In this document: positions 1-64,000 of the stretch, piece after piece
Position numbering within the stretch: the stretch's first letter is position 1
Layout: every line of letters starts with the position of its first letter
The notes under the pieces: model-generated
The model's database searches: none
Told to the model about the DNA's origin: nothing
What the model saw: only the letters and a program-made list of their open reading frames with translations
Program-made: the position numbers and the translations under genes
NCBI GenBank assembly: GCA_017467905.1
Contig: JAFUKD010000010.1
Coordinates: 1 to 64,000 of the forward strand
Source: Phascolarctobacterium sp.
GTDB taxonomy: Bacteria; Bacillota; Negativicutes; Acidaminococcales; Acidaminococcaceae
Direction of reading: 5' to 3'
DNA length: 64,000 nucleotides

Positions 1-90
1 ACCAATATTACGCCCTGCAGCTAAAAAAGATAGACGTTCCTCACAAACTAATTTTACTGCTTTTAATTTTTCTTCAAAAGTAAATGCCAT
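1..90 (-). CDS. Transposase OrfA N-terminus (partial, IS3 family)
   Basis: An ATG at 90 opens a frame that runs off the window after 30 codons. The visible protein begins MAFTFEEKLKAVKLVCEER and continues with a residue pattern typical of the first helix-turn-helix of IS3/IS150 OrfA proteins, which bind the IS ends. Only the start is present, so activity cannot be judged. The position just inside the IS-like terminal repeat supports the call. Confidence 0.55.
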   Translation of the reverse strand, partial: MAFTFEEKLKAVKLVCEERLSFLAAGRNIG

Positions 91-142
91 AAAAAAATAA
101 CCCCCAATCGTTGTTTGTCCAACAATTGGGGTTCACTTCACA
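1..142 (-). mobile_element. Left end of an IS3-family (IS150-like) insertion sequence, cut by the window edge
   Basis: Read on the minus strand, the sequence ending near 142 carries TGTGAAGTGAACCCCAATTG followed by TTGGACA, which resembles the terminal inverted repeat of IS150-group elements. A 12-bp hairpin (102-113 with 120-131, one mismatch) lies in this end. The start of an OrfA-like reading frame follows at 90. The rest of the element lies outside the window. The family call rests on the end sequence and 30 residues of protein, so it is likely but not proven. Confidence 0.6.
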
Positions 143-244
143 AACGGGTGGTTTGACGACGGGCTATAAGCCCTTTATACTAGCCAGCGCCTCAATACGC
201 TGGCTTTCTCTTTGTTCAAGCCACACTACACTTTACTCTTTTGC

Positions 245-266
245 CGCCCCTGTCAGGGGCGTTTTT
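245..266 (-). terminator. Probable terminator behind tnpA
   Basis: CGCCCC (245-250) pairs with GGGGCG (256-261) around a five-base loop, just downstream of the tnpA stop on the minus strand. A T-rich run is weak on this strand, so it may instead be part of the IS right end. Confidence 0.35.
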
Positions 267-271
267 ATTAC

Positions 272-730
272 TTATCTACCCTTAAAAGGGTCTTCGTACT
301 CTCGTACACTTAACTTATCCAATGCTATATCATGTTTCTCTTGTTCTTCTATGTATTTCTTTATTGTTGCTTCATTAAGTCCTACAGTAGAGACATAATA
401 CCCTTCTGCCCAGAAATGTCTGTTCCCAAACTTGTACTTTAAATTTGCATGCTTGTCGAACATCATCAATGCAGATTTTCCTTTTAAGTATCCTACAAAT
501 GTTGATACTGCAATTTTAGGAGGAATACTTACTAGTAGATGAACATGGTCTGGCATCATATGTCCTTCTATGATTTCCACGCCTTTGTACGAGCATAACC
601 TTTTAAAAAATTCTATTAAACTTTCGCGATATTGATTAAAGATAATTTTTCGTCTATACTTTGGAGTGAATACGATATGGTACTTACACAACCATTTTGT
701 ATGAGACAATTCATTTGTTTTATTAGCCAT
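272..730 (-). CDS. tnpA: IS200/IS605-family transposase TnpA (Y1 HUH)
   Basis: A 152-residue protein of normal length for IS200 TnpA, the single-strand transposase that cuts and joins hairpin ends through a tyrosine-DNA link. The N-terminus has the conserved YHIVFTPKYRR stretch. The HUH metal site is PDHVHLL at about residues 60-66. The likely catalytic tyrosine lies in the helix TIKKYIEEQ near residue 127. The frame is intact, so the copy may be active. A GC-rich hairpin at 245-261 follows the stop and is probably the terminator. Confidence 0.9.
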   Translation of the reverse strand: MANKTNELSHTKWLCKYHIVFTPKYRRKIIFNQYRESLIEFFKRLCSYKGVEIIEGHMMPDHVHLLVSIPPKIAVSTFVGYLKGKSALMMFDKHANLKYKFGNRHFWAEGYYVSTVGLNEATIKKYIEEQEKHDIALDKLSVREYEDPFKGR

Positions 731-892
731 AATGAGTCATTCCTTTCTTTGCAATAGTGACTTGAACACTTGCTATTGTAAAAGGAATGACTCATTTTTT
801 GTATAACAATCAATGCGCACCCGCATAGCGGGTGGTTCTGTGTTTCGCATGTTTCCGTGCTCAACAGGGTAAACCCACATAAACAAAAAATA

Positions 893-916
893 AAGCGTTC
901 ACATTCGTGAACGCTT
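893..916 (-). terminator. Intrinsic terminator of the tRNA operon
   Basis: AAGCGTTCAC (893-902) pairs perfectly with GTGAACGCTT (907-916) around a four-base loop. On the minus strand it is followed by TTTATTTTTTG. It lies directly after tRNA-Lys and ends the His-Gln-Lys transcript. Confidence 0.85.
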
Positions 917-926
917 ACTTTCAATT

Positions 927-1002
927 TGGTGATCCACCCGCGACTCGAACGCGGGACACCCTGATTAAAAGTCAGGTGCTCTACCGACTGAGCTAGTGGA
1001 TC
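927..1002 (-). tRNA. tRNA-Lys (anticodon TTT)
   Basis: A 76-nt cloverleaf with a GATCCAC/GTGGATC acceptor stem, anticodon loop CTTTTAA (TTT) and the T-loop GTTCGAGTC. The CCA end is encoded at 927-929. It is the last of three tRNAs in one minus-strand operon. Confidence 0.95.
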
Positions 1003-1005
1003 ACT

Positions 1006-1081
1006 TGGCTGGGGCGGCTGGACTCGAACCAACGCATGCGGGAGTCAAAGTCCCGTGCCTTACCGACTTGGCTACGCCCCA
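1006..1081 (-). tRNA. tRNA-Gln (anticodon TTG)
   Basis: A 76-nt cloverleaf with the U1-A72 acceptor end typical of glutamine tRNAs (TGGGGCG/CGCCCCA, then G73 and an encoded CCA). The anticodon loop CTTTGAC gives TTG. It lies four bases upstream of tRNA-Lys. Confidence 0.95.
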
Positions 1082-1103
1082 AAATTTTCGCTAGCTAACA
1101 AGG

Positions 1104-1180
1104 TGGGGTGACTGGAGGGATTCGAACCCTCGCGTAACGGAGCCACAATCCGCCGTGTTAACTGCTTCACCACAGCCACC
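1104..1180 (-). tRNA. tRNA-His (anticodon GTG)
   Basis: The anticodon loop TTGTGGC gives GTG. The extra G at position -1 (opposite C73), the identity element of histidine tRNAs, is encoded at 1180. CCA is encoded at 1104-1106. It is the first tRNA of the operon. Confidence 0.95.
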
Positions 1181-1218
1181 AAATTAAGTCCAAACTCAAT
1201 AGCTTGGCGACAGGTGTT

Positions 1219-1247
1219 ATTATACTATAAGTAAATGGGCACGTCAA
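1219..1247 (-). promoter_or_regulatory. Sigma-70 type promoter of the tRNA operon
   Basis: On the minus strand TTGACG (1242-1247) and a perfect TATAAT (1219-1224) are separated by 17 bases, about 40 bases ahead of tRNA-His. This is a near-consensus stable-RNA promoter. Confidence 0.85.
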
Positions 1248-1273
1248 TAGTTTTTGCCAAAAAAATTATAAAA

Positions 1274-1648
1274 TTATTTCACAGCAATAACTTCAATCTC
1301 AACGTGTACGCCTTTGGGCAAAGCTGCTACCTGCACAAAGGAGCGAGCAGGCGGATTTACTTGGAAATATTTGCCATACACACCATTAACAGCAGCAAAG
1401 TCATTGATATCAGTTGCGAAGATAGTGGTTTTAACAACATTAGCATAGGTGCAGCCTGCTGCTTCCAAAACTGCGCCAATGTTTTGCATAACGCGTTCAG
1501 CTTCTGCTTCAATATTTTCTAAAACCAGTTCACCAGTTGCCGGATTAATAGCGATTTGTCCGGAGCAGTACACAGTGTTACCTGCAACGATTGCTTGGGA
1601 ATAAGGTCCCAAGGCTTGGGGGGCTTTATCTGTAGAAATTACTTGCAT
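1274..1648 (-). CDS. ridA: RidA family 2-iminobutanoate/2-iminopropanoate deaminase
   Basis: A 124-residue protein, the normal length for RidA (YjgF/YER057c/UK114). It hydrolyses reactive enamine/imine intermediates such as 2-aminoacrylate, which PLP and Fe-S dehydratases release from serine. The GPYSQ stretch near residue 14, the YCSGQIA strand and the invariant arginine in PPARSFVQVAALP near residue 101 are present. It starts 14 bases after sdaAA with a good AAAGGAG site and is the last gene of the serine operon. The context explains its role: it clears the 2-aminoacrylate formed by the dehydratase next door. Confidence 0.93.
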   Translation of the reverse strand: MQVISTDKAPQALGPYSQAIVAGNTVYCSGQIAINPATGELVLENIEAEAERVMQNIGAVLEAAGCTYANVVKTTIFATDINDFAAVNGVYGKYFQVNPPARSFVQVAALPKGVHVEIEVIAVK

Positions 1649-1662
1649 AATTATTTCTCCTT

Positions 1663-2550
1663 TTACTCTTTTGCAAAATATTTTTTAGCCCAGGCTAAAG
1701 CAGTGGGGCTACTTGCCATACCTCCGCCCGCAGTTTCCTTCAAGGCACAGGGAAGCAAATCGCCTACGCTCTTCATGGCATCAATAGCTTCATCCGCCGG
1801 AATGAAGCTGCTGATTCCGGCAAGGGCAAGCTCTGCCGCTGCCAACGCCTGCAAGGCACAAGCTCCATTACGTTTTATACAGGGAACTTCCACCAAGCCG
1901 GCAACCGGGTCGCACACAAGACCCAAAACATTTTTAAAAACGATGGATACTGCGTGCCCTACCTGAGCAGGAGTGCCGCCCAACATTGACACTGCGGCTC
2001 CGGCAGCCATTGCTGCAGCGCTGCCACATTCAGCCTGACAGCCACCTGTTGCTCCGGCTAAGGAAGCTCTGTCCGCAATAACAAGACCAATTCCTCCGGC
2101 AACAACAAGTCCTTCTGCCAAAACCTTGCTTGATAAACCATAATGTTTTTTCAGAGCGAAGAACACACCGGGCAAAACACCACTTGCTCCCGCAGTAGGC
2201 GCCGCCACAATTCTACCCATGGCAGCGTTGGCTTCGGAAACTGCCATAGCATACACCATAGCATCCTTCGCCTTATCACCTAAAATATTATTGAACTGCT
2301 TTTGCTCAGAAGCTTCCAGTAAACGCTTAGCATCCCCACCTGTTAAACCACTGTGAGAGCGCACGCCCGTCAAGCCAAATTTAATGGAGTCTTCTATAAC
2401 CACTAGCATAGCTTCCATTTTACTAAGCAGCTCTTCCTCGGAACATTCCAGCTCCTTGGAATTATATTCTAATAAAAATTCCTGCATGGATTTACCCTGA
2501 GCTTCCGCTTCGGCAATCCATCCATTTAAAGAAAGCTTATCCTTTTTCAT
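1663..2550 (-). CDS. sdaAA: L-serine dehydratase, iron-sulfur-dependent, alpha subunit
   Basis: A 295-residue alpha subunit of the oxygen-labile [4Fe-4S] L-serine ammonia-lyase that turns serine into pyruvate and ammonia. Conserved cysteines expected to ligate the cluster are seen in GLVCDPVAG, VEVPCIKRN and GGCQAECGS. Glycine-rich stretches such as PTAGASGVLPGVF are typical of the family. It follows sdaAB by nine bases and precedes ridA. The two-subunit form is the Firmicutes type, unlike the fused E. coli SdaA. Confidence 0.95.
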   Translation of the reverse strand: MKKDKLSLNGWIAEAEAQGKSMQEFLLEYNSKELECSEEELLSKMEAMLVVIEDSIKFGLTGVRSHSGLTGGDAKRLLEASEQKQFNNILGDKAKDAMVYAMAVSEANAAMGRIVAAPTAGASGVLPGVFFALKKHYGLSSKVLAEGLVVAGGIGLVIADRASLAGATGGCQAECGSAAAMAAGAAVSMLGGTPAQVGHAVSIVFKNVLGLVCDPVAGLVEVPCIKRNGACALQALAAAELALAGISSFIPADEAIDAMKSVGDLLPCALKETAGGGMASSPTALAWAKKYFAKE

Positions 2551-2559
2551 AACCTAACC

Positions 2560-3225
2560 TCACGCAACGCTGGCAATAAAGCGCACGGAATGAATCTGCT
2601 GTAGAGCAGCAATCAAATTGATAATGCCCTGGGGTACTGCTTCATCACATTCAATAACCATGGATGCAAGACCACCCTTATTACTGCGGAACACCCTCAT
2701 GGTCGCTACGTTTACCCCTGCGTTGGCAAGAGTACTTGTAACCAAGGCAATGATGCCACGTTTATCTTCGTGTACAGTTAAGATGGCAGGCAGCTTACCG
2801 GTCAATTCCACAGGAAAGCCATCAATACTATTTACAAGTACCTGCCCGCCACCCACAGAAGCTCCAATAATTTCACAACGGCTACCGTCTGCCGCTGTCA
2901 ATTTAAAAAGCGCCGTATTGGGATGAGTAAGGCTTCCCAAATCCACCTTGGCAAAGCTGTATTCCAAACCGGCTTCTGCCGCGTACCTATCTGCTTCAGG
3001 AATACGCGCATCATCAGGCAGCCAGCCCATCAATCCTGCCAAAAGTGCCATATCAGTACCATGTCCCTTATGAGTTTCTGCGAAGGAGCCGTGCAAATGA
3101 ATCTCTGCCCGCACGGGAGCGGAACCTAAAATTCCGGCTGCTAAAAGGCCCAAGCGTACTGCTCCTGCCGTATGGGAACTGGAAGGGCCAATCATCACCG
3201 GTCCAATAATATCAATAATGTTCAT
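2560..3225 (-). CDS. sdaAB: L-serine dehydratase, iron-sulfur-dependent, beta subunit
   Basis: I choose the ATG at 3225 (MNIIDIIGPVMIGPSSSHTA), preceded by GGGAGAAGCT; a start at 3255 would be 10 codons longer with no better site. The product is 221 residues, normal for SdaAB. The N-terminal half carries the conserved IGPSSSHTAG motif. The C-terminal part is an ACT domain (about residues 148-221, from ILTVHEDKRGIIALV), a regulatory fold that often binds amino acids. It forms the dehydratase with SdaAA. Confidence 0.93.
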   Translation of the reverse strand: MNIIDIIGPVMIGPSSSHTAGAVRLGLLAAGILGSAPVRAEIHLHGSFAETHKGHGTDMALLAGLMGWLPDDARIPEADRYAAEAGLEYSFAKVDLGSLTHPNTALFKLTAADGSRCEIIGASVGGGQVLVNSIDGFPVELTGKLPAILTVHEDKRGIIALVTSTLANAGVNVATMRVFRSNKGGLASMVIECDEAVPQGIINLIAALQQIHSVRFIASVA

Positions 3226-3247
3226 AGCTTCTCCCTTATATTCCAGC

Positions 3248-3682
3248 TCATTCACCCTTGGGTACGGAGCGGTGCGCCAAACCTACACACATTTCATTTA
3301 GGTTCAGCACCCCTACGCCCATAAAGATAGCCACACAAACATGCTCACCACAACGGGCAATACCAATCTTGCCGCCAACGTTAAAGCCTACAGCTTTACT
3401 TTTCACTTGCTCCAAAGCTGCGTGAGTAGCTCCGGCAACTGCGCCTGCCCCCACGTGGGTTTCGCTAACCAAGCCTTGGCGTTGGGCTGCTACAACGGCA
3501 CGCTCCATAATCTTTACTACGGAAGGAATGAAATCTCCGCCAAAATCTACAGCCGCCGCACGAATTCCCTGATGGCTAAGCAATTCCTTCACCTGCTGTT
3601 CTTCCGCACGAGTGGCAGTTAACGCAAGGCGCAGGGCAGCGCGACCAATATCAATACTACTAAAGGGACTTTTTTCCAACAT
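3248..3682 (-). CDS. HutP-like RNA-binding antiterminator
   Basis: A 144-residue protein that aligns by eye with HutP, the histidine- and Mg-dependent RNA-binding protein that stops termination in the Bacillus hut leader. Shared features are an IGR...L start, a central helix with ATHAALEQV (HutP: YHATMEAL), then the strands GGKIGIAR and CVAIFMGVGV and a C-terminal GLAHR. It lies between the symporter and sdaAB, five bases after the symporter stop, with an AGAGGATT site. No hut genes are in the window. The UAG-rich leader of this operon (5166-5215) is a candidate target, so it may control its own operon. The effector is unknown. Confidence 0.75.
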   Translation of the reverse strand: MLEKSPFSSIDIGRAALRLALTATRAEEQQVKELLSHQGIRAAAVDFGGDFIPSVVKIMERAVVAAQRQGLVSETHVGAGAVAGATHAALEQVKSKAVGFNVGGKIGIARCGEHVCVAIFMGVGVLNLNEMCVGLAHRSVPKGE

Positions 3683-3687
3683 CTAAA

Positions 3688-5121
3688 TCAATCCTCTTCT
3701 ACCATTTCCACTTCCTTAATCTTAGTCTTGTCAAACAAGGGAATCAAAAGGAAGGTAATGATGCAGATAACCCATTCAAAATAAACAACTTCTTTAAAAA
3801 TGGGTTTAATGCAACCTAAAACATCACCGGGCATGTACCACAGAACAATACCTGCGATACCAACCAGAGTAGTCCAAAAAGCACTGCTGCGACGGCAAAT
3901 ACCGGGAGCAAATACAGTGAAGAAAAAGATACAGGTCAAGGCAGTGGTCATGGAAAGACCTGCAATCATAGTTTTCAAAATACCTGCCGCATTGAAGGCA
4001 AACCACAGGGTAATAAGACCAATTACAAAAATAGTGATACGGTTAATGGTAACAAATTTTTCATCGCTTACACCGGGGTTAATGAAGCGTTTGTAAATAT
4101 CTTGAGAGAACAGGGTACCTGCACCCAAAAGGATGGTGCAAGCAGTGGACACGTCTGCTGCCCACAGCGCTGCCAAAGTAGCACCGGAGGCAATGGGATT
4201 CAAGCTCATAACAACCTTGGGCATTGCCATCGCAGCCTTTTCCACAGGAATTTCCGGGAACATAACCTTAGCTACCAAACCAAGAACTGCGCACAGGAAG
4301 CCTACGGGGAAAATCAAAAGGCCGCCCAGCAGGAAGCCATTACGCGCAGATTTAACACTGCTAGCGCCACAAGCGATTTGCACAGGACCTTGAGCGGTAA
4401 TAGCTTGGGTAATCATAACAACGAACCAGCTGATAATTACAACCAGGGGAATGCCTGCCAACGGGTCAACCATTACATCTGCATTAGGAAGCTTTGCCAC
4501 CAGCTCATCCCAACCACCAACATTGTTTACTGCGCTAATGCAGGAATACACAACGCCAAGATAAATCAAAGCAACGCTAATAATGTTAGACAAGCCACTG
4601 GACCACAAGCCGCCAATCAAAGTAATGCCAATGAACACAACCGCACTCATAAGCATACCACCTTGGAAGCTGAATACTTCCGGAAGCAAGCTGGAAAGAA
4701 TCGCGCCGCCTGCCAAATATTGCAGAGCAGTGATTACGCACATAATGATAACCAAGCCAACAGCACTGATAACGCGGCCCTTGGTATCATAATATTTTTC
4801 AAAGAATTCCGGAATAGTAGAAACCTTCATGGCACGCAGTCTACCTGCTGCGAAGAGACCCATAATTACAGCGCCGGCAGCCCAAGCCGCATTGTACCAG
4901 CCTGCAGCCATGCCAATAGAAAAAGCTCTTTCGGCCACGCCAACAGTAGAAGCTGCGCCAACTGCCAAGCCCGTAATGTTAACAGCAATCAAAGCGCTGC
5001 CAAGCTTACGTCCTGCCAGGAGGTATGCAGTAGAACCTTTAGAGGCTCTGTTCTTTACCCAAAAGCTTATGCCAAAGAGCATTGCGATGTACATACACAC
5101 GATAATTAATTGAATAGACAT
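3688..5121 (-). CDS. Sodium:solute symporter (SSS family), probable serine/amino-acid uptake
   Basis: A 477-residue integral membrane protein from the ATG at 5121 (MSIQLIIVCMYIAMLFG). That start has an AAAGG site 11 bases upstream; the upstream frame to 5154 lacks one. About 13 hydrophobic segments fit the LeuT-fold SSS family of Na+-coupled transporters, with NITGLAVGAASTVGVAERAF near the first discontinuous helix. It is the first gene of the serine dehydratase operon, so serine or a related amino acid is the likely substrate. That substrate is inferred from context only. Confidence 0.85.
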   Translation of the reverse strand: MSIQLIIVCMYIAMLFGISFWVKNRASKGSTAYLLAGRKLGSALIAVNITGLAVGAASTVGVAERAFSIGMAAGWYNAAWAAGAVIMGLFAAGRLRAMKVSTIPEFFEKYYDTKGRVISAVGLVIIMCVITALQYLAGGAILSSLLPEVFSFQGGMLMSAVVFIGITLIGGLWSSGLSNIISVALIYLGVVYSCISAVNNVGGWDELVAKLPNADVMVDPLAGIPLVVIISWFVVMITQAITAQGPVQIACGASSVKSARNGFLLGGLLIFPVGFLCAVLGLVAKVMFPEIPVEKAAMAMPKVVMSLNPIASGATLAALWAADVSTACTILLGAGTLFSQDIYKRFINPGVSDEKFVTINRITIFVIGLITLWFAFNAAGILKTMIAGLSMTTALTCIFFFTVFAPGICRRSSAFWTTLVGIAGIVLWYMPGDVLGCIKPIFKEVVYFEWVICIITFLLIPLFDKTKIKEVEMVEED

Positions 5122-5165
5122 GAATACACTACCTTTCTTCCATGCTGCACACATGATTTTAAATT

Positions 5166-5215
5166 CTACCGTACTACAATACTACCCTACTACTAAAGGC
5201 TACGGTAATAAACTA
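5166..5215 (-). promoter_or_regulatory. UAG-repeat leader, candidate HutP-type RNA target
   Basis: On the minus strand the leader of the serine operon holds eight TAG triplets in 50 bases, at 5215-5213, 5202-5200, 5195-5193, 5192-5190, 5189-5187, 5184-5182, 5176-5174 and 5168-5166. Gaps of four (CCTT) and five (TATTG, TACGG) bases occur between members. HutP is known to read UAG triplets spaced four bases apart. I see no clear terminator in the leader, so the mechanism may be translational or may act on RNA stability. Confidence 0.5.
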
Positions 5216-5220
5216 ATGCT

Positions 5221-5226
5221 ATTATA
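5221..5226 (-). promoter_or_regulatory. Probable -10 box of the serine-catabolism operon
   Basis: A perfect TATAAT on the minus strand lies about 100 bases ahead of the symporter ATG and just upstream of the UAG repeats. The -35 region is weak (TTTTCT at 17 bases), which would suit a regulated promoter. Confidence 0.5.
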
Positions 5227-5389
5227 GCAATTTTCATCTATAAAGAAAAGTAGCGTTTAGCAAAATAGAAAAGGATTAGTATAAGCTGTAAAATTTTGTT
5301 AAAATCGCAACAATCAAGAGGATTTTATCAATTTATGTCGAATTTTATTTTATTCAACGTGAAAAAAATCTTTCTTCAAGGAGATTATC

Positions 5390-5629
5390 ATGATTTCTTT
5401 TGCAACCAGTGGAACCTGTTCCAAAGTTATAAATTTTGAAATTGTTGACGGCAAATTACACAATGTTTCTTTTGTGGGTGGTTGCCCCGGTAATTTGCAA
5501 GCTATCAGTAAATTGGTAGAAGGCATGGACGCTAAGGAAGCTGCTTCCAGATTGCAGGGTATTCGTTGCGGCGCAAGGCCTACTAGTTGCGGCGACCAGT
5601 TTGCTAAAGCTATTTTAGAAAATATTTGA
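5390..5629 (+). CDS. TSCPD domain protein (TIGR03905 type)
   Basis: A 79-residue protein made almost entirely of a TSCPD domain, the small cysteine-bearing module found at the C-terminus of B12-dependent ribonucleotide reductases and as stand-alone proteins. Cysteines are visible in SGTCSK, GGCPGN, RCGARP and SCGDQ, consistent with metal or Fe-S binding. It has a strong CAAGGAGA site. Function of the stand-alone form is not known. A ~120-bp hairpin repeat begins at its stop codon. Confidence 0.8.
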   Translation: MISFATSGTCSKVINFEIVDGKLHNVSFVGGCPGNLQAISKLVEGMDAKEAASRLQGIRCGARPTSCGDQFAKAILENI

Positions 5630-5748
5630 AATCGCCATAAGCGCCATTATGCTTTGTCACAGCTCGCTTACTTGCTCGACGTACGCTTTAGTACGCCTTC
5701 GCTGCATAAGCTTCGCCGTTCCTCGCCTTCTGGCACTTCTAACGATTT
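5629..5748 (+). repeat. Gene-end hairpin repeat, copy 1
   Basis: Begins at the last base of the TSCPD stop codon. Outer arms are AAATCG (5629-5634) and CGATTT (5743-5748). Inside come ATAAGCGCC, a middle stem TAAGC/GCTTA, the core CTTGCTCGACGTACG with a loop and CGTAC-type return, and TGGCACTTCT. It is one of five full copies in the window that share the core but have different, self-complementary outer arms. Confidence 0.8.
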
Positions 5749-5799
5749 TTGGCAACATAGTTATAATGTAGAGTATTTATTGAAAGGAGGGAAACCACA

Positions 5800-6750
5800 A
5801 TGTATAAAATTGTCCGTAGCACCGATAACGGTCTTGACGAATTAGAAATTGACAGACTCGAAAAGGGTTGCTGGATAGATGTTGTGGCGCCCTCTGAAGA
5901 AGAACTGCAGGAAATTGCAGCGGCTACTAAAATCCAAATGGATTTCCTCACTGCCGCACTTGACGAAGAAGAAAAATCCCGTATGGAAATCGAAGACGAC
6001 CAGATTCTGGTCTTGGTTGACATTCCCTTTTTGCGCAGCAATAAGGATTACGACACCCTTCCCTTGGGCATCGTCATCACCGAAAATTGTCTTGTAACCA
6101 TCTGCCTGGAGCCAAACGCTGTCACCGCAGAGTTCAGCTCTCATAATTCCAGATTCTTTTCTACCTTTAAAAAGACGCGTTTCTTGTTCCAAATTCTTTT
6201 TAAATCTGCAACCCTATATTTGAAATACATTCGTATCATCATCCGCAGGACTGACGAATTGGAAAAACACCTACGTCAATCCATGCAAAACTCCGAACTG
6301 TTCAACCTCTTGGATTTACAAAAATCCTTAACCTACTTCTCCACCTCTCTGCGCAGCAACTATATCGTTATGGAAAAGCTGCTCCGTTTGCGTAGCGCTA
6401 CCCAATCCCGCCATCTGATTAAGCTTTACGAAGAAGACGAGGATTTGCTGGAAGACGTAATCATCGAATACAAGCAAGCGGTTGAGATGGTTGAAATGTA
6501 TAGCCACATTCTCAACAGTATGATGGAAGTATTCGCCAGCATCATCAGTAACAACCTGAACTTAGTCATGAAGTTCTTGGCAACCATGACGATTGTTTTG
6601 GCAATACCAACCTTAGTTTCCAGTATGTGGGGTATGAACGTACCCGTTCCCTTTGCCAATAACCCTTGGGGCTTTGCCATTGTACTGGTTTTTGCTTTAG
6701 GTGTTTCCGGCGCTGCTGCTTACCTTTTGTGGAAGCGCAGAATGTTCTAA
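5800..6750 (+). CDS. corA: CorA family divalent cation (Mg2+/Co2+/Ni2+) transporter
   Basis: A 316-residue CorA-type channel. A cytoplasmic acidic N-terminal domain and long coiled helix (about residues 1-250) are followed by two transmembrane helices at the C-terminus. The pore signature GMN is in SMWGMNVPVPF near residue 280, and the protein ends in the usual basic tail (LWKRRMF). The start has a perfect AAAGGAGG site. It lies downstream of the TSCPD gene and the hairpin repeat, on the same strand, and ends in a strong terminator. Confidence 0.93.
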   Translation: MYKIVRSTDNGLDELEIDRLEKGCWIDVVAPSEEELQEIAAATKIQMDFLTAALDEEEKSRMEIEDDQILVLVDIPFLRSNKDYDTLPLGIVITENCLVTICLEPNAVTAEFSSHNSRFFSTFKKTRFLFQILFKSATLYLKYIRIIIRRTDELEKHLRQSMQNSELFNLLDLQKSLTYFSTSLRSNYIVMEKLLRLRSATQSRHLIKLYEEDEDLLEDVIIEYKQAVEMVEMYSHILNSMMEVFASIISNNLNLVMKFLATMTIVLAIPTLVSSMWGMNVPVPFANNPWGFAIVLVFALGVSGAAAYLLWKRRMF

Positions 6751-6773
6751 AACTTTACAGAGCATAAAAATTT

Positions 6774-6805
6774 AGAGGCTATCTCTCGCGAGGTAGCCTC
6801 TTTTG
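6774..6805 (+). terminator. Intrinsic terminator after corA
   Basis: AGAGGCTA (6774-6781) pairs with TAGCCTCT (6794-6801), followed by TTTGTTTTG. On the other strand it can also serve the convergent ABC operon that ends at 6826. Confidence 0.85.
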
Positions 6806-6825
6806 TTTTGCCAAAGTTTGCTTCA

Positions 6826-7935
6826 TTATAATTTGTTTCTGAAAAACCAGCCTGCCACCGGCAAGGTAATCCCTGCAATTAACAGCATGGGTACCAAGGC
6901 GTAAGCCACTGTTGCCAAGCTGCTGCCTTCCAAAAATATTCTGCGCACTGCTTCTGTAGCAAAGCGTAAAGGATTCGCCAAGGTAAAGTACTGTAAAACC
7001 TGGGGCATATTGCGTACGGGAGTTGTTACGCCGGAAAGCAGGGACAGGGGCATCATCGCCATAAAACAGTACACCATCACCTGCTGCATATTGGCAGACA
7101 CTGCGGAAATAGACAAGCCGATCCCTACGCAGCTTAATAAAAATACCAACAGCACCAAGTACAGAGTAAAAAGGGAGCCCACAACTTTAATCTCAAACCA
7201 GACGCACATAATAATTAAAGCGAAGGTCGCCTGTATCAAACCGATGAGAATGGGTGATATAGCCTTACCGATGAGGATAATGGAAGGCTCAATAGGCGTA
7301 ACCAAAAGCTGGTCAAAGGTTCCCTGCTCCCTTTCCCTCGCTACGGAAAGACCTGCCAGCATCAAAACTTGGGACAAGCTCATCATAGGTATTAGGGCGG
7401 GCAGGAACATCCACCTTGTAATCAGGTTAGGGTTATACCAGGCAATGGTTTCCGTTTCCAAAATCCTGCCTCCATTACGCCTCGCATTGTAATCTGCCAC
7501 AATGCTGTTCACATAGCCAGCCGCAATACCGGAAGTTGAAGAGTTCCTACCATCCGTAATCACCTGCACCTCGGCACGCTCCCCTGCCACCAGCTTATCT
7601 GCAAAATCCGCAGGAATGTTTACCACCAGCATTGCCACATCTGAATCTATGGCTTCAGCTATTTCCGAAGTACTGTTCAAGGTCTGTACTCGTCGGAACA
7701 CACCACTGCCTTCCATCTTAGCAATAAGCTCTGTGGAATACTTGCTCCTGCTTTGGTCAAGACAGGCGTACTGCACTTCGTCCAAATTGAAGGTAGCCGC
7801 GTACCCGAAAAGCATAGTCTGCATAATAACGGGTAAAAATAAAATGGTACGAGTACGCGGGTCCTTAATTGTAGCTAGCAGCTCCTTCTTTATCATAAAT
7901 TTTAACTTTCTTAAAAACGCTCTGAAACCATCCAT
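6826..7935 (-). CDS. ABC-2 type transporter permease (YbhR/YhhJ-like)
   Basis: A 369-residue permease with one N-terminal helix (about 27-50), a large extracytoplasmic domain and five or six C-terminal helices, the layout of ABC-2 drug/efflux permeases of the YbhS/YbhR type. The conserved segment REREQGTFDQLLVTPI (about 212-227) is the cytoplasmic coupling helix region. It overlaps the operon frame two bases after its sister permease, so the two probably form a heterodimer driven by the double ATPase upstream. The exported substrate is not known. Confidence 0.9.
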   Translation of the reverse strand: MDGFRAFLRKLKFMIKKELLATIKDPRTRTILFLPVIMQTMLFGYAATFNLDEVQYACLDQSRSKYSTELIAKMEGSGVFRRVQTLNSTSEIAEAIDSDVAMLVVNIPADFADKLVAGERAEVQVITDGRNSSTSGIAAGYVNSIVADYNARRNGGRILETETIAWYNPNLITRWMFLPALIPMMSLSQVLMLAGLSVAREREQGTFDQLLVTPIEPSIILIGKAISPILIGLIQATFALIIMCVWFEIKVVGSLFTLYLVLLVFLLSCVGIGLSISAVSANMQQVMVYCFMAMMPLSLLSGVTTPVRNMPQVLQYFTLANPLRFATEAVRRIFLEGSSLATVAYALVPMLLIAGITLPVAGWFFRNKL

Positions 7936-7937
7936 AT

Positions 7938-9062
7938 TCAGCCAACTCTTTTCTTTGTCACTCTAAAGGCCATACTGATAAAGAACACTGCGTATAAAAC
8001 TAAGATGCTACAATTTCTGATAATGAGCTCCCAATTATTCCCTGCCAAAAACAAAGTCTTGAGCAGCTGCATATAATAGGTAGGAGGCAGGGCGTAACCA
8101 ACAATTTTTACTACCAAGGGCACGCTCCGCAAATCAAATAAAAATCCTGACAGCATCATAGTTGGCATCATACTTAAAACCAAGGCAAGCTGACTGGCAA
8201 GAAACTGATTCTTCGTTATGGAAGAAATCATCAGCCCCACCCCAAGTGCCACCAAAAGATACAGCATAGTGCATAGCAAAATCACTACGAAAGAGCCATG
8301 CATTGGTACGTCAAACAACAGCTGTGAAGCCACAACACACAAGGCAAAGCCAACCATCGCCACGCAAAAGTAGGGAATCATTTTCGAAAGTAGTATTTCT
8401 AAAACCTTAACCGGTGTTACAAAAAGAGCTTCCAACGTTCCCCGCTCCCACTCCTTCGCCATAACCATTGCCGTCAGGAACACGCCGGAAATGGTTATAA
8501 TCAGAACTATAAGCCCGGGAATAAAATACCACGCACTGGTGTTGGCATCATTAAACCACATTCTGCTGACTACGGTAACAGCGCCAAGGCCAGCACCACT
8601 TCCTAAAAATTTGTATTGGTTTTGCGCCAGCCAATTGCTGAGTGCTCCTTCCAGATAGCCCTTCATAATGCTGGCATTGGAAGCATCCACACCGTAAAGA
8701 ATAATCTGCACCTTGGCACGCTTCTGGTAAAGGCTTTCCGTAAAATCCGAGGGCACTCGCACAATAGCGTCCACTGTCCTGCCATCCATCAGGGCAACTG
8801 CTTCCTTCATGGAAGGTGCATAATAGGGCTCAAAATATTCGGAGCCTTGCATGAAGCTTAGCATATCCTCCACTGTTGGCGAAGCGTCTTCCATAACCAC
8901 CGCTGTAGGCACCCGCTTCACGTCCATGGAAATTCCGTAGCCCATTAGAAAAATAAGGATAATCGGTACAGCAATGCCAATCATAAGACTGCTATCATCC
9001 CGCCAAAGCTGTTTAAACTCTTTGACGAGCAAGGCTCGTAATCTTTCCCAAAAGGCAGACAT
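7938..9062 (-). CDS. ABC-2 type transporter permease (YbhS-like)
   Basis: A 374-residue paralogue of the next gene, with the same topology (N-terminal helix, extracytoplasmic domain, C-terminal helix bundle) and the coupling segment KEWERGTLEALFVTPV. It starts with a GGAGG site two bases after the ATPase stop. The gene order adaptor-adaptor-ATPase-permease-permease matches the E. coli ybhGFSR exporter except for the extra adaptor. Confidence 0.9.
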   Translation of the reverse strand: MSAFWERLRALLVKEFKQLWRDDSSLMIGIAVPIILIFLMGYGISMDVKRVPTAVVMEDASPTVEDMLSFMQGSEYFEPYYAPSMKEAVALMDGRTVDAIVRVPSDFTESLYQKRAKVQIILYGVDASNASIMKGYLEGALSNWLAQNQYKFLGSGAGLGAVTVVSRMWFNDANTSAWYFIPGLIVLIITISGVFLTAMVMAKEWERGTLEALFVTPVKVLEILLSKMIPYFCVAMVGFALCVVASQLLFDVPMHGSFVVILLCTMLYLLVALGVGLMISSITKNQFLASQLALVLSMMPTMMLSGFLFDLRSVPLVVKIVGYALPPTYYMQLLKTLFLAGNNWELIIRNCSILVLYAVFFISMAFRVTKKRVG

Positions 9063-9064
9063 GG

Positions 9065-10561
9065 CTATACCTCCTTCTCTCCACGAGATTTTTCTACAAT
9101 GGCAATAAAGGCTTCGTTCATATCATCACTGGCAACTCCTGCCTGCTCCCTAATTTCTTTAGGCGTTCCTAAGGCAAGCATCCTGCCCTGATCCTGAATC
9201 ATAATCCTGTCGCAGTATTCCGCTTCTTCCATAAAATGGGTGGTAATGATAATCGTCTTGCCTTCCGCCGCCAAAGCAGTAATCTGCTTCCAAAAATTTC
9301 TTCGCGCCACCGGGTCAATACCACTGGTAGGTTCGTCCAAGAAAATAATCCGCGGTTCGTGGAGCAGGGCTACCGCCATAGAAAGCCTTTGCTTGTAGCC
9401 ACCGGGAAGCTCCCCTGCTTCCTTGTCACTCAGTTCTGCCATATCAAACTGCTCTTTTACGGCAGCCATCCGCTCTCGCAAACGTTCATCATCTAAACCG
9501 TAAACACCGCCATAAAAATTCATGTTCTCGTCCACAGTCAAGGTAGGGTACAGGGAAAACTTCTGCGCCACATAACCGATGTTGGCACGAGCCTGGGTAC
9601 GCGCCGTTCGTAAGTCCAGCCCTGCTACAGCAAGATAACCACTACTGGCAGGCAGCAAGCCGCACAGCATTCTAAAGGTTGTAGTCTTGCCTGCACCGTT
9701 AGGCCCAAGCAATCCAAAAATCTCACCCTCCCGCACTTGAAAGGAAACATCGTCAACTGCCACGAAGTCTCCAAACTTCCGCACCAAGTTGCGTACTTCA
9801 ATTACGAACTTGTCAGGTAGCGACCTTACTCCTGTAAAGGCAACCTCCTTGGGAGGATGCAGATACTCTCGTAAATTTTCAGGAGTATCTTCTGCCAACA
9901 GCTTTCCTTCATTAAATATAATTACCTTGCTGCACAAATCTGCTTCGTCCATATAGGCAGTGCTGACAAGAACGGTAAGCTCATCATCTTTGACAAGCTG
10001 TTGTAAAATCTCCCACAGCTCGCGACGGCTTAAAGGGTCAACGCCAACGGTGGGTTCATCTAAAACCAAAAGCTCCGGCGCACGCACGAGGGTACACGCC
10101 AAACCAAGCTTCTGTTTCATCCCGCCACTAAGCTTGCCAGCCAAGCTCTCTGTAAACTGCGCCAAGCCCGTCATATGTAAGAGCCTGGCAAAGCGCGCCT
10201 GCCTTTCGCCTTGAGGAACGTTATGTAAATCTGCGTACAGCACCATGTTTTCCATAACCGTCAAGTCCTCGTACAAGCCAAAACGTTGGGGCATATAACT
10301 GATTCTGTCCTGCACTGCTTGGGGCTCAGCAAGCACGTCCATTCCCAAAACCTCTAGGCTGCCACTGGAGGGAACAAGCAAACCGCACACCATTCTGATA
10401 AAAGTAGTCTTACCTGCGCCATCAGGACCGATGAGAGCGGTTAGCCTGCCATGGGGAATCCCAATATTTATATTTTCCAACGCCACGATTTCCTTCTTGC
10501 TCCTTTTGTCAATAAAGCTTTTACAGATATTTTTAGAGATGATTACGTTTTTCCCAGTCAT
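9065..10561 (-). CDS. ABC transporter ATP-binding protein with two nucleotide-binding domains (YbhF-like)
   Basis: The ATG at 10561 (MTGKNVII) is chosen because GGAGG lies seven bases upstream; the frame extends to a GTG at 10573 that overlaps this site. The 498-residue protein has two ABC domains. Domain 1 has Walker A GPDGAGKTT, signature LSGGMKQK and Walker B LLVLDEPT. Domain 2 has GPNGAGKTT, a variant signature LPGGYKQR and IIFLDEPT. The fused pair energises the two permeases encoded downstream. It follows the adaptor gene across a hairpin repeat. Confidence 0.92.
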   Translation of the reverse strand: MTGKNVIISKNICKSFIDKRSKKEIVALENINIGIPHGRLTALIGPDGAGKTTFIRMVCGLLVPSSGSLEVLGMDVLAEPQAVQDRISYMPQRFGLYEDLTVMENMVLYADLHNVPQGERQARFARLLHMTGLAQFTESLAGKLSGGMKQKLGLACTLVRAPELLVLDEPTVGVDPLSRRELWEILQQLVKDDELTVLVSTAYMDEADLCSKVIIFNEGKLLAEDTPENLREYLHPPKEVAFTGVRSLPDKFVIEVRNLVRKFGDFVAVDDVSFQVREGEIFGLLGPNGAGKTTTFRMLCGLLPASSGYLAVAGLDLRTARTQARANIGYVAQKFSLYPTLTVDENMNFYGGVYGLDDERLRERMAAVKEQFDMAELSDKEAGELPGGYKQRLSMAVALLHEPRIIFLDEPTSGIDPVARRNFWKQITALAAEGKTIIITTHFMEEAEYCDRIMIQDQGRMLALGTPKEIREQAGVASDDMNEAFIAIVEKSRGEKEV

Positions 10562-10584
10562 AACAACCTCCACCTTTTATATAG

Positions 10585-10705
10585 AAAATTGTTAGAAGTG
10601 CCGGAAGGCGCGAAGCAACGCAATTCGTGAAGCGATGGCGTACTAAGCGTACGTCGAGCAAGCGAATAAGTTGCGACAAAGCATAACGGTGCTTATAACA
10701 ATTTT
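10585..10705 (-). repeat. Gene-end hairpin repeat, copy 2
   Basis: Nine bases beyond the stop codon of the larger adaptor gene, read on the minus strand. Outer arms are AAAATTGTTA (10585-10594 on the plus strand) and TAACAATTTT (10696-10705). Middle stems are GCAAC/GTTGC and ATTCG/CGAAT, and the core CGTAC-TAAGC-GTACG is followed by GTCGAGCAAG. The orientation relative to the upstream gene is the same as in the other copies. Confidence 0.85.
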
Positions 10706-10713
10706 AAAAGTGC

Positions 10714-11700
10714 TTATTGGAATTTTAAAGTCGCCGGCATCCCCATTCGGAGAATATTATTTTCATCAACTACATTCACCCTCACCTCATACACAAGCGC
10801 ACTCCTCAACTCTTCCGTCTGTACTGTTTTGGGAGTGAACTCCGCTACGTTAGAGATATACCCCACCTGACCGCGCAAAGGTTTATCAGGAAAGCTGTCA
10901 ATAAATATTTCTGCCTCCATTCCCGGTTTGACTTCTCCCAAACGCTGCTCGCTAATGTAGGCACGCACCCACTTAGTATCATCCAAAGCAATCAGGTATA
11001 CCGGCTTCTGAGGCGAAGCCATATCACCGATCTCTTGCAGGCGGGAACGCACCACTCCGTTCACAGGAGAGTAAAGCTTGGTCTGACTTAAATTGTATTT
11101 TTGCAAGAGCAGGTCTGCACGCAAGCCTTTCAGATGAGCTTCTGCTTCGGCAATATCTTCATAACGAGGGCCAAGCTCACTTAAACGATAGGTTTCGCGG
11201 GCGTTATCCACGCTTGCCGCCGCAGCCTTGTATCTTGCCCAAGCATTATCCAACTCCTGCTTGCTGATGGCAGATGATTCATACAGCTCCTTCATTCTAT
11301 TCTTATGGACGAGGGCATTCTCATAATCCGCTTCGGCGCCACGCAGCTTAGCTGCATTCTGCTCTATCTCTTCCGGACGTGAACCATTCTTTAGCCGCAG
11401 CACTACTGCCTCCTGCTTTTCAATGGCAGCTTCGCTTTTAGCAATACTTAACTCCAAAGGTCTGCTCTCCAAGATTGCCAACAAGTCATTCTTATCCACC
11501 CGGTCTCCTTCTTCTACCAGCATCCTTTCAATCCGCTCGCTAGAGTTGAAAGCCAAGGACACCTGCCTAACATCCACATTGCCGTACAAAACCAGTTGGT
11601 CTTCCTGCTTCTGAAAAAAATAATAGCCTGCAGTACAGGCAAGGACTAAAGCCCCCACCACGCAAGCTATTTTCTTCCTACTATCGTACAAATACAACAT
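10714..11700 (-). CDS. HlyD/YbhG-type membrane fusion (adaptor) protein
   Basis: A 328-residue periplasmic adaptor. One N-terminal helix (about 11-28) anchors it in the inner membrane. A first lipoyl-like half (RVDKNDLLAILESRP) is followed by a long coiled-coil hairpin (about 80-195) and a second half (LYSPVNGVVRSRLQEIGD), then a beta-barrel domain. It links the ABC-2 exporter to an outer-membrane channel, which fits a diderm host. It follows a shorter adaptor by 17 bases, so the operon carries two. Confidence 0.9.
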   Translation of the reverse strand: MLYLYDSRKKIACVVGALVLACTAGYYFFQKQEDQLVLYGNVDVRQVSLAFNSSERIERMLVEEGDRVDKNDLLAILESRPLELSIAKSEAAIEKQEAVVLRLKNGSRPEEIEQNAAKLRGAEADYENALVHKNRMKELYESSAISKQELDNAWARYKAAAASVDNARETYRLSELGPRYEDIAEAEAHLKGLRADLLLQKYNLSQTKLYSPVNGVVRSRLQEIGDMASPQKPVYLIALDDTKWVRAYISEQRLGEVKPGMEAEIFIDSFPDKPLRGQVGYISNVAEFTPKTVQTEELRSALVYEVRVNVVDENNILRMGMPATLKFQ

Positions 11701-11717
11701 AAGCTTTCCTCCTTCTT

Positions 11718-12482
11718 CTATTTTATAACCACTTCAACTGTACTCCCTGTCTTCAAAACATTTTCCTTATCCTTTACCGCTACCCTAACCTCATAGCCAC
11801 TCTGCACACCGCTAAGCTTAGCAATGTCTTCCGGCAAAGCTTCTGCCACTGTGGAAACGTAGTACACTCTACCTTCCACTGTCGTTTCCGGCATTATCTC
11901 TGCCACAATGGTTACAGGCATGCCCTTGGTAATCCGTTTGGCATAAGCTTCACTGGCGAAAGCACGCACCCATTTACTATTGGGCATTTCCAAATAATAG
12001 ACGGGCTTCATTGCCACAGCCATATCTCCAGGGTTTTGTAGGCGTTGACTAACAGTACCATCAACGGGAGCAACTATTCTTGCCTGACGCAAAAACTTTT
12101 CCTTTAAAAGCATATCTGCCCTCAAACCATTTAACCTACTATAAGCAAGCTTCTTCTCGTCGCTATCCACGTTGTTATCCTTTAGCTCTGCCTCGTAGCT
12201 GCTAATAAGCTTCTTTTCCGCAGCAACTTGAGCACTCATTTCTTCCATGCTTAAAGTACCCAGCACGTCTCCCTTATGAACAAAGTCCCCTTCCTGGACA
12301 AACATTTCCTTAATGGGGAACTCCATATTAAAGGAAAGATATACCCTTTTGCTTTCCACCTTACCGTACATCCCCACTTCTTCCTCTTCAGCGCCGCCAA
12401 AGAATGTAAATAAAATCATAATTACTGTTGTAGCAATGGCTGCCACTGCCCAAAACTTTTTATGTCGTCTGATAAATTCCAT
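11718..12482 (-). CDS. Short HlyD-type membrane fusion (adaptor) protein
   Basis: I choose the ATG at 12482 (MEFIRRHKKFWAVAAIA), eight bases after AAGGAAG; a GTG at 12491 overlaps that site. The 254-residue protein has an N-terminal membrane helix, the lipoyl-like motifs VHKGDVLGTLS and IVAPVDGTVSQRLQNPGD, and a barrel domain. The coiled coil is much shorter than in the neighbouring adaptor (about 35 residues). It is the first gene of the exporter operon. The difference in coiled-coil length suggests distinct roles or a mixed adaptor ring. Confidence 0.87.
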   Translation of the reverse strand: MEFIRRHKKFWAVAAIATTVIMILFTFFGGAEEEEVGMYGKVESKRVYLSFNMEFPIKEMFVQEGDFVHKGDVLGTLSMEEMSAQVAAEKKLISSYEAELKDNNVDSDEKKLAYSRLNGLRADMLLKEKFLRQARIVAPVDGTVSQRLQNPGDMAVAMKPVYYLEMPNSKWVRAFASEAYAKRITKGMPVTIVAEIMPETTVEGRVYYVSTVAEALPEDIAKLSGVQSGYEVRVAVKDKENVLKTGSTVEVVIK

Positions 12483-12504
12483 AATCGTCACTTCCTTAAA
12501 ATAA

Positions 12505-12545
12505 AAAGAGAGCTGCTTCCAACAATAGTTGGATACAACTCTCCT
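12505..12545 (-). terminator. Intrinsic terminator between the Na/Pi gene and the exporter operon (possible attenuator)
   Basis: On the minus strand GAGAGTTG pairs with CAGCTCTC, with an inner TCCAAC-TATT-GTTGGA hairpin, followed by TTTTTATTTT. It lies 25 bases before the adaptor ATG and downstream of a promoter at 12555-12582. A transcript from that promoter would therefore meet it at once. It may end the Na/Pi message, attenuate the exporter operon, or both. Confidence 0.7.
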
Positions 12546-12554
12546 AAGTTCAGT

Positions 12555-12582
12555 ATAACATTTAAACTGACGATTACAAGCA
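12555..12582 (-). promoter_or_regulatory. Probable promoter of the ABC-2 exporter operon
   Basis: On the minus strand TTGTAA and TATACT are 16 bases apart, in the gap after the Na/Pi gene. The start point would fall immediately ahead of the terminator hairpin at 12505-12545. Confidence 0.55.
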
Positions 12583-12595
12583 CTTCACCATAATT

Positions 12596-14212
12596 TCAGA
12601 AAGTACCCTGCACCAGCTGGCTAATGTTTTTAGAATGGTCAGCCACACGCTTCATATTGATTAGAAGCTCCAGCATAATAAAGCCTGCCACCGGGTCGCA
12701 ACGTCTTTCATTTAAACGTGTAATATGATTTTTACGAATTTCTTTTTGGAAGCGCTTAACTTCCCTGCATAACTCCACTGCCTCTGCAGCAATTTCCTTA
12801 TCATTTTTCTCCAAGGCTTCCAATGCACGTCCACTGGCATCCAAAACCTTTTGGCTCAGCACTAACAATTCTTCCTTAGCTTCCGGAGAAAAATCAACTT
12901 CGTCCTCAAAAATACGGCGCGCTCTCTTAGCCAAGGTTTTACCGTGGTCACCAATACGTTCAATATCATTACAAGCGTGCAGCAGCCCTGTATGTCTTTC
13001 GGATAGCTCCGTACCCATGGGCACCTGGCTCATCTCCGTCAAATAATTGGTAATATCTTTTTCCAAAGAGTCAATAACCGGCTCGTGGTCAAGAACGTAC
13101 TGCACCTTATCCTCATCAAACTCATTGATGGCTTCCATTCCCAAGCACACATTCTTCCGCGCCAAGGTTCCCATACGCACAACTTCCTTCACCGCCAAGC
13201 TCATAGCAATGGAAGGAGTTTTGAGCATCTTCTCGTCCAAATAAACAGGACGTCGCGAAATAACCTCGCCTTTATCAGGAAGCAAACGTTCCACCAATCT
13301 GATAAACGGACTGGCAAAGGGAATAAAGAGCATAGTATTGATAACGTTAAAAGCAGTATGAGCATTAGCAATTTGACGAGCAATGTCATTAGCAGGAGAA
13401 ACCGTCAAAACCAGCTTCATAAACCAGGGCATAAAGGTTAAGAAAATAATACTTCCAATTAAATTAAACATAACATGGGACAGCGCAACACGTTTAGCCG
13501 TAGTATTAGAGCGCAAGGTTGCCAGCACTGCGGTAATGCAGGTACCAATGTTGTCGCCCAGCAAAACAGGAATGGCGCCTTCCAAGGAAATCAACCCTTG
13601 GGTAGCCATAGCAATCAAAATACCAATAGTAGCACTACTGGACTGAATCAAAATTGTCATCACGATACCAACGCCAACGCCTAGCAAGGGATACTTGGCA
13701 AATATCTGGATGAATTCTACGAAACCGGGATATTCACGCAGGGGCATAACCGCGTTACTCATAAATTCCATACCAATCATCAACACGCCAAAGCCAAGGA
13801 GAACCTGTCCTAAAAACTTGCCGCGAGTGCGTTTGGAAAGAATATTCATCATAAAACCGATGAACAAAATCAGAGGCACATAATGAGTCAATTTAAAAGC
13901 AATCAATTGAGCAGTCATGGTTGTGCCAATATTTGCACCCATAACAATACCAAAGGCCTGCTTCAAATTTAGTAGCCCTGCATTAACAAGGCCAACAGTC
14001 ATAACGGTGGTAGCACTACTGGATTGCAGCACAGCAGTAACAACTGCTCCAAGCAGCACACCAAAAACAATGACACCTGTCATCATTTCTAAAATCTTTT
14101 GCAATTTTTCACCAGCAGCCTTTTGCAAGCCGTCGCCCATCAGCTGCATGCCATATAAGAATAAAGCCAAACCACCTAAAAACGCAATGAACGGTAAAAA
14201 CATTTTTAGCAC
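12596..14212 (-). CDS. Na/Pi cotransporter family protein with PhoU-like C-terminal domain
   Basis: A 538-residue protein. The first ~320 residues hold two repeats with the QSSSATT and QSSSAT motifs of the Na+/phosphate cotransporter (NptA/YjbB) family, within about eight or nine membrane segments. The last ~200 residues are soluble helices of the PhoU-like type, often linked to phosphate regulation. The start ATG has a GAGGT site. It has its own near-consensus promoter at 14237-14265. Confidence 0.92.
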   Translation of the reverse strand: MLKMFLPFIAFLGGLALFLYGMQLMGDGLQKAAGEKLQKILEMMTGVIVFGVLLGAVVTAVLQSSSATTVMTVGLVNAGLLNLKQAFGIVMGANIGTTMTAQLIAFKLTHYVPLILFIGFMMNILSKRTRGKFLGQVLLGFGVLMIGMEFMSNAVMPLREYPGFVEFIQIFAKYPLLGVGVGIVMTILIQSSSATIGILIAMATQGLISLEGAIPVLLGDNIGTCITAVLATLRSNTTAKRVALSHVMFNLIGSIIFLTFMPWFMKLVLTVSPANDIARQIANAHTAFNVINTMLFIPFASPFIRLVERLLPDKGEVISRRPVYLDEKMLKTPSIAMSLAVKEVVRMGTLARKNVCLGMEAINEFDEDKVQYVLDHEPVIDSLEKDITNYLTEMSQVPMGTELSERHTGLLHACNDIERIGDHGKTLAKRARRIFEDEVDFSPEAKEELLVLSQKVLDASGRALEALEKNDKEIAAEAVELCREVKRFQKEIRKNHITRLNERRCDPVAGFIMLELLINMKRVADHSKNISQLVQGTF

Positions 14213-14236
14213 CTCGCTATTTATTCTGATACCTAC

Positions 14237-14265
14237 ATTATACTAAGGGGAAGTAGGAGCTTCAA
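14237..14265 (-). promoter_or_regulatory. Promoter of the Na/Pi cotransporter gene
   Basis: On the minus strand TTGAAG (14260-14265) and TATAAT (14237-14242) are separated by 17 bases, 25 bases ahead of the start codon. Confidence 0.75.
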
Positions 14266-14457
14266 GGAAATTTTGAAAACAAAGCTTGTTCAAGTTGTAT
14301 CGTACATTATTTACAATATTTAACTGTTTTTCACAACAAATTCTGATTATTTTGCCTCAATCACAGAATCGCTTTATTTAATTATAAATTAAGGCTATAA
14401 TGAGTGATATATAAGAGCCAATTGCTCCCTATAAAAATCAGAAAAGAGGTCCTTGTA

Positions 14458-15429
14458 GTGAAAAAAATCTGTCAACTCATCGGAAAATACTTTGGTCTTA
14501 TCGCAGTATTGTTCTTAGTACTTGGTATGGTCATGCCCCAAAACTTCACTTGGGTTGTTGGCAAGATTGGTGGCGTAGCTGTCTTGAGTACTTTGCTTGG
14601 CATAGTTATGTTCGGTATGGGTACTACTCTCGATTTAAAAGATTTTGCCTTAGTCCTTAAACGTCCCTTAGACGTTTTCATCGGTGCCTGCGCCCAATTC
14701 CTTATCATGCCAGGTTTGGCTTATGTTATAGCCACTGCCTTCAACCTTGACCCTGCCTTGACGGCTGGCGTTGTTTTGGTTGGCACTTGTCCCGGCGGCA
14801 CCTCTTCTAACGTAATAACCTTTATGTCTAAAGGCGACGTTGCTCTTTCTGTCACCATGACCAGTGTTTCTACTGTACTTTCTCCCATCCTGACCCCGTT
14901 CATCACCTACAAACTTATTGGTGAACGCATCGCCTTCGACCCGGTTGGTATGTTCTGGAGTATTGTCCAAATCGTAATCATCCCCATCTGCTTGGGCTTA
15001 ACAGTTAAATACTTCTTGCCAAAGCTGGCATCCGCCGCTGTAGATTACTTACCTGCGGTTTCCGGTATCGCAATTTCCTTAATTATCGCAGGTGTTATAG
15101 CTGTCAGCCGCGACAACATTCTTAAAACTTCCAGCATCATTATTTTAGTAGTAGTATTGCACAATTGCCTTGGCTATCTCCTCGGTTTCATCCTTGCTCG
15201 TTTGACTGGCATGAGCTGGAAAAAAGCAATCGCCCTTTCCATCGAGGTTGGTATGCAAAACTCCGGCTTAGCAACTGGCTTGGCAAAAGCTCATTTCGCT
15301 TCCATGCCTATGGCAACTGTTCCCGGCGCTATCTTCTCTGCTTGGCACAATATTTCCGGTGCTATACTAGCGTGGGTATTCATCAACTTCTTAAATCCCA
15401 AATACGACCCTGAATATAAAGGCGAGTAA
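14458..15429 (+). CDS. Bile acid:sodium symporter (BASS) family transporter
   Basis: A 323-residue membrane protein. I choose the GTG at 14458 (VKKICQLIGKYFGLIAVL) because AGAGGT lies nine bases upstream; the frame also opens at a GTG at 14404 without a site. About ten hydrophobic segments fit the BASS fold. The conserved GTCPGGTSSNVITF (about 113-126) and EVGMQNSGLA (about 263-272) are Na+-site motifs of the family. The substrate cannot be told from sequence; bacterial relatives carry organic acids or pantoate-like compounds. A TATAAT at 14396-14401 may be its -10 box. Confidence 0.9.
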   Translation: MKKICQLIGKYFGLIAVLFLVLGMVMPQNFTWVVGKIGGVAVLSTLLGIVMFGMGTTLDLKDFALVLKRPLDVFIGACAQFLIMPGLAYVIATAFNLDPALTAGVVLVGTCPGGTSSNVITFMSKGDVALSVTMTSVSTVLSPILTPFITYKLIGERIAFDPVGMFWSIVQIVIIPICLGLTVKYFLPKLASAAVDYLPAVSGIAISLIIAGVIAVSRDNILKTSSIIILVVVLHNCLGYLLGFILARLTGMSWKKAIALSIEVGMQNSGLATGLAKAHFASMPMATVPGAIFSAWHNISGAILAWVFINFLNPKYDPEYKGE

Positions 15430-15457
15430 ATCTAAGTGAATATTTTAAGTAAGCAAA

Positions 15458-15486
15458 AACGCGACTCTTTCGAGCCGCGTTTTTTA
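15458..15486. terminator. Bidirectional intrinsic terminator
   Basis: AACGCGACTC pairs with GAGCCGCGTT around TTTC with one mismatch on the plus strand (a G-U pair on the minus strand). It is followed by T runs on both sides. It ends the BASS gene and the convergent serC-serA-small ORF operon. Confidence 0.8.
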
Positions 15487-15645
15487 TTGTAACATATCAT
15501 CAATACTATCTAATTCACTTTGAACAACATTACAGCGTTCAATAAAATCTTCATCTGCCATTGCAAATTGCATCAATTTTATTTTTTGCTCAGTTGTAAA
15601 ATCTGTAGCTTCTTTTTCAGCCAATTTTAATAATGAATTAGTCAT
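15484..15645 (-). CDS. Small hypothetical protein (53 aa) at the end of the serine-biosynthesis operon
   Basis: An acidic 53-codon frame starting MTNSLLKLAEKEATDFTTEQ and ending DSIDDMLQ, 17 bases after serA. GAAAGG lies nine bases before the ATG. It is predicted to be helical, with no membrane segment and no motif I recognise. Its stop overlaps the terminator stem. The good ribosome site and operon position favour a real gene; its role is unknown. Confidence 0.6.
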   Translation of the reverse strand: MTNSLLKLAEKEATDFTTEQKIKLMQFAMADEDFIERCNVVQSELDSIDDMLQ

Positions 15646-15662
15646 AAGCCAAAACCTTTCTT

Positions 15663-17255
15663 TTACCCTTCGCAGTTAATCAGCTTCACGTCAAAGATGC
15701 CGTCTACACCGCGGAGCTGGAGCATAATATCATTGGGAATGTCGTTGCCAACAGCAATAGCCATAATGTTGGTATCGTCCTTTGTAGTTCTGCCAACCTG
15801 CATGCCATTGATGTTAATGCCTGCATTACCAAGGATGGTTGCCATTTGACCAATCATATTGGGTTTGTTAGCGTGAGGAGCAAGAAGCAGGTAGCCTTCC
15901 GGTTTGAAGTCCACTCTGTATTGGTCAATCTCCACAATTTTGGGTTCTTTGCCGTCGAACAAGGTGCCAACCAATTTATGTTGACCTTTATCAGTAGTAA
16001 TCTTCGCAGTAATAGCAGTAGTGAAGTAGCCAGCTTTATGGGACTTGCTTTCTTTCACATTCAGGTTGCGGTTTTTAGCAATTCCCGGTGCGTTTACATA
16101 GTTTACAGATTCTTGGAGAATGGGGTTCAGCAAGCCTTTGAGGAAAGCAGTGGTCAAAGCCTGAATTTCAGTTTCTGCCAGAACACCGGTGTATTCCACT
16201 TCAACTTCCTTCACAGGACCATCTGCCAAATAGATGCCCACAGTACCCATACGCTCTGCCAAACCAAAGTAAGGTTGAATTACAGCAGCAACACTCTTAG
16301 GAATGGGAGCCATGTTCACAGCGGTCATTACCGGTTTGCCAAGAAGAGCATCTATTACACCGTAAGCAACGTCAACTGCTACGCCGATTTGCGCTTCAAT
16401 GGTGGAAGCACCAAGGTGGGGAGTTTGCACAACTTGGGGCAAGCCCAAGAAAGGATTGTTTTCCGGAAGCAGAGGTTCGCTGGTGTAAACGTCGATAGCA
16501 GCGCCAGCAATTTTGCCGCTTTTTACAGCGTCAGCTACAGCTTGAGCATCCATGCAGCCGCCACGAGCACAGTTTACAAAACGCACACCATCCTTCATTT
16601 TAGCAATGGTTTCTGCGTTAATCATCTTTTCAGTTTCTTTGGTCAAGGGAGTGTGCAGAGTGATATAGTCAGATTTTGCCAGCAAAGTGTCCAAATCCAC
16701 CAGCTCTACGCCCACTTGACGAGCGCGTTCTTCGGTAATGTAGGGGTCATAACCAATAGTAGTCATTTCCATACCTTGCATACGTTTTGCCACACGGCTA
16801 CCAATGCGACCTACACCAATAATACCCAAGGTTCTGTTTTGCACTTGAATACCGTCAAAGCTTTTACGGTCCCATCTGCCTTCTTGCATGGATTGGTGAG
16901 CCTGAGGAATGTGACGGGTCATTGCCATAAGCATAGCAACGGTATGTTCAGTTGCCGCCATAGTGTTACCTTCCGGAGTGTTCAGTACCACAATGCCACG
17001 AGCAGTTGCCGCAGGAATATCGATATTGTCAACACCAACACCTGCGCGGCCAATAACCTTCAAATTAGTAGCAGCGTCAATCAGCTCTTTAGTTACTCTG
17101 ATTTGGCTACGGCTCACCAGCGCATCATATTTACCAATAATCTTGCACAGCTCAGGGATGGGTAAGTTGGGCATCACATCCACATCAAAATGTTCACGCA
17201 GCAATGCTACGCCTTTCTCGCTTACGTCGTTACTTACAAATACTTTAAAAGCCAT
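15663..17255 (-). CDS. serA: D-3-phosphoglycerate dehydrogenase
   Basis: A 530-residue long-form SerA that oxidises 3-phosphoglycerate in the first step of serine synthesis. The start at 17255 (MAFKVFVSNDVSEKG) is fixed by a perfect GGAGG. Visible parts are the NAD motif GVGRIGSRVAKRM (about 147-159), the catalytic Arg/Glu/His segments (NCARGG, HLGAST), the intervening ASB domain and a C-terminal ACT domain (about 455-530) that usually senses serine. It follows serC and is under the same T-box leader. Confidence 0.96.
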   Translation of the reverse strand: MAFKVFVSNDVSEKGVALLREHFDVDVMPNLPIPELCKIIGKYDALVSRSQIRVTKELIDAATNLKVIGRAGVGVDNIDIPAATARGIVVLNTPEGNTMAATEHTVAMLMAMTRHIPQAHQSMQEGRWDRKSFDGIQVQNRTLGIIGVGRIGSRVAKRMQGMEMTTIGYDPYITEERARQVGVELVDLDTLLAKSDYITLHTPLTKETEKMINAETIAKMKDGVRFVNCARGGCMDAQAVADAVKSGKIAGAAIDVYTSEPLLPENNPFLGLPQVVQTPHLGASTIEAQIGVAVDVAYGVIDALLGKPVMTAVNMAPIPKSVAAVIQPYFGLAERMGTVGIYLADGPVKEVEVEYTGVLAETEIQALTTAFLKGLLNPILQESVNYVNAPGIAKNRNLNVKESKSHKAGYFTTAITAKITTDKGQHKLVGTLFDGKEPKIVEIDQYRVDFKPEGYLLLAPHANKPNMIGQMATILGNAGININGMQVGRTTKDDTNIMAIAVGNDIPNDIMLQLRGVDGIFDVKLINCEG

Positions 17256-17284
17256 TTTATTTTCCTCCATCAATCTATATTACT

Positions 17285-18361
17285 TTATTTGCTGTGTTCA
17301 GCTTGATACTGCTTCATAAATTCTGCCAATGCCACGCAAGCTTCCATGGGAACTGCGTTATAGGTAGAGGCTCTGCAACCGCCAACCAGGCGATGCCCTC
17401 CAACTCCAATGAAGCCTGCTGCCTTAGCTTTAGCAACAAAGTCTTTTTCCAAATCCTTATCTGCCAAGTTAAAGGTGATGTTCATTTTACTGCGGTACTC
17501 TTTTTCAGCGTGACCAATGAAGAAGCCATTGCTTTCGTCAATCACATCATAAATTACTTGGGCTTTTGCCTCGTTGTTTTTGGCAACTGCCTCCACACCA
17601 CCTTGACGCTTAATCCAATGCAAGGTTTTGTTCACCATATAAATGCAGAACACCGGCGGAGTGTTGTAAAGGGAATCGTTTTCCGTAAAGGTGGAATATT
17701 TTAACATTGTGGGTAAATCCTCATTGGCAGTTTCCAGGAAAGATTTTTTCGCAATGACGATTACCACCCCTGCAGGACCAAGATTTTTTTGTGCGCCTGC
17801 ATAGATAAAATCAAAATCTGCTACGTTCACCTTGCGTGAAAGAATATCACTACTCATATCGCAAATTACAGGAAGGTCAAATTTAGGGAAGTCAGGATAT
17901 TCAGTGCCGTAAATGGTGTTGTTAGAGGTGATATGCACATAAGAGGTTTCCAGTTTAAAGGTGAACTCTTGTGGAATGTAGGAATGGTTCTTATCCGCAG
18001 AGCTTGCAGCCTCGTAAGCTTCACCATAGCGCTTCGCCTCTGCCATTGCCTTCTTGCTCCAGACACCTGTGTTGATGTAGGCTGCTCTTGTTTTGGTGAA
18101 GAAGTTTGCCGCCGTCATCAAGAACTGGGTGCTGCCACCGCCTTGAATAAAAAGGATTTCGTAATCATCGGGAATTTCCATCAGCTCGCGCAGCAAGTCT
18201 TTGGTTTCCTTGTGCAGCGCGTCGTATTCAGGACTGCGATGACTCATTTCAATAATACTCATACCGGTATCAGCATAGTTTAAAAATTCTGCTTGAGCTT
18301 CCTGCAAAACCTCTAAGGGCATTGCCGAGGGTCCTGCGTTAAAATTATATGCACGTTTCAT
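17285..18361 (-). CDS. serC: Phosphoserine aminotransferase
   Basis: A 358-residue PLP enzyme of the SerC group that makes phosphoserine. The start at 18361 (MKRAYNFNAGPSAMPLEVL) has AAGGAG seven bases upstream. The PLP lysine is in YAGAQKNLGPAG near residue 195, and HRLVGGCRASTYNA near the C-terminus binds substrate. It is the first gene after the T-box leader, with serA 30 bases downstream. No serB is visible in the window. Confidence 0.96.
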   Translation of the reverse strand: MKRAYNFNAGPSAMPLEVLQEAQAEFLNYADTGMSIIEMSHRSPEYDALHKETKDLLRELMEIPDDYEILFIQGGGSTQFLMTAANFFTKTRAAYINTGVWSKKAMAEAKRYGEAYEAASSADKNHSYIPQEFTFKLETSYVHITSNNTIYGTEYPDFPKFDLPVICDMSSDILSRKVNVADFDFIYAGAQKNLGPAGVVIVIAKKSFLETANEDLPTMLKYSTFTENDSLYNTPPVFCIYMVNKTLHWIKRQGGVEAVAKNNEAKAQVIYDVIDESNGFFIGHAEKEYRSKMNITFNLADKDLEKDFVAKAKAAGFIGVGGHRLVGGCRASTYNAVPMEACVALAEFMKQYQAEHSK

Positions 18362-18382
18362 TTTCAAACTCCTTTTCCAAAA

Positions 18383-18602
18383 AAAATAAGCTCCCATCCC
18401 CTATGGGACGAGAACTTTCCCGCGTTGCCACCCAAATTGCCTTACGGCCAACTCTAATTCGCTGTATCGGGCGAGCCCGTCGGATTCATCATTCGCCGCT
18501 CCGGAGCGGAACCGTCTTGTCCAACTACTGCCTTGCATCAACCGGCAGCTTTCTGAAAGTGCAACAGACTTCTTCTCTTTCATAGCGTTCCATATTAGTA
18601 TT
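18383..18602 (-). promoter_or_regulatory. T-box leader (probably serine-specific) of serC-serA
   Basis: The minus strand carries the T-box sequence TGGGTGGCAACGCGGG (18419-18434), followed by a terminator (TCCCAT-AGGGG-ATGGGA, then TTATTTTTTTT). Upstream are an apical CTGCC...GGCAG hairpin and a GCTCCGGAGC stem. The triplet TCC at 18508-18510, just before that stem, is a candidate serine specifier; tRNA-Ser(GGA) in this window would read it. Uncharged tRNA-Ser would favour antitermination. The T-box itself is clear; the specifier is inferred. Confidence 0.9.
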
Positions 18603-18608
18603 GTATTG

Positions 18609-18636
18609 ATTATAGCACTCCCGCTTTTCCAGTCAA
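18609..18636 (-). promoter_or_regulatory. Promoter of the T-box-serC-serA operon
   Basis: On the minus strand TTGACT (18631-18636) and TATAAT (18609-18614) are separated by 16 bases, placing the start of transcription near 18602. Confidence 0.8.
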
Positions 18637-18723
18637 GAAAAAGTTTTCTTAATTTCTTCAACGCGTAAAAAATCGTTCTTTTCTGTTTAAAAATTTACAC
18701 TACCAAAAATTATCTGATATTTC

Positions 18724-18752
18724 TTGTAATTATGACCAATTTCTGTTATGCT
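18724..18752 (+). promoter_or_regulatory. Promoter of the NSS transporter gene
   Basis: TTGTAA (18724-18729) and TATGCT (18747-18752) are 17 bases apart. The 65-base leader contains a GCAGCA-TC-TGCTGC hairpin just before the ribosome site and several TAG triplets. Confidence 0.6.
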
Positions 18753-18823
18753 ATCACAAGTAGCATTGTAGGCTCTTTATTATTTGTAGTGCAGCATCTG
18801 CTGCGGTAGAAAGGAAGAAAACT

Positions 18824-20152
18824 TTGAATCAAGAACAAAACACCACTAAGTCTAATGACAATTTCAAATCGTCCATCGGCTTCGTCATTGCCTGCGTAGG
18901 CTCTGCCGTTGGACTCGGCAACATTTGGATGTTCCCCTATCGTTTGGGCGAATATGGTGGCGCCGCATTTTTAATTCCGTATTTATTCTTTATCAGCTTA
19001 TTTGGCTGGGTAGGTCTTTCTGCAGAGTTTGCCATTGGCCGTCGTGCAGGAACCGGTACCTTGGGCGCTTACGCCTACTGTTTTGCCAAACGTAAAATGG
19101 AAGGCTTGGGTCGCAAGCTGGGATGGATTCCCCTGATGGGCAGTCTTGGCATTGCCATTGGCTACGCTATCATTATCGGCTGGGTACTGCGTACCTTATG
19201 GGGCTGCATCACTGGCGAGCTTATGACCGCAGATCCGGGTGCGTACTTCGGCGCAGCCTTAGGTGAATTTGGCAGTGTTATCTGGCACACCATTATTATT
19301 GCTTCCACCTGCGTAATTCTTTTGTGCGGTATTGGTGGCGGTATTGAAAAAGCTAACGAAATCATGATGCCCATCTTCTTCCTGCTATTCGTAGGCTTGG
19401 CAGTTTGGGTTTACTTTCTCCCCGGCAGCGGTGCAGGCTATGAATTCCTGTTCATTCCCCAATGGGACAAGCTGCTGAACATAAACACCTGGATTATGGC
19501 AATGGGACAAGCCTTCTTCTCCCTTTCCATTACCGGCAGCGGTATGATTGTTTATGGGGCTTACCTTGATAAAAAGGTGGATATTCCCCAAGCCTCCCTG
19601 CGTACTGCCTTCTTCGACACTTGCGCAGCAATGGTATCTGCTCTGGCAATTATGCCCGCTGTATTCGCTTACGGCATTGGTGCAGGTCGTGGTCCCGCTT
19701 TGGTTTTCCTGGCATTGCCCACAGTGTTCCAGCAAATGCCCTTCGGTCAGTTCTTCGCTATTATTTTCTTCATTGCAGTTCTCTTCGCCGGCGTAACCTC
19801 TCTTATTAACATGTTGGAAGCCGTTGCAGAAAGCTGGGAAAAGAATTTCAATTTAAGCCGCAAGGTGGCAGTTATCACCAGCTGCGCCATTGCTTTGGGC
19901 GTAGGCATCTTTATCGAAGCAGAGCCTAAGGTTGGTGCGTGGATGGACTTCGTTTCCATCATCATCTCTCCCTTGGGAGCAGTGCTGGGTGCTATCTCCA
20001 TTTACTTTGTCCTTGGCTGGGACGATATCCGCAAGGAACTGGAAACCGGTCACGGCAAGCTTTCCGATTTGTTCGGTACGGCAGCTAAATACTTGTATGT
20101 TCCCCTGACCATCATCATCATGGTGTTGGGTCTTATCTACGGTGGCATCTAA
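18824..20152 (+). CDS. Neurotransmitter:sodium symporter (NSS) family amino-acid transporter
   Basis: A 442-residue LeuT-fold transporter with a TTG start; AAAGGAAG lies seven bases upstream and no ATG fits. The first helix carries the family signature AVGLGNIWMFPY (about 30-41), which forms Na+ and substrate sites. About eleven helices can be counted, the short bacterial form. The likely substrate is a neutral or aromatic amino acid, not decided by sequence. A strong terminator follows. Confidence 0.92.
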   Translation: MNQEQNTTKSNDNFKSSIGFVIACVGSAVGLGNIWMFPYRLGEYGGAAFLIPYLFFISLFGWVGLSAEFAIGRRAGTGTLGAYAYCFAKRKMEGLGRKLGWIPLMGSLGIAIGYAIIIGWVLRTLWGCITGELMTADPGAYFGAALGEFGSVIWHTIIIASTCVILLCGIGGGIEKANEIMMPIFFLLFVGLAVWVYFLPGSGAGYEFLFIPQWDKLLNINTWIMAMGQAFFSLSITGSGMIVYGAYLDKKVDIPQASLRTAFFDTCAAMVSALAIMPAVFAYGIGAGRGPALVFLALPTVFQQMPFGQFFAIIFFIAVLFAGVTSLINMLEAVAESWEKNFNLSRKVAVITSCAIALGVGIFIEAEPKVGAWMDFVSIIISPLGAVLGAISIYFVLGWDDIRKELETGHGKLSDLFGTAAKYLYVPLTIIIMVLGLIYGGI

Positions 20153-20176
20153 AAATTTTATAACCTACTAAAAATT

Positions 20177-20212
20177 AAGAAGAGCTCGCGCTTTGCGAAC
20201 TCTTCTTTTTAT
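20177..20212 (+). terminator. Intrinsic terminator after the NSS gene
   Basis: AAGAAGAG (20177-20184) pairs with CTCTTCTT (20200-20207), with CGC/GCG inside the loop, followed by a T run. Confidence 0.85.
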
Positions 20213-20302
20213 TTTGCCTATATGTTTCCAAAAGCGGATACTCTTCTGTAAATCACAGCTAAGCTGTCCAAAACGAAAAGTCCTCTTTAAAATCGTATGC
20301 TC

Positions 20303-22027
20303 TTATAAGGCTTGCAGCTCTACGCTTTTAGCAACTTTATCTAATTGCAGGCACAGCTTATGGTATTTGTTTAAGGTACTGCGGTGTCCAATGCTTACTA
20401 TGGTCGTAGCAGGAAGGCGCTCGCCAACCAAGGTGTACATCTTGGCTTCTGTCTCTTCATCAAGAGCGCTGGTGGCTTCGTCCAAAAACAGCCACAAGGG
20501 TTGCTGAATGTGAGCACGCACGAAAGCAAGGCGCTGCTGCTCTCCGACGGAAAGCACATGGCTCCAATCAGCAACAATGTCTAATTTATCCTTTAGGTAC
20601 CCAATCTGGCACTCTTCCATCAATTTTATCAAAGCCTCGTCGCTTAAAGGCTTATTCCCCGGATAAAGCAAGGCTTCTCGTAAGCTGCCCAAGGGCAAAT
20701 AGGGTTTTTGAGGAATAAACATTAGCTTATCCTGCTCAGGCAAGGCAATCTTCCCCTGAACGTAGGGCCAAATTCCGGCAATGGCGCGCAGCAAAGTACT
20801 CTTGCCACTACCGCTAACACCTTTAATTAAAACATTCTGCCCCGTTTCCAAGGTGAAGTCAATATTTTTCAGTAAGGGCGTACCGTCGGGCAAATCTACC
20901 TGCATATTTTCTGCACGCACTTCTCTGGCCGCCACGAAGCGTTCCAGGTTAAAGCGTTCCGCTTCGGAAGAAACCTCCTGCATATGTCTGCCAAAATAAG
21001 TTAAACGCATAACTACGGCCTGCCAGGAAGCGAGATTGGTATACATATCTACAAAATAAGACAGGCTATCCTGTACGCGTCCAAAGGCACTGGCAACCTG
21101 CATCAACCCGCCAAGAGTAAACTCTTTCGCCAAATAACGGTTCATTGCCGCCACAAAAGGAAAGATAATGGCGATTTGGGAGTAGCCGGAATTAAGCCAC
21201 ACTAATTGCTTCTGCTTCGTTACAATACGCCAGAAATTGTCAAGCAGCAAGGTAAAGCGCTCCTTAAAAACCTTCCCCTCCTGCTGCTCACCACGATAGA
21301 AGGCAACGCTTTCGCTGCTTTCACGCAGGCGTATCATAGAAAAACGGAAGTCTGCCTCGTAACGCTGCTGCACAAAGTTAAGCTTTACCAGCTTGCGCCC
21401 TACAAGATGGGTTAGCCAAGTACCCAAAATAGAATAGAAGAACGCTGCCCAGAAAAGATAGCCTTCAATTTCCCACTGCTGTCCAAAAAGAGTAAACTTT
21501 AGCGAGCCGGAAAGCTCGTACAAAATTACAACGAAGGATGCCAGAGTGCAAACTGATTTTAAAAGGCCAATACCAAAGCTCAGGGTCATCTCTACAAAAA
21601 GGCGTACATCCTCACTAATACGTTGGTCAGGGTTATCTGTATCCTTACCAAACATCTGCAAATGGTAATAGGTTTTATTCTTGAGCCACGTTTCAATAAA
21701 ACGCTCCGTCAGCCAACGCCGCCAGTTCAATACCAGCACCTGCTGCAGGTAGTAAGAATACACTGCCAAAATAATATAAGCAAAGGCAAGCCCAGTAAAT
21801 CTTAGCAGCTCATCAAAGATAAGTTCTGTTTCATAATTTTGCAAGGCACTGTAAAAGCTATTGTTCCAACGGTTTAAGAGCACCAGCATATACACAATGC
21901 CCAAGGTTAAGCTCACAATACATGTCAAAAGGAAGAAGGCTTTTTTCTTTTCTTCCGACTGCCAATAGCTTTTGGTCAAGTACCACACATCACGAAAGAA
22001 TTGTTTGGAAAGGGTAAATTTTTGCAT
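20303..22027 (-). CDS. ABC transporter, fused permease/ATPase (YddA/SbmA-BacA-like)
   Basis: A 574-residue protein from the ATG at 22027 (MQKFTLSKQFFRDVWYL), with GAGGAA upstream. The N-terminal ~360 residues form the ABC_membrane_2 fold shared with SbmA/BacA, peroxisomal ALD proteins and mycobacterial Rv1819c, including WRRWLTERFIETWL and NPDQRISED. The C-terminal ATPase has Walker A GVSGSGKSTLL, signature LSVGEQQRL and Walker B LFLDEATSALDEE. Relatives import peptides or cobalamin; B12 uptake would suit this organism but is only a guess. Confidence 0.88.
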   Translation of the reverse strand: MQKFTLSKQFFRDVWYLTKSYWQSEEKKKAFFLLTCIVSLTLGIVYMLVLLNRWNNSFYSALQNYETELIFDELLRFTGLAFAYIILAVYSYYLQQVLVLNWRRWLTERFIETWLKNKTYYHLQMFGKDTDNPDQRISEDVRLFVEMTLSFGIGLLKSVCTLASFVVILYELSGSLKFTLFGQQWEIEGYLFWAAFFYSILGTWLTHLVGRKLVKLNFVQQRYEADFRFSMIRLRESSESVAFYRGEQQEGKVFKERFTLLLDNFWRIVTKQKQLVWLNSGYSQIAIIFPFVAAMNRYLAKEFTLGGLMQVASAFGRVQDSLSYFVDMYTNLASWQAVVMRLTYFGRHMQEVSSEAERFNLERFVAAREVRAENMQVDLPDGTPLLKNIDFTLETGQNVLIKGVSGSGKSTLLRAIAGIWPYVQGKIALPEQDKLMFIPQKPYLPLGSLREALLYPGNKPLSDEALIKLMEECQIGYLKDKLDIVADWSHVLSVGEQQRLAFVRAHIQQPLWLFLDEATSALDEETEAKMYTLVGERLPATTIVSIGHRSTLNKYHKLCLQLDKVAKSVELQAL

Positions 22028-22091
22028 AGTAGTTCCTCGCACAAAGTTTGTTCCTTCTATTATACACCATAAAATGTGGCATTAGGGAAAA

Positions 22092-22165
22092 ATAAACAAA
22101 AGCCTTGTACACAAACTCCATCCAAAGAGGCGTAGGAAGAATGGAGCCAAGTACAAGGCTTTCAA
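22092..22165 (-). terminator. Terminator of the RND efflux operon
   Basis: AAAGCCTTGTAC (22099-22110) pairs perfectly with GTACAAGGCTTT (22151-22162). A second inner stem is CTCCAT/ATGGAG. On the minus strand TTTTGTTTATTTTT follows. Confidence 0.85.
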
Positions 22166-22184
22166 TTTGTTTTGTCAGTTAAGC

Positions 22185-25100
22185 TTACGCTTCCTTATGT
22201 TTCTTCTTGCTGAAGAAGCGTTCTACAACAACGAAGAGTACCGGAATCAGGAACACACCTACGAAGGTGGCAATGGTCATACCGCCAACAACGGCGTTAC
22301 CCATGGATACACGAGCACCTGCGCCCGGACCGGTTGCAATAGCCAAAGGCACGCAGCCAAGGATGAACGCAAAGGAAGTCATCAAGATAGGACGCAAACG
22401 CAGTTTAGCAGCTTCAATAGCAGCTTGAACTACGGGCATACCGTTTTCCATGTTCATCTTCGCGTATTCTACGATAAGAATCGCGTTCTTCGCAGCCAAA
22501 CCGATAAGAGTAATCAAACCGATTTGCATGTAAACGTCGTTGTGCTGACCGCGGAGGTATTGGCTCAGGAAGCAGCCAAATACTGCTGCGGGAACGGACA
22601 TCATAACTGCCAGAGGAATTGTCCAGCTTTCGTACAATGCTGCCAAGCACAGGAATACGAAAATCAAGGAGATGATGTAAATCTTCACAGAGCTGTCGCC
22701 TGCTTCGATTTCGTCGCGGCTTTGGTCTACCCATTCATAGGTATAGGAGTTGGGCAAAGTTTGTGCTGCAACTTCTTCCAAAGCAGCCATTGCTTGACCA
22801 GTGGAATAGCCTGCTGCCGGGTCACCTGCAATCTTGATTGCACGCGCACCGTTGAAACGGGTCATTACCAAAGAGCTGTTTTGTTTTTCGGAAGTAACAA
22901 GAGTGTTCAGCGGAACAAGGTTACCATCGGTGCTGCGTACAAAGAAGTAACGCATATCGTCTGCACTGGTACGGTAGTTGGGATCCGCCTGCATAACAAC
23001 TTTCCAGGTACGACCGAAGTTGTTAATATCGTTAATTTCGTAGCCACCCAAATATGCTTGCAGCGCGCCATATACACTGGATACAGGCACATGCAGGGTC
23101 TCTGCTTTTTCACGGTCTACATTAAACTTCAAGGTAGGAGTATTGGTGTTCAACGTGGTGTAAATCATCGCAATTTCCGGACGTTGACGAGCAGCGTTCA
23201 GGAAAGCATTAGCACGTTCACCCATGGTAACAACATCTTCACCGCCAAGGTTCATCAGGTACAAGCTCAGGGTACCGGTTTGAGAAGCACCGGGCAGCGG
23301 AGGAGGTTGGAACGCCATTACGTTAGCATCAGGAATTTGATAACCCATGCCCCAAATCATCGGGATAATATCTTGAATGGAGTTATCACGTTCACTGTAG
23401 TCCTTCATACTTACTACTGCCAAGCCTGCACTAGACTTTTGCGCACTAGAAAGAATATCTACACCGGAAACGGTAAGTACATAGTTTACACCGGGGAGCT
23501 TTTCAATACGCTTAGCCAAATCGTCCATAATCTGAATGGTACGGTTGGAGGAAGCGTTTTCCGGTAAGCTTACTGCTACTGCGGACATACCTTGGTCTTC
23601 AGTGGGAACGAAGGAAGAAGGAGTAATCTTCGCCAAATACACAATGCCAACACACAAAGCAAGGAGCCCAACCAGCATAATCTTGGATTTGTGGATGCAG
23701 CTTTCAACTTTAACGGTATATTTTTCCAAAATATTATCATACCATCTGTTGAAGGCAGCAATGCCTTTGCCAATGAAGCCTTTAACTTCTTCCTCTTCGC
23801 CTTTCTTTTTCAAGAGCAGAGCGCAGAGAGCAGGAGTCAAGGACAAAGCTACGATTGCAGAAAGCAACATAGATACGGAAATGGTAATCGCAAATTGCTT
23901 ATACAATTCGCCTACAGTACCGCCGGTAAATGCAGTGGGCACGAATACCGCTGCCAGTACGAAGGCAATTGCCACTACCGGACCGGATACCTCACTCATA
24001 GCGCGATAGGTTGCTTCTTTCGGGGACATTCCATTTTCCTGGATATGATGTTCTACTGCTTCTACTACTACGATAGCATCGTCAACTACCAAGCCGATTG
24101 CCAGAATCATAGCAAATGCGGTCAGGGTGTTAATGGTAAAGCCAAGGAGTACGAAGGAAGCGAAGGTACCAACCAAGGATACAGGTACTGCCAAAAGGGG
24201 AATCAAGGTTGCGCGCCAGCTTCCCAAGAAAATGAATACTACGAAAATAACCAGCACCAATGCTTCAAAGAAGGTATGTGCTACTTTTTCTAAGGATTCA
24301 ATAATGAAGGTGGTGTTATCTTGTACAATAATAACCTTCATATCGTCGGGGAAACGGGTCTCTGCATCCTTTAATACTTCTTTAATATTTTTAACAGTTT
24401 CGATGGAGTTAGCATCGGAAGTCAAGGATACGGGGAATACTACAGAGTCACCGCCACTAATACGGCTGACTACCATATCGTTACGGGGACCTTCTTTAAT
24501 GGTAGCAATGTCTTTCAGCTTGAGGTTTTCACCACTTGCAGAACGTACAATTACATTACCAAATTCTTCCGGAGTTTTCAAACGGCCTTGAGCAGATGCA
24601 GAATAGGTTTTTTCCTGCATTGCTGCGGTAGGTCTATCACCAATGGAGCCTACTGCCGCTTGAATGTTTTGAGTTTTAATTGCGTTGGAAATATCATCAA
24701 CGGTTACGCCCAGCTGTGCCATCTTTTCCGGATTCAGCCAAATACGCATTGCATATTCAGGACCATATTCGTCAACGGAAGATACACCCTTTACGCGCTT
24801 AACTGCGTCGATAAAGTTAGCGTCGGCATAAGTTCTAAGGAACATACTGTCGTAAGTACCATTAGGAGAAACCAGACCGAAATACATAATGGTTTCGGCA
24901 GATTCTTTAGTAGTAGTAATACCGTAGGCAGTTACCTCTGCAGGCATGGAGCTATTAGCCTGAGATACGCGGTTTTGTACTTCTACGGATGCGATGTCAG
25001 CGTTTTTGTCCAAGTTGAATTGAACGTTCAGTTCGTATTGACCATTAGAGGTACTTACGGAGCTCATATCAAGCATGTTCTCAACGCCGCTTACTTTTTG

Positions 25101-25298
25101 CTCAATTGCTTGAGCTACGGACTCTTCTACTGTATCAGCACTAGCACCTACATAGTTAGTAGCTACTGAGATACGCGGCTTAGTAATGTTAGGATATTGT
25201 GCGATAGGTAAGCTGAAGCCAGCCAATGCGCCAAGCAGCGTAATCAGGATTGCCAGCACGATAGCAAAGACCGGACGGTCTATAAAAAAGCGTGCCAT
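22185..25298 (-). CDS. RND efflux transporter permease (AcrB/HAE1 family)
   Basis: A 1037-residue inner-membrane proton antiporter of the AcrB/MexB group, full length. The N-terminus MARFFIDRPVFAIVLAI and the proton-relay aspartates in GLVVDDAIVVVE (helix 4, about residues 400-411) are conserved, as is the lysine of AAKNAILIVEYAK in helix 10. Two large periplasmic loops are present. It forms a tripartite pump with the adaptor encoded 13 bases upstream and an outer-membrane channel that is not in the window. Substrates are unknown. Confidence 0.95.
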   Translation of the reverse strand: MARFFIDRPVFAIVLAILITLLGALAGFSLPIAQYPNITKPRISVATNYVGASADTVEESVAQAIEQKVSGVENMLDMSSVSTSNGQYELNVQFNLDKNADIASVEVQNRVSQANSSMPAEVTAYGITTTKESAETIMYFGLVSPNGTYDSMFLRTYADANFIDAVKRVKGVSSVDEYGPEYAMRIWLNPEKMAQLGVTVDDISNAIKTQNIQAAVGSIGDRPTAAMQEKTYSASAQGRLKTPEEFGNVIVRSASGENLKLKDIATIKEGPRNDMVVSRISGGDSVVFPVSLTSDANSIETVKNIKEVLKDAETRFPDDMKVIIVQDNTTFIIESLEKVAHTFFEALVLVIFVVFIFLGSWRATLIPLLAVPVSLVGTFASFVLLGFTINTLTAFAMILAIGLVVDDAIVVVEAVEHHIQENGMSPKEATYRAMSEVSGPVVAIAFVLAAVFVPTAFTGGTVGELYKQFAITISVSMLLSAIVALSLTPALCALLLKKKGEEEEVKGFIGKGIAAFNRWYDNILEKYTVKVESCIHKSKIMLVGLLALCVGIVYLAKITPSSFVPTEDQGMSAVAVSLPENASSNRTIQIMDDLAKRIEKLPGVNYVLTVSGVDILSSAQKSSAGLAVVSMKDYSERDNSIQDIIPMIWGMGYQIPDANVMAFQPPPLPGASQTGTLSLYLMNLGGEDVVTMGERANAFLNAARQRPEIAMIYTTLNTNTPTLKFNVDREKAETLHVPVSSVYGALQAYLGGYEINDINNFGRTWKVVMQADPNYRTSADDMRYFFVRSTDGNLVPLNTLVTSEKQNSSLVMTRFNGARAIKIAGDPAAGYSTGQAMAALEEVAAQTLPNSYTYEWVDQSRDEIEAGDSSVKIYIISLIFVFLCLAALYESWTIPLAVMMSVPAAVFGCFLSQYLRGQHNDVYMQIGLITLIGLAAKNAILIVEYAKMNMENGMPVVQAAIEAAKLRLRPILMTSFAFILGCVPLAIATGPGAGARVSMGNAVVGGMTIATFVGVFLIPVLFVVVERFFSKKKHKEA

Positions 25299-25311
25299 TT
25301 AGCTTACCTCC

Positions 25312-26472
25312 TTATTTTGTTTCTTGGGTATTCAGGTCAGCTTCGGTCATAGGTTGAGGAGCAACCAAAACACCTTGACGCATTTTGCCAACACCTTCAA
25401 CAACCAAGGTTTCTTCGCCGTTCAAGCCGCTGTTAACCATAACCAGACGACCAACATTTTGACCAACGGTTACTTCTTTCATGATAACCTTGTTATCCTC
25501 GCCAACAACGTAAACGAAATTCTTATACATCATTTCAGTTACAGAGCGTTGGGGAATGAGGAGAGCGTTTTCACGAACACCGGCAGTTGCTTGGATGTGA
25601 GCAAACATACCGGGCAATAATTTCTTAGTGGGGTTTTGGAAGGTAGCCTTAATGGTTAAGGTACCGGTATTATCGCTAATGCCGCGGTTAACTTCACTTA
25701 CTTGACCTTTCAAATCATAGGTTTCACCATTTGCCAAAACCGCAGTCAAATTATCCAAGGAAGCACCGCCTTCAGTGGTGGTAGCAGCCAAAGTCAGGTA
25801 TTCCGGTTCAGCAATGCTGAATTTAACGAATACAGGGTCAGTATTGGAAATTTTAGTCAAAGTACCTTGACCTGCAACAACATAGTTGCCAACTTCCAGG
25901 GAAGAAGTGTCTGTGCGACCGGTGAAGGGTGCCACAACATTAGTTTCTTCCATATTAATTTGTGCGTTCAAAAGCAAGCCTTCCATTGCTTTTACAGAAG
26001 CGCGGGCTTGGTCGCGGGCAGTTACTGCGTTATCCATCATTTGTTTGGAAACAGCATTCTGCTCGTACAATTTAGTGTAACGTTCTGCGTCCATTTCAGC
26101 ATTTGCCAAATTAGCGCGAGCACTTGCCAAATTACCTTCTGCACTCAACAGATTTGCCTGATAAGTGCGCGGGTCAATCTTATACAGAACTTGTCCTTCT
26201 TGTACGGTATCGCCGCCTTTAAAATATTTACCCACGATTTGACCGGTAACCTGCGGGCTCAAAGTCATTTCTTGGGTAGCTTCAACAAAGCCAGTGTAAT
26301 CATACACAATCGGGGTAGTGCGGGTGATTACCTTCATGGTTTTAACCAAAGTGGCTTGAGGTCCAGCTTGCTGCTCTTTTTTTGCACAACCGGCAACTGT
26401 CAAAATCATAGTTGCCGCCATAGCCGCCGCTAAAGCTTTCTTAGCATGGCGAGAGCGGATAAAACTAAACAT
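25312..26472 (-). CDS. RND efflux periplasmic adaptor (AcrA family lipoprotein)
   Basis: A 386-residue membrane fusion protein. A signal peptide ends in the lipobox TVAGC, so Cys29 is probably lipidated. The lipoyl halves (QEGQVLYKIDPRTYQ and VVAPFTGRTDTS), the coiled coil between them, and the barrel and membrane-proximal domains (LIPQRSV) follow in order. It is the first gene of the pump operon, behind a consensus promoter. Confidence 0.94.
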   Translation of the reverse strand: MFSFIRSRHAKKALAAAMAATMILTVAGCAKKEQQAGPQATLVKTMKVITRTTPIVYDYTGFVEATQEMTLSPQVTGQIVGKYFKGGDTVQEGQVLYKIDPRTYQANLLSAEGNLASARANLANAEMDAERYTKLYEQNAVSKQMMDNAVTARDQARASVKAMEGLLLNAQINMEETNVVAPFTGRTDTSSLEVGNYVVAGQGTLTKISNTDPVFVKFSIAEPEYLTLAATTTEGGASLDNLTAVLANGETYDLKGQVSEVNRGISDNTGTLTIKATFQNPTKKLLPGMFAHIQATAGVRENALLIPQRSVTEMMYKNFVYVVGEDNKVIMKEVTVGQNVGRLVMVNSGLNGEETLVVEGVGKMRQGVLVAPQPMTEADLNTQETK

Positions 26473-26546
26473 ATAAAATCCTCCTTCGCATATACAAAAG
26501 ACTAAACCCCCAAAAGGGGATAATAAGCCAGTTTCAGAATAATACT

Positions 26547-26575
26547 ATTATAAATGAGCAAATTTATAAAATCAA
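26547..26575 (-). promoter_or_regulatory. Promoter of the RND efflux operon
   Basis: On the minus strand TTGATT (26570-26575) and TATAAT (26547-26552) are 17 bases apart, about 75 bases ahead of the adaptor ATG. Confidence 0.8.
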
Positions 26576-26644
26576 ACTCTTTCTCGATTGATTAAACCTA
26601 TTTTACTTAGAAATTCTCTTTATTTCATCAGTTTTTGAAATTTG

Positions 26645-26660
26645 CTGACTGGTCAGTCAG
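26645..26660. promoter_or_regulatory. TetR-type palindrome upstream of the RND operon
   Basis: CTGACTG-GT-CAGTCAG is a perfect 7-bp inverted repeat that resembles operators of TetR-family efflux repressors. It overlaps the last codons of the upstream gene and lies about 70 bases ahead of the -35 box, so control could be indirect. No tetR gene is in the window. Confidence 0.4.
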
Positions 26661-27924
26661 AATTCTTGGAAATCCAGTGCTGCTTCTTGATAAACTTATG
26701 CAGATTCCCTAAAGCAAAACCGGAAACCTCTTCTTTGCCACAGACATTTTCCAAAAAGAAAATTTTATCTTCCTTTATGTACCACTCTCTGGGCAAGCCT
26801 TCACTGAAATCAAGATTCTTATTATTGTTCAACAGGTTCAACAGCTTATACAAATCATCCTGACTGGTATCGAGGATGTCTTCAATCTTAATCACCTTAC
26901 CCGTAGGAACATCAAGATGCACATTATGATGAACAAAGCTATTTTTACCGCTAATCAGCTGCAGACTTAAAAGATAGGGGCTTGTAACCGCTACGTTAAA
27001 GGCTACATCTGCTTCACCACGGTAAAACCTTGCAAGATACGGTTCAGTTTCCTTCATTAATAATGTGTTTACCTCATTTTGTAATTGAGGATTATTTTTA
27101 TAAACCACCATGGGGTATGTAGCTTCGCCGCCGGGAAGTACAAGCTTGCGTGGCAGCACGCAGTAATCTTCTGCATCCACTCCGTCGTTGATAGTATTGT
27201 TCTTACCACTGCTTGCCAGCATAATAGTATACTTGCCGGTCTTCCACTGCTCCTTACCGTCAAGCTCCTGTAATTTCCAAACAGCACCCACATCTGCCAA
27301 AACTTTTTTATCTGCGATGATGCTTTGAGTTGTCAAAAGCTCTTCCTTACCGTCACCATCCAAATCATGGGCAACCATGGAACTCAAACCGCTATACGCA
27401 GGCGCTTTGCCACGACGGGTAATTTGCTCCAGCATATCATAGTCCAGCTCCACCTTATGGGTTTTGCCATCTGCCATGGTTACGTCAATGGCATCTCCAT
27501 CCCATTCAGTACGTTTAATTACACCAAAGTTATCCGTATCAGCGAAAACCTCTTTTACTTTTTTAGTATTCTTAAAATCTAAAAGCAAGAACTCCCTGCC
27601 AACACGCCAGCTACCGCGCCCAATGGAAAGCAAAATATTTTTATCGCCCTCTTTTAGCTGCACTGCTTCTAAAAAACAATTATACCCACCATTTATAGAT
27701 GGCTTATAGGCCGTAATGATTTTCTCATCAGCATCCTTCATCAGTAACAGCAGGTCATCAGCATAGCCACCAGAAAGCTTTTCTCCCCACAATTCAAAAT
27801 TAACCTGTGCACCATTTTGTTCAGCTTCCAGCTTTGCTAACTGCAAACGTTCTGCGGCAGCGGATTGCACGCCACAGCACAGCAGGCACAGCATTGCCAA
27901 GATAGTTTTTATTTTACCGGTCAT
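26653..27924 (-). CDS. Exported protein with EF-hand-like loop and DUF3298-like C-terminus
   Basis: A 423-residue protein with a clear signal peptide (MTGKIKTILAMLCLLCCGVQSAAA). At about residues 190-200 there is a calcium-loop-like HDLDGDGKEELL, as in FG-GAP/dockerin-type repeats. The last ~150 residues, with HLDVPTGKVIKIEDILD and KIFFLENV, resemble the DUF3298/RsiV-type extracytoplasmic domain. It has a strong GGAAGGAG site. It probably acts in the envelope; no enzyme motif is visible and the function is unknown. Confidence 0.6.
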   Translation of the reverse strand: MTGKIKTILAMLCLLCCGVQSAAAERLQLAKLEAEQNGAQVNFELWGEKLSGGYADDLLLLMKDADEKIITAYKPSINGGYNCFLEAVQLKEGDKNILLSIGRGSWRVGREFLLLDFKNTKKVKEVFADTDNFGVIKRTEWDGDAIDVTMADGKTHKVELDYDMLEQITRRGKAPAYSGLSSMVAHDLDGDGKEELLTTQSIIADKKVLADVGAVWKLQELDGKEQWKTGKYTIMLASSGKNNTINDGVDAEDYCVLPRKLVLPGGEATYPMVVYKNNPQLQNEVNTLLMKETEPYLARFYRGEADVAFNVAVTSPYLLSLQLISGKNSFVHHNVHLDVPTGKVIKIEDILDTSQDDLYKLLNLLNNNKNLDFSEGLPREWYIKEDKIFFLENVCGKEEVSGFALGNLHKFIKKQHWISKNSD

Positions 27925-28075
27925 AAGACACGCTCCTTCCCAAATGCTACTAACATTATATCACCAGCGCACAAGTATATGATAGACGAAAGGCTTTCAT
28001 ATACTATAATTTGCATTCTTTTAAAATTTTCATACGGCAATTTTTACAAAGTTCGTGCAAGCACTCTCTATAAAC

Positions 28076-28131
28076 AAAAAGAAGCAACAAACGCTTTGCT
28101 AATCTACTTGCAACGCACCTATTGCTTCTTT
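28076..28131 (-). terminator. Probable terminator of the methylmalonyl-CoA mutase operon
   Basis: AAGAAGCAA and TTGCTTCTT form the stem, with a long loop. On the minus strand a TTTTTGTTTAT run follows. It lies shortly after the last small gene of the operon. Confidence 0.6.
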
Positions 28132-28156
28132 CGGTTTATACACATCCAAAAAATTA

Positions 28157-28447
28157 TTAACCTTCACTCAAAGTATCCCACAAGAGCAAAATATTATTGC
28201 CTATTTCGGCATAAAACTTAATGCCTTCATCCTTAGCATCCCAGGCTACGTGCATGGCACTATTTACACTCCCATACTTTTCATTAAAGCTCTTTTCCAT
28301 TTCAGAAGAGAATTTAACAAAAAGCATCATATTATATCGTTTGAATCTTTCATCAACAATTACATAATGACTATCTAAAACTTTTACATTATATTTATTC
28401 TCAATTAACTCCAATAAGCCTTGAGGTACCTTTTTAAAACTTTCCAT
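28157..28447 (-). CDS. Small hypothetical protein (96 aa) after meaB
   Basis: The ATG at 28447 (MESFKKVPQGLLELIENKY) has an AAGGAG site; the frame reaches further up but without one. The product is a soluble alpha/beta protein with no cysteine or membrane segment. It ends the mutA-mutB-meaB operon, where some relatives carry methylmalonyl-CoA epimerase, but it lacks epimerase motifs. I do not recognise the family. Confidence 0.55.
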   Translation of the reverse strand: MESFKKVPQGLLELIENKYNVKVLDSHYVIVDERFKRYNMMLFVKFSSEMEKSFNEKYGSVNSAMHVAWDAKDEGIKFYAEIGNNILLLWDTLSEG

Positions 28448-28497
28448 TATATTCTCCTTAAGAAAACAGGCGTAACGTGAAGCTACGCCTGTAAGAA

Positions 28498-29679
28498 TCA
28501 TTTAATCTCAAAAACAGAAGCTGTGTTTTGTTTTTCACCAACAAACTGCGAATTTGAAAACTTCTCTATCAACTGCCTTACTGCCATGGTAGCAGAAAGC
28601 TGACCTTTGACAACCTCTTCTTCAATATTATCCTTGCATCCCATAATAACAGGAGAACGATAGAATAAATTATGAAGATGCTCCTCAACCATAGAGTAAA
28701 CCCAAGAAAGAGTTTGTTGTTTTCTACGTTCTGCAAGCACACCATTGTCCCAGCCTTGTTTCATAAAGACTTCAATGACATCATGCCACAGTTCCATGAT
28801 ACCTGCACCTGTGTAAGCAGAACAAGTGTAAGCATGAGTAGTCCAATTTTCGGTTGCTTGGCGCAAAAAGTACAATATTCTTTCGTACTCCGTCTTGGTA
28901 ACTAACGCCCGTTGCTTATTGTCGCCATCTGCTTTGTTAACGACAATAGCGTCAGCCAATTCCATTACGCCTTTCTTCATACCTTGCAGTTCGTCACCAG
29001 CACCAGTGAGAACAACTAACAAGAAGAAGTCTACCATTGAACGTACTGTGGTTTCACTTTGTCCTACACCAACAGTTTCTACCAATATAGTATCGTAGCC
29101 GGCTGCTTCGCATAAAAGCAAAGTTTCTCTACTCTTACGAGTTAACCCACCCAAGGTTCCACCGGAGGGAGATGGACGCACAAAGGCATTTGGTTCACGA
29201 GATAAATGTTCCATACGAGTTTTATCGCCTAAAATACTACCTTTAGTAACAGTACTGGACGGGTCAACTGCAAGAACTGCTACTTTATGACCAATCCTGC
29301 ACAAATTAGTTCCTAAAGCTTCTATAAAAGTAGACTTACCTGCACCGGGGACACCGGTAATGCCTACGCGAGTAGACTTACCGGTATACGGCAACAGTTT
29401 TTGAATAACTTGTTGTGCAATTTCAAAGTGAGCTGCAGCATTACTTTCTACAAGAGTAATCGCTCTTGATAGAATAGCACGGTCACCGTTCAGCACCCCC
29501 TCAACGTAATCATCAACGTCAAGGATGCGACGCCTTACAACAGGCACCACCTTATCTTTTTTGTTTACAACAACACCAGGAGTACCTTCATGACCACCTT
29601 CAACGCCATACATTACCCGGCAAGCAAATTTGCTGTCGTCTTTTTCAGGCACCCAAGAAGGTTTATATGTTTCAGTCAT
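28498..29679 (-). CDS. meaB: Methylmalonyl-CoA mutase-associated GTPase MeaB
   Basis: A 393-residue G3E-type P-loop GTPase that protects and reloads the cobalamin cofactor of the mutase. Walker A GVPGAGKST (about 109-117), the switch motif ETVGVGQSE and the guanine-binding NKAD are present. About 45 residues precede the usual MeaB start (MTETYKPSWVPEKDDSKFA), an N-terminal extension. The start codon almost touches the mutB stop, which indicates coupled translation. Confidence 0.94.
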   Translation of the reverse strand: MTETYKPSWVPEKDDSKFACRVMYGVEGGHEGTPGVVVNKKDKVVPVVRRRILDVDDYVEGVLNGDRAILSRAITLVESNAAAHFEIAQQVIQKLLPYTGKSTRVGITGVPGAGKSTFIEALGTNLCRIGHKVAVLAVDPSSTVTKGSILGDKTRMEHLSREPNAFVRPSPSGGTLGGLTRKSRETLLLCEAAGYDTILVETVGVGQSETTVRSMVDFFLLVVLTGAGDELQGMKKGVMELADAIVVNKADGDNKQRALVTKTEYERILYFLRQATENWTTHAYTCSAYTGAGIMELWHDVIEVFMKQGWDNGVLAERRKQQTLSWVYSMVEEHLHNLFYRSPVIMGCKDNIEEEVVKGQLSATMAVRQLIEKFSNSQFVGEKQNTASVFEIK

Positions 29680-29680
29680 T

Positions 29681-31873
29681 TTAATCTTCTAAGCCTAAAC
29701 GTTTGTTAAGCTCTTCCAAAACTTTTTTAGCGCAAACAGGAATGATGGTGCCGGGGCCAAAAATTGCTGCTGCACCGTGTTCATAGAGGAAGTCATAGTC
29801 TTGAGCGGGAATTACGCCGCCAATAACAACCATGATATCTTCACGACCACGTTTTTTGAGTTCTTCAACAAGTTGCGGCATAAGAGTCTTATGACCTGCA
29901 GCCAAACTACTCATACCAACAATATGTACGTCATTATCTACAGCGTCTTGTGCTGCTTCTTCCGGAGTTTGGAACAAAGGACCGATATCTACGTCATAGC
30001 CCATATCTGCGAAGGCAGTAGCAATAACTTTTGCACCACGGTCATGACCGTCTTGACCCATCTTAGCGATAAAGATACGCGGACGACGACCTTCTTTTTC
30101 TTCAAACTTGTCAGTCATAGAACGAACTTCTTTGATAACATCTTCGTCAGCAAATTCGCTACTATACACACCGGAGATAGAACGGATAATTGCTTTATGG
30201 CGACCACAAACTTTTTCAACAGCATCAGAAATTTCACCTTTAGAAGCACGAGCACGAGCAGCTTCAACTGCGAGTTCAAGCAAGTTGCCTTCGCCAGTTT
30301 CCATAGCGTGGGTAATTGCATTCAAGCAACGACGAACTTTATCGTTATCACGATTTGCACGCAATTTTTTGAGTCGTTCAATTTGCGCCAAACGAACTGC
30401 AGTATTGTCTACTTCCAGAATATCCAGCGGATCTTCTTTTTCCAAACGATAATCGTTAACGCCAACAATCATTTCTTCGCCAGAGTCAATATGTGCTTGA
30501 CGACGAGCAGCAGCTTCTTCAATACGCATCTTCGGCAGGCCGGTATCAATTGCTTTTGCCATACCACCAAGCTCTTCAACTTCTTGGATATGTGCCCAAG
30601 CTTTTCTGATAAGTTGATTGGTGAGGTATTCTACATAGTAGGAACCGCCCCACGGGTCAATAACTTTGCAAACTTGAGTTTCATCTTGAATATAAAGTTG
30701 GGTATTACGAGCGATACGAGCAGAGAAGTCTGTCGGCAACGCAATTGCTTCGTCAAGTGCGTTAGTATGCAAGGATTGGGTGTGACCCAACGCAGCAGCC
30801 ATCGCTTCAATACAAGTACGAGTAATATTATTGAAGGGATCTTGTTCGGTAAGGCTCCAACCGGAAGTTTGTGAGTGAGTGCGCAACGCCATGGATTTAG
30901 CTTTTTTAGGATTAAAGCTATTAACAATCTTAGCCCACAGCATGCGACCTGCACGCATTTTTGCAATTTCCATAAAGTAGTTTTTGCCCATTGCCCAGAA
31001 GAAGGAAAGACGCGGAGCAAATTGGTCAATTGTCAGACCGTGTTCAGTACCAGTTCTCAAGTATTCCAAACCGTCAGCAAGAGTATAGCCCAATTCGATA
31101 TCCGCAGTCGCACCAGCTTCTTGCATGTGATAGCCGGAAATAGAAATGCTGTTGAACTTGGGCATATATTTAGAGGTGTATTCAAAAATATCACCGATGA
31201 TACGCATAGAAGCAGAAGGCGGATAAATGTAGGTGTTGCGCACCATAAATTCTTTCAAAATATCATTTTGAATAGTACCAGCCATTACAGATTTATCTAC
31301 GCCTTGTTCTTCGCCTGCAAGAATGTAGAACGCCATTACCGGCAAAACCGCACCGTTCATGGTCATAGATACGGACATTTGATCCAAAGGAATACCGGAG
31401 AACAAGATTTCCATATCAAGAATGGAGTCTACTGCTACACCGGCTTTACCAACGTCACCTACAACACGAGGATGGTCAGAGTCATAACCACGGTGAGTAG
31501 CCAAGTCGAACGCAATGGACAAACCTTTTTGCCCAGCAGCCAAGTTACGACGATAGAACGCATTAGATTCTTCCGCAGTGGAGAAACCTGCGTATTGACG
31601 AACAGTCCAAGGTTTAGTTACGTACATTGTGGAATAAGGACCACGCAAAAACGGAGGAATACCTGCCATATAGTTCAAGTGGTTGCAATCAGCATAAGCA
31701 CTTGCATCATACAAAGGAGCTACGTCAATTTGCTCCATGGTGCGGGAAAAGTTTTCTTCAAAAGATTTCCCTGTTTCATTTTTTAATTGAACCTTCCAAG
31801 CATTATAGGCTTCTTCGCCACGCAAATCTACCTGCTGAAAGGGAATCTTTGAAAAATCAGGAATTCTAGACAT
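29681..31873 (-). CDS. mutB: Methylmalonyl-CoA mutase large (catalytic) subunit
   Basis: A 730-residue adenosylcobalamin enzyme interconverting succinyl-CoA and methylmalonyl-CoA. The TIM-barrel half has [22 protein letters not shown]. The C-terminal cobalamin-binding domain has the DxHxxG motif in [13 protein letters not shown] (about 608-620), followed by the GMSSLAAGH loop, so it binds B12 in the base-off form. It lies two bases after mutA. It is the key enzyme of the succinate-propionate route. Confidence 0.97.
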
Positions 31874-31875
31874 TA

Positions 31876-34068
31876 TCAGAACATCCCCCTTTCTTTTTGC
31901 ATACGGAGAAGGGTTTCATAACAGTTAGATTTAACACTGATATAATCATCCATACCAGCTTCATCACACAAAGCTTTCAGTTCTGCACTGGGAGCACCTG
32001 CCAAGAAAACTTTCATTTCCGGTTTAACTGCTTTTATACCTTTAGTCACAGCAGGAGCAAGTTCCGGATAAGTAACATCAGTGGAGCAAACAATAGCTGC
32101 ATCAGCACCGGATTCCAAGGCTGCCTTAACAGCTTCTTCAACAGTAGAATAACCATCATTATCAGTAAGCACGTTAAACGCAGCTACTTGCATAAAGGAA
32201 GTAACGAAGTCAGCACGTGCTTTATGTTGCGGAATGGGTCCCATTTTGGCCAAGAAGATTTTAACGTTTTCACCTGTTTCCGCTTGGAATTTTTCGGTAC
32301 GCAAACGCAATTCTTCATAACGTTCAGTCCAACGATGAGCCAAAATAGCTTCAATGGTTTCACCTTTAGCTTCGCCGGCAAGAGCAGCATTGATTTCGCC
32401 CATGGTAGCACCGGCAAGCAATGCCTTTTGAGCCATTACCACAAGATAACCAGGTTCGCTTGCATCAACTTTGCCAAGCTCATTCAATACAGCTTCTACA
32501 TATTCGTTATCACGAACTTTTACATTTACACGCAGCGCAGTTTTACGTTCCGCAATAATTTGTTCCATGTTTACAGGATGAGCTTCCAACAAAACTTCCG
32601 TCATATTAGGATACATATTATTACCTACTGCACGATCTTTACGTGTAGCCAAGTTTTTGAAGCGTTGTTCCAAAATTTCTTTGACTGCAGCTTGCACTTT
32701 ACCTTCGGCTAGTGCAGTAACGAGGCCACCATTGTCTTCAATTTCTTGGAATTTTGCCCAAGCTTTTTGAGTAAACTCTTCGGTAAGCGGTTCAATATAC
32801 CAGCTACCACCTGCAGGGTCAACAATTTGAGTAAAGTTGAACTCATTTTGTTCCATGATTTGAATGTTACGAGCAATACGACGAGAGAACTCATCACTAG
32901 GACGAATGCAATGGTCGAAAGGTTGTACATTCATACCATCAATACCACCAACTACCGCAGAGAAAGATTGAGTAGCTGCGCGCAACAGGTTTACATACGG
33001 GTCATACAAGGTTTGACAGAAAGTAGAAGTGCTTACAAACAAGTTTACTTTTTGAGCTTCTTCACAACCACCGCAATTTTTGACGATTTGCTCCCAAATA
33101 GTTTTCAAGCTACGCAATTTAGCAATTTCCATAAAGAAGATTGCGCCAATGCTGAAGTGGAAACGCAAGTGTTTGCAGAAAGTATCTACATCAATACCGC
33201 GCATTTCCATTGCACGCATATAAGTAACTGCTTGATTCATAGCATAAGCAACTTCTTGTACGGAGTTTGCACCACCATTGTGATATACTTCAGCATCAAC
33301 AATAACAGTGCGCAATTCCGGAGCATTCTTTTCAGCCCAAGCAATTGCATGTGCCATATCATCATAATATTCATCCAAAGGTTTTGCCAATTGACCATCT
33401 CTAACCAATTCGCCAATGGGATCAGCTACGATTGCACCATACAATTTAGTCAAAGGCAAACCTTTTCTGTCGCAAACTGCTGCAACTGCAGCCAAAAGTG
33501 CAACATTGGATGCACCCGCATGCAAATTGATTTCGAATTTTTCTAAATCAACTTCTTCCAACATTTTTTCAACGTCAGCCAAAGTAGACAAAGAAACACC
33601 GATATCAGCAATTTCTTTTTCGTCTGCCTTATCAGCATCAATACCTTTACGAGTAGCAGTGTCGAGTACGTTACAAACAGCAGTAGTGCCTTTCGCCAAT
33701 TCGTATCTAATCATAGCATTGGCATCAGCAGGAGTTTTAGCGTCACATTCTTGCGCAATAGTCCAAACTTTACGCAAATAGCCACCTGCATAAGCACCAC
33801 GAAGGTTACTATCTAAACCAGGATAGGTTTGATTATGAGTAAGACCTTCTTGCTCTTCCATTCTGTAAATGGGCTCGAAGGTAATTCCCTCATAAGTTTT
33901 AGTAAACATACTTTTTTCAAAAGAGCCACCTTTTAACGCATTTACTACCTCTTGCTTCCACTCTTCATAAGTGGGAGGATTGAATTCGCTAAAATCAACA
34001 GGAGGAAGTTCTTTTTCTACCAGTTCTTCCTGCTGTACATTTTCTTCAAGCATTTTATCTTGTTCCAT
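31876..34068 (-). CDS. mutA: Methylmalonyl-CoA mutase small subunit
   Basis: A 730-residue partner of MutB. The ATG at 34068 ([16 protein letters not shown]) is chosen because GAAAGG lies at the right distance; the ATG at 34077 overlaps that site. The C-terminal domain keeps the fold but has [15 protein letters not shown] where the large subunit has the cobalamin-ligating histidine, so it should not bind B12, as known for MutA. It heads the operon behind a leader of about 650 bases. Confidence 0.95.
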
Positions 34069-34207
34069 ATACGGCATCCTTTCTTTTTTAAGTTTGGGGT
34101 GCTGTATTTATTCACCTCCTATTCATTTTATATTTCTATCTATAGCAGAATGGTTCGAGTACCTCCTACCTAAACTGCGAAGATCCCTCCTGCACAACAA
34201 ACAAAAG

Positions 34208-34233
34208 CCATCACGAATATGGTGATGGCTGAA
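34208..34233 (-). terminator. Intrinsic terminator in the mut leader
   Basis: AGCCATCAC pairs with GTGATGGCT, followed on the minus strand by TTTTGTTTGTTG. It lies between the riboswitch and mutA, so riboswitch transcripts must read through it to reach the operon. Confidence 0.75.
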
Positions 34234-34241
34234 TTTACTAT

Positions 34242-34267
34242 TATGGTAGCGCACCCCACGCTACCAT
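34242..34267 (-). other. Stem-loop just upstream of the mut-leader terminator
   Basis: ATGGTAGCG pairs with CGCTACCAT around CACCCCA. It is separate from the terminator hairpin eight bases further on and may stabilise the RNA or take part in an alternative fold. Confidence 0.5.
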
Positions 34268-34269
34268 AA

Positions 34270-34550
34270 CAATGTGAGGAGAAAGGAAATATTAACCTAA
34301 CAATTAAGGAAAATTTTCAGAATAGCATTTAATACGGTGTGTCCAGCACCGAACAAGTTTTAATGAACGAATATTTTGTGACTACTCCTCTAAAGTCAGC
34401 CATCTTTTGACAACAGGCATAGAAACAAGAAGCCGTTTTTCTAGCACAGGACATCCCATTGCTACAAAAACGGCAGTATATCAGAAAATAAGCACATTAC
34501 AAATGCGCGCATTCTTAAACATATCTCCCCGTCTATCGCAGGTCAAACGA
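34270..34550 (-). other. Uncharacterised part of the mut leader
   Basis: This stretch between riboswitch and terminator has no ORF with a good ribosome site. It holds a long imperfect stem: GCCGTTTTT-C-TAGCA (34431-34445) with TGCTA-C-AAAAACGGC (34459-34473). It also holds a CGGTG/CACCG hairpin near 34340. It could be a regulated small RNA or part of the expression platform. Confidence 0.45.
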
Positions 34551-34554
34551 TGTG

Positions 34555-34706
34555 TGTTTTACAGGCAATTCTTCTGACTCAGACTCATTGCTCACTTCGC
34601 CTTCCCAGTTTCCCAGTGACATCTTGAAGCTCGCTCTTCTTTACAGCGACGGGATCGTGTCGGGCTTACACCGACTTCCTTATTAAGCTTACGCACCTGT
34701 AACATT
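34555..34706 (-). promoter_or_regulatory. Cobalamin (adenosylcobalamin-type) riboswitch
   Basis: On the minus strand the conserved parts occur in order: ACAGGTGCGTAAGC, AGGAAGTCGGTGTAAGCCCG with GACACGATCCCGTCGC, then the B12-box region (CACTGGGAAACTGGGAAGGC) and GAGTCAGAAGAATTGCCTGT, which closes the outer stem. It senses cobalamin. It points toward mutA, whose product uses that cofactor. Confidence 0.93.
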
Positions 34707-34727
34707 CAATATAAACTTGTTATCTTA

Positions 34728-34756
34728 ATAGTAACTCTTACCATTTATTTTGTCAA
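34728..34756 (-). promoter_or_regulatory. Promoter of the riboswitch-mut leader
   Basis: On the minus strand a perfect TTGACA (34751-34756) and TACTAT (34728-34733) are 17 bases apart, ending about 20 bases before the riboswitch. Confidence 0.88.
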
Positions 34757-34996
34757 CTCTTTTAAAATAAAGTTCACAATGTATTCTTGTATACTTTTTG
34801 TTTTCAACCTCAGTCTCAAAACGTTTCATCCGTTATATTTTGCAGTCTTTTAAAATTTTTATGCAGTGAATTTCACAAACAGCTTATCCTACAGCTCTAA
34901 AAATTATTATGTGTAACGATACACTCCACAAATAAAGATACACGCCCTACAGCGAATCTCTTTTAGAGAACACTGCAAGACGTGCTTTAATTTTAA

Positions 34997-35977
34997 TCAG
35001 CCAAAAATAGATTTAAAAATCCCTGCTACTGTACCGGCAATAGCACCAGCTACACCACCAACAAGCTTTCCGGGAATACCTAAAACCTTACCACCAAACT
35101 CACTGCCACCTTCGATGAAGTCAAAAACTGTATCAATAACAACGTATTCGGTATCCTCACCGTAATCTTCTTCCTCGTCATCGTGCTTCCAGTTTTCCTT
35201 GTTGGTATTAAGGTTATCAACCAACACAAGACGTTTCTCGCGAGGAATGATTTGGATAATGCTATGCAAAAGCTTGGTCAAATTATAAGGCTTGCTCTGC
35301 GCCTCCCCTTCTTCACTATAGCCTGCACAATAGCAGATAGGCTCTAAATCAAGACCAGTACCTTCCTTAATTCTTGCTCTTACAGAAGCAGCCTTCTTCT
35401 TCAAGAAAGCATTGAGCACATCATCAGGTTTGTTTTCTGCCTTATTCCAATGATTGCCCTTCATAGCAATGTCCGCTTGGTTTAAACCAATGATAATTCT
35501 CTTATGAGCCTCTTTGCCCAAGCAAGGAATAAGTACATTATTGATAAGGTCATAGCTGGTTCCCAAATCCTTACTGGAAGAATCCATAATAACTACCACA
35601 AGATCAATGATGGGGTTGCCATCTTCGCCAAGCTCGTTTAATTTGTTGATGATATCGCGGGTAATTACCTTGTCACGTTCCACACCATCACCTAAGCCGG
35701 GAGTATCCCAGATTGTCAGGTTATCCAACACGAATTTAGAGATGCAGGAGGTTTCAGGGCCAACACCCACGCCAACCTTGGCAACGTTCATATTGAACAT
35801 TGCGTTTACAGTAGAACTCTTACCGCTGCCAGTCGCACCAACCAGCATAATGTTTACCTGCTTACTTCTTACTTGAATAAGTCTGGAAAGCTTGGCTGCC
35901 TTTTCAGCCTCAGACAAATCAGAATTAGTAATGTCAGCTTCCAACAGTTCGTAAATACTTTTCTTTTCTTCGCTCAT
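34997..35977 (-). CDS. Dynamin/YeeP-type P-loop GTPase with hydrophobic C-terminus
   Basis: A 326-residue GTPase of the TRAFAC type, similar to YfjP/YeeP and IRG-like bacterial GTPases. G1 is GATGSGKSS (about 47-55), G3 is DTPGLGD, G4 is NQAD and the C-terminal helical part is followed by an acidic linker (HDDEEEDYGEDTEY). The last 35 residues are glycine-rich and hydrophobic (KLVGGVAGAIAGTVAGIF), suggesting membrane insertion. It has a good AGAGG site. Relatives occur in prophage and defence settings; the role here is unknown. Confidence 0.75.
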   Translation of the reverse strand: MSEEKKSIYELLEADITNSDLSEAEKAAKLSRLIQVRSKQVNIMLVGATGSGKSSTVNAMFNMNVAKVGVGVGPETSCISKFVLDNLTIWDTPGLGDGVERDKVITRDIINKLNELGEDGNPIIDLVVVIMDSSSKDLGTSYDLINNVLIPCLGKEAHKRIIIGLNQADIAMKGNHWNKAENKPDDVLNAFLKKKAASVRARIKEGTGLDLEPICYCAGYSEEGEAQSKPYNLTKLLHSIIQIIPREKRLVLVDNLNTNKENWKHDDEEEDYGEDTEYVVIDTVFDFIEGGSEFGGKVLGIPGKLVGGVAGAIAGTVAGIFKSIFG

Positions 35978-36080
35978 AATCTTACCTCTTTCTAAAAAAT
36001 TTTATAAAAACACTTTCCCAAGAAGTGTTGGGATGACTTGTTAAAGCATTTTTATTAGCTTAATGATAATTTGTCAAATG

Positions 36081-36494
36081 TTACTTGCTAGTTTTTGCAC
36101 ATAAAACTATGGCAAATATAATCAGTCCCACTGTGGCAACAGGAAACGCAACCATTCCAAAATGACAGCTAATAACTGAGCTACCTACACTTTCAAGCCA
36201 CGTTCTTGCGGCACCACAACTTTCCACATAGCAAACAATATTGGTAGCTAACAAAAGCAACAGCTCCGCATGCTTAGCAGCTCTCTTCTGAAAACTAAAC
36301 AAAATTCCTGAGACAATTACTGCTGTAAAAACAGGAATTGCTCCCCAAGGACTGAACTCCAGCAAGTTATAACCGCGCACCATTAGCGTACAGCTTTCGC
36401 TACCGCCAGCATAAACGCTCATAATCGAGAGAGCATTTAAAACTACCATCGCAACGCTAAGTAATAGCAAAATATTTCTGTGACTAAATAGCAT
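36081..36494 (-). CDS. Hypothetical four-helix membrane protein
   Basis: A 137-residue protein with four hydrophobic segments (about 8-26, 52-68, 76-92 and 110-134) and several cysteines. AAGGAAGG precedes the ATG. It follows a 38-codon basic ORF by a few bases and precedes the GTPase gene by about 100 bases, so the three may form one unit. No family recognised. Confidence 0.55.
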   Translation of the reverse strand: MLFSHRNILLLLSVAMVVLNALSIMSVYAGGSESCTLMVRGYNLLEFSPWGAIPVFTAVIVSGILFSFQKRAAKHAELLLLLATNIVCYVESCGAARTWLESVGSSVISCHFGMVAFPVATVGLIIFAIVLCAKTSK

Positions 36495-36497
36495 AAG

Positions 36498-36614
36498 TCA
36501 TCCCTTCCTTCTTTTACTTCTACGTTCTTCCATAATAACCATAAGCTTCAATACTAACCAGGGAACAGAAGTATACATAAAACGTTTCAGTAGCTTTCTT
36601 TCAATGTCAGACAT
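36498..36614 (-). CDS. Small basic ORF (38 aa)
   Basis: Frame starting MSDIERKLLKRFMYTSVPWL and ending in the basic RRSKRRKG. GGAG lies eight bases ahead of the ATG. Its stop is three bases ahead of the next start codon, which points to translational coupling. It could be a small membrane-associated peptide. Function unknown. Confidence 0.5.
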   Translation of the reverse strand: MSDIERKLLKRFMYTSVPWLVLKLMVIMEERRSKRRKG

Positions 36615-36659
36615 ATTATCAACTCCATTTCTTCCTTGGCAGACCTAAGGACTATCTAA

Positions 36660-36692
36660 ATTATAGCCACCCTATTAGACACAATATGTCTA
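36660..36692 (-). promoter_or_regulatory. Putative promoter with overlapping operator
   Basis: A perfect TATAAT on the minus strand (36660-36665) has a TAGACA-CAATA-TGTCTA palindrome (36676-36692) over its -35 region. The pair could control the small ORF, membrane protein and GTPase genes downstream. Confidence 0.5.
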
Positions 36693-36780
36693 TCTTTAAA
36701 TCCAAAAACATCATAAAACGAAAAAGTAAATGCAAAATTTTTCCTAAAGTGAAATTTCAAAAGCGCCAAAGTACTATTCC

Positions 36781-36924
36781 CTCACTCTTATAATGGGTCT
36801 AAAAACAACAAAAAGGGACATAACTTGCTAAAAAAATTTTAAAATCCACTTTTTCTTAGATTCCAAAAAAATTTTGCAGGTCAATGTCCCTTTTTACTAA
36901 AAAATTGCCCATTATAAGAGTGAG
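36781..36924. repeat. Nested long inverted repeat (MITE-like or structured RNA)
   Basis: The outer arms CTCACTCTTATAATGGG (36781-36797) and its exact complement (36908-36924) are 17 bp and perfect. Inside, AAAAAGGGACAT (36810-36821) pairs perfectly with ATGTCCCTTTTT (36884-36895). A weaker inner stem continues through A/T-rich sequence. It codes for nothing. The size and arms fit a miniature inverted-repeat element; each outer arm also carries TATAAT pointing inward. Confidence 0.7.
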
Positions 36925-36929
36925 ATTCT

Positions 36930-37118
36930 TTTTTCCTTCTCCTTCTTTTATAAAATTTTCTTCCTCTTCCTTATTTTCTTGCCCTAATCAAGCAAAGCGT
37001 AGCTTTGCATCCTTTTTCTTAGTATAGTCTTTAGTATTAACTAATACATAAGCGATAGTCACCTTGTCCCCTAAAAATAAATATTAAATTTTTTCTAATC
37101 CCATGTCCCCCTCCTATA
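36930..37118. other. AT-rich intergenic stretch without a gene
   Basis: I see no ORF with a ribosome site here. The only structure is a GCAAAGC-GTA-GCTTTGC hairpin at 36992-37008. Confidence 0.5.
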
Positions 37119-37120
37119 AA

Positions 37121-37136
37121 TGTTTCACGTGAAACA
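37121..37136. promoter_or_regulatory. parS site (ParB/Spo0J binding)
   Basis: TGTTTCACGTGAAACA is a perfect 16-bp palindrome that matches the conserved chromosomal parS consensus. ParB binds it and loads SMC for chromosome segregation. Such sites cluster near oriC, which fits the origin-proximal gene sets (dnaX-recR, rnmV-ksgA) elsewhere in the window. Confidence 0.88.
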
Positions 37137-37148
37137 CTCCACCACAAA

Positions 37149-37176
37149 ATAAAACAAAGCCCCGTCCCGAAGAACG
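37149..37176 (-). terminator. Terminator of the sigma-factor gene
   Basis: On the minus strand AAGC/GCTT and CCGT/ACGG stems close on a CTTCGG tetraloop, then TTTGTTTTATTTT follows. It lies between the sigma gene and parS. Confidence 0.7.
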
Positions 37177-37190
37177 GAGCTTATACACAT

Positions 37191-37712
37191 CTATGCTTGC
37201 ATCTTATTTCTAAGATTTTCTATTGCCAAACGCTTCAACCGTTTAACATGCCTTTCACTGCAACCTAAAACCTTGGCAATCTGCCTGTGGTTTTTATCCT
37301 GCACATAATACATTTCCAGTAATTGCCATTGCTTTGGCGGCAAAGCTCTTAGGCTTTCCTTAATCACCATATTGTTAAAATTCTCTTCAATAACATCACA
37401 AGACTGATTTTCCAAAACCTCTTCGGAATTAACCTCATTGTTCAGAACGCCAATTTCTTTCTTCATAGCATGAAGCAGCTCGTAATATAAAACGCACTGT
37501 ATCATACCCGGTAGCTTGGCGTAATCATTCCCTTTGTAGCGCCTTATGAAGCTTAGTAAAATCATCCACGCAGTATTAATTGCGTCTTCGCCCAACACAT
37601 CATAAATTGTTTGGCGTCTTGCCTCACTGTAAACAAGAGGTTTGAAAATTTGGCACAGCTCATCAATGGCAGCTTGCTCATCCTTCTGTGCCCTGCAGAC
37701 TAAATCCTGCAT
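37191..37712 (-). CDS. Sigma-70 family RNA polymerase sigma factor
   Basis: A 173-residue ECF-like or phage-type sigma factor. Region 2 covers DEQAAIDELCQIFKPLVYSEAR to INTAWMILLSFIRRY. Region 4 is a helix-turn-helix (LPPKQWQLLEMYYVQDKNHRQIAKVLGCSERHVKRL). The ATG at 37712 has a poor ribosome site. The frame stays open upstream with plausible sequence (FKLAVPSFTNIEAER), and an ATT at 37784 is preceded by AGAAGG, so the true protein may be 24 residues longer. No anti-sigma gene is evident. Confidence 0.8.
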   Translation of the reverse strand: MQDLVCRAQKDEQAAIDELCQIFKPLVYSEARRQTIYDVLGEDAINTAWMILLSFIRRYKGNDYAKLPGMIQCVLYYELLHAMKKEIGVLNNEVNSEEVLENQSCDVIEENFNNMVIKESLRALPPKQWQLLEMYYVQDKNHRQIAKVLGCSERHVKRLKRLAIENLRNKMQA

Positions 37713-37934
37713 TCTTTCTGCTTCGATATTGGTAAAACTTGGTACTGCTAACTTAAAACAACTCTCTGTTTTCTTAGCTATAATGATAACCTTCTTTCTG
37801 TAATTTATTTTACTACCAAGAACATCTTAACCATATCATAATTTTTAGAATTTTGCAAGTTGTGTGTTTAAAACGAGTTGTATTTTGTAAACATAAACCT
37901 TATTTTCTTTAAACGTACTATACTTTGCTTTTGT

Positions 37935-37963
37935 TTGCTATTCATCCAAACATTTGGTAGAAT
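37935..37963 (+). promoter_or_regulatory. Promoter of the small hydrophobic peptide (toxin) gene
   Basis: TTGCTA (37935-37940) and TAGAAT (37958-37963) are 17 bases apart. The ~95-base leader has AGAGGGTT/AACCCTCT, a stem that could hide the ribosome site. Confidence 0.55.
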
Positions 37964-38062
37964 ACTATTAGGTACTACCAGTAACGGGTAGCGGTTGTGC
38001 CCTCATTAGAGGGTTAAATTGCAACCCTCTAACGCAATTTAATGCGAAAGGGGGTGTTGTCC

Positions 38063-38155
38063 ATGACTATGAACGAAATGATTGGTTTACTAGGAGCATT
38101 TGCTTCTTTTTTCGGTCTCGGATATATGATTGGGTCCAACAACGCAAAAAAGTAA
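38063..38155 (+). CDS. Small hydrophobic peptide, probable type I toxin (30 aa)
   Basis: Thirty codons, MTMNEMIGLLGAFASFFGLG followed by YMIGSNNAKK: one membrane helix with a lysine tail, the design of holin-like type I toxins. A very strong AAAGGGGG site precedes the ATG. The stop codon enters a terminator stem shared with a convergent RNA gene that starts from a promoter at 38245-38274. The peptide is too short for homology to be decisive; the locus layout carries the call. Confidence 0.65.
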   Translation: MTMNEMIGLLGAFASFFGLGYMIGSNNAKK

Positions 38156-38238
38156 CCGCCAGCCTCCAAGCAACGGTTACTCTTTTGTAATCTTTTAGCT
38201 TAAAGGGCACTCCGTCTACAACGGTAGTACCTCTTTCT
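38150..38238 (-). ncRNA. Candidate antisense RNA antitoxin
   Basis: A promoter on the minus strand, TTGACT (38269-38274) and TATAAT (38245-38250) 18 bases apart, would start an RNA near 38238. It would end at GTAACCG/CGGTTAC (38152-38158 with 38174-38180) followed by TTTTTTG. The ~90-nt RNA overlaps the 3' end of the toxin message, as in RatA/TxpA-type loci. There is no ORF in it. Confidence 0.6.
38152..38186. terminator. Bidirectional terminator shared by toxin and antisense RNA
   Basis: GTAACCG pairs with CGGTTAC around a 15-base loop. T-rich runs lie on both sides (TCTTTTG on the plus strand, TTTTTTG on the minus). Confidence 0.75.
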
Positions 38239-38244
38239 GTTTTA

Positions 38245-38274
38245 ATTATAAATCAATCTAACTCCCAAAGTCAA
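38245..38274 (-). promoter_or_regulatory. Promoter of the antisense RNA
   Basis: TTGACT and TATAAT with an 18-base spacer on the minus strand; both boxes are close to consensus and no ORF follows. Confidence 0.7.
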
Positions 38275-38305
38275 ATAAACTTAATGATTCTTCTTGAATA
38301 CAAGT

Positions 38306-38342
38306 AAAGCGAAGAAGCCGCTCCTCACAACCTCTTCGCTTT
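38306..38342 (-). terminator. Terminator after the antitoxin-like small ORF
   Basis: AAAGCGAAGA (38306-38315) pairs with TCTTCGCTTT (38333-38342). On the minus strand the T run is short. Confidence 0.55.
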
Positions 38343-38357
38343 TGGATTTAGGACATA

Positions 38358-38504
38358 TCACTCAAAACCTATAATCAACTTTTTGTTCAAGCCTTTTGCC
38401 AAAGCTTGTACCACTTCTTCAAATTCTGCACGAGTAGCTTCATGTTCCATCTTGAACTCTTCATTTTCTAACTGCTTCTCAAGATATTTTCTGAAATCAC
38501 TCAT
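38358..38504 (-). CDS. Small ORF resembling the N-terminus of a HigA/XRE antitoxin (48 aa)
   Basis: MSDFRKYLEKQLENEEFKME opens a frame of 48 codons with a perfect AAAGGAG site. The start matches the usual first ~35 residues of XRE-type antitoxins (xxFxxYLxxQLxDxEFxxEYxxxxxEFE), but the helix-turn-helix that should follow is missing; the frame ends KGLNKKLIIGFE. It is a truncated antitoxin or an independent small protein. No partner toxin is next to it. Confidence 0.5.
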   Translation of the reverse strand: MSDFRKYLEKQLENEEFKMEHEATRAEFEEVVQALAKGLNKKLIIGFE

Positions 38505-38682
38505 TTTTCAAGCTCCTTTGCACACAAACACTTCATCACAAAAACTATAAAATCATCCCTTATTACTTTGGGATATTTATAATCTATAACCTCAACACAA
38601 CATTAGAATCCATATTCGTTGTTTGTTTCATCTTAATACCATTTTGCATAACATAAGGCTCATGAACGTCTAAATCTTCTCC

Positions 38683-39636
38683 TTATTCCACAACCTTCAC
38701 CCAATCACCTTGAGTTCTCAGCCACATATCTACTCCCTTGCCAAACACTTCTGCCTGCACAAGGTAACCTTTTTCATCCTGCTTCAAGATTTGTGCTGTA
38801 GGCAGGCGGTCTAAAATTGCTTCGATGGATGGTCCTGTAAAGTAGAATTTTATTTTGCGCAGGGTTCCCCCTTGCATGAACTGGATACGTTTGCGGAATT
38901 CCCCTTCCTCAAAACGCTCTGCATAAGGCACTCTAAAATGCTCTTCGGTAATTACAAGATCCACTATTCTATCTATACGATATATTGTCGGGCAAAGATT
39001 ATCCTGGCATTCCAGATACAGTTCACTATTTGTATCAGGTACTATAAAGGCAGTTAGGTAAAAGTAAAATTCCGAGAACATTATCCCCACAGGTTTTAAC
39101 TTGCGAACAACAAGCTTCGTACCATAGTTGCCTTTATAGGTTACATCAATTACTAATTGCTCTTTGACTGCGTGTGCTAAATCCCACATTCTGTCCAAAA
39201 GAACTGTCTTATGTTTGGGCTCAACATAATGTAATTTTTCGTTGCCTATTAGCTCTGTAACCATCTTTTTATTTTCGCGAGGTATGCAACATTCAATAAG
39301 CTTTTCTAAAATTGGATAAAGCTCCTGCTTAGAAAGCGAACGGCTTTCAAGCAATATTTTTAAAACAGCAAACACCTCTTGATTGGTCAAGATGTTTCTT
39401 AACGGTGGCTCAAGACGATACGCATTTAATCTTTTGTCATAAATAAGCTCTTGGGCGATGCCACCATATTCACTTTGGTTAAAAAAGAAGGTACGTAAAT
39501 CATCTATGTCTCGTTGAATAGAGCGTAAGGAGCATCCAAAGCGCTGCGCTTCTTCTGCTTTGTAAAGCATTTTCCCTTCCATCAGCCGTGAATGCATTGA
39601 TAGCAATCGGTCTTTGCCAAATTTAAATCGTTCCAT
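38683..39636 (-). CDS. WYL-domain transcriptional regulator
   Basis: A 317-residue regulator. The N-terminal winged helix (YKAEEAQRFGCSLRSIQRDIDDL, about 26-48) is of the DeoR/HTH_11 type. The WYL-like domain spans about 150-235; the signature triad is FYF in FSEFYFYLTAF rather than WYL. WYL proteins sense nucleotides or other ligands and often control stress or defence genes. The target is unknown; it lies next to the toxin locus and upstream of lysO in map order. Confidence 0.85.
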   Translation of the reverse strand: MERFKFGKDRLLSMHSRLMEGKMLYKAEEAQRFGCSLRSIQRDIDDLRTFFFNQSEYGGIAQELIYDKRLNAYRLEPPLRNILTNQEVFAVLKILLESRSLSKQELYPILEKLIECCIPRENKKMVTELIGNEKLHYVEPKHKTVLLDRMWDLAHAVKEQLVIDVTYKGNYGTKLVVRKLKPVGIMFSEFYFYLTAFIVPDTNSELYLECQDNLCPTIYRIDRIVDLVITEEHFRVPYAERFEEGEFRKRIQFMQGGTLRKIKFYFTGPSIEAILDRLPTAQILKQDEKGYLVQAEVFGKGVDMWLRTQGDWVKVVE

Positions 39637-39784
39637 AAATCCACTTCCCTAATATTATTACCAACGTAATCACTAAATTTTACTAAGAACATTCTACGCC
39701 GGTAGTCTTTATCCTCTAATTATAAATGGTGGTGATGACAGAAGTTGTCTACCATTTTATGGCAACGCATTTAGATGGCGCTTA

Positions 39785-40384
39785 TCACCCGTTTAACAAC
39801 AAGGACAAGAACACAGGCACAAGCAAGGAAAGCACCAGTCCGTTGATGAAAGAAAACATCACCGTATGCATGCCTGCAGAGTTGATTACCAAAGGCAACA
39901 GTGAATCCATTGTCGCTGCGCCACCAGGTGCAATACACATTAGCTTATGCCAACGTGCCAAAATAGGTATCAATATAAAGGAAAATACCTCCCGCATCAT
40001 ATTGCCTAAAAAGGCAATCGCTCCCAGCTCCGTGCTATACATAGTGCTAATTACTACAGAAGAAAGACTGTACCAGCCCAAACCACTTACCACTAAAATA
40101 GAATCATAAGTGCTAAGGCCAGTGATAAAGCTACTCAAATACCCTCCTGCAAAGCTGCCAATGATAGTTCCAAGAGGCAGAGCAATAGCCAGCACCATAT
40201 TCTTAGGCGTGCAAATTTTTGCTAAAAGCTTGCGGTTGCCGCCAATTTCAATACCAGCTACCAAAACCATAAAGTTCAGCGCCGTCATCAGCACTGTGTC
40301 CAAGGTAGGTTTATCGCTAACGTCAAAGCACAAGTACCCCAAACCAATGCCACCTATGATGGCTGCAAACAAAGAATAAATCAT
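39785..40384 (-). CDS. lysO: LysO family lysine exporter, C-terminal half
   Basis: A 199-residue membrane protein with about six helices, matching the C-terminal half of LysO (YbjE, DUF340), which exports lysine and thialysine. GLGWYSLSSV and MREVFSFILIPIL are conserved segments. Its ATG overlaps the stop of the preceding gene (TAATG), so the two parts are translationally coupled. Confidence 0.8.
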   Translation of the reverse strand: MIYSLFAAIIGGIGLGYLCFDVSDKPTLDTVLMTALNFMVLVAGIEIGGNRKLLAKICTPKNMVLAIALPLGTIIGSFAGGYLSSFITGLSTYDSILVVSGLGWYSLSSVVISTMYSTELGAIAFLGNMMREVFSFILIPILARWHKLMCIAPGGAATMDSLLPLVINSAGMHTVMFSFINGLVLSLLVPVFLSLLLNG

Positions 40385-40677
40385 TACTCCTTGCCCTCCT
40401 CTGCATCGAAATTACCGGCAAAAAGTTTAATGATGATGTAAAACATTACCATCGTCCCCAGAATAGTGCTGCCTCCTAAAATTAAGGATTGCTTGCCCAA
40501 GGTTTCGATTTGCGCCAAAAGATTACCGTCACAGCCAATCTTTGCGCCCAGGCAAATGAGCATCAAAAACAAACACGCCAAGGATATTCTATTTAGCCAC
40601 AGCCTTACCTTATAGCTGAGTATATCAAACCAGCCCAGCAAGATGCCTGCCACAATGCAAATTATAATTTCTTCCAT
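40384..40677 (-). CDS. LysO family lysine exporter, N-terminal half
   Basis: A 97-residue protein with three helices (MEEIIICIVAGILLGWF; LACLFLMLICLGAKIG; ILGGSTILGTMVMFYII) that equals the N-terminal part of LysO. E. coli LysO is one chain of about 300 residues; here it is split in two genes with a one-base overlap. The halves probably assemble. Confidence 0.75.
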   Translation of the reverse strand: MEEIIICIVAGILLGWFDILSYKVRLWLNRISLACLFLMLICLGAKIGCDGNLLAQIETLGKQSLILGGSTILGTMVMFYIIIKLFAGNFDAEEGKE

Positions 40678-40704
40678 ATAAATCCCTCAAAATCATATAG
40701 CAAA

Positions 40705-40724
40705 GGCTCCGCAAATGCGGAGCC
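40705..40724 (-). terminator. Terminator after the FakB-FakA operon
   Basis: GGCTCCGC pairs with GCGGAGCC around AAAT, followed by TTTGC on the minus strand. It separates fakA from the LysO genes. Confidence 0.6.
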
Positions 40725-40749
40725 CTGTCTTCACAAAACAACTGTTAAA

Positions 40750-40798
40750 CCTTTTAGAAGTGCTTTACCCCCAACACATTTACCGTGCTACAAAAAGC
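40750..40798 (-). repeat. Probable internally deleted copy of the gene-end hairpin repeat
   Basis: TTAGAAGTGCTTTA at 40754-40767 and CCGTGCTACAAAAAGC up to the fakA stop codon resemble the two ends of the ~120-bp family, but the core is missing. The position directly after a stop codon agrees with the full copies. Confidence 0.4.
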
Positions 40799-42424
40799 TT
40801 ACTCCATAGAAAGCAGCAAGGGGTAAAGGGGTTGTCCGCCATAGAACAGTTCTACTTCCCAATCCTCGTTGATTTCTTCTAAATGCTCAACAATTTCTTC
40901 GGCTTCTTCTTTAGTGATATCTTCGCCGTAGTAAATACTGATAAGCTCGTAATCACCTTCGCTAAGCATTTTGTCCAATACTTGCTTCACGCTTAAACCG
41001 GTGCAGAAAATCTTATCATTTATCAAACCAAGGTATTCACCCTTATGCACTTCCATTCCGCCAACAACGCTGTCGCGTACTGCAATGGTAATAGCACCAC
41101 TGGTTGCGGTCTTGGCTTCTTCTGACATAACAACAGTGTTTTCTTCCATGCTACGTTCAGGGTCAAAATGGAACAGCGCAGTCATACCTTGGGCAAGGTT
41201 GGTGCTGGGAACATAATCAACCTTCGCAACACCCAACATCTTTTTAACTTGGTCTGCTGCCAAGATTATATTTTTATTGTTGGGCAGGATGATGTATTGT
41301 TCATACTCACCGTTTTCAATAGCATTAACAAAATCTTCTACAGGCGGGTTCATGCTTTGGCCGCCGCTGATAATTTCGGTAGCACCAAGCTCGCGCATAA
41401 TTTTTGCAATGCCTTCGCCCGCAGCCACAGAAAGAATACCAACTCCACTACGTTTACCGGAAACCTGCACCATATCTTCATCAGCGAAGATGCGGTTTTC
41501 ATGTTGGTCAACCATATTTTCAATTTTAATATCGTGCAGTGTACCCCATTGTTGTGCAGTGTTCAACACATTGCCTGGGTTCTTGCTGTGAATGTGCACC
41601 TTAACGATATCTTCAATAACAGCTACAATCATAGAGTTACCAAAGCCGTCCAAGGCTTCCACAACTGTCTTTTTATCTACGCTTGCACCTTTAACGATAA
41701 ATTCTGTGCAATAAGGGAATTCTAAATCTAAAGGCTCTGCATCTGCAGCTTGCATTTTTACGTTAGCCTTTTGGGTAACCTTAATTTCTGCGCAGTCCTC
41801 GCCACGCAAGCCAGCCAAGCAGCCTTCAAAGAAAGCAATCAAACCTTGACCACCTGCATCAACAACGCCTGCCGCCTTCAACGCAGGTAACTTCTCCGGA
41901 GTTTCTGCCAGCTCTTCCTTGCCTGCCCTAATAGCTTCAAGCAGCACGTCTTCCAAGCTTTCGCAATTGCGGGTTGCATTGTAAGAGCCCTTCGCCATAC
42001 CTCTTGCAACTGTAAGGATAGTACCTTCTACCGGTTTAGAAACGCTGCGGTAGGAAAAGAGGATACCGTATTGGAACGCCTTGCCCAATTCGTTGTTGCT
42101 AACAAGATTTTTGCCTGCCAAACCACGGCCAATACCGCGGAGCAATTGGGAAAGGATTACGCCGGAGTTACCACGCGCACCCATTACAGCACTCTTTGCA
42201 GCAGCCTGACCAATTTCGCCGGCAGTGGAATCGTCCTTCATTGAGCTCAACTCTCGTGCTACAGAAGCCATGGTGTGCATCATATTAGTACCGGTATCAC
42301 CGTCGGGAACAGGAAAGACATTCAAATCGTTGATGATTTGATAATTCTTTTCAAAGCTATGGTAAGCACCTAACAGCATATCCTTAATTTGTTTACCGGT
42401 AATATGTCGTCTATCTTGATACAT
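40799..42424 (-). CDS. fakA: DAK2 domain fatty acid kinase FakA
   Basis: A 541-residue protein with an N-terminal DAK2 (DhaL-like) ATP-binding domain, seen in NVFPVPDGDTGTNMMHTM (about 35-52) with Mg-binding aspartates, and a C-terminal DegV-like half. FakA phosphorylates fatty acids presented by FakB to feed phospholipid synthesis. The partner gene lies 15 bases upstream in the same operon. Confidence 0.92.
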   Translation of the reverse strand: MYQDRRHITGKQIKDMLLGAYHSFEKNYQIINDLNVFPVPDGDTGTNMMHTMASVARELSSMKDDSTAGEIGQAAAKSAVMGARGNSGVILSQLLRGIGRGLAGKNLVSNNELGKAFQYGILFSYRSVSKPVEGTILTVARGMAKGSYNATRNCESLEDVLLEAIRAGKEELAETPEKLPALKAAGVVDAGGQGLIAFFEGCLAGLRGEDCAEIKVTQKANVKMQAADAEPLDLEFPYCTEFIVKGASVDKKTVVEALDGFGNSMIVAVIEDIVKVHIHSKNPGNVLNTAQQWGTLHDIKIENMVDQHENRIFADEDMVQVSGKRSGVGILSVAAGEGIAKIMRELGATEIISGGQSMNPPVEDFVNAIENGEYEQYIILPNNKNIILAADQVKKMLGVAKVDYVPSTNLAQGMTALFHFDPERSMEENTVVMSEEAKTATSGAITIAVRDSVVGGMEVHKGEYLGLINDKIFCTGLSVKQVLDKMLSEGDYELISIYYGEDITKEEAEEIVEHLEEINEDWEVELFYGGQPLYPLLLSME

Positions 42425-42439
42425 AAATAAAACACCTTT

Positions 42440-43300
42440 CTACTTTGCTTTTTGGCGTACAAAAAGTCCAATGGCACCAGGGCCAAGATGTGCCGCCAAG
42501 GGAGTACCAATTTGTGTAATCCAAATAGGCACGCCGGGGTGCTTCGCCGCCATCTCCGAACGCAGGTACTCTGCATCTTCCGGAACCAAAGCGTTGGGAA
42601 TGAAGATTTCTTCAAGCTCACCTTGCTCATTAGCAATTTCCAGCAAACGCTTCAATGCTTTCTTACGAGTACGGCATTTATCAAAGGGAATGATGTTGCC
42701 ATCGGGCAAAACATGAATAATAGGACGAATACCAAAGATACTTCCTAAAAGAGCGCCAACTGCGCCAATGCGTCCGCCCTTTGCCAAATATTCCAAAGTG
42801 TCCAAGGTGAAATAGGTTTTAGTACGTTTCACCATATCCAAAACATAAGCTTCTATCTCGTCAAGGCTTTTACCTTCATCCGCAGCCTTCAAGGCTTCGC
42901 AAGCCATACCGCAGATGGAAGAAGCTGCTGCCTTACTGTCCACAACACGAATGTCAGAACCGGGGAATTCATCCATCACCTGACGTGCCGCAGTGCAGCA
43001 GGTTTGGTAGGTACCGCTAAGCACGCTATCGCAGTTAATTACGATAAGCTTCTTGCCTTGCTTAACCAAATCGCTAAACATTTCAAGCATATAACCAATG
43101 GGAGGTTGAGAGGTGGAAGGCAATTTGCCCGTCTTTTTCACCAGAGCAAAAAGCTCCGCTGTGCTCTTGTCACCATCAAACCATTCTTCATTGCCATGAC
43201 GTGCGATAAGACGCAGCACATGGATTCGGGGATTATTCATTAAATCAGTGTCCTGAACATCAGAAACACTGTCCAAAATTATATGTATATCGTCGCGCAT
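42440..43300 (-). CDS. DegV family fatty-acid-binding protein (FakB)
   Basis: A 286-residue DegV protein. Conserved segments include STSQPP (about 79-84), the SGTYQ loop (about 110-114), YLAKGGRIG (about 169-177) and a C-terminal GPGAIGLF. It binds the acyl chain for FakA. It has a perfect AAGGAGG site and is the first gene of the pair. Confidence 0.93.
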   Translation of the reverse strand: MRDDIHIILDSVSDVQDTDLMNNPRIHVLRLIARHGNEEWFDGDKSTAELFALVKKTGKLPSTSQPPIGYMLEMFSDLVKQGKKLIVINCDSVLSGTYQTCCTAARQVMDEFPGSDIRVVDSKAAASSICGMACEALKAADEGKSLDEIEAYVLDMVKRTKTYFTLDTLEYLAKGGRIGAVGALLGSIFGIRPIIHVLPDGNIIPFDKCRTRKKALKRLLEIANEQGELEEIFIPNALVPEDAEYLRSEMAAKHPGVPIWITQIGTPLAAHLGPGAIGLFVRQKAK

Positions 43301-43457
43301 AATAAGCCTCCTTAAAAGCAGACATACCGAATTTAACTATAGCTAACTCTATTTTAACATATCAGTTTTCTATTTGCCACAGGCTTATCACAATATCTTT
43401 CCTATATATATGCTTTAAAACCATAAGCCTTTTAATCATTTAATTAACCTCAAAAGG
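43301..43457 (-). other. Leader and probable promoter region of the fakB-fakA operon
   Basis: An AT-rich stretch with no ORF. On the minus strand TGGCAA and TAAAAT are 17 bases apart near 43355-43385, a weak promoter candidate. Confidence 0.35.
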
Positions 43458-43459
43458 GC

Positions 43460-43485
43460 AAAAAAAAAGCCCTTGCGAGAAGGGC
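43460..43485 (-). terminator. Intrinsic terminator after the LCP gene
   Basis: GCCCTT pairs with AAGGGC around CTCGC, followed on the minus strand by nine T residues. Confidence 0.88.
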
Positions 43486-43614
43486 CAAATGAGGGGCTGT
43501 TTGATTGATTTAAGTATAACAAAATTGTATACAAAATGCAAGCTAAAACCCCAATATTATTTAGACAATTCAATACTTTCTTATAGTTTTTACTAAAAGC
43601 CAACGCCTTTTGGC

Positions 43615-44721
43615 TTACAGCTTCACAGAACCGTCAGGGTTACCTCCATTTTGCGCAATTGCCTTGGCAATGGTATCAACGCCTTGTTCAGCGAAAACCT
43701 CGCTGGCACGAATACCGGGCGCAAGCTGGGCAGCAGCCTTGCTCTCTCCACTTGCATCTCCCTTTTCAACTTGAAGCATGGCAGCATTGTACTCTTCTTC
43801 AAAAAGTCTGGAAGATTCCATGTACCTGTCAGTAGGTCTTACACCCTGCATTTCTGCAACTTTGCTGCGCAGCGCCGTCATGTCAGGAACCCAATAAGCA
43901 GTACCATTGACGAAGGCAGGGGCACCGGGTACGGTTTCAATCTTCACTCCGGGGCCACCATCACGCACGCGAATGTACAGCGCCGTACCAATATGCCCCA
44001 AATCACTAACGGATAAATCGCTGACCAGCATTGCCAAAAGCTTTTGGTACAAGCCGTCAACATACATAACCATCAGGTTATCAGCAATTTTTTCGTAAAG
44101 CTTAACTATGAAATGCTGCTGACGATGGATGCGGGCGTTATCCCCCTCCTCGTCACGATAGCGCACAAACTGAATAGCTTCGGCGCCATTAAGATTTTGG
44201 TAGCCTTTCTTTAAATCAACGGTAAAGCCGTCGTATTTATCCTTGGAATACATATCCTTTTCCACAGGGAAATCCAAACCGCCAATGTCATCTACAATTT
44301 CCTTAAACTCTTTAAACCCAATGAGCAGATGGCGGTGAATCTTAATTCCCAAAAATTCTTCCATGGTTTGCATGGTAAGCTTGTAACCGCCATAGGAGTA
44401 AGAGTGATTTATTTTATCCCAACCGTAACCGGGAATATGCACGCGGGTATCGCGAGGTATGGACATTAAATAAGGAACCTTGGTGTTCTCATCAAACATC
44501 AGCATAAAGAAAGCGTCACTGCGGCCATTAGGGCCATCCCCATCGCGAAAGTCCTTACCCATTACCAAAATATTTTGGCGAGCAGATAGCAGCTCTCTTT
44601 TGTCAAGACGACTGGTAACAGGAGTATCAACAGTTATCTTTCCCCCACCCATCACAATATACAGCACTGCCACCAGCGCAGCCATAATGCACATGGTTGT
44701 GCCATTCAAAAACTTCTTCAT
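43615..44721 (-). CDS. LytR-CpsA-Psr (LCP) family protein
   Basis: A 368-residue protein with one N-terminal membrane helix and an extracytoplasmic LCP domain. Motifs seen are SDAFFMLMF, SIPRDTRVHIPGYG, DKINHSYSYGG and AIQFVRYRDEEGDNARIHRQQHF, including the arginines that hold the polyprenyl pyrophosphate. LCP enzymes ligate glycopolymers to peptidoglycan or membrane acceptors. The NUDIX gene precedes it by 22 bases. Confidence 0.92.
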   Translation of the reverse strand: MKKFLNGTTMCIMAALVAVLYIVMGGGKITVDTPVTSRLDKRELLSARQNILVMGKDFRDGDGPNGRSDAFFMLMFDENTKVPYLMSIPRDTRVHIPGYGWDKINHSYSYGGYKLTMQTMEEFLGIKIHRHLLIGFKEFKEIVDDIGGLDFPVEKDMYSKDKYDGFTVDLKKGYQNLNGAEAIQFVRYRDEEGDNARIHRQQHFIVKLYEKIADNLMVMYVDGLYQKLLAMLVSDLSVSDLGHIGTALYIRVRDGGPGVKIETVPGAPAFVNGTAYWVPDMTALRSKVAEMQGVRPTDRYMESSRLFEEEYNAAMLQVEKGDASGESKAAAQLAPGIRASEVFAEQGVDTIAKAIAQNGGNPDGSVKL

Positions 44722-44743
44722 CAACTAAACTACCTCTTCCAAA

Positions 44744-45394
44744 TTAAGTAAACTCGTTTAAAACAGGCTTGCAGCGTTTCAAGAAGGCATAAAGCATTCT
44801 CGCAGTTAAGCCCCAAATTACATAGCCATTGTACTGATAAAAATAAACATTATAGGTTTTGCGATAACGCCAGTCCTTGTCCCTTCCCGGCACCAATTCC
44901 AAGGGAAAGTCCTCTAAAGGTCTATCAGCTAATTCCATACCACATACCATGGGCTCGTTATTAAGCAGCCATTTCAGCGGAACAGTGAAAACCTCTTCCA
45001 CCTCGTCCGGGTTGAAGCTAATCTTTTCCGGATGATGGAGCAGGCCTACAAAGGGATGAATGATGGGCCCCATATGCGTTACCAAAGAATCCAGCTCACC
45101 GCAAATTTCAATATCCTCTGCCAACAAGCCAAGCTCTTCACAGGTTTCACGGATAGCAGTAAATTCAAAGCTATGGTCCTCACATTCGTACTTGCCTCCA
45201 GGAAAGCAAATCTCTCCCGGCTGACGCTTCAAGGTTTTCGCCCGCACCTCAAACAAAACCGCAGGACCATCTTCCGTTTTGACTATGGGCAAGAGCACCG
45301 CTGCCTCCCAAAGCCTATCCATACGGTCAATACCTGCAGGACGTCTATGCAGTTTTTCGTAAAGTCTATTCAGCAATCTTTCCATATCTGCCAT
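44744..45394 (-). CDS. NUDIX hydrolase, CoA pyrophosphatase type
   Basis: A 216-residue protein from the ATG at 45394 (MADMERLLNRLYEKLH), with AGGTG upstream. The Nudix box is GGKYECEDHSFEFTAIRETC followed by EELGL (about 70-94). The preceding KRQPGEICFPGGK is typical of the CoA/NADH pyrophosphatase subgroup (NudL/YeaB, UPF0035), which cleaves CoA to phosphopantetheine and ADP. Confidence 0.87.
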   Translation of the reverse strand: MADMERLLNRLYEKLHRRPAGIDRMDRLWEAAVLLPIVKTEDGPAVLFEVRAKTLKRQPGEICFPGGKYECEDHSFEFTAIRETCEELGLLAEDIEICGELDSLVTHMGPIIHPFVGLLHHPEKISFNPDEVEEVFTVPLKWLLNNEPMVCGMELADRPLEDFPLELVPGRDKDWRYRKTYNVYFYQYNGYVIWGLTARMLYAFLKRCKPVLNEFT

Positions 45395-45491
45395 ATAAAA
45401 CACCTACGCACTATTATACATATCTTACGAAAAAATTTCTATGCTTATGTAAAATTATCCTGCCACTATATTTGAGAAATTAGTAAAACGT

Positions 45492-45713
45492 GTTAGAAGT
45501 ACTGAAAGACGCGAAAAAAGGCACTCCGCATATACGAAGTGCTTTTCAAATCGTTTGTACTAACTCTAAAAATCTTTAGAAGTGCCGGAAGCATCAGCAG
45601 CAAATACAAAACTTATTAAAAGTGTAGAAAGACACGAAAAAGGCACTCCGCATATACGAAGTGCCTTTCAAATCGTTTGTACTAACTCTAAAAATCTTTA
45701 GAAGTGCCGGAAG
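45492..45713. repeat. Two tandem ~123-bp repeats with nested terminator hairpins
   Basis: Units at 45492-45591 and 45614-45713 are near identical. Each starts with TTAGAAGT- or TTAAAAGT-like sequence, contains GGCACTCCG-CATATA-CGAAGTGC(C) hairpins (terminator-like on both strands), and ends TTTAGAAGTGCCGGAAG. They look like duplicated left halves of the gene-end hairpin repeat that follows at 45688. Confidence 0.75.
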
Positions 45714-45814
45714 GCGCGAAGCAGTGAAATTCGTGAAGCGAAGGCGTACTTAGCGTACGTCGAGCAAGCGAATGAGCTGCGACAAAGCATAACGGTGCTT
45801 ATAATGATTTTTAG
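45688..45814 (-). repeat. Gene-end hairpin repeat, copy 3
   Basis: Outer arms CTAAAAATC (45688-45696) and GATTTTTAG (45806-45814); the latter contains the stop codon of the DAACS gene. Middle stems are GCAG/CTGC and ATTCG/CGAAT, and the core is CGTAC-TTAGC-GTACG plus GTCGAGCAAG. Same orientation relative to the gene as the other copies. Confidence 0.85.
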
Positions 45815-47022
45815 TAGAGGGGTTCTTGTTCATTCCCCTTCTCAGACTTATCAACCACAACAGTAACAGCCATGTCACCGGTTACGTTAACAGAGGTACG
45901 CGGCATATCGAGGATACGGTCGATACCTGCGATAAGAGCGGAGCCTTCCAGGGGCAAACCAAGAGCAGTCAAAATCATGGTGAGCATAATAAAGCCTGCA
46001 CCCGGAACGCCTGCAGTACCGATGGAAGCCAAGGTACCGGTAAGCATGATGGTCATGTATTGTGCGCCAGTTAATTCAACGCCGTAGATTTGTGCTACGA
46101 AGAGAGCGCAAACGCCTTGGTACAGTGCGGTGCCGTCCATGTTAATGGTAGCGCCCAAGGGAAGTACGAAGGAAGAAATGTTTTGGTTTACGCCAAGTCT
46201 ACGCATGCAGTCCATGGTTAAGGGCAAAGTACCAGAAGAAGAGCAGCTGGAGAACGCCAAGAGGGAAGCAGGAGAAGCAGCCTTGAAGAATTCCATCGGA
46301 GACATTTTTGCCATGGTAGCAACCATGAAACCGTAAACAATTACTGCGTGGAGCAAGCAACCTACATATACGCAGATGATAACTTTCAGCAAGGGCAGGA
46401 GCACTGCCGGGCCATTAGCTGCAACTACAGGAGTAATCAAACCGAATACACCAAAGGGAGCGAAGCTCATGATGATTGCTACCATTTTGTAGCAAACTTC
46501 TGCCAAACCGTCAATGGTGTTTTTGAAAGCTTCTGCTTTTTCACCAACAGCTACGATACCAACGCCAACGAACAAAGCGAAGAGGATGATTTGCAGCATA
46601 TTAGCTTTAACCATTGCACCAAACGGGTTGGTGGGGAAGATATCAATGATAACTTGCATAATGGGAGGAGCAGCTTTCGCAGTTGCCTTCAAACCTTCAG
46701 TGGACATGTTCAAGCCAACGCCAGGTTCTACCAATACGCCAAAAGCAATACCAAGAGCGATTGCAAATGCAGTAGTTACCAAGTAAAGAACAACAGTTTT
46801 GAAACCGATACGACCGAGTTTTTTAACGTCACCCAAGCCGCAAACACCCATAACCAAAGAGGAGAATACCAAGGGTACGATAACCATTTTGATTAAGTTC
46901 ATGAAGATGGTTCCTAAAGGACCAATCCATGCTTTTGCGAAGGCTGCACCTTCAGCGCCAAGCTGTAAGCCGGCAATGATACCCAAACCGAGGGCAATCA
47001 AAATTTTTGTTGATAAGTTCAT
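45811..47022 (-). CDS. Dicarboxylate/amino acid:cation symporter (DAACS family)
   Basis: A 403-residue Na+ or H+ symporter of the GltP/DctA/SstT group. The ATG at 47022 (MNLSTKILIALGLGIIAG) has AGGGGG upstream. The serine-rich hairpin FSSCSSSGTLP (about 260-270), the NMDGTALYQG motif and the second hairpin region AGVPGAG are present. Substrate could be glutamate, aspartate, serine or a C4 acid; uptake of succinate or amino acids would fit the metabolism. Confidence 0.92.
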   Translation of the reverse strand: MNLSTKILIALGLGIIAGLQLGAEGAAFAKAWIGPLGTIFMNLIKMVIVPLVFSSLVMGVCGLGDVKKLGRIGFKTVVLYLVTTAFAIALGIAFGVLVEPGVGLNMSTEGLKATAKAAPPIMQVIIDIFPTNPFGAMVKANMLQIILFALFVGVGIVAVGEKAEAFKNTIDGLAEVCYKMVAIIMSFAPFGVFGLITPVVAANGPAVLLPLLKVIICVYVGCLLHAVIVYGFMVATMAKMSPMEFFKAASPASLLAFSSCSSSGTLPLTMDCMRRLGVNQNISSFVLPLGATINMDGTALYQGVCALFVAQIYGVELTGAQYMTIMLTGTLASIGTAGVPGAGFIMLTMILTALGLPLEGSALIAGIDRILDMPRTSVNVTGDMAVTVVVDKSEKGNEQEPLY

Positions 47023-47220
47023 AAACAAACCCCCTAAAATAAAAAATATAAATGTCTTCTTGTTACGATATTATACCAAAACTATTTACAAATTCCAGTC
47101 AAAAACCTTATGTATACAGTATGTAACAATTACAATAATTACACAATCAGTTGCAAAATAATATAAATATGTTTCAGATAAAAACACTCCCAAAAACAAT
47201 GCTTTCTAAGTAAGAACCAG

Positions 47221-47344
47221 AAAACGTGTTAGAAGTGCCGTAAGACGCGAAAAAAGCAACTTACGAAGCGACGGTGTACTTATGCGTACATCGAGCAAGT
47301 AAGTTGCTTTTTGACAAAGTATTACGGTGCTTATAGCACGTTTT
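47221..47344 (-). repeat. Gene-end hairpin repeat, copy 4
   Basis: Outer arms AAAACGTG (47221-47228) and CACGTTTT (47337-47344), reaching into the stop codon of the kinase gene. The middle stem AAAAAGCAACTTAC/GTAAGTTGCTTTTT is 14 bp and perfect, and replaces the ATTCG stem of other copies. The core is GTAC-TTATGC-GTAC plus ATCGAGCAAG. Confidence 0.85.
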
Positions 47345-48155
47345 ATAACGATTTTTTGTAAGCAGAATGGTCAGTGCATCCGGAAAACTCATTCAGCTGG
47401 AAGGAGTGTCTCAATGCTTCGGTGATAAACGCCTTAGCCTGCACCACTGCTTCCTCCACACTTAAACCACTTGCCAAGCCTGCAGTGATGGCAGCAGAAT
47501 AAGTGCAGCCTGCGCCGTGATTGTAAGAAGGATAAATTTTCTTCGCGGACATCTCTTTAAATTCTTTGCCGTCGTAGAAAACATCTACCGCCTCATCACG
47601 TTCCATACGCTCGCCACCTTTGATGACAACGCACTTTGCTCCCAGCTCCTTAATACGTCCTGCTGCTTCCTTGATTTCTTCCAAAGTATTTACCTTGGGC
47701 ATATCTGCTAAGTAGGCAGCTTCAATAGTATTAGGAGTAATGACATCAGCGCGTTTCACCAAATACTTTTTAATGGCAGCAGCAGCATCGGGTACCATAA
47801 TGGCATCAATGCCCTTGCACACCATTACCGGATCAATGACAACATTCTTCAAGCTGTAACGGTCAATGGTTTTGGCAACTAATTCTACTAAATCTGCACT
47901 GCCAAGCATACCGGTTTTCATGGCATCAATACCAATACCATCCAAAATGGTTTCCAGCTGTTTTTCAATGATGTGCATCTCAATGGGGTACACATTGTGG
48001 AACCAGTTATTGTGCGGATCCATAGTCACAATTACGGTGAGAGCTGTCATGCCATATACACCCAGCTCCTGAAAAGTTTTTAAATCGGCTTCCATGCCGG
48101 CGCCACCACTGGTATCGCTACCTGCGATGGTCATAGCTTTACGCATTGCACACAT
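47343..48155 (-). CDS. Hydroxymethylpyrimidine/phosphomethylpyrimidine kinase or pyridoxine kinase
   Basis: A 270-residue ribokinase-fold enzyme of the ThiD/PdxK group. The N-terminus has GSDTSGGAGMEADLKTF and the anion hole HGAGCTYSAAI (about 219-229) is near the C-terminus. The cysteine in GAGC is typical of the Gram-positive ThiD-like pyridoxal kinases, so vitamin B6 salvage and thiamine synthesis are both possible. GAGGGG precedes the ATG. It is monocistronic. Confidence 0.88.
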   Translation of the reverse strand: MCAMRKAMTIAGSDTSGGAGMEADLKTFQELGVYGMTALTVIVTMDPHNNWFHNVYPIEMHIIEKQLETILDGIGIDAMKTGMLGSADLVELVAKTIDRYSLKNVVIDPVMVCKGIDAIMVPDAAAAIKKYLVKRADVITPNTIEAAYLADMPKVNTLEEIKEAAGRIKELGAKCVVIKGGERMERDEAVDVFYDGKEFKEMSAKKIYPSYNHGAGCTYSAAITAGLASGLSVEEAVVQAKAFITEALRHSFQLNEFSGCTDHSAYKKSL

Positions 48156-48188
48156 AAAGCAGTCCCCTCTTTTCTTGCGGTTAATTGC

Positions 48189-48548
48189 TTAACCAAATAT
48201 TTCAAATAACACTACTGCCAACGCCCCCGGTATTCCGAAGAAGCCGGCAATAAGTGCTTTGATAACGGTAATTTTGAGGCTAAAGCCTACAAAACCGCCC
48301 ACCAGATTGATTAGCCACAGCATTGCCGCGCCTACCAATCCATTCCAAACCAGTTGGAAGGGCAATTCAAATAACTGCACAACAAACAAAATAAGCAACA
48401 GCCCCACAACGTAGGGCCAAAAGGAAGTTAAGGAACCAATATCTCCAATCTCTCCCAAGGAGCTTCCGATGTTGCCAAAGGAATCTAAAAAATCCAGGGA
48501 GCTGATGGAGTTCCACACATTCCCTGCCATTTTCATAATTTCATCCAT
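48189..48548 (-). CDS. BofA family membrane protein (pro-sigmaK processing inhibitor family)
   Basis: A 119-residue protein with hydrophobic segments at about 42-62, 68-90 and 94-118. The C-terminal LVWNGLVGAAMLWLINLVGG and ITVIKALIAGFFGIPGAL match the BofA domain. In Bacillus, bofA also follows recR; BofA restrains the SpoIVFB protease during sporulation. The gene order is kept here although sporulation genes are not seen in the window. Confidence 0.8.
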   Translation of the reverse strand: MDEIMKMAGNVWNSISSLDFLDSFGNIGSSLGEIGDIGSLTSFWPYVVGLLLILFVVQLFELPFQLVWNGLVGAAMLWLINLVGGFVGFSLKITVIKALIAGFFGIPGALAVVLFEIFG

Positions 48549-48565
48549 ATTAACCCCTCCCTCTT

Positions 48566-49165
48566 CTACATTTCGCGCCTATTTTCCAAAGCGCGGGATA
48601 AGGTTACTTCATCTGCGTACTCCAGGTCGCCGCCAACAGGCAAGCCATGAGCAATACGACTCACCTTAATACCAACAGGCTTTAGCAGCTGCGCCAGATA
48701 AGTAGCTGTAGCCTCGCCTTCCACATCAGAATTAGTAGCAATAATAATTTCTGCCACGCTTTCCTTTTGCAGGCGTTGGAACAGCTCACGGATACGCAAA
48801 TTGTCAGGACCAATGCCATCTAACGGAGAAAGCACCCCATGCAAAACATGGTACAAACCGTGATACCCCCTACTACGCTCCATGGCAGCAATATCCTGGG
48901 GCTGCTCCACAACGCACACGGTAAACTTGTCGCGGGTAGGGTCAGCGCACACCTCACAGAAATCGCCATCAGTTAAATTAAAGCAGGAACGACAGTAGTG
49001 AATCTGCTCCTTAGCATTGGTCAAGGCTTGCGCCAAACGGCGCACATCCTCTTCCGACATATCAATAATATGATAAGCAAGGCGCATGGCTGTCTTGGAG
49101 CCTATGCCCGGCAAGCGGCGCAGCTGCTCGTGCAAGTTAGCCAAGGGCCTGATCATTCTTGCCAT
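48566..49165 (-). CDS. recR: Recombination mediator protein RecR
   Basis: A 199-residue RecR, normal length. The HhH motif LPGIGSKTAMRLAYH, the four-cysteine zinc site CRSCFNLTDGDFCEVC (about 57-72) and the Toprim domain (TVCVVEQPQDIAAMERS; IIIATNSDVEGEATATYL) occur in order. It loads RecA at gaps with RecO/RecF. It starts within two bases of the ybaB stop. Confidence 0.97.
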   Translation of the reverse strand: MARMIRPLANLHEQLRRLPGIGSKTAMRLAYHIIDMSEEDVRRLAQALTNAKEQIHYCRSCFNLTDGDFCEVCADPTRDKFTVCVVEQPQDIAAMERSRGYHGLYHVLHGVLSPLDGIGPDNLRIRELFQRLQKESVAEIIIATNSDVEGEATATYLAQLLKPVGIKVSRIAHGLPVGGDLEYADEVTLSRALENRREM

Positions 49166-49166
49166 A

Positions 49167-49493
49167 TTACATTCCGGGCAGTTTCATGCCACCGGTAATT
49201 TTAGCCATTTCTTTTTCAGACATTTCGTCAGCCTTACGGATGCCTTCATTAACAGCGGAAACAATCATATCCTCTAACATTTCGATATCATCCACATCTA
49301 CTGCGTCCGGATTGATTTTAATAGAAACCAATTCCTTGCGACCGCTAACAACTACAGAAACAGCACCGCCGCCAACAGTAGCCTCTACAGTACGCTTTTT
49401 AAGCTCTTCTTGAGCTTTCATCATATCGTTTTGCATTTTTTGAACTTTTTTCATCATTGCTTGCATATTACCCATGCCGCCACCAGGAAACAT
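49167..49493 (-). CDS. YbaB/EbfC family nucleoid-associated protein
   Basis: A 108-residue DNA-binding protein. The N-terminus is glycine/methionine rich (MFPGGGMGNMQAMMKKVQ) and the rest fits the YbaB fold (VEATVGGGAVSVVVSGRKEL). It is located between dnaX and recR, as in most bacteria. Confidence 0.95.
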   Translation of the reverse strand: MFPGGGMGNMQAMMKKVQKMQNDMMKAQEELKKRTVEATVGGGAVSVVVSGRKELVSIKINPDAVDVDDIEMLEDMIVSAVNEGIRKADEMSEKEMAKITGGMKLPGM

Positions 49494-49526
49494 AATAAAT
49501 TCCTCCTTAAATTTACAATTATAATT

Positions 49527-51335
49527 TTACAGCTCGTGTAAGGTACCGCCAAAAACATTGTGAGCCTTCTTCACCGCCTCAGGCACATTTTCTAAATCAG
49601 CCTGGGGCAAAGCAGCCTCTTCCTTTTTAGCCTGAGCCTTCGCTACAGGCTTGGCTGTACCGGGTACTACACATTCCAGTCTGATGGATTGCCTTGCAAT
49701 ACGCAAAAGCACATCCTCAAAGACCTTTCTGTAATCTTCTTTATTCATACGGTCGCATTGAAAGGCTGCCTTAAAGCCAACCCGCAATACTCCGTTATGA
49801 TAACTAATAACCTTGCCACCCCTCGCGCAGGAAACCATGGCAATCTTCTTTTCTGCAGCAAGAATTTCCAAAGCCTTGCTCCAGTACTCTTCGCCAGTAG
49901 CGAAGTCACCGCCGTATTCTTCCACTTCCACAACCTGCGCCTGAGCCTTGGGCAAATCCGTCAACGCGGAAGCAAGAGTCTTAGGTTGGGAAGCTTGTGG
50001 TTTTACAGCAGACTTAGGTTCAGTTTTGGTAGCAGCCTCCAAATTCGGAAGCGAGGCTTTCATTTTAGAAGCTTGCTCTCCATTTTCAGAAGGAGCCTGC
50101 GATTTTGAAACGCTCTGTTCATCTTGGGAAAGAGCATTTCGTTTTGGAACACTCTGTTCAAATTGAGAGGGAGGCTCTGCATAACGAATGGTTACCCCAT
50201 CAGCAAAACGCTTCTCTAATTCTGCAACTCTCATGGCGAGAGCAGCAAGAGTGCTGCCTTCCTGACGGCACAAGTCAAACAGGCACAGCTCTGCGGTAAT
50301 GCGAGGACGAACTGTCCAGCGCAGCTCTCCCAAAGCGGAATGTAAGCGTTCTTCTGCCGCCATCAATCTATCATTAGTAAACAAAGGCGCGCTTTCAGAA
50401 AGTGCCTCTGCTGTATCAGTCAAATACACCTCTTGATAAGAGGGTGCAGCCTTGAACAAAAGCAAGGCGCGTAAATACTCTGCCACCTCTGTTAAGACTT
50501 GGCGTACATCCTTGCCCTGCTCCAACAGAAAGTTGAGCTTCGCCAGCGTTGCAGATAAATCCTGCCTGCCAATAGCCTGTACCAGCTCTCGCAGGGTTTC
50601 TCGCCCCACAATTCCCAGTACCTCGCGAACGGTAGCAGCAGTAATATGCCTGGTCATTACGCCACATTGGTCTAAAAGGCTTAAGGCATCACGCATACCG
50701 CCTTCGGACTGGATGGCAATCAAACGCAGGGCATCCACATCTGCAAGAATATCACTCTTTTGCGCCACCATTGCCAAATGCTCCGTAATCTCTTCTACCG
50801 TAACGCGGCGGAAGTCAAAGCGTTGGCAACGGGAATGGATGGTCGCAGGAATTTTGTGAGGGTCTGTAGTAGCCAGAATAAAAATTACGTGGGCAGGAGG
50901 TTCTTCCAAGGTTTTAAGCAAAGCGTTGAAGGCTTCTGTTGTAAGCATGTGCACTTCGTCGATAATATAAACCTTGTACCTGCCGTTGACGGGAGCGAAG
51001 GCAAGCTGCTCCCTTAAAGTTTTTATCTCTTCAATACCACGATTGGAAGCCGCGTCAATTTCAAACACGTCCATGGAAGTGCCTGCGGTAATGCGCTCGC
51101 AGTTGGTACACACACCGCAAGGATGAGCAGTAGGCCCCTGCTCGCAGTTAAGTGCCTTTGCCAAAATGCGCGCCGTGCTTGTCTTGCCCGTACCGCGTGG
51201 CCCGGCAAAAAGATAAGCGTGAGCAATCCTGCCACTTGCCAAAGCATTGGAAAGCGCAGTTTTGACAGCCTGTTGTCCAACAAGGGTATCAAAATCCTGG
51301 GGTCGCCATCTACGATACAACGCAACGTAAGCCAT
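49527..51335 (-). CDS. dnaX: DNA polymerase III subunits gamma and tau
   Basis: A 602-residue clamp-loader ATPase. Walker A GPRGTGKTS (about 45-53), the zinc site CEQGPTAHPCGVCTNC (about 64-79), Walker B VYIIDEVHML and the sensor SRCQRFDFRR are present. Residues about 395-450 form a low-complexity linker with repeated EQSVxK units. The C-terminal part would be the tau-specific region. It follows SRP RNA, as in Bacillus. Confidence 0.96.
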   Translation of the reverse strand: MAYVALYRRWRPQDFDTLVGQQAVKTALSNALASGRIAHAYLFAGPRGTGKTSTARILAKALNCEQGPTAHPCGVCTNCERITAGTSMDVFEIDAASNRGIEEIKTLREQLAFAPVNGRYKVYIIDEVHMLTTEAFNALLKTLEEPPAHVIFILATTDPHKIPATIHSRCQRFDFRRVTVEEITEHLAMVAQKSDILADVDALRLIAIQSEGGMRDALSLLDQCGVMTRHITAATVREVLGIVGRETLRELVQAIGRQDLSATLAKLNFLLEQGKDVRQVLTEVAEYLRALLLFKAAPSYQEVYLTDTAEALSESAPLFTNDRLMAAEERLHSALGELRWTVRPRITAELCLFDLCRQEGSTLAALAMRVAELEKRFADGVTIRYAEPPSQFEQSVPKRNALSQDEQSVSKSQAPSENGEQASKMKASLPNLEAATKTEPKSAVKPQASQPKTLASALTDLPKAQAQVVEVEEYGGDFATGEEYWSKALEILAAEKKIAMVSCARGGKVISYHNGVLRVGFKAAFQCDRMNKEDYRKVFEDVLLRIARQSIRLECVVPGTAKPVAKAQAKKEEAALPQADLENVPEAVKKAHNVFGGTLHEL

Positions 51336-51447
51336 GTGGGCACTCCTTTCGTGAAATCTCTACTGTTATACAATTATATTATAAACATCACAAAAAGAAA
51401 AGCACTAGCTTTTGCTCAAAGCCAGTGCAATTAAAAATTCCCTGCAC

Positions 51448-51560
51448 AATCGTGAGACCGGGCACCCCTGCGGCACATGATAGTATCCGCTTAAGGCTGC
51501 TACCTTCCGATCCTGACCTGGTTCACGGGCTACCATTGCGCAGGACCCGGACCCACGATT
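51448..51560 (-). ncRNA. ffs: Signal recognition particle RNA (small bacterial type)
   Basis: On the minus strand the conserved domain IV sequence TGAACCAGGTCAGGATCGGA followed by AGGTAGCAGC is present, with the GGTAGCC and GGGTCCTGCGCAA flanks. The ends pair through AATCGTG/CACGATT. About 113 nt, the short form without the Alu domain. It lies between tRNA-Ser and dnaX. Confidence 0.95.
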
Positions 51561-51603
51561 CTACAGAGAATTAAAAAAGCCGCTTGTGCGGCACGTTTTT
51601 AAG

Positions 51604-51694
51604 TGGCGGAGAGAGAGGGATTCGAACCCTCGGTACGCTTATCACGTACACACGCTTTCCAGGCGTGCACCTTCAACCGCTCGGTCATCTCTCC
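51604..51694 (-). tRNA. tRNA-Ser (anticodon GGA)
   Basis: A 91-nt class II tRNA with the long variable arm (GTGTACGTGATAAGCGTACC). The anticodon loop CTGGAAA gives GGA. The acceptor stem is GGAGAGA and CCA is encoded at 51604-51606. Confidence 0.96.
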
Positions 51695-51742
51695 AAGGTT
51701 GAAAACTTTAAACAATTTTCATTTTTTCGCCAGCACATACGT

Positions 51743-51766
51743 ACTTGCAGTAAAACAACTGCAAGT
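51743..51766. other. Hairpin just downstream of the tRNA-Ser promoter
   Basis: ACTTGCAG (51743-51750) pairs perfectly with CTGCAAGT (51759-51766). It sits at the expected 5' end of the tRNA-Ser precursor and has no T run on the minus strand. Confidence 0.5.
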
Positions 51767-51769
51767 AGT

Positions 51770-51798
51770 ATTATACTGGCTTTTATTTATTAAGTCAA
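51770..51798 (-). promoter_or_regulatory. Promoter of tRNA-Ser, SRP RNA and probably dnaX
   Basis: On the minus strand TTGACT (51793-51798) and TATAAT (51770-51775) are 17 bases apart. Confidence 0.85.
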
Positions 51799-51831
51799 GG
51801 ATTTTTTGCAGAAAATGTTAAAATTTTAACA

Positions 51832-52680
51832 TCAATCATCCAGCCCATCTTCCGCCGGCAACAAAAGGATACCGCAAGTAGAATTAAGGACTACGTTTTG
51901 AGCAGTGCTGCCCATCACTAAACCCTTTACCAAGCCTGCGCCTGTCTTAGAAATAATAATCAGCTTGGCGTGCTCCTGACGGGAAAGGTGTACAATCTCC
52001 TTAGAAGCGGCACCACGAGCAATACGATAATCAGCGTTGATGCCAAAAATTTTCAGCTCGTCCACCAGCTCCTGTAAAAACATACGGGCATTACCAAATT
52101 TTTCCTTGTAATCATCCTTACTACGGCTACGCTCAATAACGTGTACAAAGATTACTCTGCCAACATATTCACGCAGTCCACGCACCACGTTTAAGGCAGC
52201 CAGGGATTTCTTGGAAAAATCTGTAGGAATCAAAATCGTATCCAAAAGTTTGGATGCATCCTTATTATCCTCTTTGCTGATAAACAAAGGCAAAGAGGTA
52301 GCCCGCGCCAAATCGAAGGTGGTGCTACCCATAATTGTGCTTTTCAGAAAACCCTTGCCATGGGAGGCAACCATCAGCAAATCAGCCTCGTGTTCTTCGC
52401 CGGCATCACAAATTGCTTCAAAAGGCTCGTCGCCAACGGGAGTAACCACAGTTACTTCTTCATAGCCTGCCTGTTCCAGCTCATTCTTGTACCCTTCCAA
52501 TCGACTGCTAACTTTTTTAAAGTTACTACCGTCAGGGTCGGCGTCGTCATCATCGTCAAAGACGTGCGCCAAAACCACTTCTGTTTCCGTGTCGGGGCAA
52601 AGGCTGAACAGACACTCGGTAAGATTATCAGCCTGCGGCGTCAGGTCAGTCGCTAACAGGACTCTTGCGAATGTACTCAT
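51832..52680 (-). CDS. Universal stress protein with two UspA domains
   Basis: A 282-residue tandem UspA protein. Each half ends with an ATP-binding GxG(9)GST pattern: ASHGKGFLKSTIMGSTTFD (about 107-125) and SKTGAGLVKGLVMGSTAQN (about 246-264). Such proteins bind ATP and act in stress survival. It has an AAGGAG site and no operon partner. Confidence 0.92.
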   Translation of the reverse strand: MSTFARVLLATDLTPQADNLTECLFSLCPDTETEVVLAHVFDDDDDADPDGSNFKKVSSRLEGYKNELEQAGYEEVTVVTPVGDEPFEAICDAGEEHEADLLMVASHGKGFLKSTIMGSTTFDLARATSLPLFISKEDNKDASKLLDTILIPTDFSKKSLAALNVVRGLREYVGRVIFVHVIERSRSKDDYKEKFGNARMFLQELVDELKIFGINADYRIARGAASKEIVHLSRQEHAKLIIISKTGAGLVKGLVMGSTAQNVVLNSTCGILLLPAEDGLDD

Positions 52681-52717
52681 CTATCTGCTCCTTAATATTC
52701 GTTAAATATATTTTACC

Positions 52718-52766
52718 CCTCAGTCAGCTACGCTGACAGCTCCCCTTTCAGGGGCGCCAAGGGTTT
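52718..52766. repeat. Short hairpin repeat of the CTGACAGCTCCCC type, copy A
   Basis: CTCAGTCAGCTACGCTGACA followed by GCTCCCCTTTCAGGGGCGCC. It folds as two small hairpins. A related sequence in the opposite direction lies at 57944-57987. Repeats of this kind are common in gut Firmicutes genomes. Confidence 0.5.
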
Positions 52767-52771
52767 ATTGC

Positions 52772-54169
52772 TTAAACTGTAAAAACCTTACCAGGATTGA
52801 GAATGTTATTCGGATCCATTGCACGCTTAATGGTGCGCATAATCTCCAGCTCCACAGGATTGGTGTAGGTTTCCATTGCGCTAACCTTCTTCGCACCAAT
52901 GCCATGCTCACCACTAATACGTCCACCCAAACTATAAACGTATTCGTAAGCCTCTTCGTGGAAGCGTTGCAGTTCGTCCTCCCATTGTTCGTCGCTCATA
53001 TCGCATTTAAGAATTTGGAAGTGCAGGTTGCCGTCACCGGCGTGAGCAAGGCACAACAGCTTGAAGCTATAAGCCTTGGCAACTTCGTTCAAATGCTCAA
53101 TGCAATCTGCAATCTTATCTACGGGAACAACAAGGTCATCGGAATGGCTTACCTTGCTTAAAACGCGAGTGCCTTCCAAGCAGTTGCGACGCACCTTCCA
53201 AACGCGTTCATCTGCTTCCAGAACGTCGGTTGCTCCGCATTGGGTGCAAATCTCGTCTAATTGTTCCATCTTCATATCCAGCTCGTCTTCGTTAAAGGTT
53301 TCCACAGTAACGATAACGTAGCTGCCATCCTCGTAATGAGGCAGACGAATTTCGGTGAAATCACTTGCCGCACGCACAAAGCCATTGTCCATGAACTCAA
53401 TACTGGTGGGGTTCAAACCAGCCTTAATCAAATTGGGAACAAGGTCAACTGCTTTCTTCACGTCAGTAAATACTGCGAGGATGTCAATTCTATAGGGGCA
53501 CAGGGGCAACAGCTTCAAGGTTGCTTTGGTGATAATACCCAAGGTGCCTTCGCTACCCATTACCAGCTGGTCAAGGCAGTAGCCTGTGCTGCACTTCTTC
53601 AAACGATTACCCAGCTCGGTAATTTCGCCGGTAGGAGTAACTACTTCAATGCTGTAAACTTGGTGGCGGGTAGTACCGTAACGCACAGCCTTGTTACCGC
53701 CTGCGTTAGTAGCAATGTTACCGCCAATCAAGCAGCTATCTGCACTGCAGGGGTCACCTGCATAAAGGAAGCCTGCTTCATTAGCCATCTTTTGAATTTC
53801 AATAGTGCGAGCGCCAGCTTCAACAACCATGTACATAGCATCAGTATTCAGCTCAATAATTTTGTCCATGCGTTCCAACAGCAGAACGATACCACCGTGA
53901 ACAGGAACTGCGCCACAGGAAACACTGGTACCTGCACTGCGGGGAGTTACGGGAACAAGATACTTATTGGCAATTTTCATAACTGCTGCTACCTCTTCGG
54001 TGCTGCCGGGCAGTACTACAACCTCCGGTAAATGATGGTAGCGAGGGTCAGTTTCTTCGTCAGTTTTATAGCGGTCAAGGGTATCCTCGTCAACCTTTAC
54101 GTTTTCAGCACCAAGGACTGCACGCAGGGCTTCGAGGACTTCTTCGGTTACGGGATTATATGTAGTCAT
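52772..54169 (-). CDS. FAD-linked oxidase, GlcD/D-lactate dehydrogenase type (paralogue 1)
   Basis: A 465-residue flavoprotein from the ATG at 54169 (MTTYNPVTEEVLEAL). FAD_binding_4 includes VVLPGSTEEVAAVMKIANKY, PRSAGTSVSCGAVP and GDPCSADSCLIGGNIATNAG. The FAD-oxidase C domain includes HAGDGNLHFQI and SGEHGIGAKK. It should oxidise a 2-hydroxy acid such as D-lactate or glycolate. A close paralogue lies directly upstream, with a hairpin repeat between them. Confidence 0.93.
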   Translation of the reverse strand: MTTYNPVTEEVLEALRAVLGAENVKVDEDTLDRYKTDEETDPRYHHLPEVVVLPGSTEEVAAVMKIANKYLVPVTPRSAGTSVSCGAVPVHGGIVLLLERMDKIIELNTDAMYMVVEAGARTIEIQKMANEAGFLYAGDPCSADSCLIGGNIATNAGGNKAVRYGTTRHQVYSIEVVTPTGEITELGNRLKKCSTGYCLDQLVMGSEGTLGIITKATLKLLPLCPYRIDILAVFTDVKKAVDLVPNLIKAGLNPTSIEFMDNGFVRAASDFTEIRLPHYEDGSYVIVTVETFNEDELDMKMEQLDEICTQCGATDVLEADERVWKVRRNCLEGTRVLSKVSHSDDLVVPVDKIADCIEHLNEVAKAYSFKLLCLAHAGDGNLHFQILKCDMSDEQWEDELQRFHEEAYEYVYSLGGRISGEHGIGAKKVSAMETYTNPVELEIMRTIKRAMDPNNILNPGKVFTV

Positions 54170-54204
54170 TATATTCAAATCCTTTCTTTCCACTTCTAAC
54201 TCAT

Positions 54205-54325
54205 AAAAGCGTCAGAAGTGCTGGATAACAAGGCGGAACGAGATTGCGCCGCGACGGCGTACCAGGTGTACGTCGAGCAAGCAATTGATGTTCCAACACA
54301 GTTAGACTGTGCTTATGGCGCTTTT
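54205..54325 (-). repeat. Gene-end hairpin repeat, copy 5
   Basis: Outer arms AAAAGCG (54205-54211) and CGCTTTT (54319-54325), overlapping the stop codon of paralogue 2. The middle stems are GGAAC/GTTCC and ATTGC/GCAAT. The core is CGTAC-CAGGT-GTACG plus TCGAGCAAG. Stems differ in sequence from the other copies yet pair perfectly. Confidence 0.85.
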
Positions 54326-55730
54326 AAATATTGAAAATTTTGCCGGGATTCAGGATGAGATTAGAATCCCACGCCAGCTTAATCTTCCTCATCAAATCCA
54401 GCTCGCCTGCAGGAGTGAACTCTTCCATGTAGCCAAGCTTCTTAGCGCCAATGCCATGTTCACCTGCCATACGTCCGCCAAGGCTGTAAACGTAGGCATA
54501 AACTTCTTTGTGGAAGTCGTAAACGTGTTTTTCCCAATCCTCGTCGCTTAACTCACCCTTGCACAGTACAACGTGCAGGTTGCCGTCGCCAACGTGAGCG
54601 TTAATTTTTGCAGGAACGGGGAAGGGGTACTTCTTGTCGATTTCCATAATCTTCTTGATGGTATCAGCAATCTTATCTACGGGAACAACAATATCGTCAG
54701 TTAAAGAAACAAGGCTGATAAGGCGTACAGATTCTTGGCAATTACGACGCATGCTCCAGATGCGGTCATCTGCTTCCAGCACGTCTACTGCGCCAGCTTC
54801 CTCGCACAAATCGTTAAGCTGTTCCATTTTTAAATCCAGCTCGTCTTCGTTGTAGGTTTCCACGGTGATAATTACATAAATGCCATCCTCGTAATGAGGC
54901 GCTGCCTTGAACTCCAAGTAATCTGCAGTGCTGCGCACGTAGGAATTATCCATATATTCGATACTGGTGGGGTTCACACCTGCTTTGATAAGCTTGGGCA
55001 CAACGTCGATTGCGTTTTGCGGGTCGTCAAACACAGCCAGCATATCAAAACGGTAGGGAGCCAAGGGCAACAGCTTCAAGGTTGCTTTGGTAATAATACC
55101 CAAGGTACCTTCGCTGCCCATTACTAATTGTTCCATGCAATAGCCAGTGCTGCACTTCTTCAAGCGCGCGCCCACTTCTACAATCTCGCCGGTAGGAGTT
55201 ACCATTTCCAGGCAATATACCTGATTACGGGTTACACCGTAGCGTACAGCCTTGTTGCCACCTGCGTTAGTCGCAAGGTTGCCACCGATTTGGCAGCTTT
55301 CCGCACTGCAGGGATCACCTGCGTAAAGGAAGCCTGCTTCGTTCGCCATCTTTTGAATATCAATAGTACGCACGCCAGCTTCCACAATCATATACATTGC
55401 TTCGGTGTTCATTTCAATAATTTTGTTCATACGCTCGGTAAGAAGCACAATGCCGCCGCAAACAGGGATAGCGCCATCTGCCAAACTGGTACCGCCGCCA
55501 CGAACAGTTACGGGAACATTATATTTATTGCATAGCTTTACAACTTCTGCAACCTCTTCTGCGCTTGCGGGCAGCACTACTGCTTCCGGCAAATGAAACT
55601 TTTTCGGGTCAGTTTCTTCGTCGGTTTTATATTGGTCAAGCTTATCAGCAGCAGTCCATACGTTTTCAGCGCCAAGAGCAGCTTGCAGCTCTGTTAACAT
55701 TTCTGCACTAAAAGGATTATAAGTTTTCAT
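54324..55730 (-). CDS. FAD-linked oxidase, GlcD/D-lactate dehydrogenase type (paralogue 2)
   Basis: A 468-residue protein highly similar to paralogue 1 through its whole length, with VRGGGTSLADGAIPV, GDPCSAESCQIGGNLATNAG, HVGDGNLHVVL and AGEHGIGAKK. The start lies three bases after the stop of the flavodoxin-ferredoxin gene, so the two are surely co-transcribed; that protein is a possible electron acceptor. Confidence 0.93.
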   Translation of the reverse strand: MKTYNPFSAEMLTELQAALGAENVWTAADKLDQYKTDEETDPKKFHLPEAVVLPASAEEVAEVVKLCNKYNVPVTVRGGGTSLADGAIPVCGGIVLLTERMNKIIEMNTEAMYMIVEAGVRTIDIQKMANEAGFLYAGDPCSAESCQIGGNLATNAGGNKAVRYGVTRNQVYCLEMVTPTGEIVEVGARLKKCSTGYCMEQLVMGSEGTLGIITKATLKLLPLAPYRFDMLAVFDDPQNAIDVVPKLIKAGVNPTSIEYMDNSYVRSTADYLEFKAAPHYEDGIYVIITVETYNEDELDLKMEQLNDLCEEAGAVDVLEADDRIWSMRRNCQESVRLISLVSLTDDIVVPVDKIADTIKKIMEIDKKYPFPVPAKINAHVGDGNLHVVLCKGELSDEDWEKHVYDFHKEVYAYVYSLGGRMAGEHGIGAKKLGYMEEFTPAGELDLMRKIKLAWDSNLILNPGKIFNI

Positions 55731-55732
55731 CG

Positions 55733-56500
55733 TTAGTCCCCCTTCATCATTTGTAAATTTATCTTAGGATGCACATAGCGTTTGCTGTTATCCAAAATTA
55801 GCTTGCCTGCACTAATGGCGCTTTGCGGACACCAATGAAAGCAGCCTAAGCAGTTGGCACAATTATTTCCAAAAACAGGCTTGCCTTCGACCAAGGTAAT
55901 GTTCTGCATCTGGCAAACATCCTGACAAATGCCACAGCCCACGCACTTAGCGGCATCAACTGTCATATTGTCAAACTTCAATCTGTTTTTCAAATACCAC
56001 CAGCTGGCGGAGGTGCCAAACCATTTCCACAGCAAAGCTTCCTTCACCGCAGCAACAGCTTCCTTGCGGTCAGCAATGTCCTTGGCGATTTGGTTAATAC
56101 TCGGCTCTGCTGCCTCTAACATTTTTACCCGCTTCTCCAAGGGAATACCAAAAAAGTTATCCGGCATCATCACCGTTTGCGCGTAATTTAGAGTAATGCG
56201 TTTCGCCGCCAAGGCTTCGCTCATTTGCTTTAAGGCACGCCCCTGATTACCGCCCATGGTTACCACGCCAAAACAGTAGGCAGGCTTTGCCTGTAAAGCT
56301 TCAAGAAATTTTGCTACGACAGGGGGCAGGGCAAAACAGTACACAGGGCAAACAATGCCAACAACTTCATCCGTCACAGGGTAGGGCTTGCGTAAATAAC
56401 TGCCAACCGTTTCCAGCCTGCACTCTTGTAAATCATCAGCAATCTGCTGCGCAGCGTAAAGGCTATTGCCACTGCCGCTTAAATAAAATATAACAGCCAT
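55733..56500 (-). CDS. EFR1-type flavodoxin-ferredoxin fusion protein
   Basis: A 255-residue protein from the ATG at 56500 (MAVIFYLSGSGNSLYAAQQI), with AAGGAG upstream. The N-terminal half is a flavodoxin-like fold with the FMN phosphate loop SGSGNSLYAA. The C-terminal part has two [4Fe-4S] motifs, CVGCGICQDVC (about 188-198) and CANCLGCFHWCP (about 214-225). It is a cytosolic electron carrier that could serve the GlcD-like oxidases. Confidence 0.9.
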   Translation of the reverse strand: MAVIFYLSGSGNSLYAAQQIADDLQECRLETVGSYLRKPYPVTDEVVGIVCPVYCFALPPVVAKFLEALQAKPAYCFGVVTMGGNQGRALKQMSEALAAKRITLNYAQTVMMPDNFFGIPLEKRVKMLEAAEPSINQIAKDIADRKEAVAAVKEALLWKWFGTSASWWYLKNRLKFDNMTVDAAKCVGCGICQDVCQMQNITLVEGKPVFGNNCANCLGCFHWCPQSAISAGKLILDNSKRYVHPKINLQMMKGD

Positions 56501-56585
56501 CTTGCTCTCCTTAAAAGTCACCTAAAAATATTTACAGTAGATAATTTATTATATCGCAAAAAAGAGTACGGAGCAAGAAAACAGA

Positions 56586-56613
56586 AAGAGGCAACCCCTT
56601 TGAGCTACCTCTT
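56586..56613 (-). terminator. Terminator of the hipA-like gene
   Basis: On the minus strand AAGAGGTAGC pairs with GTTGCCTCTT (two G-U pairs), followed by TCTGTTTTC. Confidence 0.6.
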
Positions 56614-56630
56614 AAATTTCTTTAAGCTTA

Positions 56631-57779
56631 TTATTTTAAAGTATTTATGGTATTCGCAAGCACTCTTGCCCTATTACCTACAGCTTCTGTAACACGCCGT
56701 ACCCTATCAGCATCCAGATAAGGACTTTGTCCCAAAACATCTTCAACTATTCCTTCAACTATTTGCAGCCTATCAACAGCAAGCCTTGGAACAGTGAGCA
56801 GCTTTATTTGTTCCTTATGATTCTGCTTGAATGGCATTGATTTTTGGTAGGTGCCTATCTCTAAATTCAAAGCTTCACACCACAGACTGGTACCATTATC
56901 AAATAAAGGAGCAGGCCTCAAAAACTCCAAGGTGTTAACATCACGAATAAAACCAAAATTTCCATAATGACGGTCAGTATTTTCCACAAGGAAGTCTATC
57001 GCCATCATGTTGTTCAGAAAAACCTTGACATTAGGAATTTGCAAATACTCCGCACAGCGAATGAAGTGTTGATAATCAGATTCATTCTTGCCTTTTGGCA
57101 TAACACTACGCACAAAATGAGCAGGAACAAGTTCCGTATCAACATCTATAAAATTCTTACACAAACACAGGGGGCGATTATCCTCAATTACCAAATTATA
57201 ATTAACATATTCAATCGCCAACGCTTCTGCAATTTGGGCAACAGCAACCTCATTATAAGGTTGTTGCAGCAAAGGAGCAGAACCAGCCTTTGCCAAATAG
57301 GTTTGACCATCTATCTTAACCCATTTTTTCTTTAACCAACCATTACTTGAAGCATCTGGAGTGAAAGGATTGATAGTAGGCTTGGATGAACCCCTGTTAA
57401 AAAAAGATTCCCCTAATTCTGTAGAAAAGTCATTGGTAAAAAAATTAATATCTTCCCAAGATAAGTCACTACCAAAAGGCTTAATCCAGTATTGGTCAGA
57501 AAGACTTAATCCCAAGCTACGCTTACTAAGAATAGAAGCAGATTCCACGTCGTAAAGATGCAAGACAAATTTCAAACCATCACGACTGGCGGGAATAATG
57601 CGGCTATACCACCATTCGTTAAGTTTTGCTACTAACGTTTTTCTATCCGCAGGATTTATGCCCACAGGAAAGGCTTCATTATCAAAGACAGTAGCTGCTT
57701 CCGTAATAAAACCTGCATCTGAAAGAAGCACCTCAACCAAAGGGCGATTCTTATTCATCAATATGTATCTGTTGTTCAT
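56631..57779 (-). CDS. HipA-like kinase domain protein (orphan)
   Basis: A 382-residue protein from the ATG at 57779 (MNNRYILMNKNRPLVEVLL), with GAAGGAG upstream. The C-terminal half keeps the HipA/PI3K-like kinase core: a lysine in GQTYLAKAG (ATP), the catalytic loop NTDRHYGNFGF (about 290-300) and the Mg site FDNGTSLW (about 318-325). No HipB-like regulator is adjacent. It may phosphorylate a protein target such as an aminoacyl-tRNA synthetase; that is unproven here. Confidence 0.8.
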   Translation of the reverse strand: MNNRYILMNKNRPLVEVLLSDAGFITEAATVFDNEAFPVGINPADRKTLVAKLNEWWYSRIIPASRDGLKFVLHLYDVESASILSKRSLGLSLSDQYWIKPFGSDLSWEDINFFTNDFSTELGESFFNRGSSKPTINPFTPDASSNGWLKKKWVKIDGQTYLAKAGSAPLLQQPYNEVAVAQIAEALAIEYVNYNLVIEDNRPLCLCKNFIDVDTELVPAHFVRSVMPKGKNESDYQHFIRCAEYLQIPNVKVFLNNMMAIDFLVENTDRHYGNFGFIRDVNTLEFLRPAPLFDNGTSLWCEALNLEIGTYQKSMPFKQNHKEQIKLLTVPRLAVDRLQIVEGIVEDVLGQSPYLDADRVRRVTEAVGNRARVLANTINTLK

Positions 57780-57901
57780 AAGACCACTCCTTCCGCTGAG
57801 GTACACTTTAATTTTAATACTCCTATAAAAATTATAACTCATTTTAATTTGTTAGTCGAGTTAAAGCTAAAGCACCTATCAATGTGGATTTTGCATACAA
57901 A

Positions 57902-57927
57902 AAAGGCGTTCCTTGCGGAACGCCTTT
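57902..57927 (-). terminator. Terminator after the FadL gene
   Basis: AAAGGCGTTCC pairs perfectly with GGAACGCCTTT around TTGC. On the minus strand TTTTTTG follows. Confidence 0.85.
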
Positions 57928-57943
57928 AAATCAATTTTGTATA

Positions 57944-57987
57944 ACTCCCCTTGCAGGGGAGCTGTCGCCTTATACGGCTGAGAGGTT
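57944..57987. repeat. Short hairpin repeat of the CTGACAGCTCCCC type, copy B
   Basis: ACTCCCCTTGCAGGGGAGCT followed by GTCGCCTTATACGGC. The reverse complement matches the repeat at 52718-52766 in the CGACAGCTCCCCT part. It borders the FadL stop codon. Confidence 0.45.
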
Positions 57988-59287
57988 AGAAGTTGTATTG
58001 GTAGGAAATTGCAACCATTTTAGTGTAGCTGTCATACATTTTAGCTTCTTTATATGAGTCAGTATCATGACCAGTCATATTCAATTCACCAACATCCATA
58101 TAACCAAGAGCTAAAGCTACAGTTTGCTTTTTATCATGATATTGAACACCTATGGTGTAAGTATCACGTTCACCGGTGGGAACCATAAAATCCGCAGTTT
58201 CATCAGGAATAGAACGTTCATCATGAGCAATACCAGCCATCAATGAATACTTGTCACTCAATTTATGCTCGATACCGATTGCATAACGCCAACCATCCTC
58301 CCAATTTTTAGAATTTGGAGAAGTAAAAGAATATCCCGCTCCACTCGGACTGAAAGTCATAGCAAATGCATCAAAGCGACTCCAACGAGTCCAAGTAGCA
58401 TTCAATTCTACACGAGTTTTATCATTAAATCTATGACCATAACCAAGCATCCAACTTTCTGGTAAAGTTACACAACCATAAACATCACCTTCTGAACCAA
58501 ACGCTGGGTAAGCAGAACCCATTGCAGCCCCTGGTAAAACGGTCGCCATACCATGAGCATCATATTCTGCTTCCATAGAATGTTTTACTTTACTACGATA
58601 TACTACTGCAAATTCATTCTTATCATCAAACTCATAATTAGCAGCAGCATTCCAGCCTAAAGCCCAGCTAGTTCCTTCTAGATGCAAGGGGCCACCTTGA
58701 CCTAAATGCGGATATGCAAGATTTTTATCATATTGCAATCCAACGTAATTAATTTCTGCGCCAATAGAAGTAGACCATTTGCTATCATGTTTACGAGCAT
58801 AGTTCATAGCAATGCTAGTACCATTTAGGCGAGAACTAAAAGCGTTAGTAGCAACAATAGAATCACGTTCAAACTGGCAAATCATACCAAAACGAGTATA
58901 TGTAGCCATACCTAACCATTCTTTATCATTTAATTGCTTTACATAATACAAACCGGGAACTATACCAGGATTTACTCTATTTCGACCAGAATAATTCATC
59001 TCTGGCAACTTAGTACCATCACTTAAAGTAGTTTCCTTAGAAGTTGCATCCCATTTACCATGAGGACTTAGGTAAGAAACGCTTGCTTTAAATTTTTCGC
59101 CTTGAATTTTAGTCATAGCAGCAGGGTTGTATGCCATGTTACCTGCATCGTTTTCAGCAAACATGCGGGCACCGCCCATTGCCATACCTTCTGCAGTCCA
59201 TTCGTTAATGGCAAAGCCTTCTGCGCCAACAGCTTGAGGAACCAAAAGCACTGCAGCAGCACTTAAAGCCAATAAATGTTTCTTCAT
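57986..59287 (-). CDS. OmpP1/FadL family outer-membrane protein
   Basis: A 433-residue beta-barrel with a signal peptide (MKKHLLALSAAAVLLVPQAVG AEG). The mature N-terminus FAINEWTAEGMAMGGARM and NDAGNMAYNPAAMTKI are the FadL/OmpP1 hatch signatures. It ends in an aromatic residue (YQYNF), as barrel proteins do. It moves hydrophobic compounds across the outer membrane and is direct evidence for a diderm cell. Confidence 0.94.
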   Translation of the reverse strand: MKKHLLALSAAAVLLVPQAVGAEGFAINEWTAEGMAMGGARMFAENDAGNMAYNPAAMTKIQGEKFKASVSYLSPHGKWDATSKETTLSDGTKLPEMNYSGRNRVNPGIVPGLYYVKQLNDKEWLGMATYTRFGMICQFERDSIVATNAFSSRLNGTSIAMNYARKHDSKWSTSIGAEINYVGLQYDKNLAYPHLGQGGPLHLEGTSWALGWNAAANYEFDDKNEFAVVYRSKVKHSMEAEYDAHGMATVLPGAAMGSAYPAFGSEGDVYGCVTLPESWMLGYGHRFNDKTRVELNATWTRWSRFDAFAMTFSPSGAGYSFTSPNSKNWEDGWRYAIGIEHKLSDKYSLMAGIAHDERSIPDETADFMVPTGERDTYTIGVQYHDKKQTVALALGYMDVGELNMTGHDTDSYKEAKMYDSYTKMVAISYQYNF

Positions 59288-59401
59288 ATAATTACACCTC
59301 TCTCAAATAAAATAAACTTTCACAATTACAGGTGCTTTCATTGTAACAACTTTCTTGTAGTTTATATACAAAAAGCTTTAACTATGCGTTTTAACCAGAT
59401 A

Positions 59402-59428
59402 ATTAAAAAGCGGCTCCTGCGAGCCGCT
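59402..59428 (-). terminator. Terminator after ksgA
   Basis: AGCGGCTC pairs with GAGCCGCT around a four-base loop, followed on the minus strand by TTTTTAATT. Confidence 0.85.
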
Positions 59429-59433
59429 AAAGC

Positions 59434-60285
59434 TTATTTAATTTGGTTAAAGGTGTTGGTCAACGCAGCGAAATCTTCCAAGGTAAGGGTTTCGCCACGG
59501 CGTTTACCGTCAATTCCCGCAAGCTGGCACCATTTGCCAACCTGCTCGCTGCTCAAGCCCATGTTCTTTAAGGCATTGTTCAGCATTTTTCTGCGCAGGG
59601 AAAAGGCTGCCTTAACTACACGGAAGAACAATGCCTCGTCGCACACTTCCACAGGAGGCTTTTCGCGACGCTTGCATACGATTACCGCGCTATCCACTGC
59701 AGGAGCAGGGATGAAGCTGGTGGGCGGTACAATGAAGGCAATTTCCGGTTCCGTATAATATTGGATGGCAACAGAAAGGGCTCCATAATCACGACCGCCG
59801 GGCTGCGCCGCCATACGTTCTGCCACTTCCTTCTGCACCATAACAACAAGGCGTTCCATAGGCAGGCGCTTTTCCAAAATGGCAAATATGATGGGAGTTG
59901 TAATATAGTAGGGCAAATTGGCGCAGCATTTAAAATTTTCCACACCAACTTCTTCCATTATATTTACCTTTAAAATATCGCCACTTACAATGCGCACATT
60001 GTCGTAGCCTTCAAGGGTGGTATCCAATACGGGCAGCAGGCGTTTGTCTAATTCCACCGCCACTACCTTAGCGCCACTTTCTGCCAAGCCCTGGGTAAGG
60101 GTGCCAATGCCGGGGCCAACTTCTAAAACCGTGTCCTCGGTCGTAAGCTCTGCCGCTTCCACAATGCGGCGCACAATATCTTCATCAATCAAAAAGTTCT
60201 GCCCCAATTTCTTATCCGCACGCAGCTTAAACTTGTGCAGGATGTGGTTCGTAACTTGGGGAGAGGCAATTACGGGATGCTGCAT
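59434..60285 (-). CDS. rsmA: 16S rRNA (adenine(1518)-N6/adenine(1519)-N6)-dimethyltransferase
   Basis: A 283-residue KsgA/RsmA. The SAM site VLEVGPGIGTLTQGLAE (about 54-70), the N-terminal KLGQNFLID and the catalytic NLPYYITTPI (about 123-132) are present. It methylates two adenines in helix 45 of 16S rRNA. It follows rnmV closely, the Bacillus order. Confidence 0.96.
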   Translation of the reverse strand: MQHPVIASPQVTNHILHKFKLRADKKLGQNFLIDEDIVRRIVEAAELTTEDTVLEVGPGIGTLTQGLAESGAKVVAVELDKRLLPVLDTTLEGYDNVRIVSGDILKVNIMEEVGVENFKCCANLPYYITTPIIFAILEKRLPMERLVVMVQKEVAERMAAQPGGRDYGALSVAIQYYTEPEIAFIVPPTSFIPAPAVDSAVIVCKRREKPPVEVCDEALFFRVVKAAFSLRRKMLNNALKNMGLSSEQVGKWCQLAGIDGKRRGETLTLEDFAALTNTFNQIK

Positions 60286-60289
60286 AAAT

Positions 60290-60826
60290 TTATTCTCCTA
60301 TCTTCGCCAGTGCGGCTTCAAATTCACTGCGGGTTACGCCGTAATGGTTCAAGCGCTCCAAAAAGCGTTTGGCATTACCGTAGCCAATGCCCAGCTCTGC
60401 GCCAAGGGCATCTCGTTTTGCAGAAGCTGCTTCGCTGCCATTCAAATCATTGGCAAACAAATCCTGCATGGTAAATTCCTGCTGGGGCTTGTATTCGTGA
60501 TGGCGCACCTTTGCTAACGCCGCCAAAATAGCCTGCGGTTGGGCTTGCTCTACCCCCACGTCGTTGTTGGCAGTTGCCTGCACCTTGGGGATGAAGGCTT
60601 GCCCTGCGTTGGGGAAGCGCTCCGTCAAAAACTTACGAATACGCTCGCCTGCGCCGTCAGGATCTGTCAGGATAATAATGCCACGCTTTTCATAAGCAGC
60701 AGCAATTTGCCGCAGGGTATGTTTGGCAAGGGTAAAGCCACCGGTTTCAATGGTGTCTGCTTCCAGAGCCCTTTTGATAGCAACCGTATCCATTTTCCCT
60801 TCTACAACCAAAACTTCCCTTAGCAA
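60290..60826 (-). CDS. rnmV: Ribonuclease M5
   Basis: A 178-residue Toprim nuclease that finishes 5S rRNA. The start is a TTG at 60826 (MLREVLVVEGKMDTVAIKRA) with GAGGAAG upstream. The Toprim residues VVEGKMDT and LTDPDGAGERIRKF are present. It stands between yabE and rsmA. Confidence 0.93.
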   Translation of the reverse strand: MLREVLVVEGKMDTVAIKRALEADTIETGGFTLAKHTLRQIAAAYEKRGIIILTDPDGAGERIRKFLTERFPNAGQAFIPKVQATANNDVGVEQAQPQAILAALAKVRHHEYKPQQEFTMQDLFANDLNGSEAASAKRDALGAELGIGYGNAKRFLERLNHYGVTRSEFEAALAKIGE

Positions 60827-60845
60827 AATTTCTTCCTCACTTTTA

Positions 60846-61508
60846 TTACTCTTCTAAAATATAAATCTCAATATTACGTCTGCCCCAATCCCAAGCAGCC
60901 TTACGGCTATCCATGGCAATGTCAATAATCTTGCCTTTAATGGCGCTACCGGTATCGTTGGCACGTACCTGTCCAATGCCGGGGATGTACACCTGGGATT
61001 GCAGGGGAATAACCTTGGGGTCTACGGCAATTGTTTTGTAAGGCACTGCAGGAGTACCGTCATAGGCGATTCCTGTACCGCTGGCATCAACGGGGTCATG
61101 GGTCCAGTAAGCAGTTGCCTGTACAATCAGCTTTTGTTTAAAACGCTTGTAGCCATCCTTAGTCTTTACGCTGGGAGCCGCACCCATACGCACAACCTGC
61201 GCAACAGGCTTTTTAATAATTTCGCGCTTAACAACCTCTGCCTTCACGCTGCCATCAGCCTTGGTAACGGTTTTGTAGATAACACGTTCCCTGCCGCTTC
61301 TGCCTTCCACCTCCACAGTGTCTACGCCTTTAGCAATGGTGTCATCATAGATATATTCCACAGGCATTTCTATATTCTGTTCAACATAAGTAGTCTCGTC
61401 ATTTACAACGATAATTTTTTTAGCAAGGTCAAAGCCCACTAAAAAAGGCACTGTCAACATTGCACAAAGCAATATCCCTAAACAACGTCTTAATCTTTTA
61501 TTAGACAT
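60846..61508 (-). CDS. G5 and 3D domain cell-wall protein (YabE-like)
   Basis: A 220-residue exported protein. An N-terminal signal/anchor helix (CLGILLCAMLTVPFLVGF) is followed by a G5-type domain (about 55-110) and a C-terminal 3D domain (QATAYWTHDP; DTGSAIKGKIIDIAMDSRKA) with three aspartates. YabE-like proteins are related to Rpf resuscitation factors and remodel peptidoglycan. It is the first gene of the yabE-rnmV-rsmA operon. Confidence 0.9.
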   Translation of the reverse strand: MSNKRLRRCLGILLCAMLTVPFLVGFDLAKKIIVVNDETTYVEQNIEMPVEYIYDDTIAKGVDTVEVEGRSGRERVIYKTVTKADGSVKAEVVKREIIKKPVAQVVRMGAAPSVKTKDGYKRFKQKLIVQATAYWTHDPVDASGTGIAYDGTPAVPYKTIAVDPKVIPLQSQVYIPGIGQVRANDTGSAIKGKIIDIAMDSRKAAWDWGRRNIEIYILEE

Positions 61509-61534
61509 AATTACCTCCTTGAATTAACCTTTTG

Positions 61535-61564
61535 ATTTTAACACAAAGGACGCACGAATGTCAA
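61535..61564 (-). promoter_or_regulatory. Promoter of the yabE-rnmV-rsmA operon
   Basis: On the minus strand a perfect TTGACA (61559-61564) and TAAAAT (61535-61540) are 18 bases apart. The -35 box overlaps the T run of the preceding terminator. Confidence 0.75.
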
Positions 61565-61601
61565 AAAAAGAAAGGTGCTCACCGCATTGATAAGCACCTT
61601 T
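61561..61601 (-). terminator. Terminator of the GltD-like/FTR operon
   Basis: AAAGGTGCT (61571-61579) pairs with AGCACCTTT (61593-61601), followed on the minus strand by CTTTTTTTGA. Confidence 0.85.
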
Positions 61602-61618
61602 AATTAATTCAATAATAT

Positions 61619-61816
61619 TTATTTTTCCTTATAGTACAGCAAGCAATGACAGTATCCTTCGAAGTTTGGGTCCGCAATCTGGTCACGAAACTCCTTACAC
61701 ATACATTTGTTGTCCTCTGTCTTTGCCAGTCGACAGGGGCAGTAGCCGCCTTTCAGCTTCAAGCCTTCGCGAATACGCGCTACTATTTCTTTATCTTCAT
61801 TTAAACGTATAGCCAT
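61619..61816 (-). CDS. Ferredoxin:thioredoxin reductase catalytic-subunit-like protein
   Basis: A 65-residue protein with the cysteine pattern of the FTR catalytic (beta) chain: CPC (about 26-28), CMC (about 38-40) and CHC (about 57-59), with the flanking KEFRDQI and YCHCLLYY. The family holds a [4Fe-4S] cluster beside a redox disulfide. It is much shorter than plant FTR but similar to stand-alone bacterial forms. The flavoprotein gene ends 30 bases upstream, so the two are probably partners. Confidence 0.85.
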   Translation of the reverse strand: MAIRLNEDKEIVARIREGLKLKGGYCPCRLAKTEDNKCMCKEFRDQIADPNFEGYCHCLLYYKEK

Positions 61817-61846
61817 AATCTTTCTCCTCCAAGCGTGTCCTCGCCT

Positions 61847-62971
61847 TTATCCACGCAAATATTCTGCACATTTCATTGCAGCGTTGCGCCCTTCGGTAAA
61901 AGCCCACGCCACAACTCCACTTCCACGGCGAGCATCTCCTGCCGCGAACACGCCTTCTTTGGTGGTGGTAAAGTATTCGCCGCCATCAGCAAGCATCCCT
62001 GCCGGAGAACGCTTCACTCCGCAAGCCGAAAAGATTTCATCTTCCGGACCGTTGAAGCCTAAAGCGAGAATGAGTACCTGGGCACGCAAAAGCTTTTCGC
62101 TACCCAAAACCTCTACCGTATTGGGAAGAGCACCGCTACGTTCACTGCGCCATTCAACCTGAGCAGTTTCTACGGCTTTAAGGTTGCCATCTTCATCACG
62201 CAGCAGGCGTTTCAGCATGGTTCCGTAAGAGATGGTAAAATCTCCCTGCACAATATTGCACAGGTCATCCCTCACACTGTTGGCAGTTGCCTGACATTCC
62301 TGCATCTCCAACTGGTGTATGGTGTTAGCACCTTGGGCAAGAGCAATGGCTGCGCAATCCACTCCGGTATCGCCGCCACCAATAATTACCACATCCTTGC
62401 CTTTTACGTTCATCAAATCGGTTCCGTTCAGCATATCCTTGGTAACTTCGGCAAGAAAGTCCTTAGCTTGGAAAATTTGCTTGTTATCAACTTCAATATT
62501 AGGAATAACCTTGGGCTTTCTGCTGCCAACACACAGCACAATAGCAGAAAACTCTTCCTGCAGCTTGGCAAAGGAAGCTTCATCCTTCAGCTCCCACCCC
62601 AACACAAATTTTACACCACGATTGATAAGTTCGGTAATTTTTTCCATAAGTAAATTCTTGGGCAGCTTAATGTTGGGTACGCCGTACATCAAAAGTCCAC
62701 CGGGTCTATCGTCGCGCTCAAACACGGTTACATCATAACCCAGTCTGTGCAGCTGGTCAGCACAACCCAAGCCTGCAGGACCGCTACCAATAACGGCAAC
62801 CTTCAAGGGCTCCAGCGCCAAAGGTGCTTTACGAGGAAGGTCTCGATGGTAGAACGCTTCGTCACGAATGTAGTCTTCCAATTCCATATCCTCTGCCCAA
62901 ATTCTAAGACGAGCAGGCAGTCCGTTTAATTTTAAAAAGTCTTGTCTATTATAAACGGCTTTCTTCAACAT
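61847..62971 (-). CDS. NAD(P)H-dependent flavoprotein of the GltD family, short form
   Basis: A 374-residue FAD/NAD(P) oxidoreductase. The FAD loop is VIGSGPAGLGCADQLHRLGY (about 60-79), the NADPH loop is VVIIGGGDTGVDCAAIA (about 193-209), and GVFAAGDARRGSGVVAWAFTEG (about 338-359) closes the FAD site. It matches glutamate synthase small subunit from its flavin part on, but only about 55 residues precede it and they lack the four-cysteine Fe-S clusters of GltD. It more likely serves the adjacent FTR-like protein than a glutamate synthase. Confidence 0.8.
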   Translation of the reverse strand: MLKKAVYNRQDFLKLNGLPARLRIWAEDMELEDYIRDEAFYHRDLPRKAPLALEPLKVAVIGSGPAGLGCADQLHRLGYDVTVFERDDRPGGLLMYGVPNIKLPKNLLMEKITELINRGVKFVLGWELKDEASFAKLQEEFSAIVLCVGSRKPKVIPNIEVDNKQIFQAKDFLAEVTKDMLNGTDLMNVKGKDVVIIGGGDTGVDCAAIALAQGANTIHQLEMQECQATANSVRDDLCNIVQGDFTISYGTMLKRLLRDEDGNLKAVETAQVEWRSERSGALPNTVEVLGSEKLLRAQVLILALGFNGPEDEIFSACGVKRSPAGMLADGGEYFTTTKEGVFAAGDARRGSGVVAWAFTEGRNAAMKCAEYLRG

Positions 62972-63091
62972 AATATCAAGCCTCCTTTATATCCTACTCA
63001 CATTATATAATATTTTCACAAATCGAATTGTTAATAATTTTTGAAAACCCGAACGTTCCCAACAGGAGCGAAAAATATCTTCAAAAAATTG

Positions 63092-63120
63092 TTGAGTGAT
63101 AAAATGCTTTGTGGTAATAT
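63092..63120 (+). promoter_or_regulatory. Promoter of purC
   Basis: TTGAGT (63092-63097) and TAATAT (63115-63120) are 17 bases apart. A partial PurR-box-like AAACCCGAACGTT lies at 63045-63057 (11 of 13 positions by eye). Confidence 0.6.
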
Positions 63121-63166
63121 TTTTATGAAGCAATTTTATATAACAACGAAAGGATGTTATGTTATT

Positions 63167-63850
63167 ATGCAAAAACTTTATTCCGGCAAAACCAAAGACG
63201 TTTACCAGCTTGAAAACGGTAACGTACTGTTGAAATTTAAAGATGACTGCACCGGCAAGGACGGCGTGTTCGATCCGGGCGAAAACACTGTAGGCCTCAC
63301 CATTGAAGGTATTGGCAGAGCAAACTTAGAAACTTCCATCCTCTTCTTTGAAATTTTAAAAGAAGCTGGCATTAAAACTCACTATGTTAGCGCCAACCTG
63401 GAAGAAGCAACCATGGAAGTACTGCCTGCAAAAGTTTTCGGTAAGGGCTTGGAAGTTATCTGCCGTTTGAAAGCAACCGGCAGCTTCATTCGTCGTTATG
63501 GCGATTACATTGCTGATGGCACCGAGCTGCCCGGCGGTTATGTAGAAGCAACCTTCAAGAATGATGAAAAGGGCGACCCCCTGGTAACCTGCGAAGGCTT
63601 GGAAGCATTGGGCGTAATGAGCCGCGAAATGTTCGAAAGCATGAAAGCACAAACCTTGAAGATTACCCACATCGTTGCTGATGAATTGGCAAAAAAAGGC
63701 TTGGACCTTTACGATATTAAATTTGAATTTGGTTACAACAATGACGAAGTAATCCTCATTGACGAAATCGCAAGTGGTAACATGCGCGTTTACAAAGACG
63801 GCAAAATTGTTGACCCCATGGATTTGACCAAGCTGATTTTGGCAAAATAA
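63167..63850 (+). CDS. purC: Phosphoribosylaminoimidazole-succinocarboxamide synthase
   Basis: A 227-residue SAICAR synthetase joining aspartate to CAIR in purine synthesis. The ATG at 63167 ([20 protein letters not shown]) matches the family start; the frame extends 42 codons further up across the promoter. Conserved parts include [20 protein letters not shown] and [15 protein letters not shown]. Slightly shorter than E. coli PurC. A terminator follows at once, so it is alone. Confidence 0.94.
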
Positions 63851-63865
63851 TTTTCTAAAAAAACT

Positions 63866-63893
63866 AATCCCGCTCAAATCGAGCGGGATTTCT
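63866..63893 (+). terminator. Intrinsic terminator after purC
   Basis: AATCCCGCTC pairs with GAGCGGGATT around a five-base loop, followed by TTCTTATT. Confidence 0.85.
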
Positions 63894-64000
63894 TATTATG
63901 GAACCATTCTTCCCGATTAGCTTTACCAATAGCCAACCGAGAAAGCTTCTTTTTAAATTTTAGAATATGCCTGCCCTTTGTCCCAAAGCAAGAATTCTGC
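63874..64000 (-). CDS. Possible C-terminal end of a gene running in from the right edge
   Basis: A minus-strand frame is open for 42 codons from the edge to a TGA at 63874-63876. It reads as a basic, lysine-rich tail (RHILKFKKKLSRLAIGKA, then NREEWFHNKKSRSI). The stop falls inside the purC terminator, as is common for convergent genes. I do not recognise the family; it could be chance. Confidence 0.3.
   Translation of the reverse strand, partial: QNSCFGTKGRHILKFKKKLSRLAIGKANREEWFHNKKSRSI

Follow-up and report, generated by a model that had tools for sequence, protein, structure and literature searches.

The window, i.e., the whole stretch of 64,000 nucleotides of Phascolarctobacterium sp. 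DNA that was analysed (positions 1 to 64,000 of contig JAFUKD010000010.1), carries the gene order mutA, mutB, meaB behind a long leader with a cobalamin riboswitch (Table 1). A sequence-only reading had named a consensus promoter, a clear cobalamin aptamer and these three genes, and all were borne out, by TTGACA-17-TACTAT at 34756-34728, by Rfam and by NCBIfam models, respectively. The aptamer covers the complete RF00174 model (positions 1-189) and scores far above the cut-off of 31.5 bits (E 5e-21), and a consensus version of the promoter, TTGACA..TATAAT, occupies this position in L009, L010, L022 and other leaders of relatives. The start of mutA is probably at or next to ATGGAACAAG; the aptamer lies 481 nt upstream of mutA, and in 18 of 20 loci of the same family this distance is 425-1165 nt. 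A search for related loci in genome contigs gave one distant match.

Table 1. Features of the mutA locus and its leader, in the direction of transcription
Feature	Position	Strand	Basis
Promoter of riboswitch transcript, TTGACA-N17-TACTAT	34728..34756	minus	Sequence match
Cobalamin riboswitch aptamer, RF00174	34547..34715	minus	Rfam covariance model, 90.2 bits
Putative P13 hairpin (CCTG..CGGG)	34527..34542	minus	CCYGCGAGNGACGGGG conserved after mutA-leader aptamers
T1, riboswitch's own terminator (hairpin, then TTCTTGTTT)	34432..34474	minus	-23.1 kcal/mol, z -6.8; position conserved in relatives
Hairpin, 7-nt loop CUGGACA	34335..34351	minus	Stem covaries
Antisense segment, 29 nt	34303..34331	minus	Pairs with second mutase mRNA (G000:C31), 0 mismatches
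Stable hairpin, loop GUGGGGUG	34241..34269	minus	-19.1 kcal/mol, z -5.7
T2, intrinsic terminator, end of the proposed antisense RNA	34196..34236	minus	-13.9 kcal/mol, z -4.9
mutA, methylmalonyl-CoA mutase small subunit	31876..34065	minus	Best model TIGR00642, below curated cut-off
mutB, methylmalonyl-CoA mutase large subunit	29681..31873	minus	NF006944, above cut-off
meaB, mutase-associated GTPase	28498..29679	minus	NF006958, above cut-off

The terminator seen in the sequence-only reading is real and corresponds to T2 (34230-34206), with the gaps given there, i.e., ~315 nt from the aptamer to T2 and ~130 nt from T2 to mutA, and most relatives have terminator hairpins at the place of T2. That reading missed, however, a nearer terminator, T1, which is found 73 nt behind the aptamer and which, with its hairpin and T-rich tail, is stronger than T2. 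As T1 is close to the aptamer, the remainder of the long "leader" becomes a second functional segment. The 3' strand of the putative P13 hairpin, GAGNGACGG, is conserved and can form a helix with the 5' arm of T1 (CCGUYUUU..); such a helix appears in the predicted fold of L009 and is possibly an antiterminator. An automated antiterminator scan often took another hairpin for T1. T1 behind the aptamer together with the alternative pairing of P13 is the layout that would be expected of an OFF switch; the RF00174 element would bind adenosylcobalamin, and T1 would be its B12-dependent OFF terminator. The earlier proposal of an activating switch for mutA is not supported, given the position of T1 directly behind the aptamer and the mutA riboswitch of Veillonella parvula, which represses a reporter with corrinoids in Bacillus subtilis (PMC9600662). 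At 34404-34398, a GATGGCT sequence conserved in several genera is the reverse complement of AGCCATC, the 5' arm of T2 (34230-34222), and may form a long-range antiterminator for mutAB.

Between T1 and T2 the leaders of the family share a motif consisting of a hairpin with the loop YYGGACR followed by ..YAUUCUSAAA.., and the stem of the CUGGACA hairpin has a covariation score of 0.602 versus 0.139 +/- 0.038 when shuffled. This segment had no match in Rfam, relaxed thresholds included, and a second riboswitch or known RNA family was rejected on that ground; a small ORF in the conserved motif was rejected because the reading frame is not kept between species. The 29-nt segment behind the hairpin, mostly unpaired in the predicted leader fold, is complementary to the mRNA of a second B12-dependent methylmalonyl-CoA mutase encoded on another contig. 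The operon of this second mutase (scpC - mutase large subunit - B12-binding subunit - meaB - epimerase - mmdA) specifies succinyl-CoA:acetate CoA-transferase, the B12-binding subunit, MeaB, an epimerase and methylmalonyl-CoA decarboxylase, i.e., a route from succinate to propionate. On the target mRNA the pairing begins upstream of AAGGAGG and reaches codon 4, and so includes the ribosome-binding site, the start codon and the first codons; 24 Watson-Crick and 4 G-U pairs were tabulated over 28 nt, and the ribosome-binding site is unpaired in the predicted fold of the target from this genome. When the 1.84-Mb genome was searched with a 27-nt G-U-tolerant pattern allowing up to three mismatches, only the leader itself and the target were matched, both with 0 mismatches. 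In addition, the CUGGACA loop can pair, as UGGAC:GUCCA, with a hairpin loop that precedes the ribosome-binding site of the target, and in 29 genomes the target has a 5' UTR carrying a GUCC-loop hairpin and either ACUCUCA or CUCUCA. The GUGGGGUG loop may make a third contact, to ACUCUCACC of the target 5' UTR; the pairing is weak in the window's copy and stronger in other family members.

A model of the element (R1) matched 42 of 380 genomes of the class, with strong matches in the mutA leaders of 23 family genomes, weaker ones antisense to the start of the second mutase gene, and no strong copy outside the window's family among these 380. Aptamer, T1, the motif between T1 and T2 and hairpins at the place of T2 recur in relatives. 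Leader and target are on different contigs or, as in G031 and G035, 41-51 kb apart, and the predicted antisense-target duplexes have energies of about -37 to -54 kcal/mol. The two partners change together. In a permutation test that ignores kinship among species, own antisense-target pairs of 17 species had 51 mismatches in total versus a permuted mean of 77 (0 of 20,000 permutations as low), and those of 11 representatives had 31 versus 49.8 (0 of 50,000). Where the target starts MAF (GGCAUUU), the RNA has AAAUGC or a similar sequence, and where it starts MAN (GGCAAAU), the RNA mostly has AUUUGC; the target of the window's genome has a 1-nt insertion, UUUUCAG, to which an additional A in the leader corresponds, and UUUCAG in the target of G034 and UUUUAG in those of G023 and G024 are likewise matched by their RNAs. 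The leader loop is complementary to the GUCC loop of the target over 4-7 bp in the nine species examined. A weaker duplex, with 6 mismatches, was seen in G058, and for the targets of G014, G015 and G016 the search gave no antisense RNA. A trans-acting antisense sRNA is marked by complementarity that co-evolves with the translation start of an mRNA encoded far away, as was observed for this leader. As leader and target have a long reverse-complement similarity, the complementarity could be imagined to have been left behind, without function, by an inverted duplication of the region where the target starts; this is highly improbable, since complementarity is kept by compensating changes between species, the hairpin stems covary while the loops stay complementary, and G013 and G025 have the contact modules arranged in another sequence.

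These two genomes, as well as G023 and G024, have similarly built RNAs that are not directly followed by a gene. In G013 and G025 a cobalamin riboswitch is followed by T1 and by antisense to the same start, together with further hairpins whose loops bear GAGAGU/GAGGGU and GGACA. A further riboswitch-linked RNA with the antisense AAAGTCATTTTCAAATGGTCCTT or similar was observed in G023 and G024 (G023:C29 and G024:C140; L082, L174); no better separate target was found for it, the pattern matching only the RNAs themselves. A second family, sRNA2, was revealed in 20 family genomes, some without mutAB, by a search with its loop UAUGUGAGAGUGG, and has a copy in the window's own genome (G000:C33); outside the family the loop search gave only two one-mismatch matches, which look like chance. 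Over 9 nt, the sRNA2 loop GUGAGAGUG fits CACUCUCAC of the target. Pairing is looser for the anti-start segments of sRNA2, which do clearly better than shuffled sequences in about six of eight genomes tested and only slightly better in G000 and G058 (7/200 and 22/200). The free-standing RNAs are mostly located behind a cobalamin aptamer, which in three same-genus sRNA2 copies (G002, G003 and the second copy of G001; L224, L226, L239) has decayed beyond recognition. In G001 and G002 sRNA2 is present and no mutase gene was detected in genomes that are 89 and 91% complete.

Two readings in which the leader would serve mutAB are to be weighed against these data. The first is an ordinary cis riboswitch, in which mutAB is switched off at T1 when B12 is present, while what remains of the leader forms another attenuator or riboswitch for mutA, independent of the first. 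The position of T1 immediately behind the aptamer, the V. parvula mutA precedent (PMC9600662) and the conserved GATGGCT, which suggests some control at T2, speak for it, but it leaves the 29-nt complementarity to a distant start site, the co-evolution and the gene-less copies elsewhere unexplained, and we regard it as unlikely. It is less likely still that the action is reversed, so that the mRNA of the second mutase acts on the mutA leader, for instance by promoting read-through of T2 into mutAB or by sponging the RNA, and the two mutases are reciprocally coupled. Such coupling would fit the position of mutAB behind T2, with no promoter found between T2 and mutA in a sequence scan, and the degenerate second copy of the element directly before mutA in L022, L026 and L027 of genus g14; the free-standing copies, however, have no gene to regulate in cis, and the duplex covers the start site of the target. 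The translation start site is the classic place for repression by a pairing RNA.

We consider it very likely that the mutA leader acts in trans as an antisense RNA, under control of the cobalamin riboswitch, and silences the second mutase at low B12. This rests on the riboswitch, T1 and T2, the conserved hairpin, the co-evolving complementarity and the lack of another genomic target, all of which are read from the sequence. When B12 is lacking, transcripts begun at the 34756 promoter would extend past T1 and end mostly at T2, giving a read-through RNA of ~520 nt that presumably accumulates as a stable sRNA. Its CUGGACA loop would kiss the GUCCA loop that the second mutase mRNA has in its 5' UTR, and the 29-nt antisense would cover the ribosome-binding site and start codon, so that translation is blocked and the second mutase repressed. 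With adenosylcobalamin bound, transcription would stop at T1, no antisense would be made and the second mutase would be translated; B12 would thus turn the mutase on, and the propionate pathway would stay off until its cofactor is present. A non-coding RNA of ~500 nt had been offered in the sequence-only reading as one option, and it is now strongly supported by the distance of ~520 nt from promoter to T2, by the conserved antisense element against a distant mRNA and by the existence of gene-less versions. A point against the antisense reading is the location of the B12-dependent mutAB behind a B12-OFF terminator, for which it does not fully account.

Several known systems resemble the proposed one. 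AspocR of Listeria monocytogenes is a B12 riboswitch-controlled antisense RNA with a full length of 1,400 nt, encoded opposite the regulator gene pocR and reported to act in trans, with base pairing proposed (PMC8079631). In both, a B12 riboswitch would terminate a transcript that otherwise represses B12-dependent metabolism. The mutA-leader RNA differs in that its target is the enzyme mRNA itself, encoded far away rather than on the opposite strand, with imperfect, co-evolving complementarity. EutX and Rli55 of Enterococcus and Listeria sequester the ANTAR protein EutV, Rli55 being ~450 nt long, or ~200 nt with B12 (PMC5821096, PMC8079631). The analogy to these RNAs drawn earlier holds for the logic, i.e., a cobalamin riboswitch and a terminated non-coding RNA that keep cofactor-dependent genes off without the cofactor, and the T1/T2 layout and gene-less versions were found here as well; it fails for the mechanism, which would be base pairing with an mRNA and not sequestration of a protein. 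The genome does encode two ANTAR-domain proteins (L240 and L241, on G000:C32 and G000:C9), and the riboswitch-ncRNA layout is the same, but no dual hexaloop ANNGNN hairpins are found in the leader, which has one chance-level site inside the aptamer, and no eut genes were seen in the fetched flanks of either protein. Sequestration of an ANTAR protein by the leader is therefore so improbable that we regard it as ruled out. The Listeria SAM riboswitches SreA and SreB act in trans on prfA (PMC8079631) and likewise represent riboswitch-derived RNAs pairing with a 5' UTR; the regulator in SreA is the ligand-terminated short form, whereas that of the mutA leader would be the read-through form, and its target, in contrast to that of SreA/SreB, uses the sensed cofactor. 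The V. parvula mutA riboswitch is of the same class and has the same downstream gene, but action in trans was not reported there (PMC9600662). No published description of this RNA, or of riboswitch sRNAs in this bacterial group, was found among the open PMC papers searched.

If the proposal is true, an OFF-type cobalamin riboswitch makes a B12-dependent pathway B12-inducible without a protein regulator, in bacteria that apparently convert succinate to propionate. It would add the case of a riboswitch-controlled trans-acting antisense RNA that targets an enzyme using the sensed cofactor, and it would give a reason for riboswitches without a downstream gene. It is tempting to speculate, tentatively and with the balance slightly against it, that there is a family-wide regulon in which several riboswitch-controlled antisense RNAs dock on one mRNA via up to three modules (two loop contacts and the anti-start segment) and in which, in mutA-bearing genomes, the transcript both encodes one mutase and silences the other, B12 exchanging the isozymes. 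The same transcript would there, by conjecture, favour mutAB while the other mutase is silenced. mutAB itself would be made only by read-through of T2. In genus g14 (L022, L025, L026, L027, L084) an MsrA-like gene is found behind T2, with a PF01625 match in L084. Between T2 and mutA of the window, a hairpin GGTAGGAG..CTCGAACC (34178-34145) is kept in L008-L010, and a strong Shine-Dalgarno-like AGGAGGTGAA without a start codon is located shortly before mutA (~34120-34096). The Shine-Dalgarno-like part is conserved in L009 and L010 and is followed, in the window, by GCACCCC, which is complementary to the loop of the GUGGGGUG hairpin.
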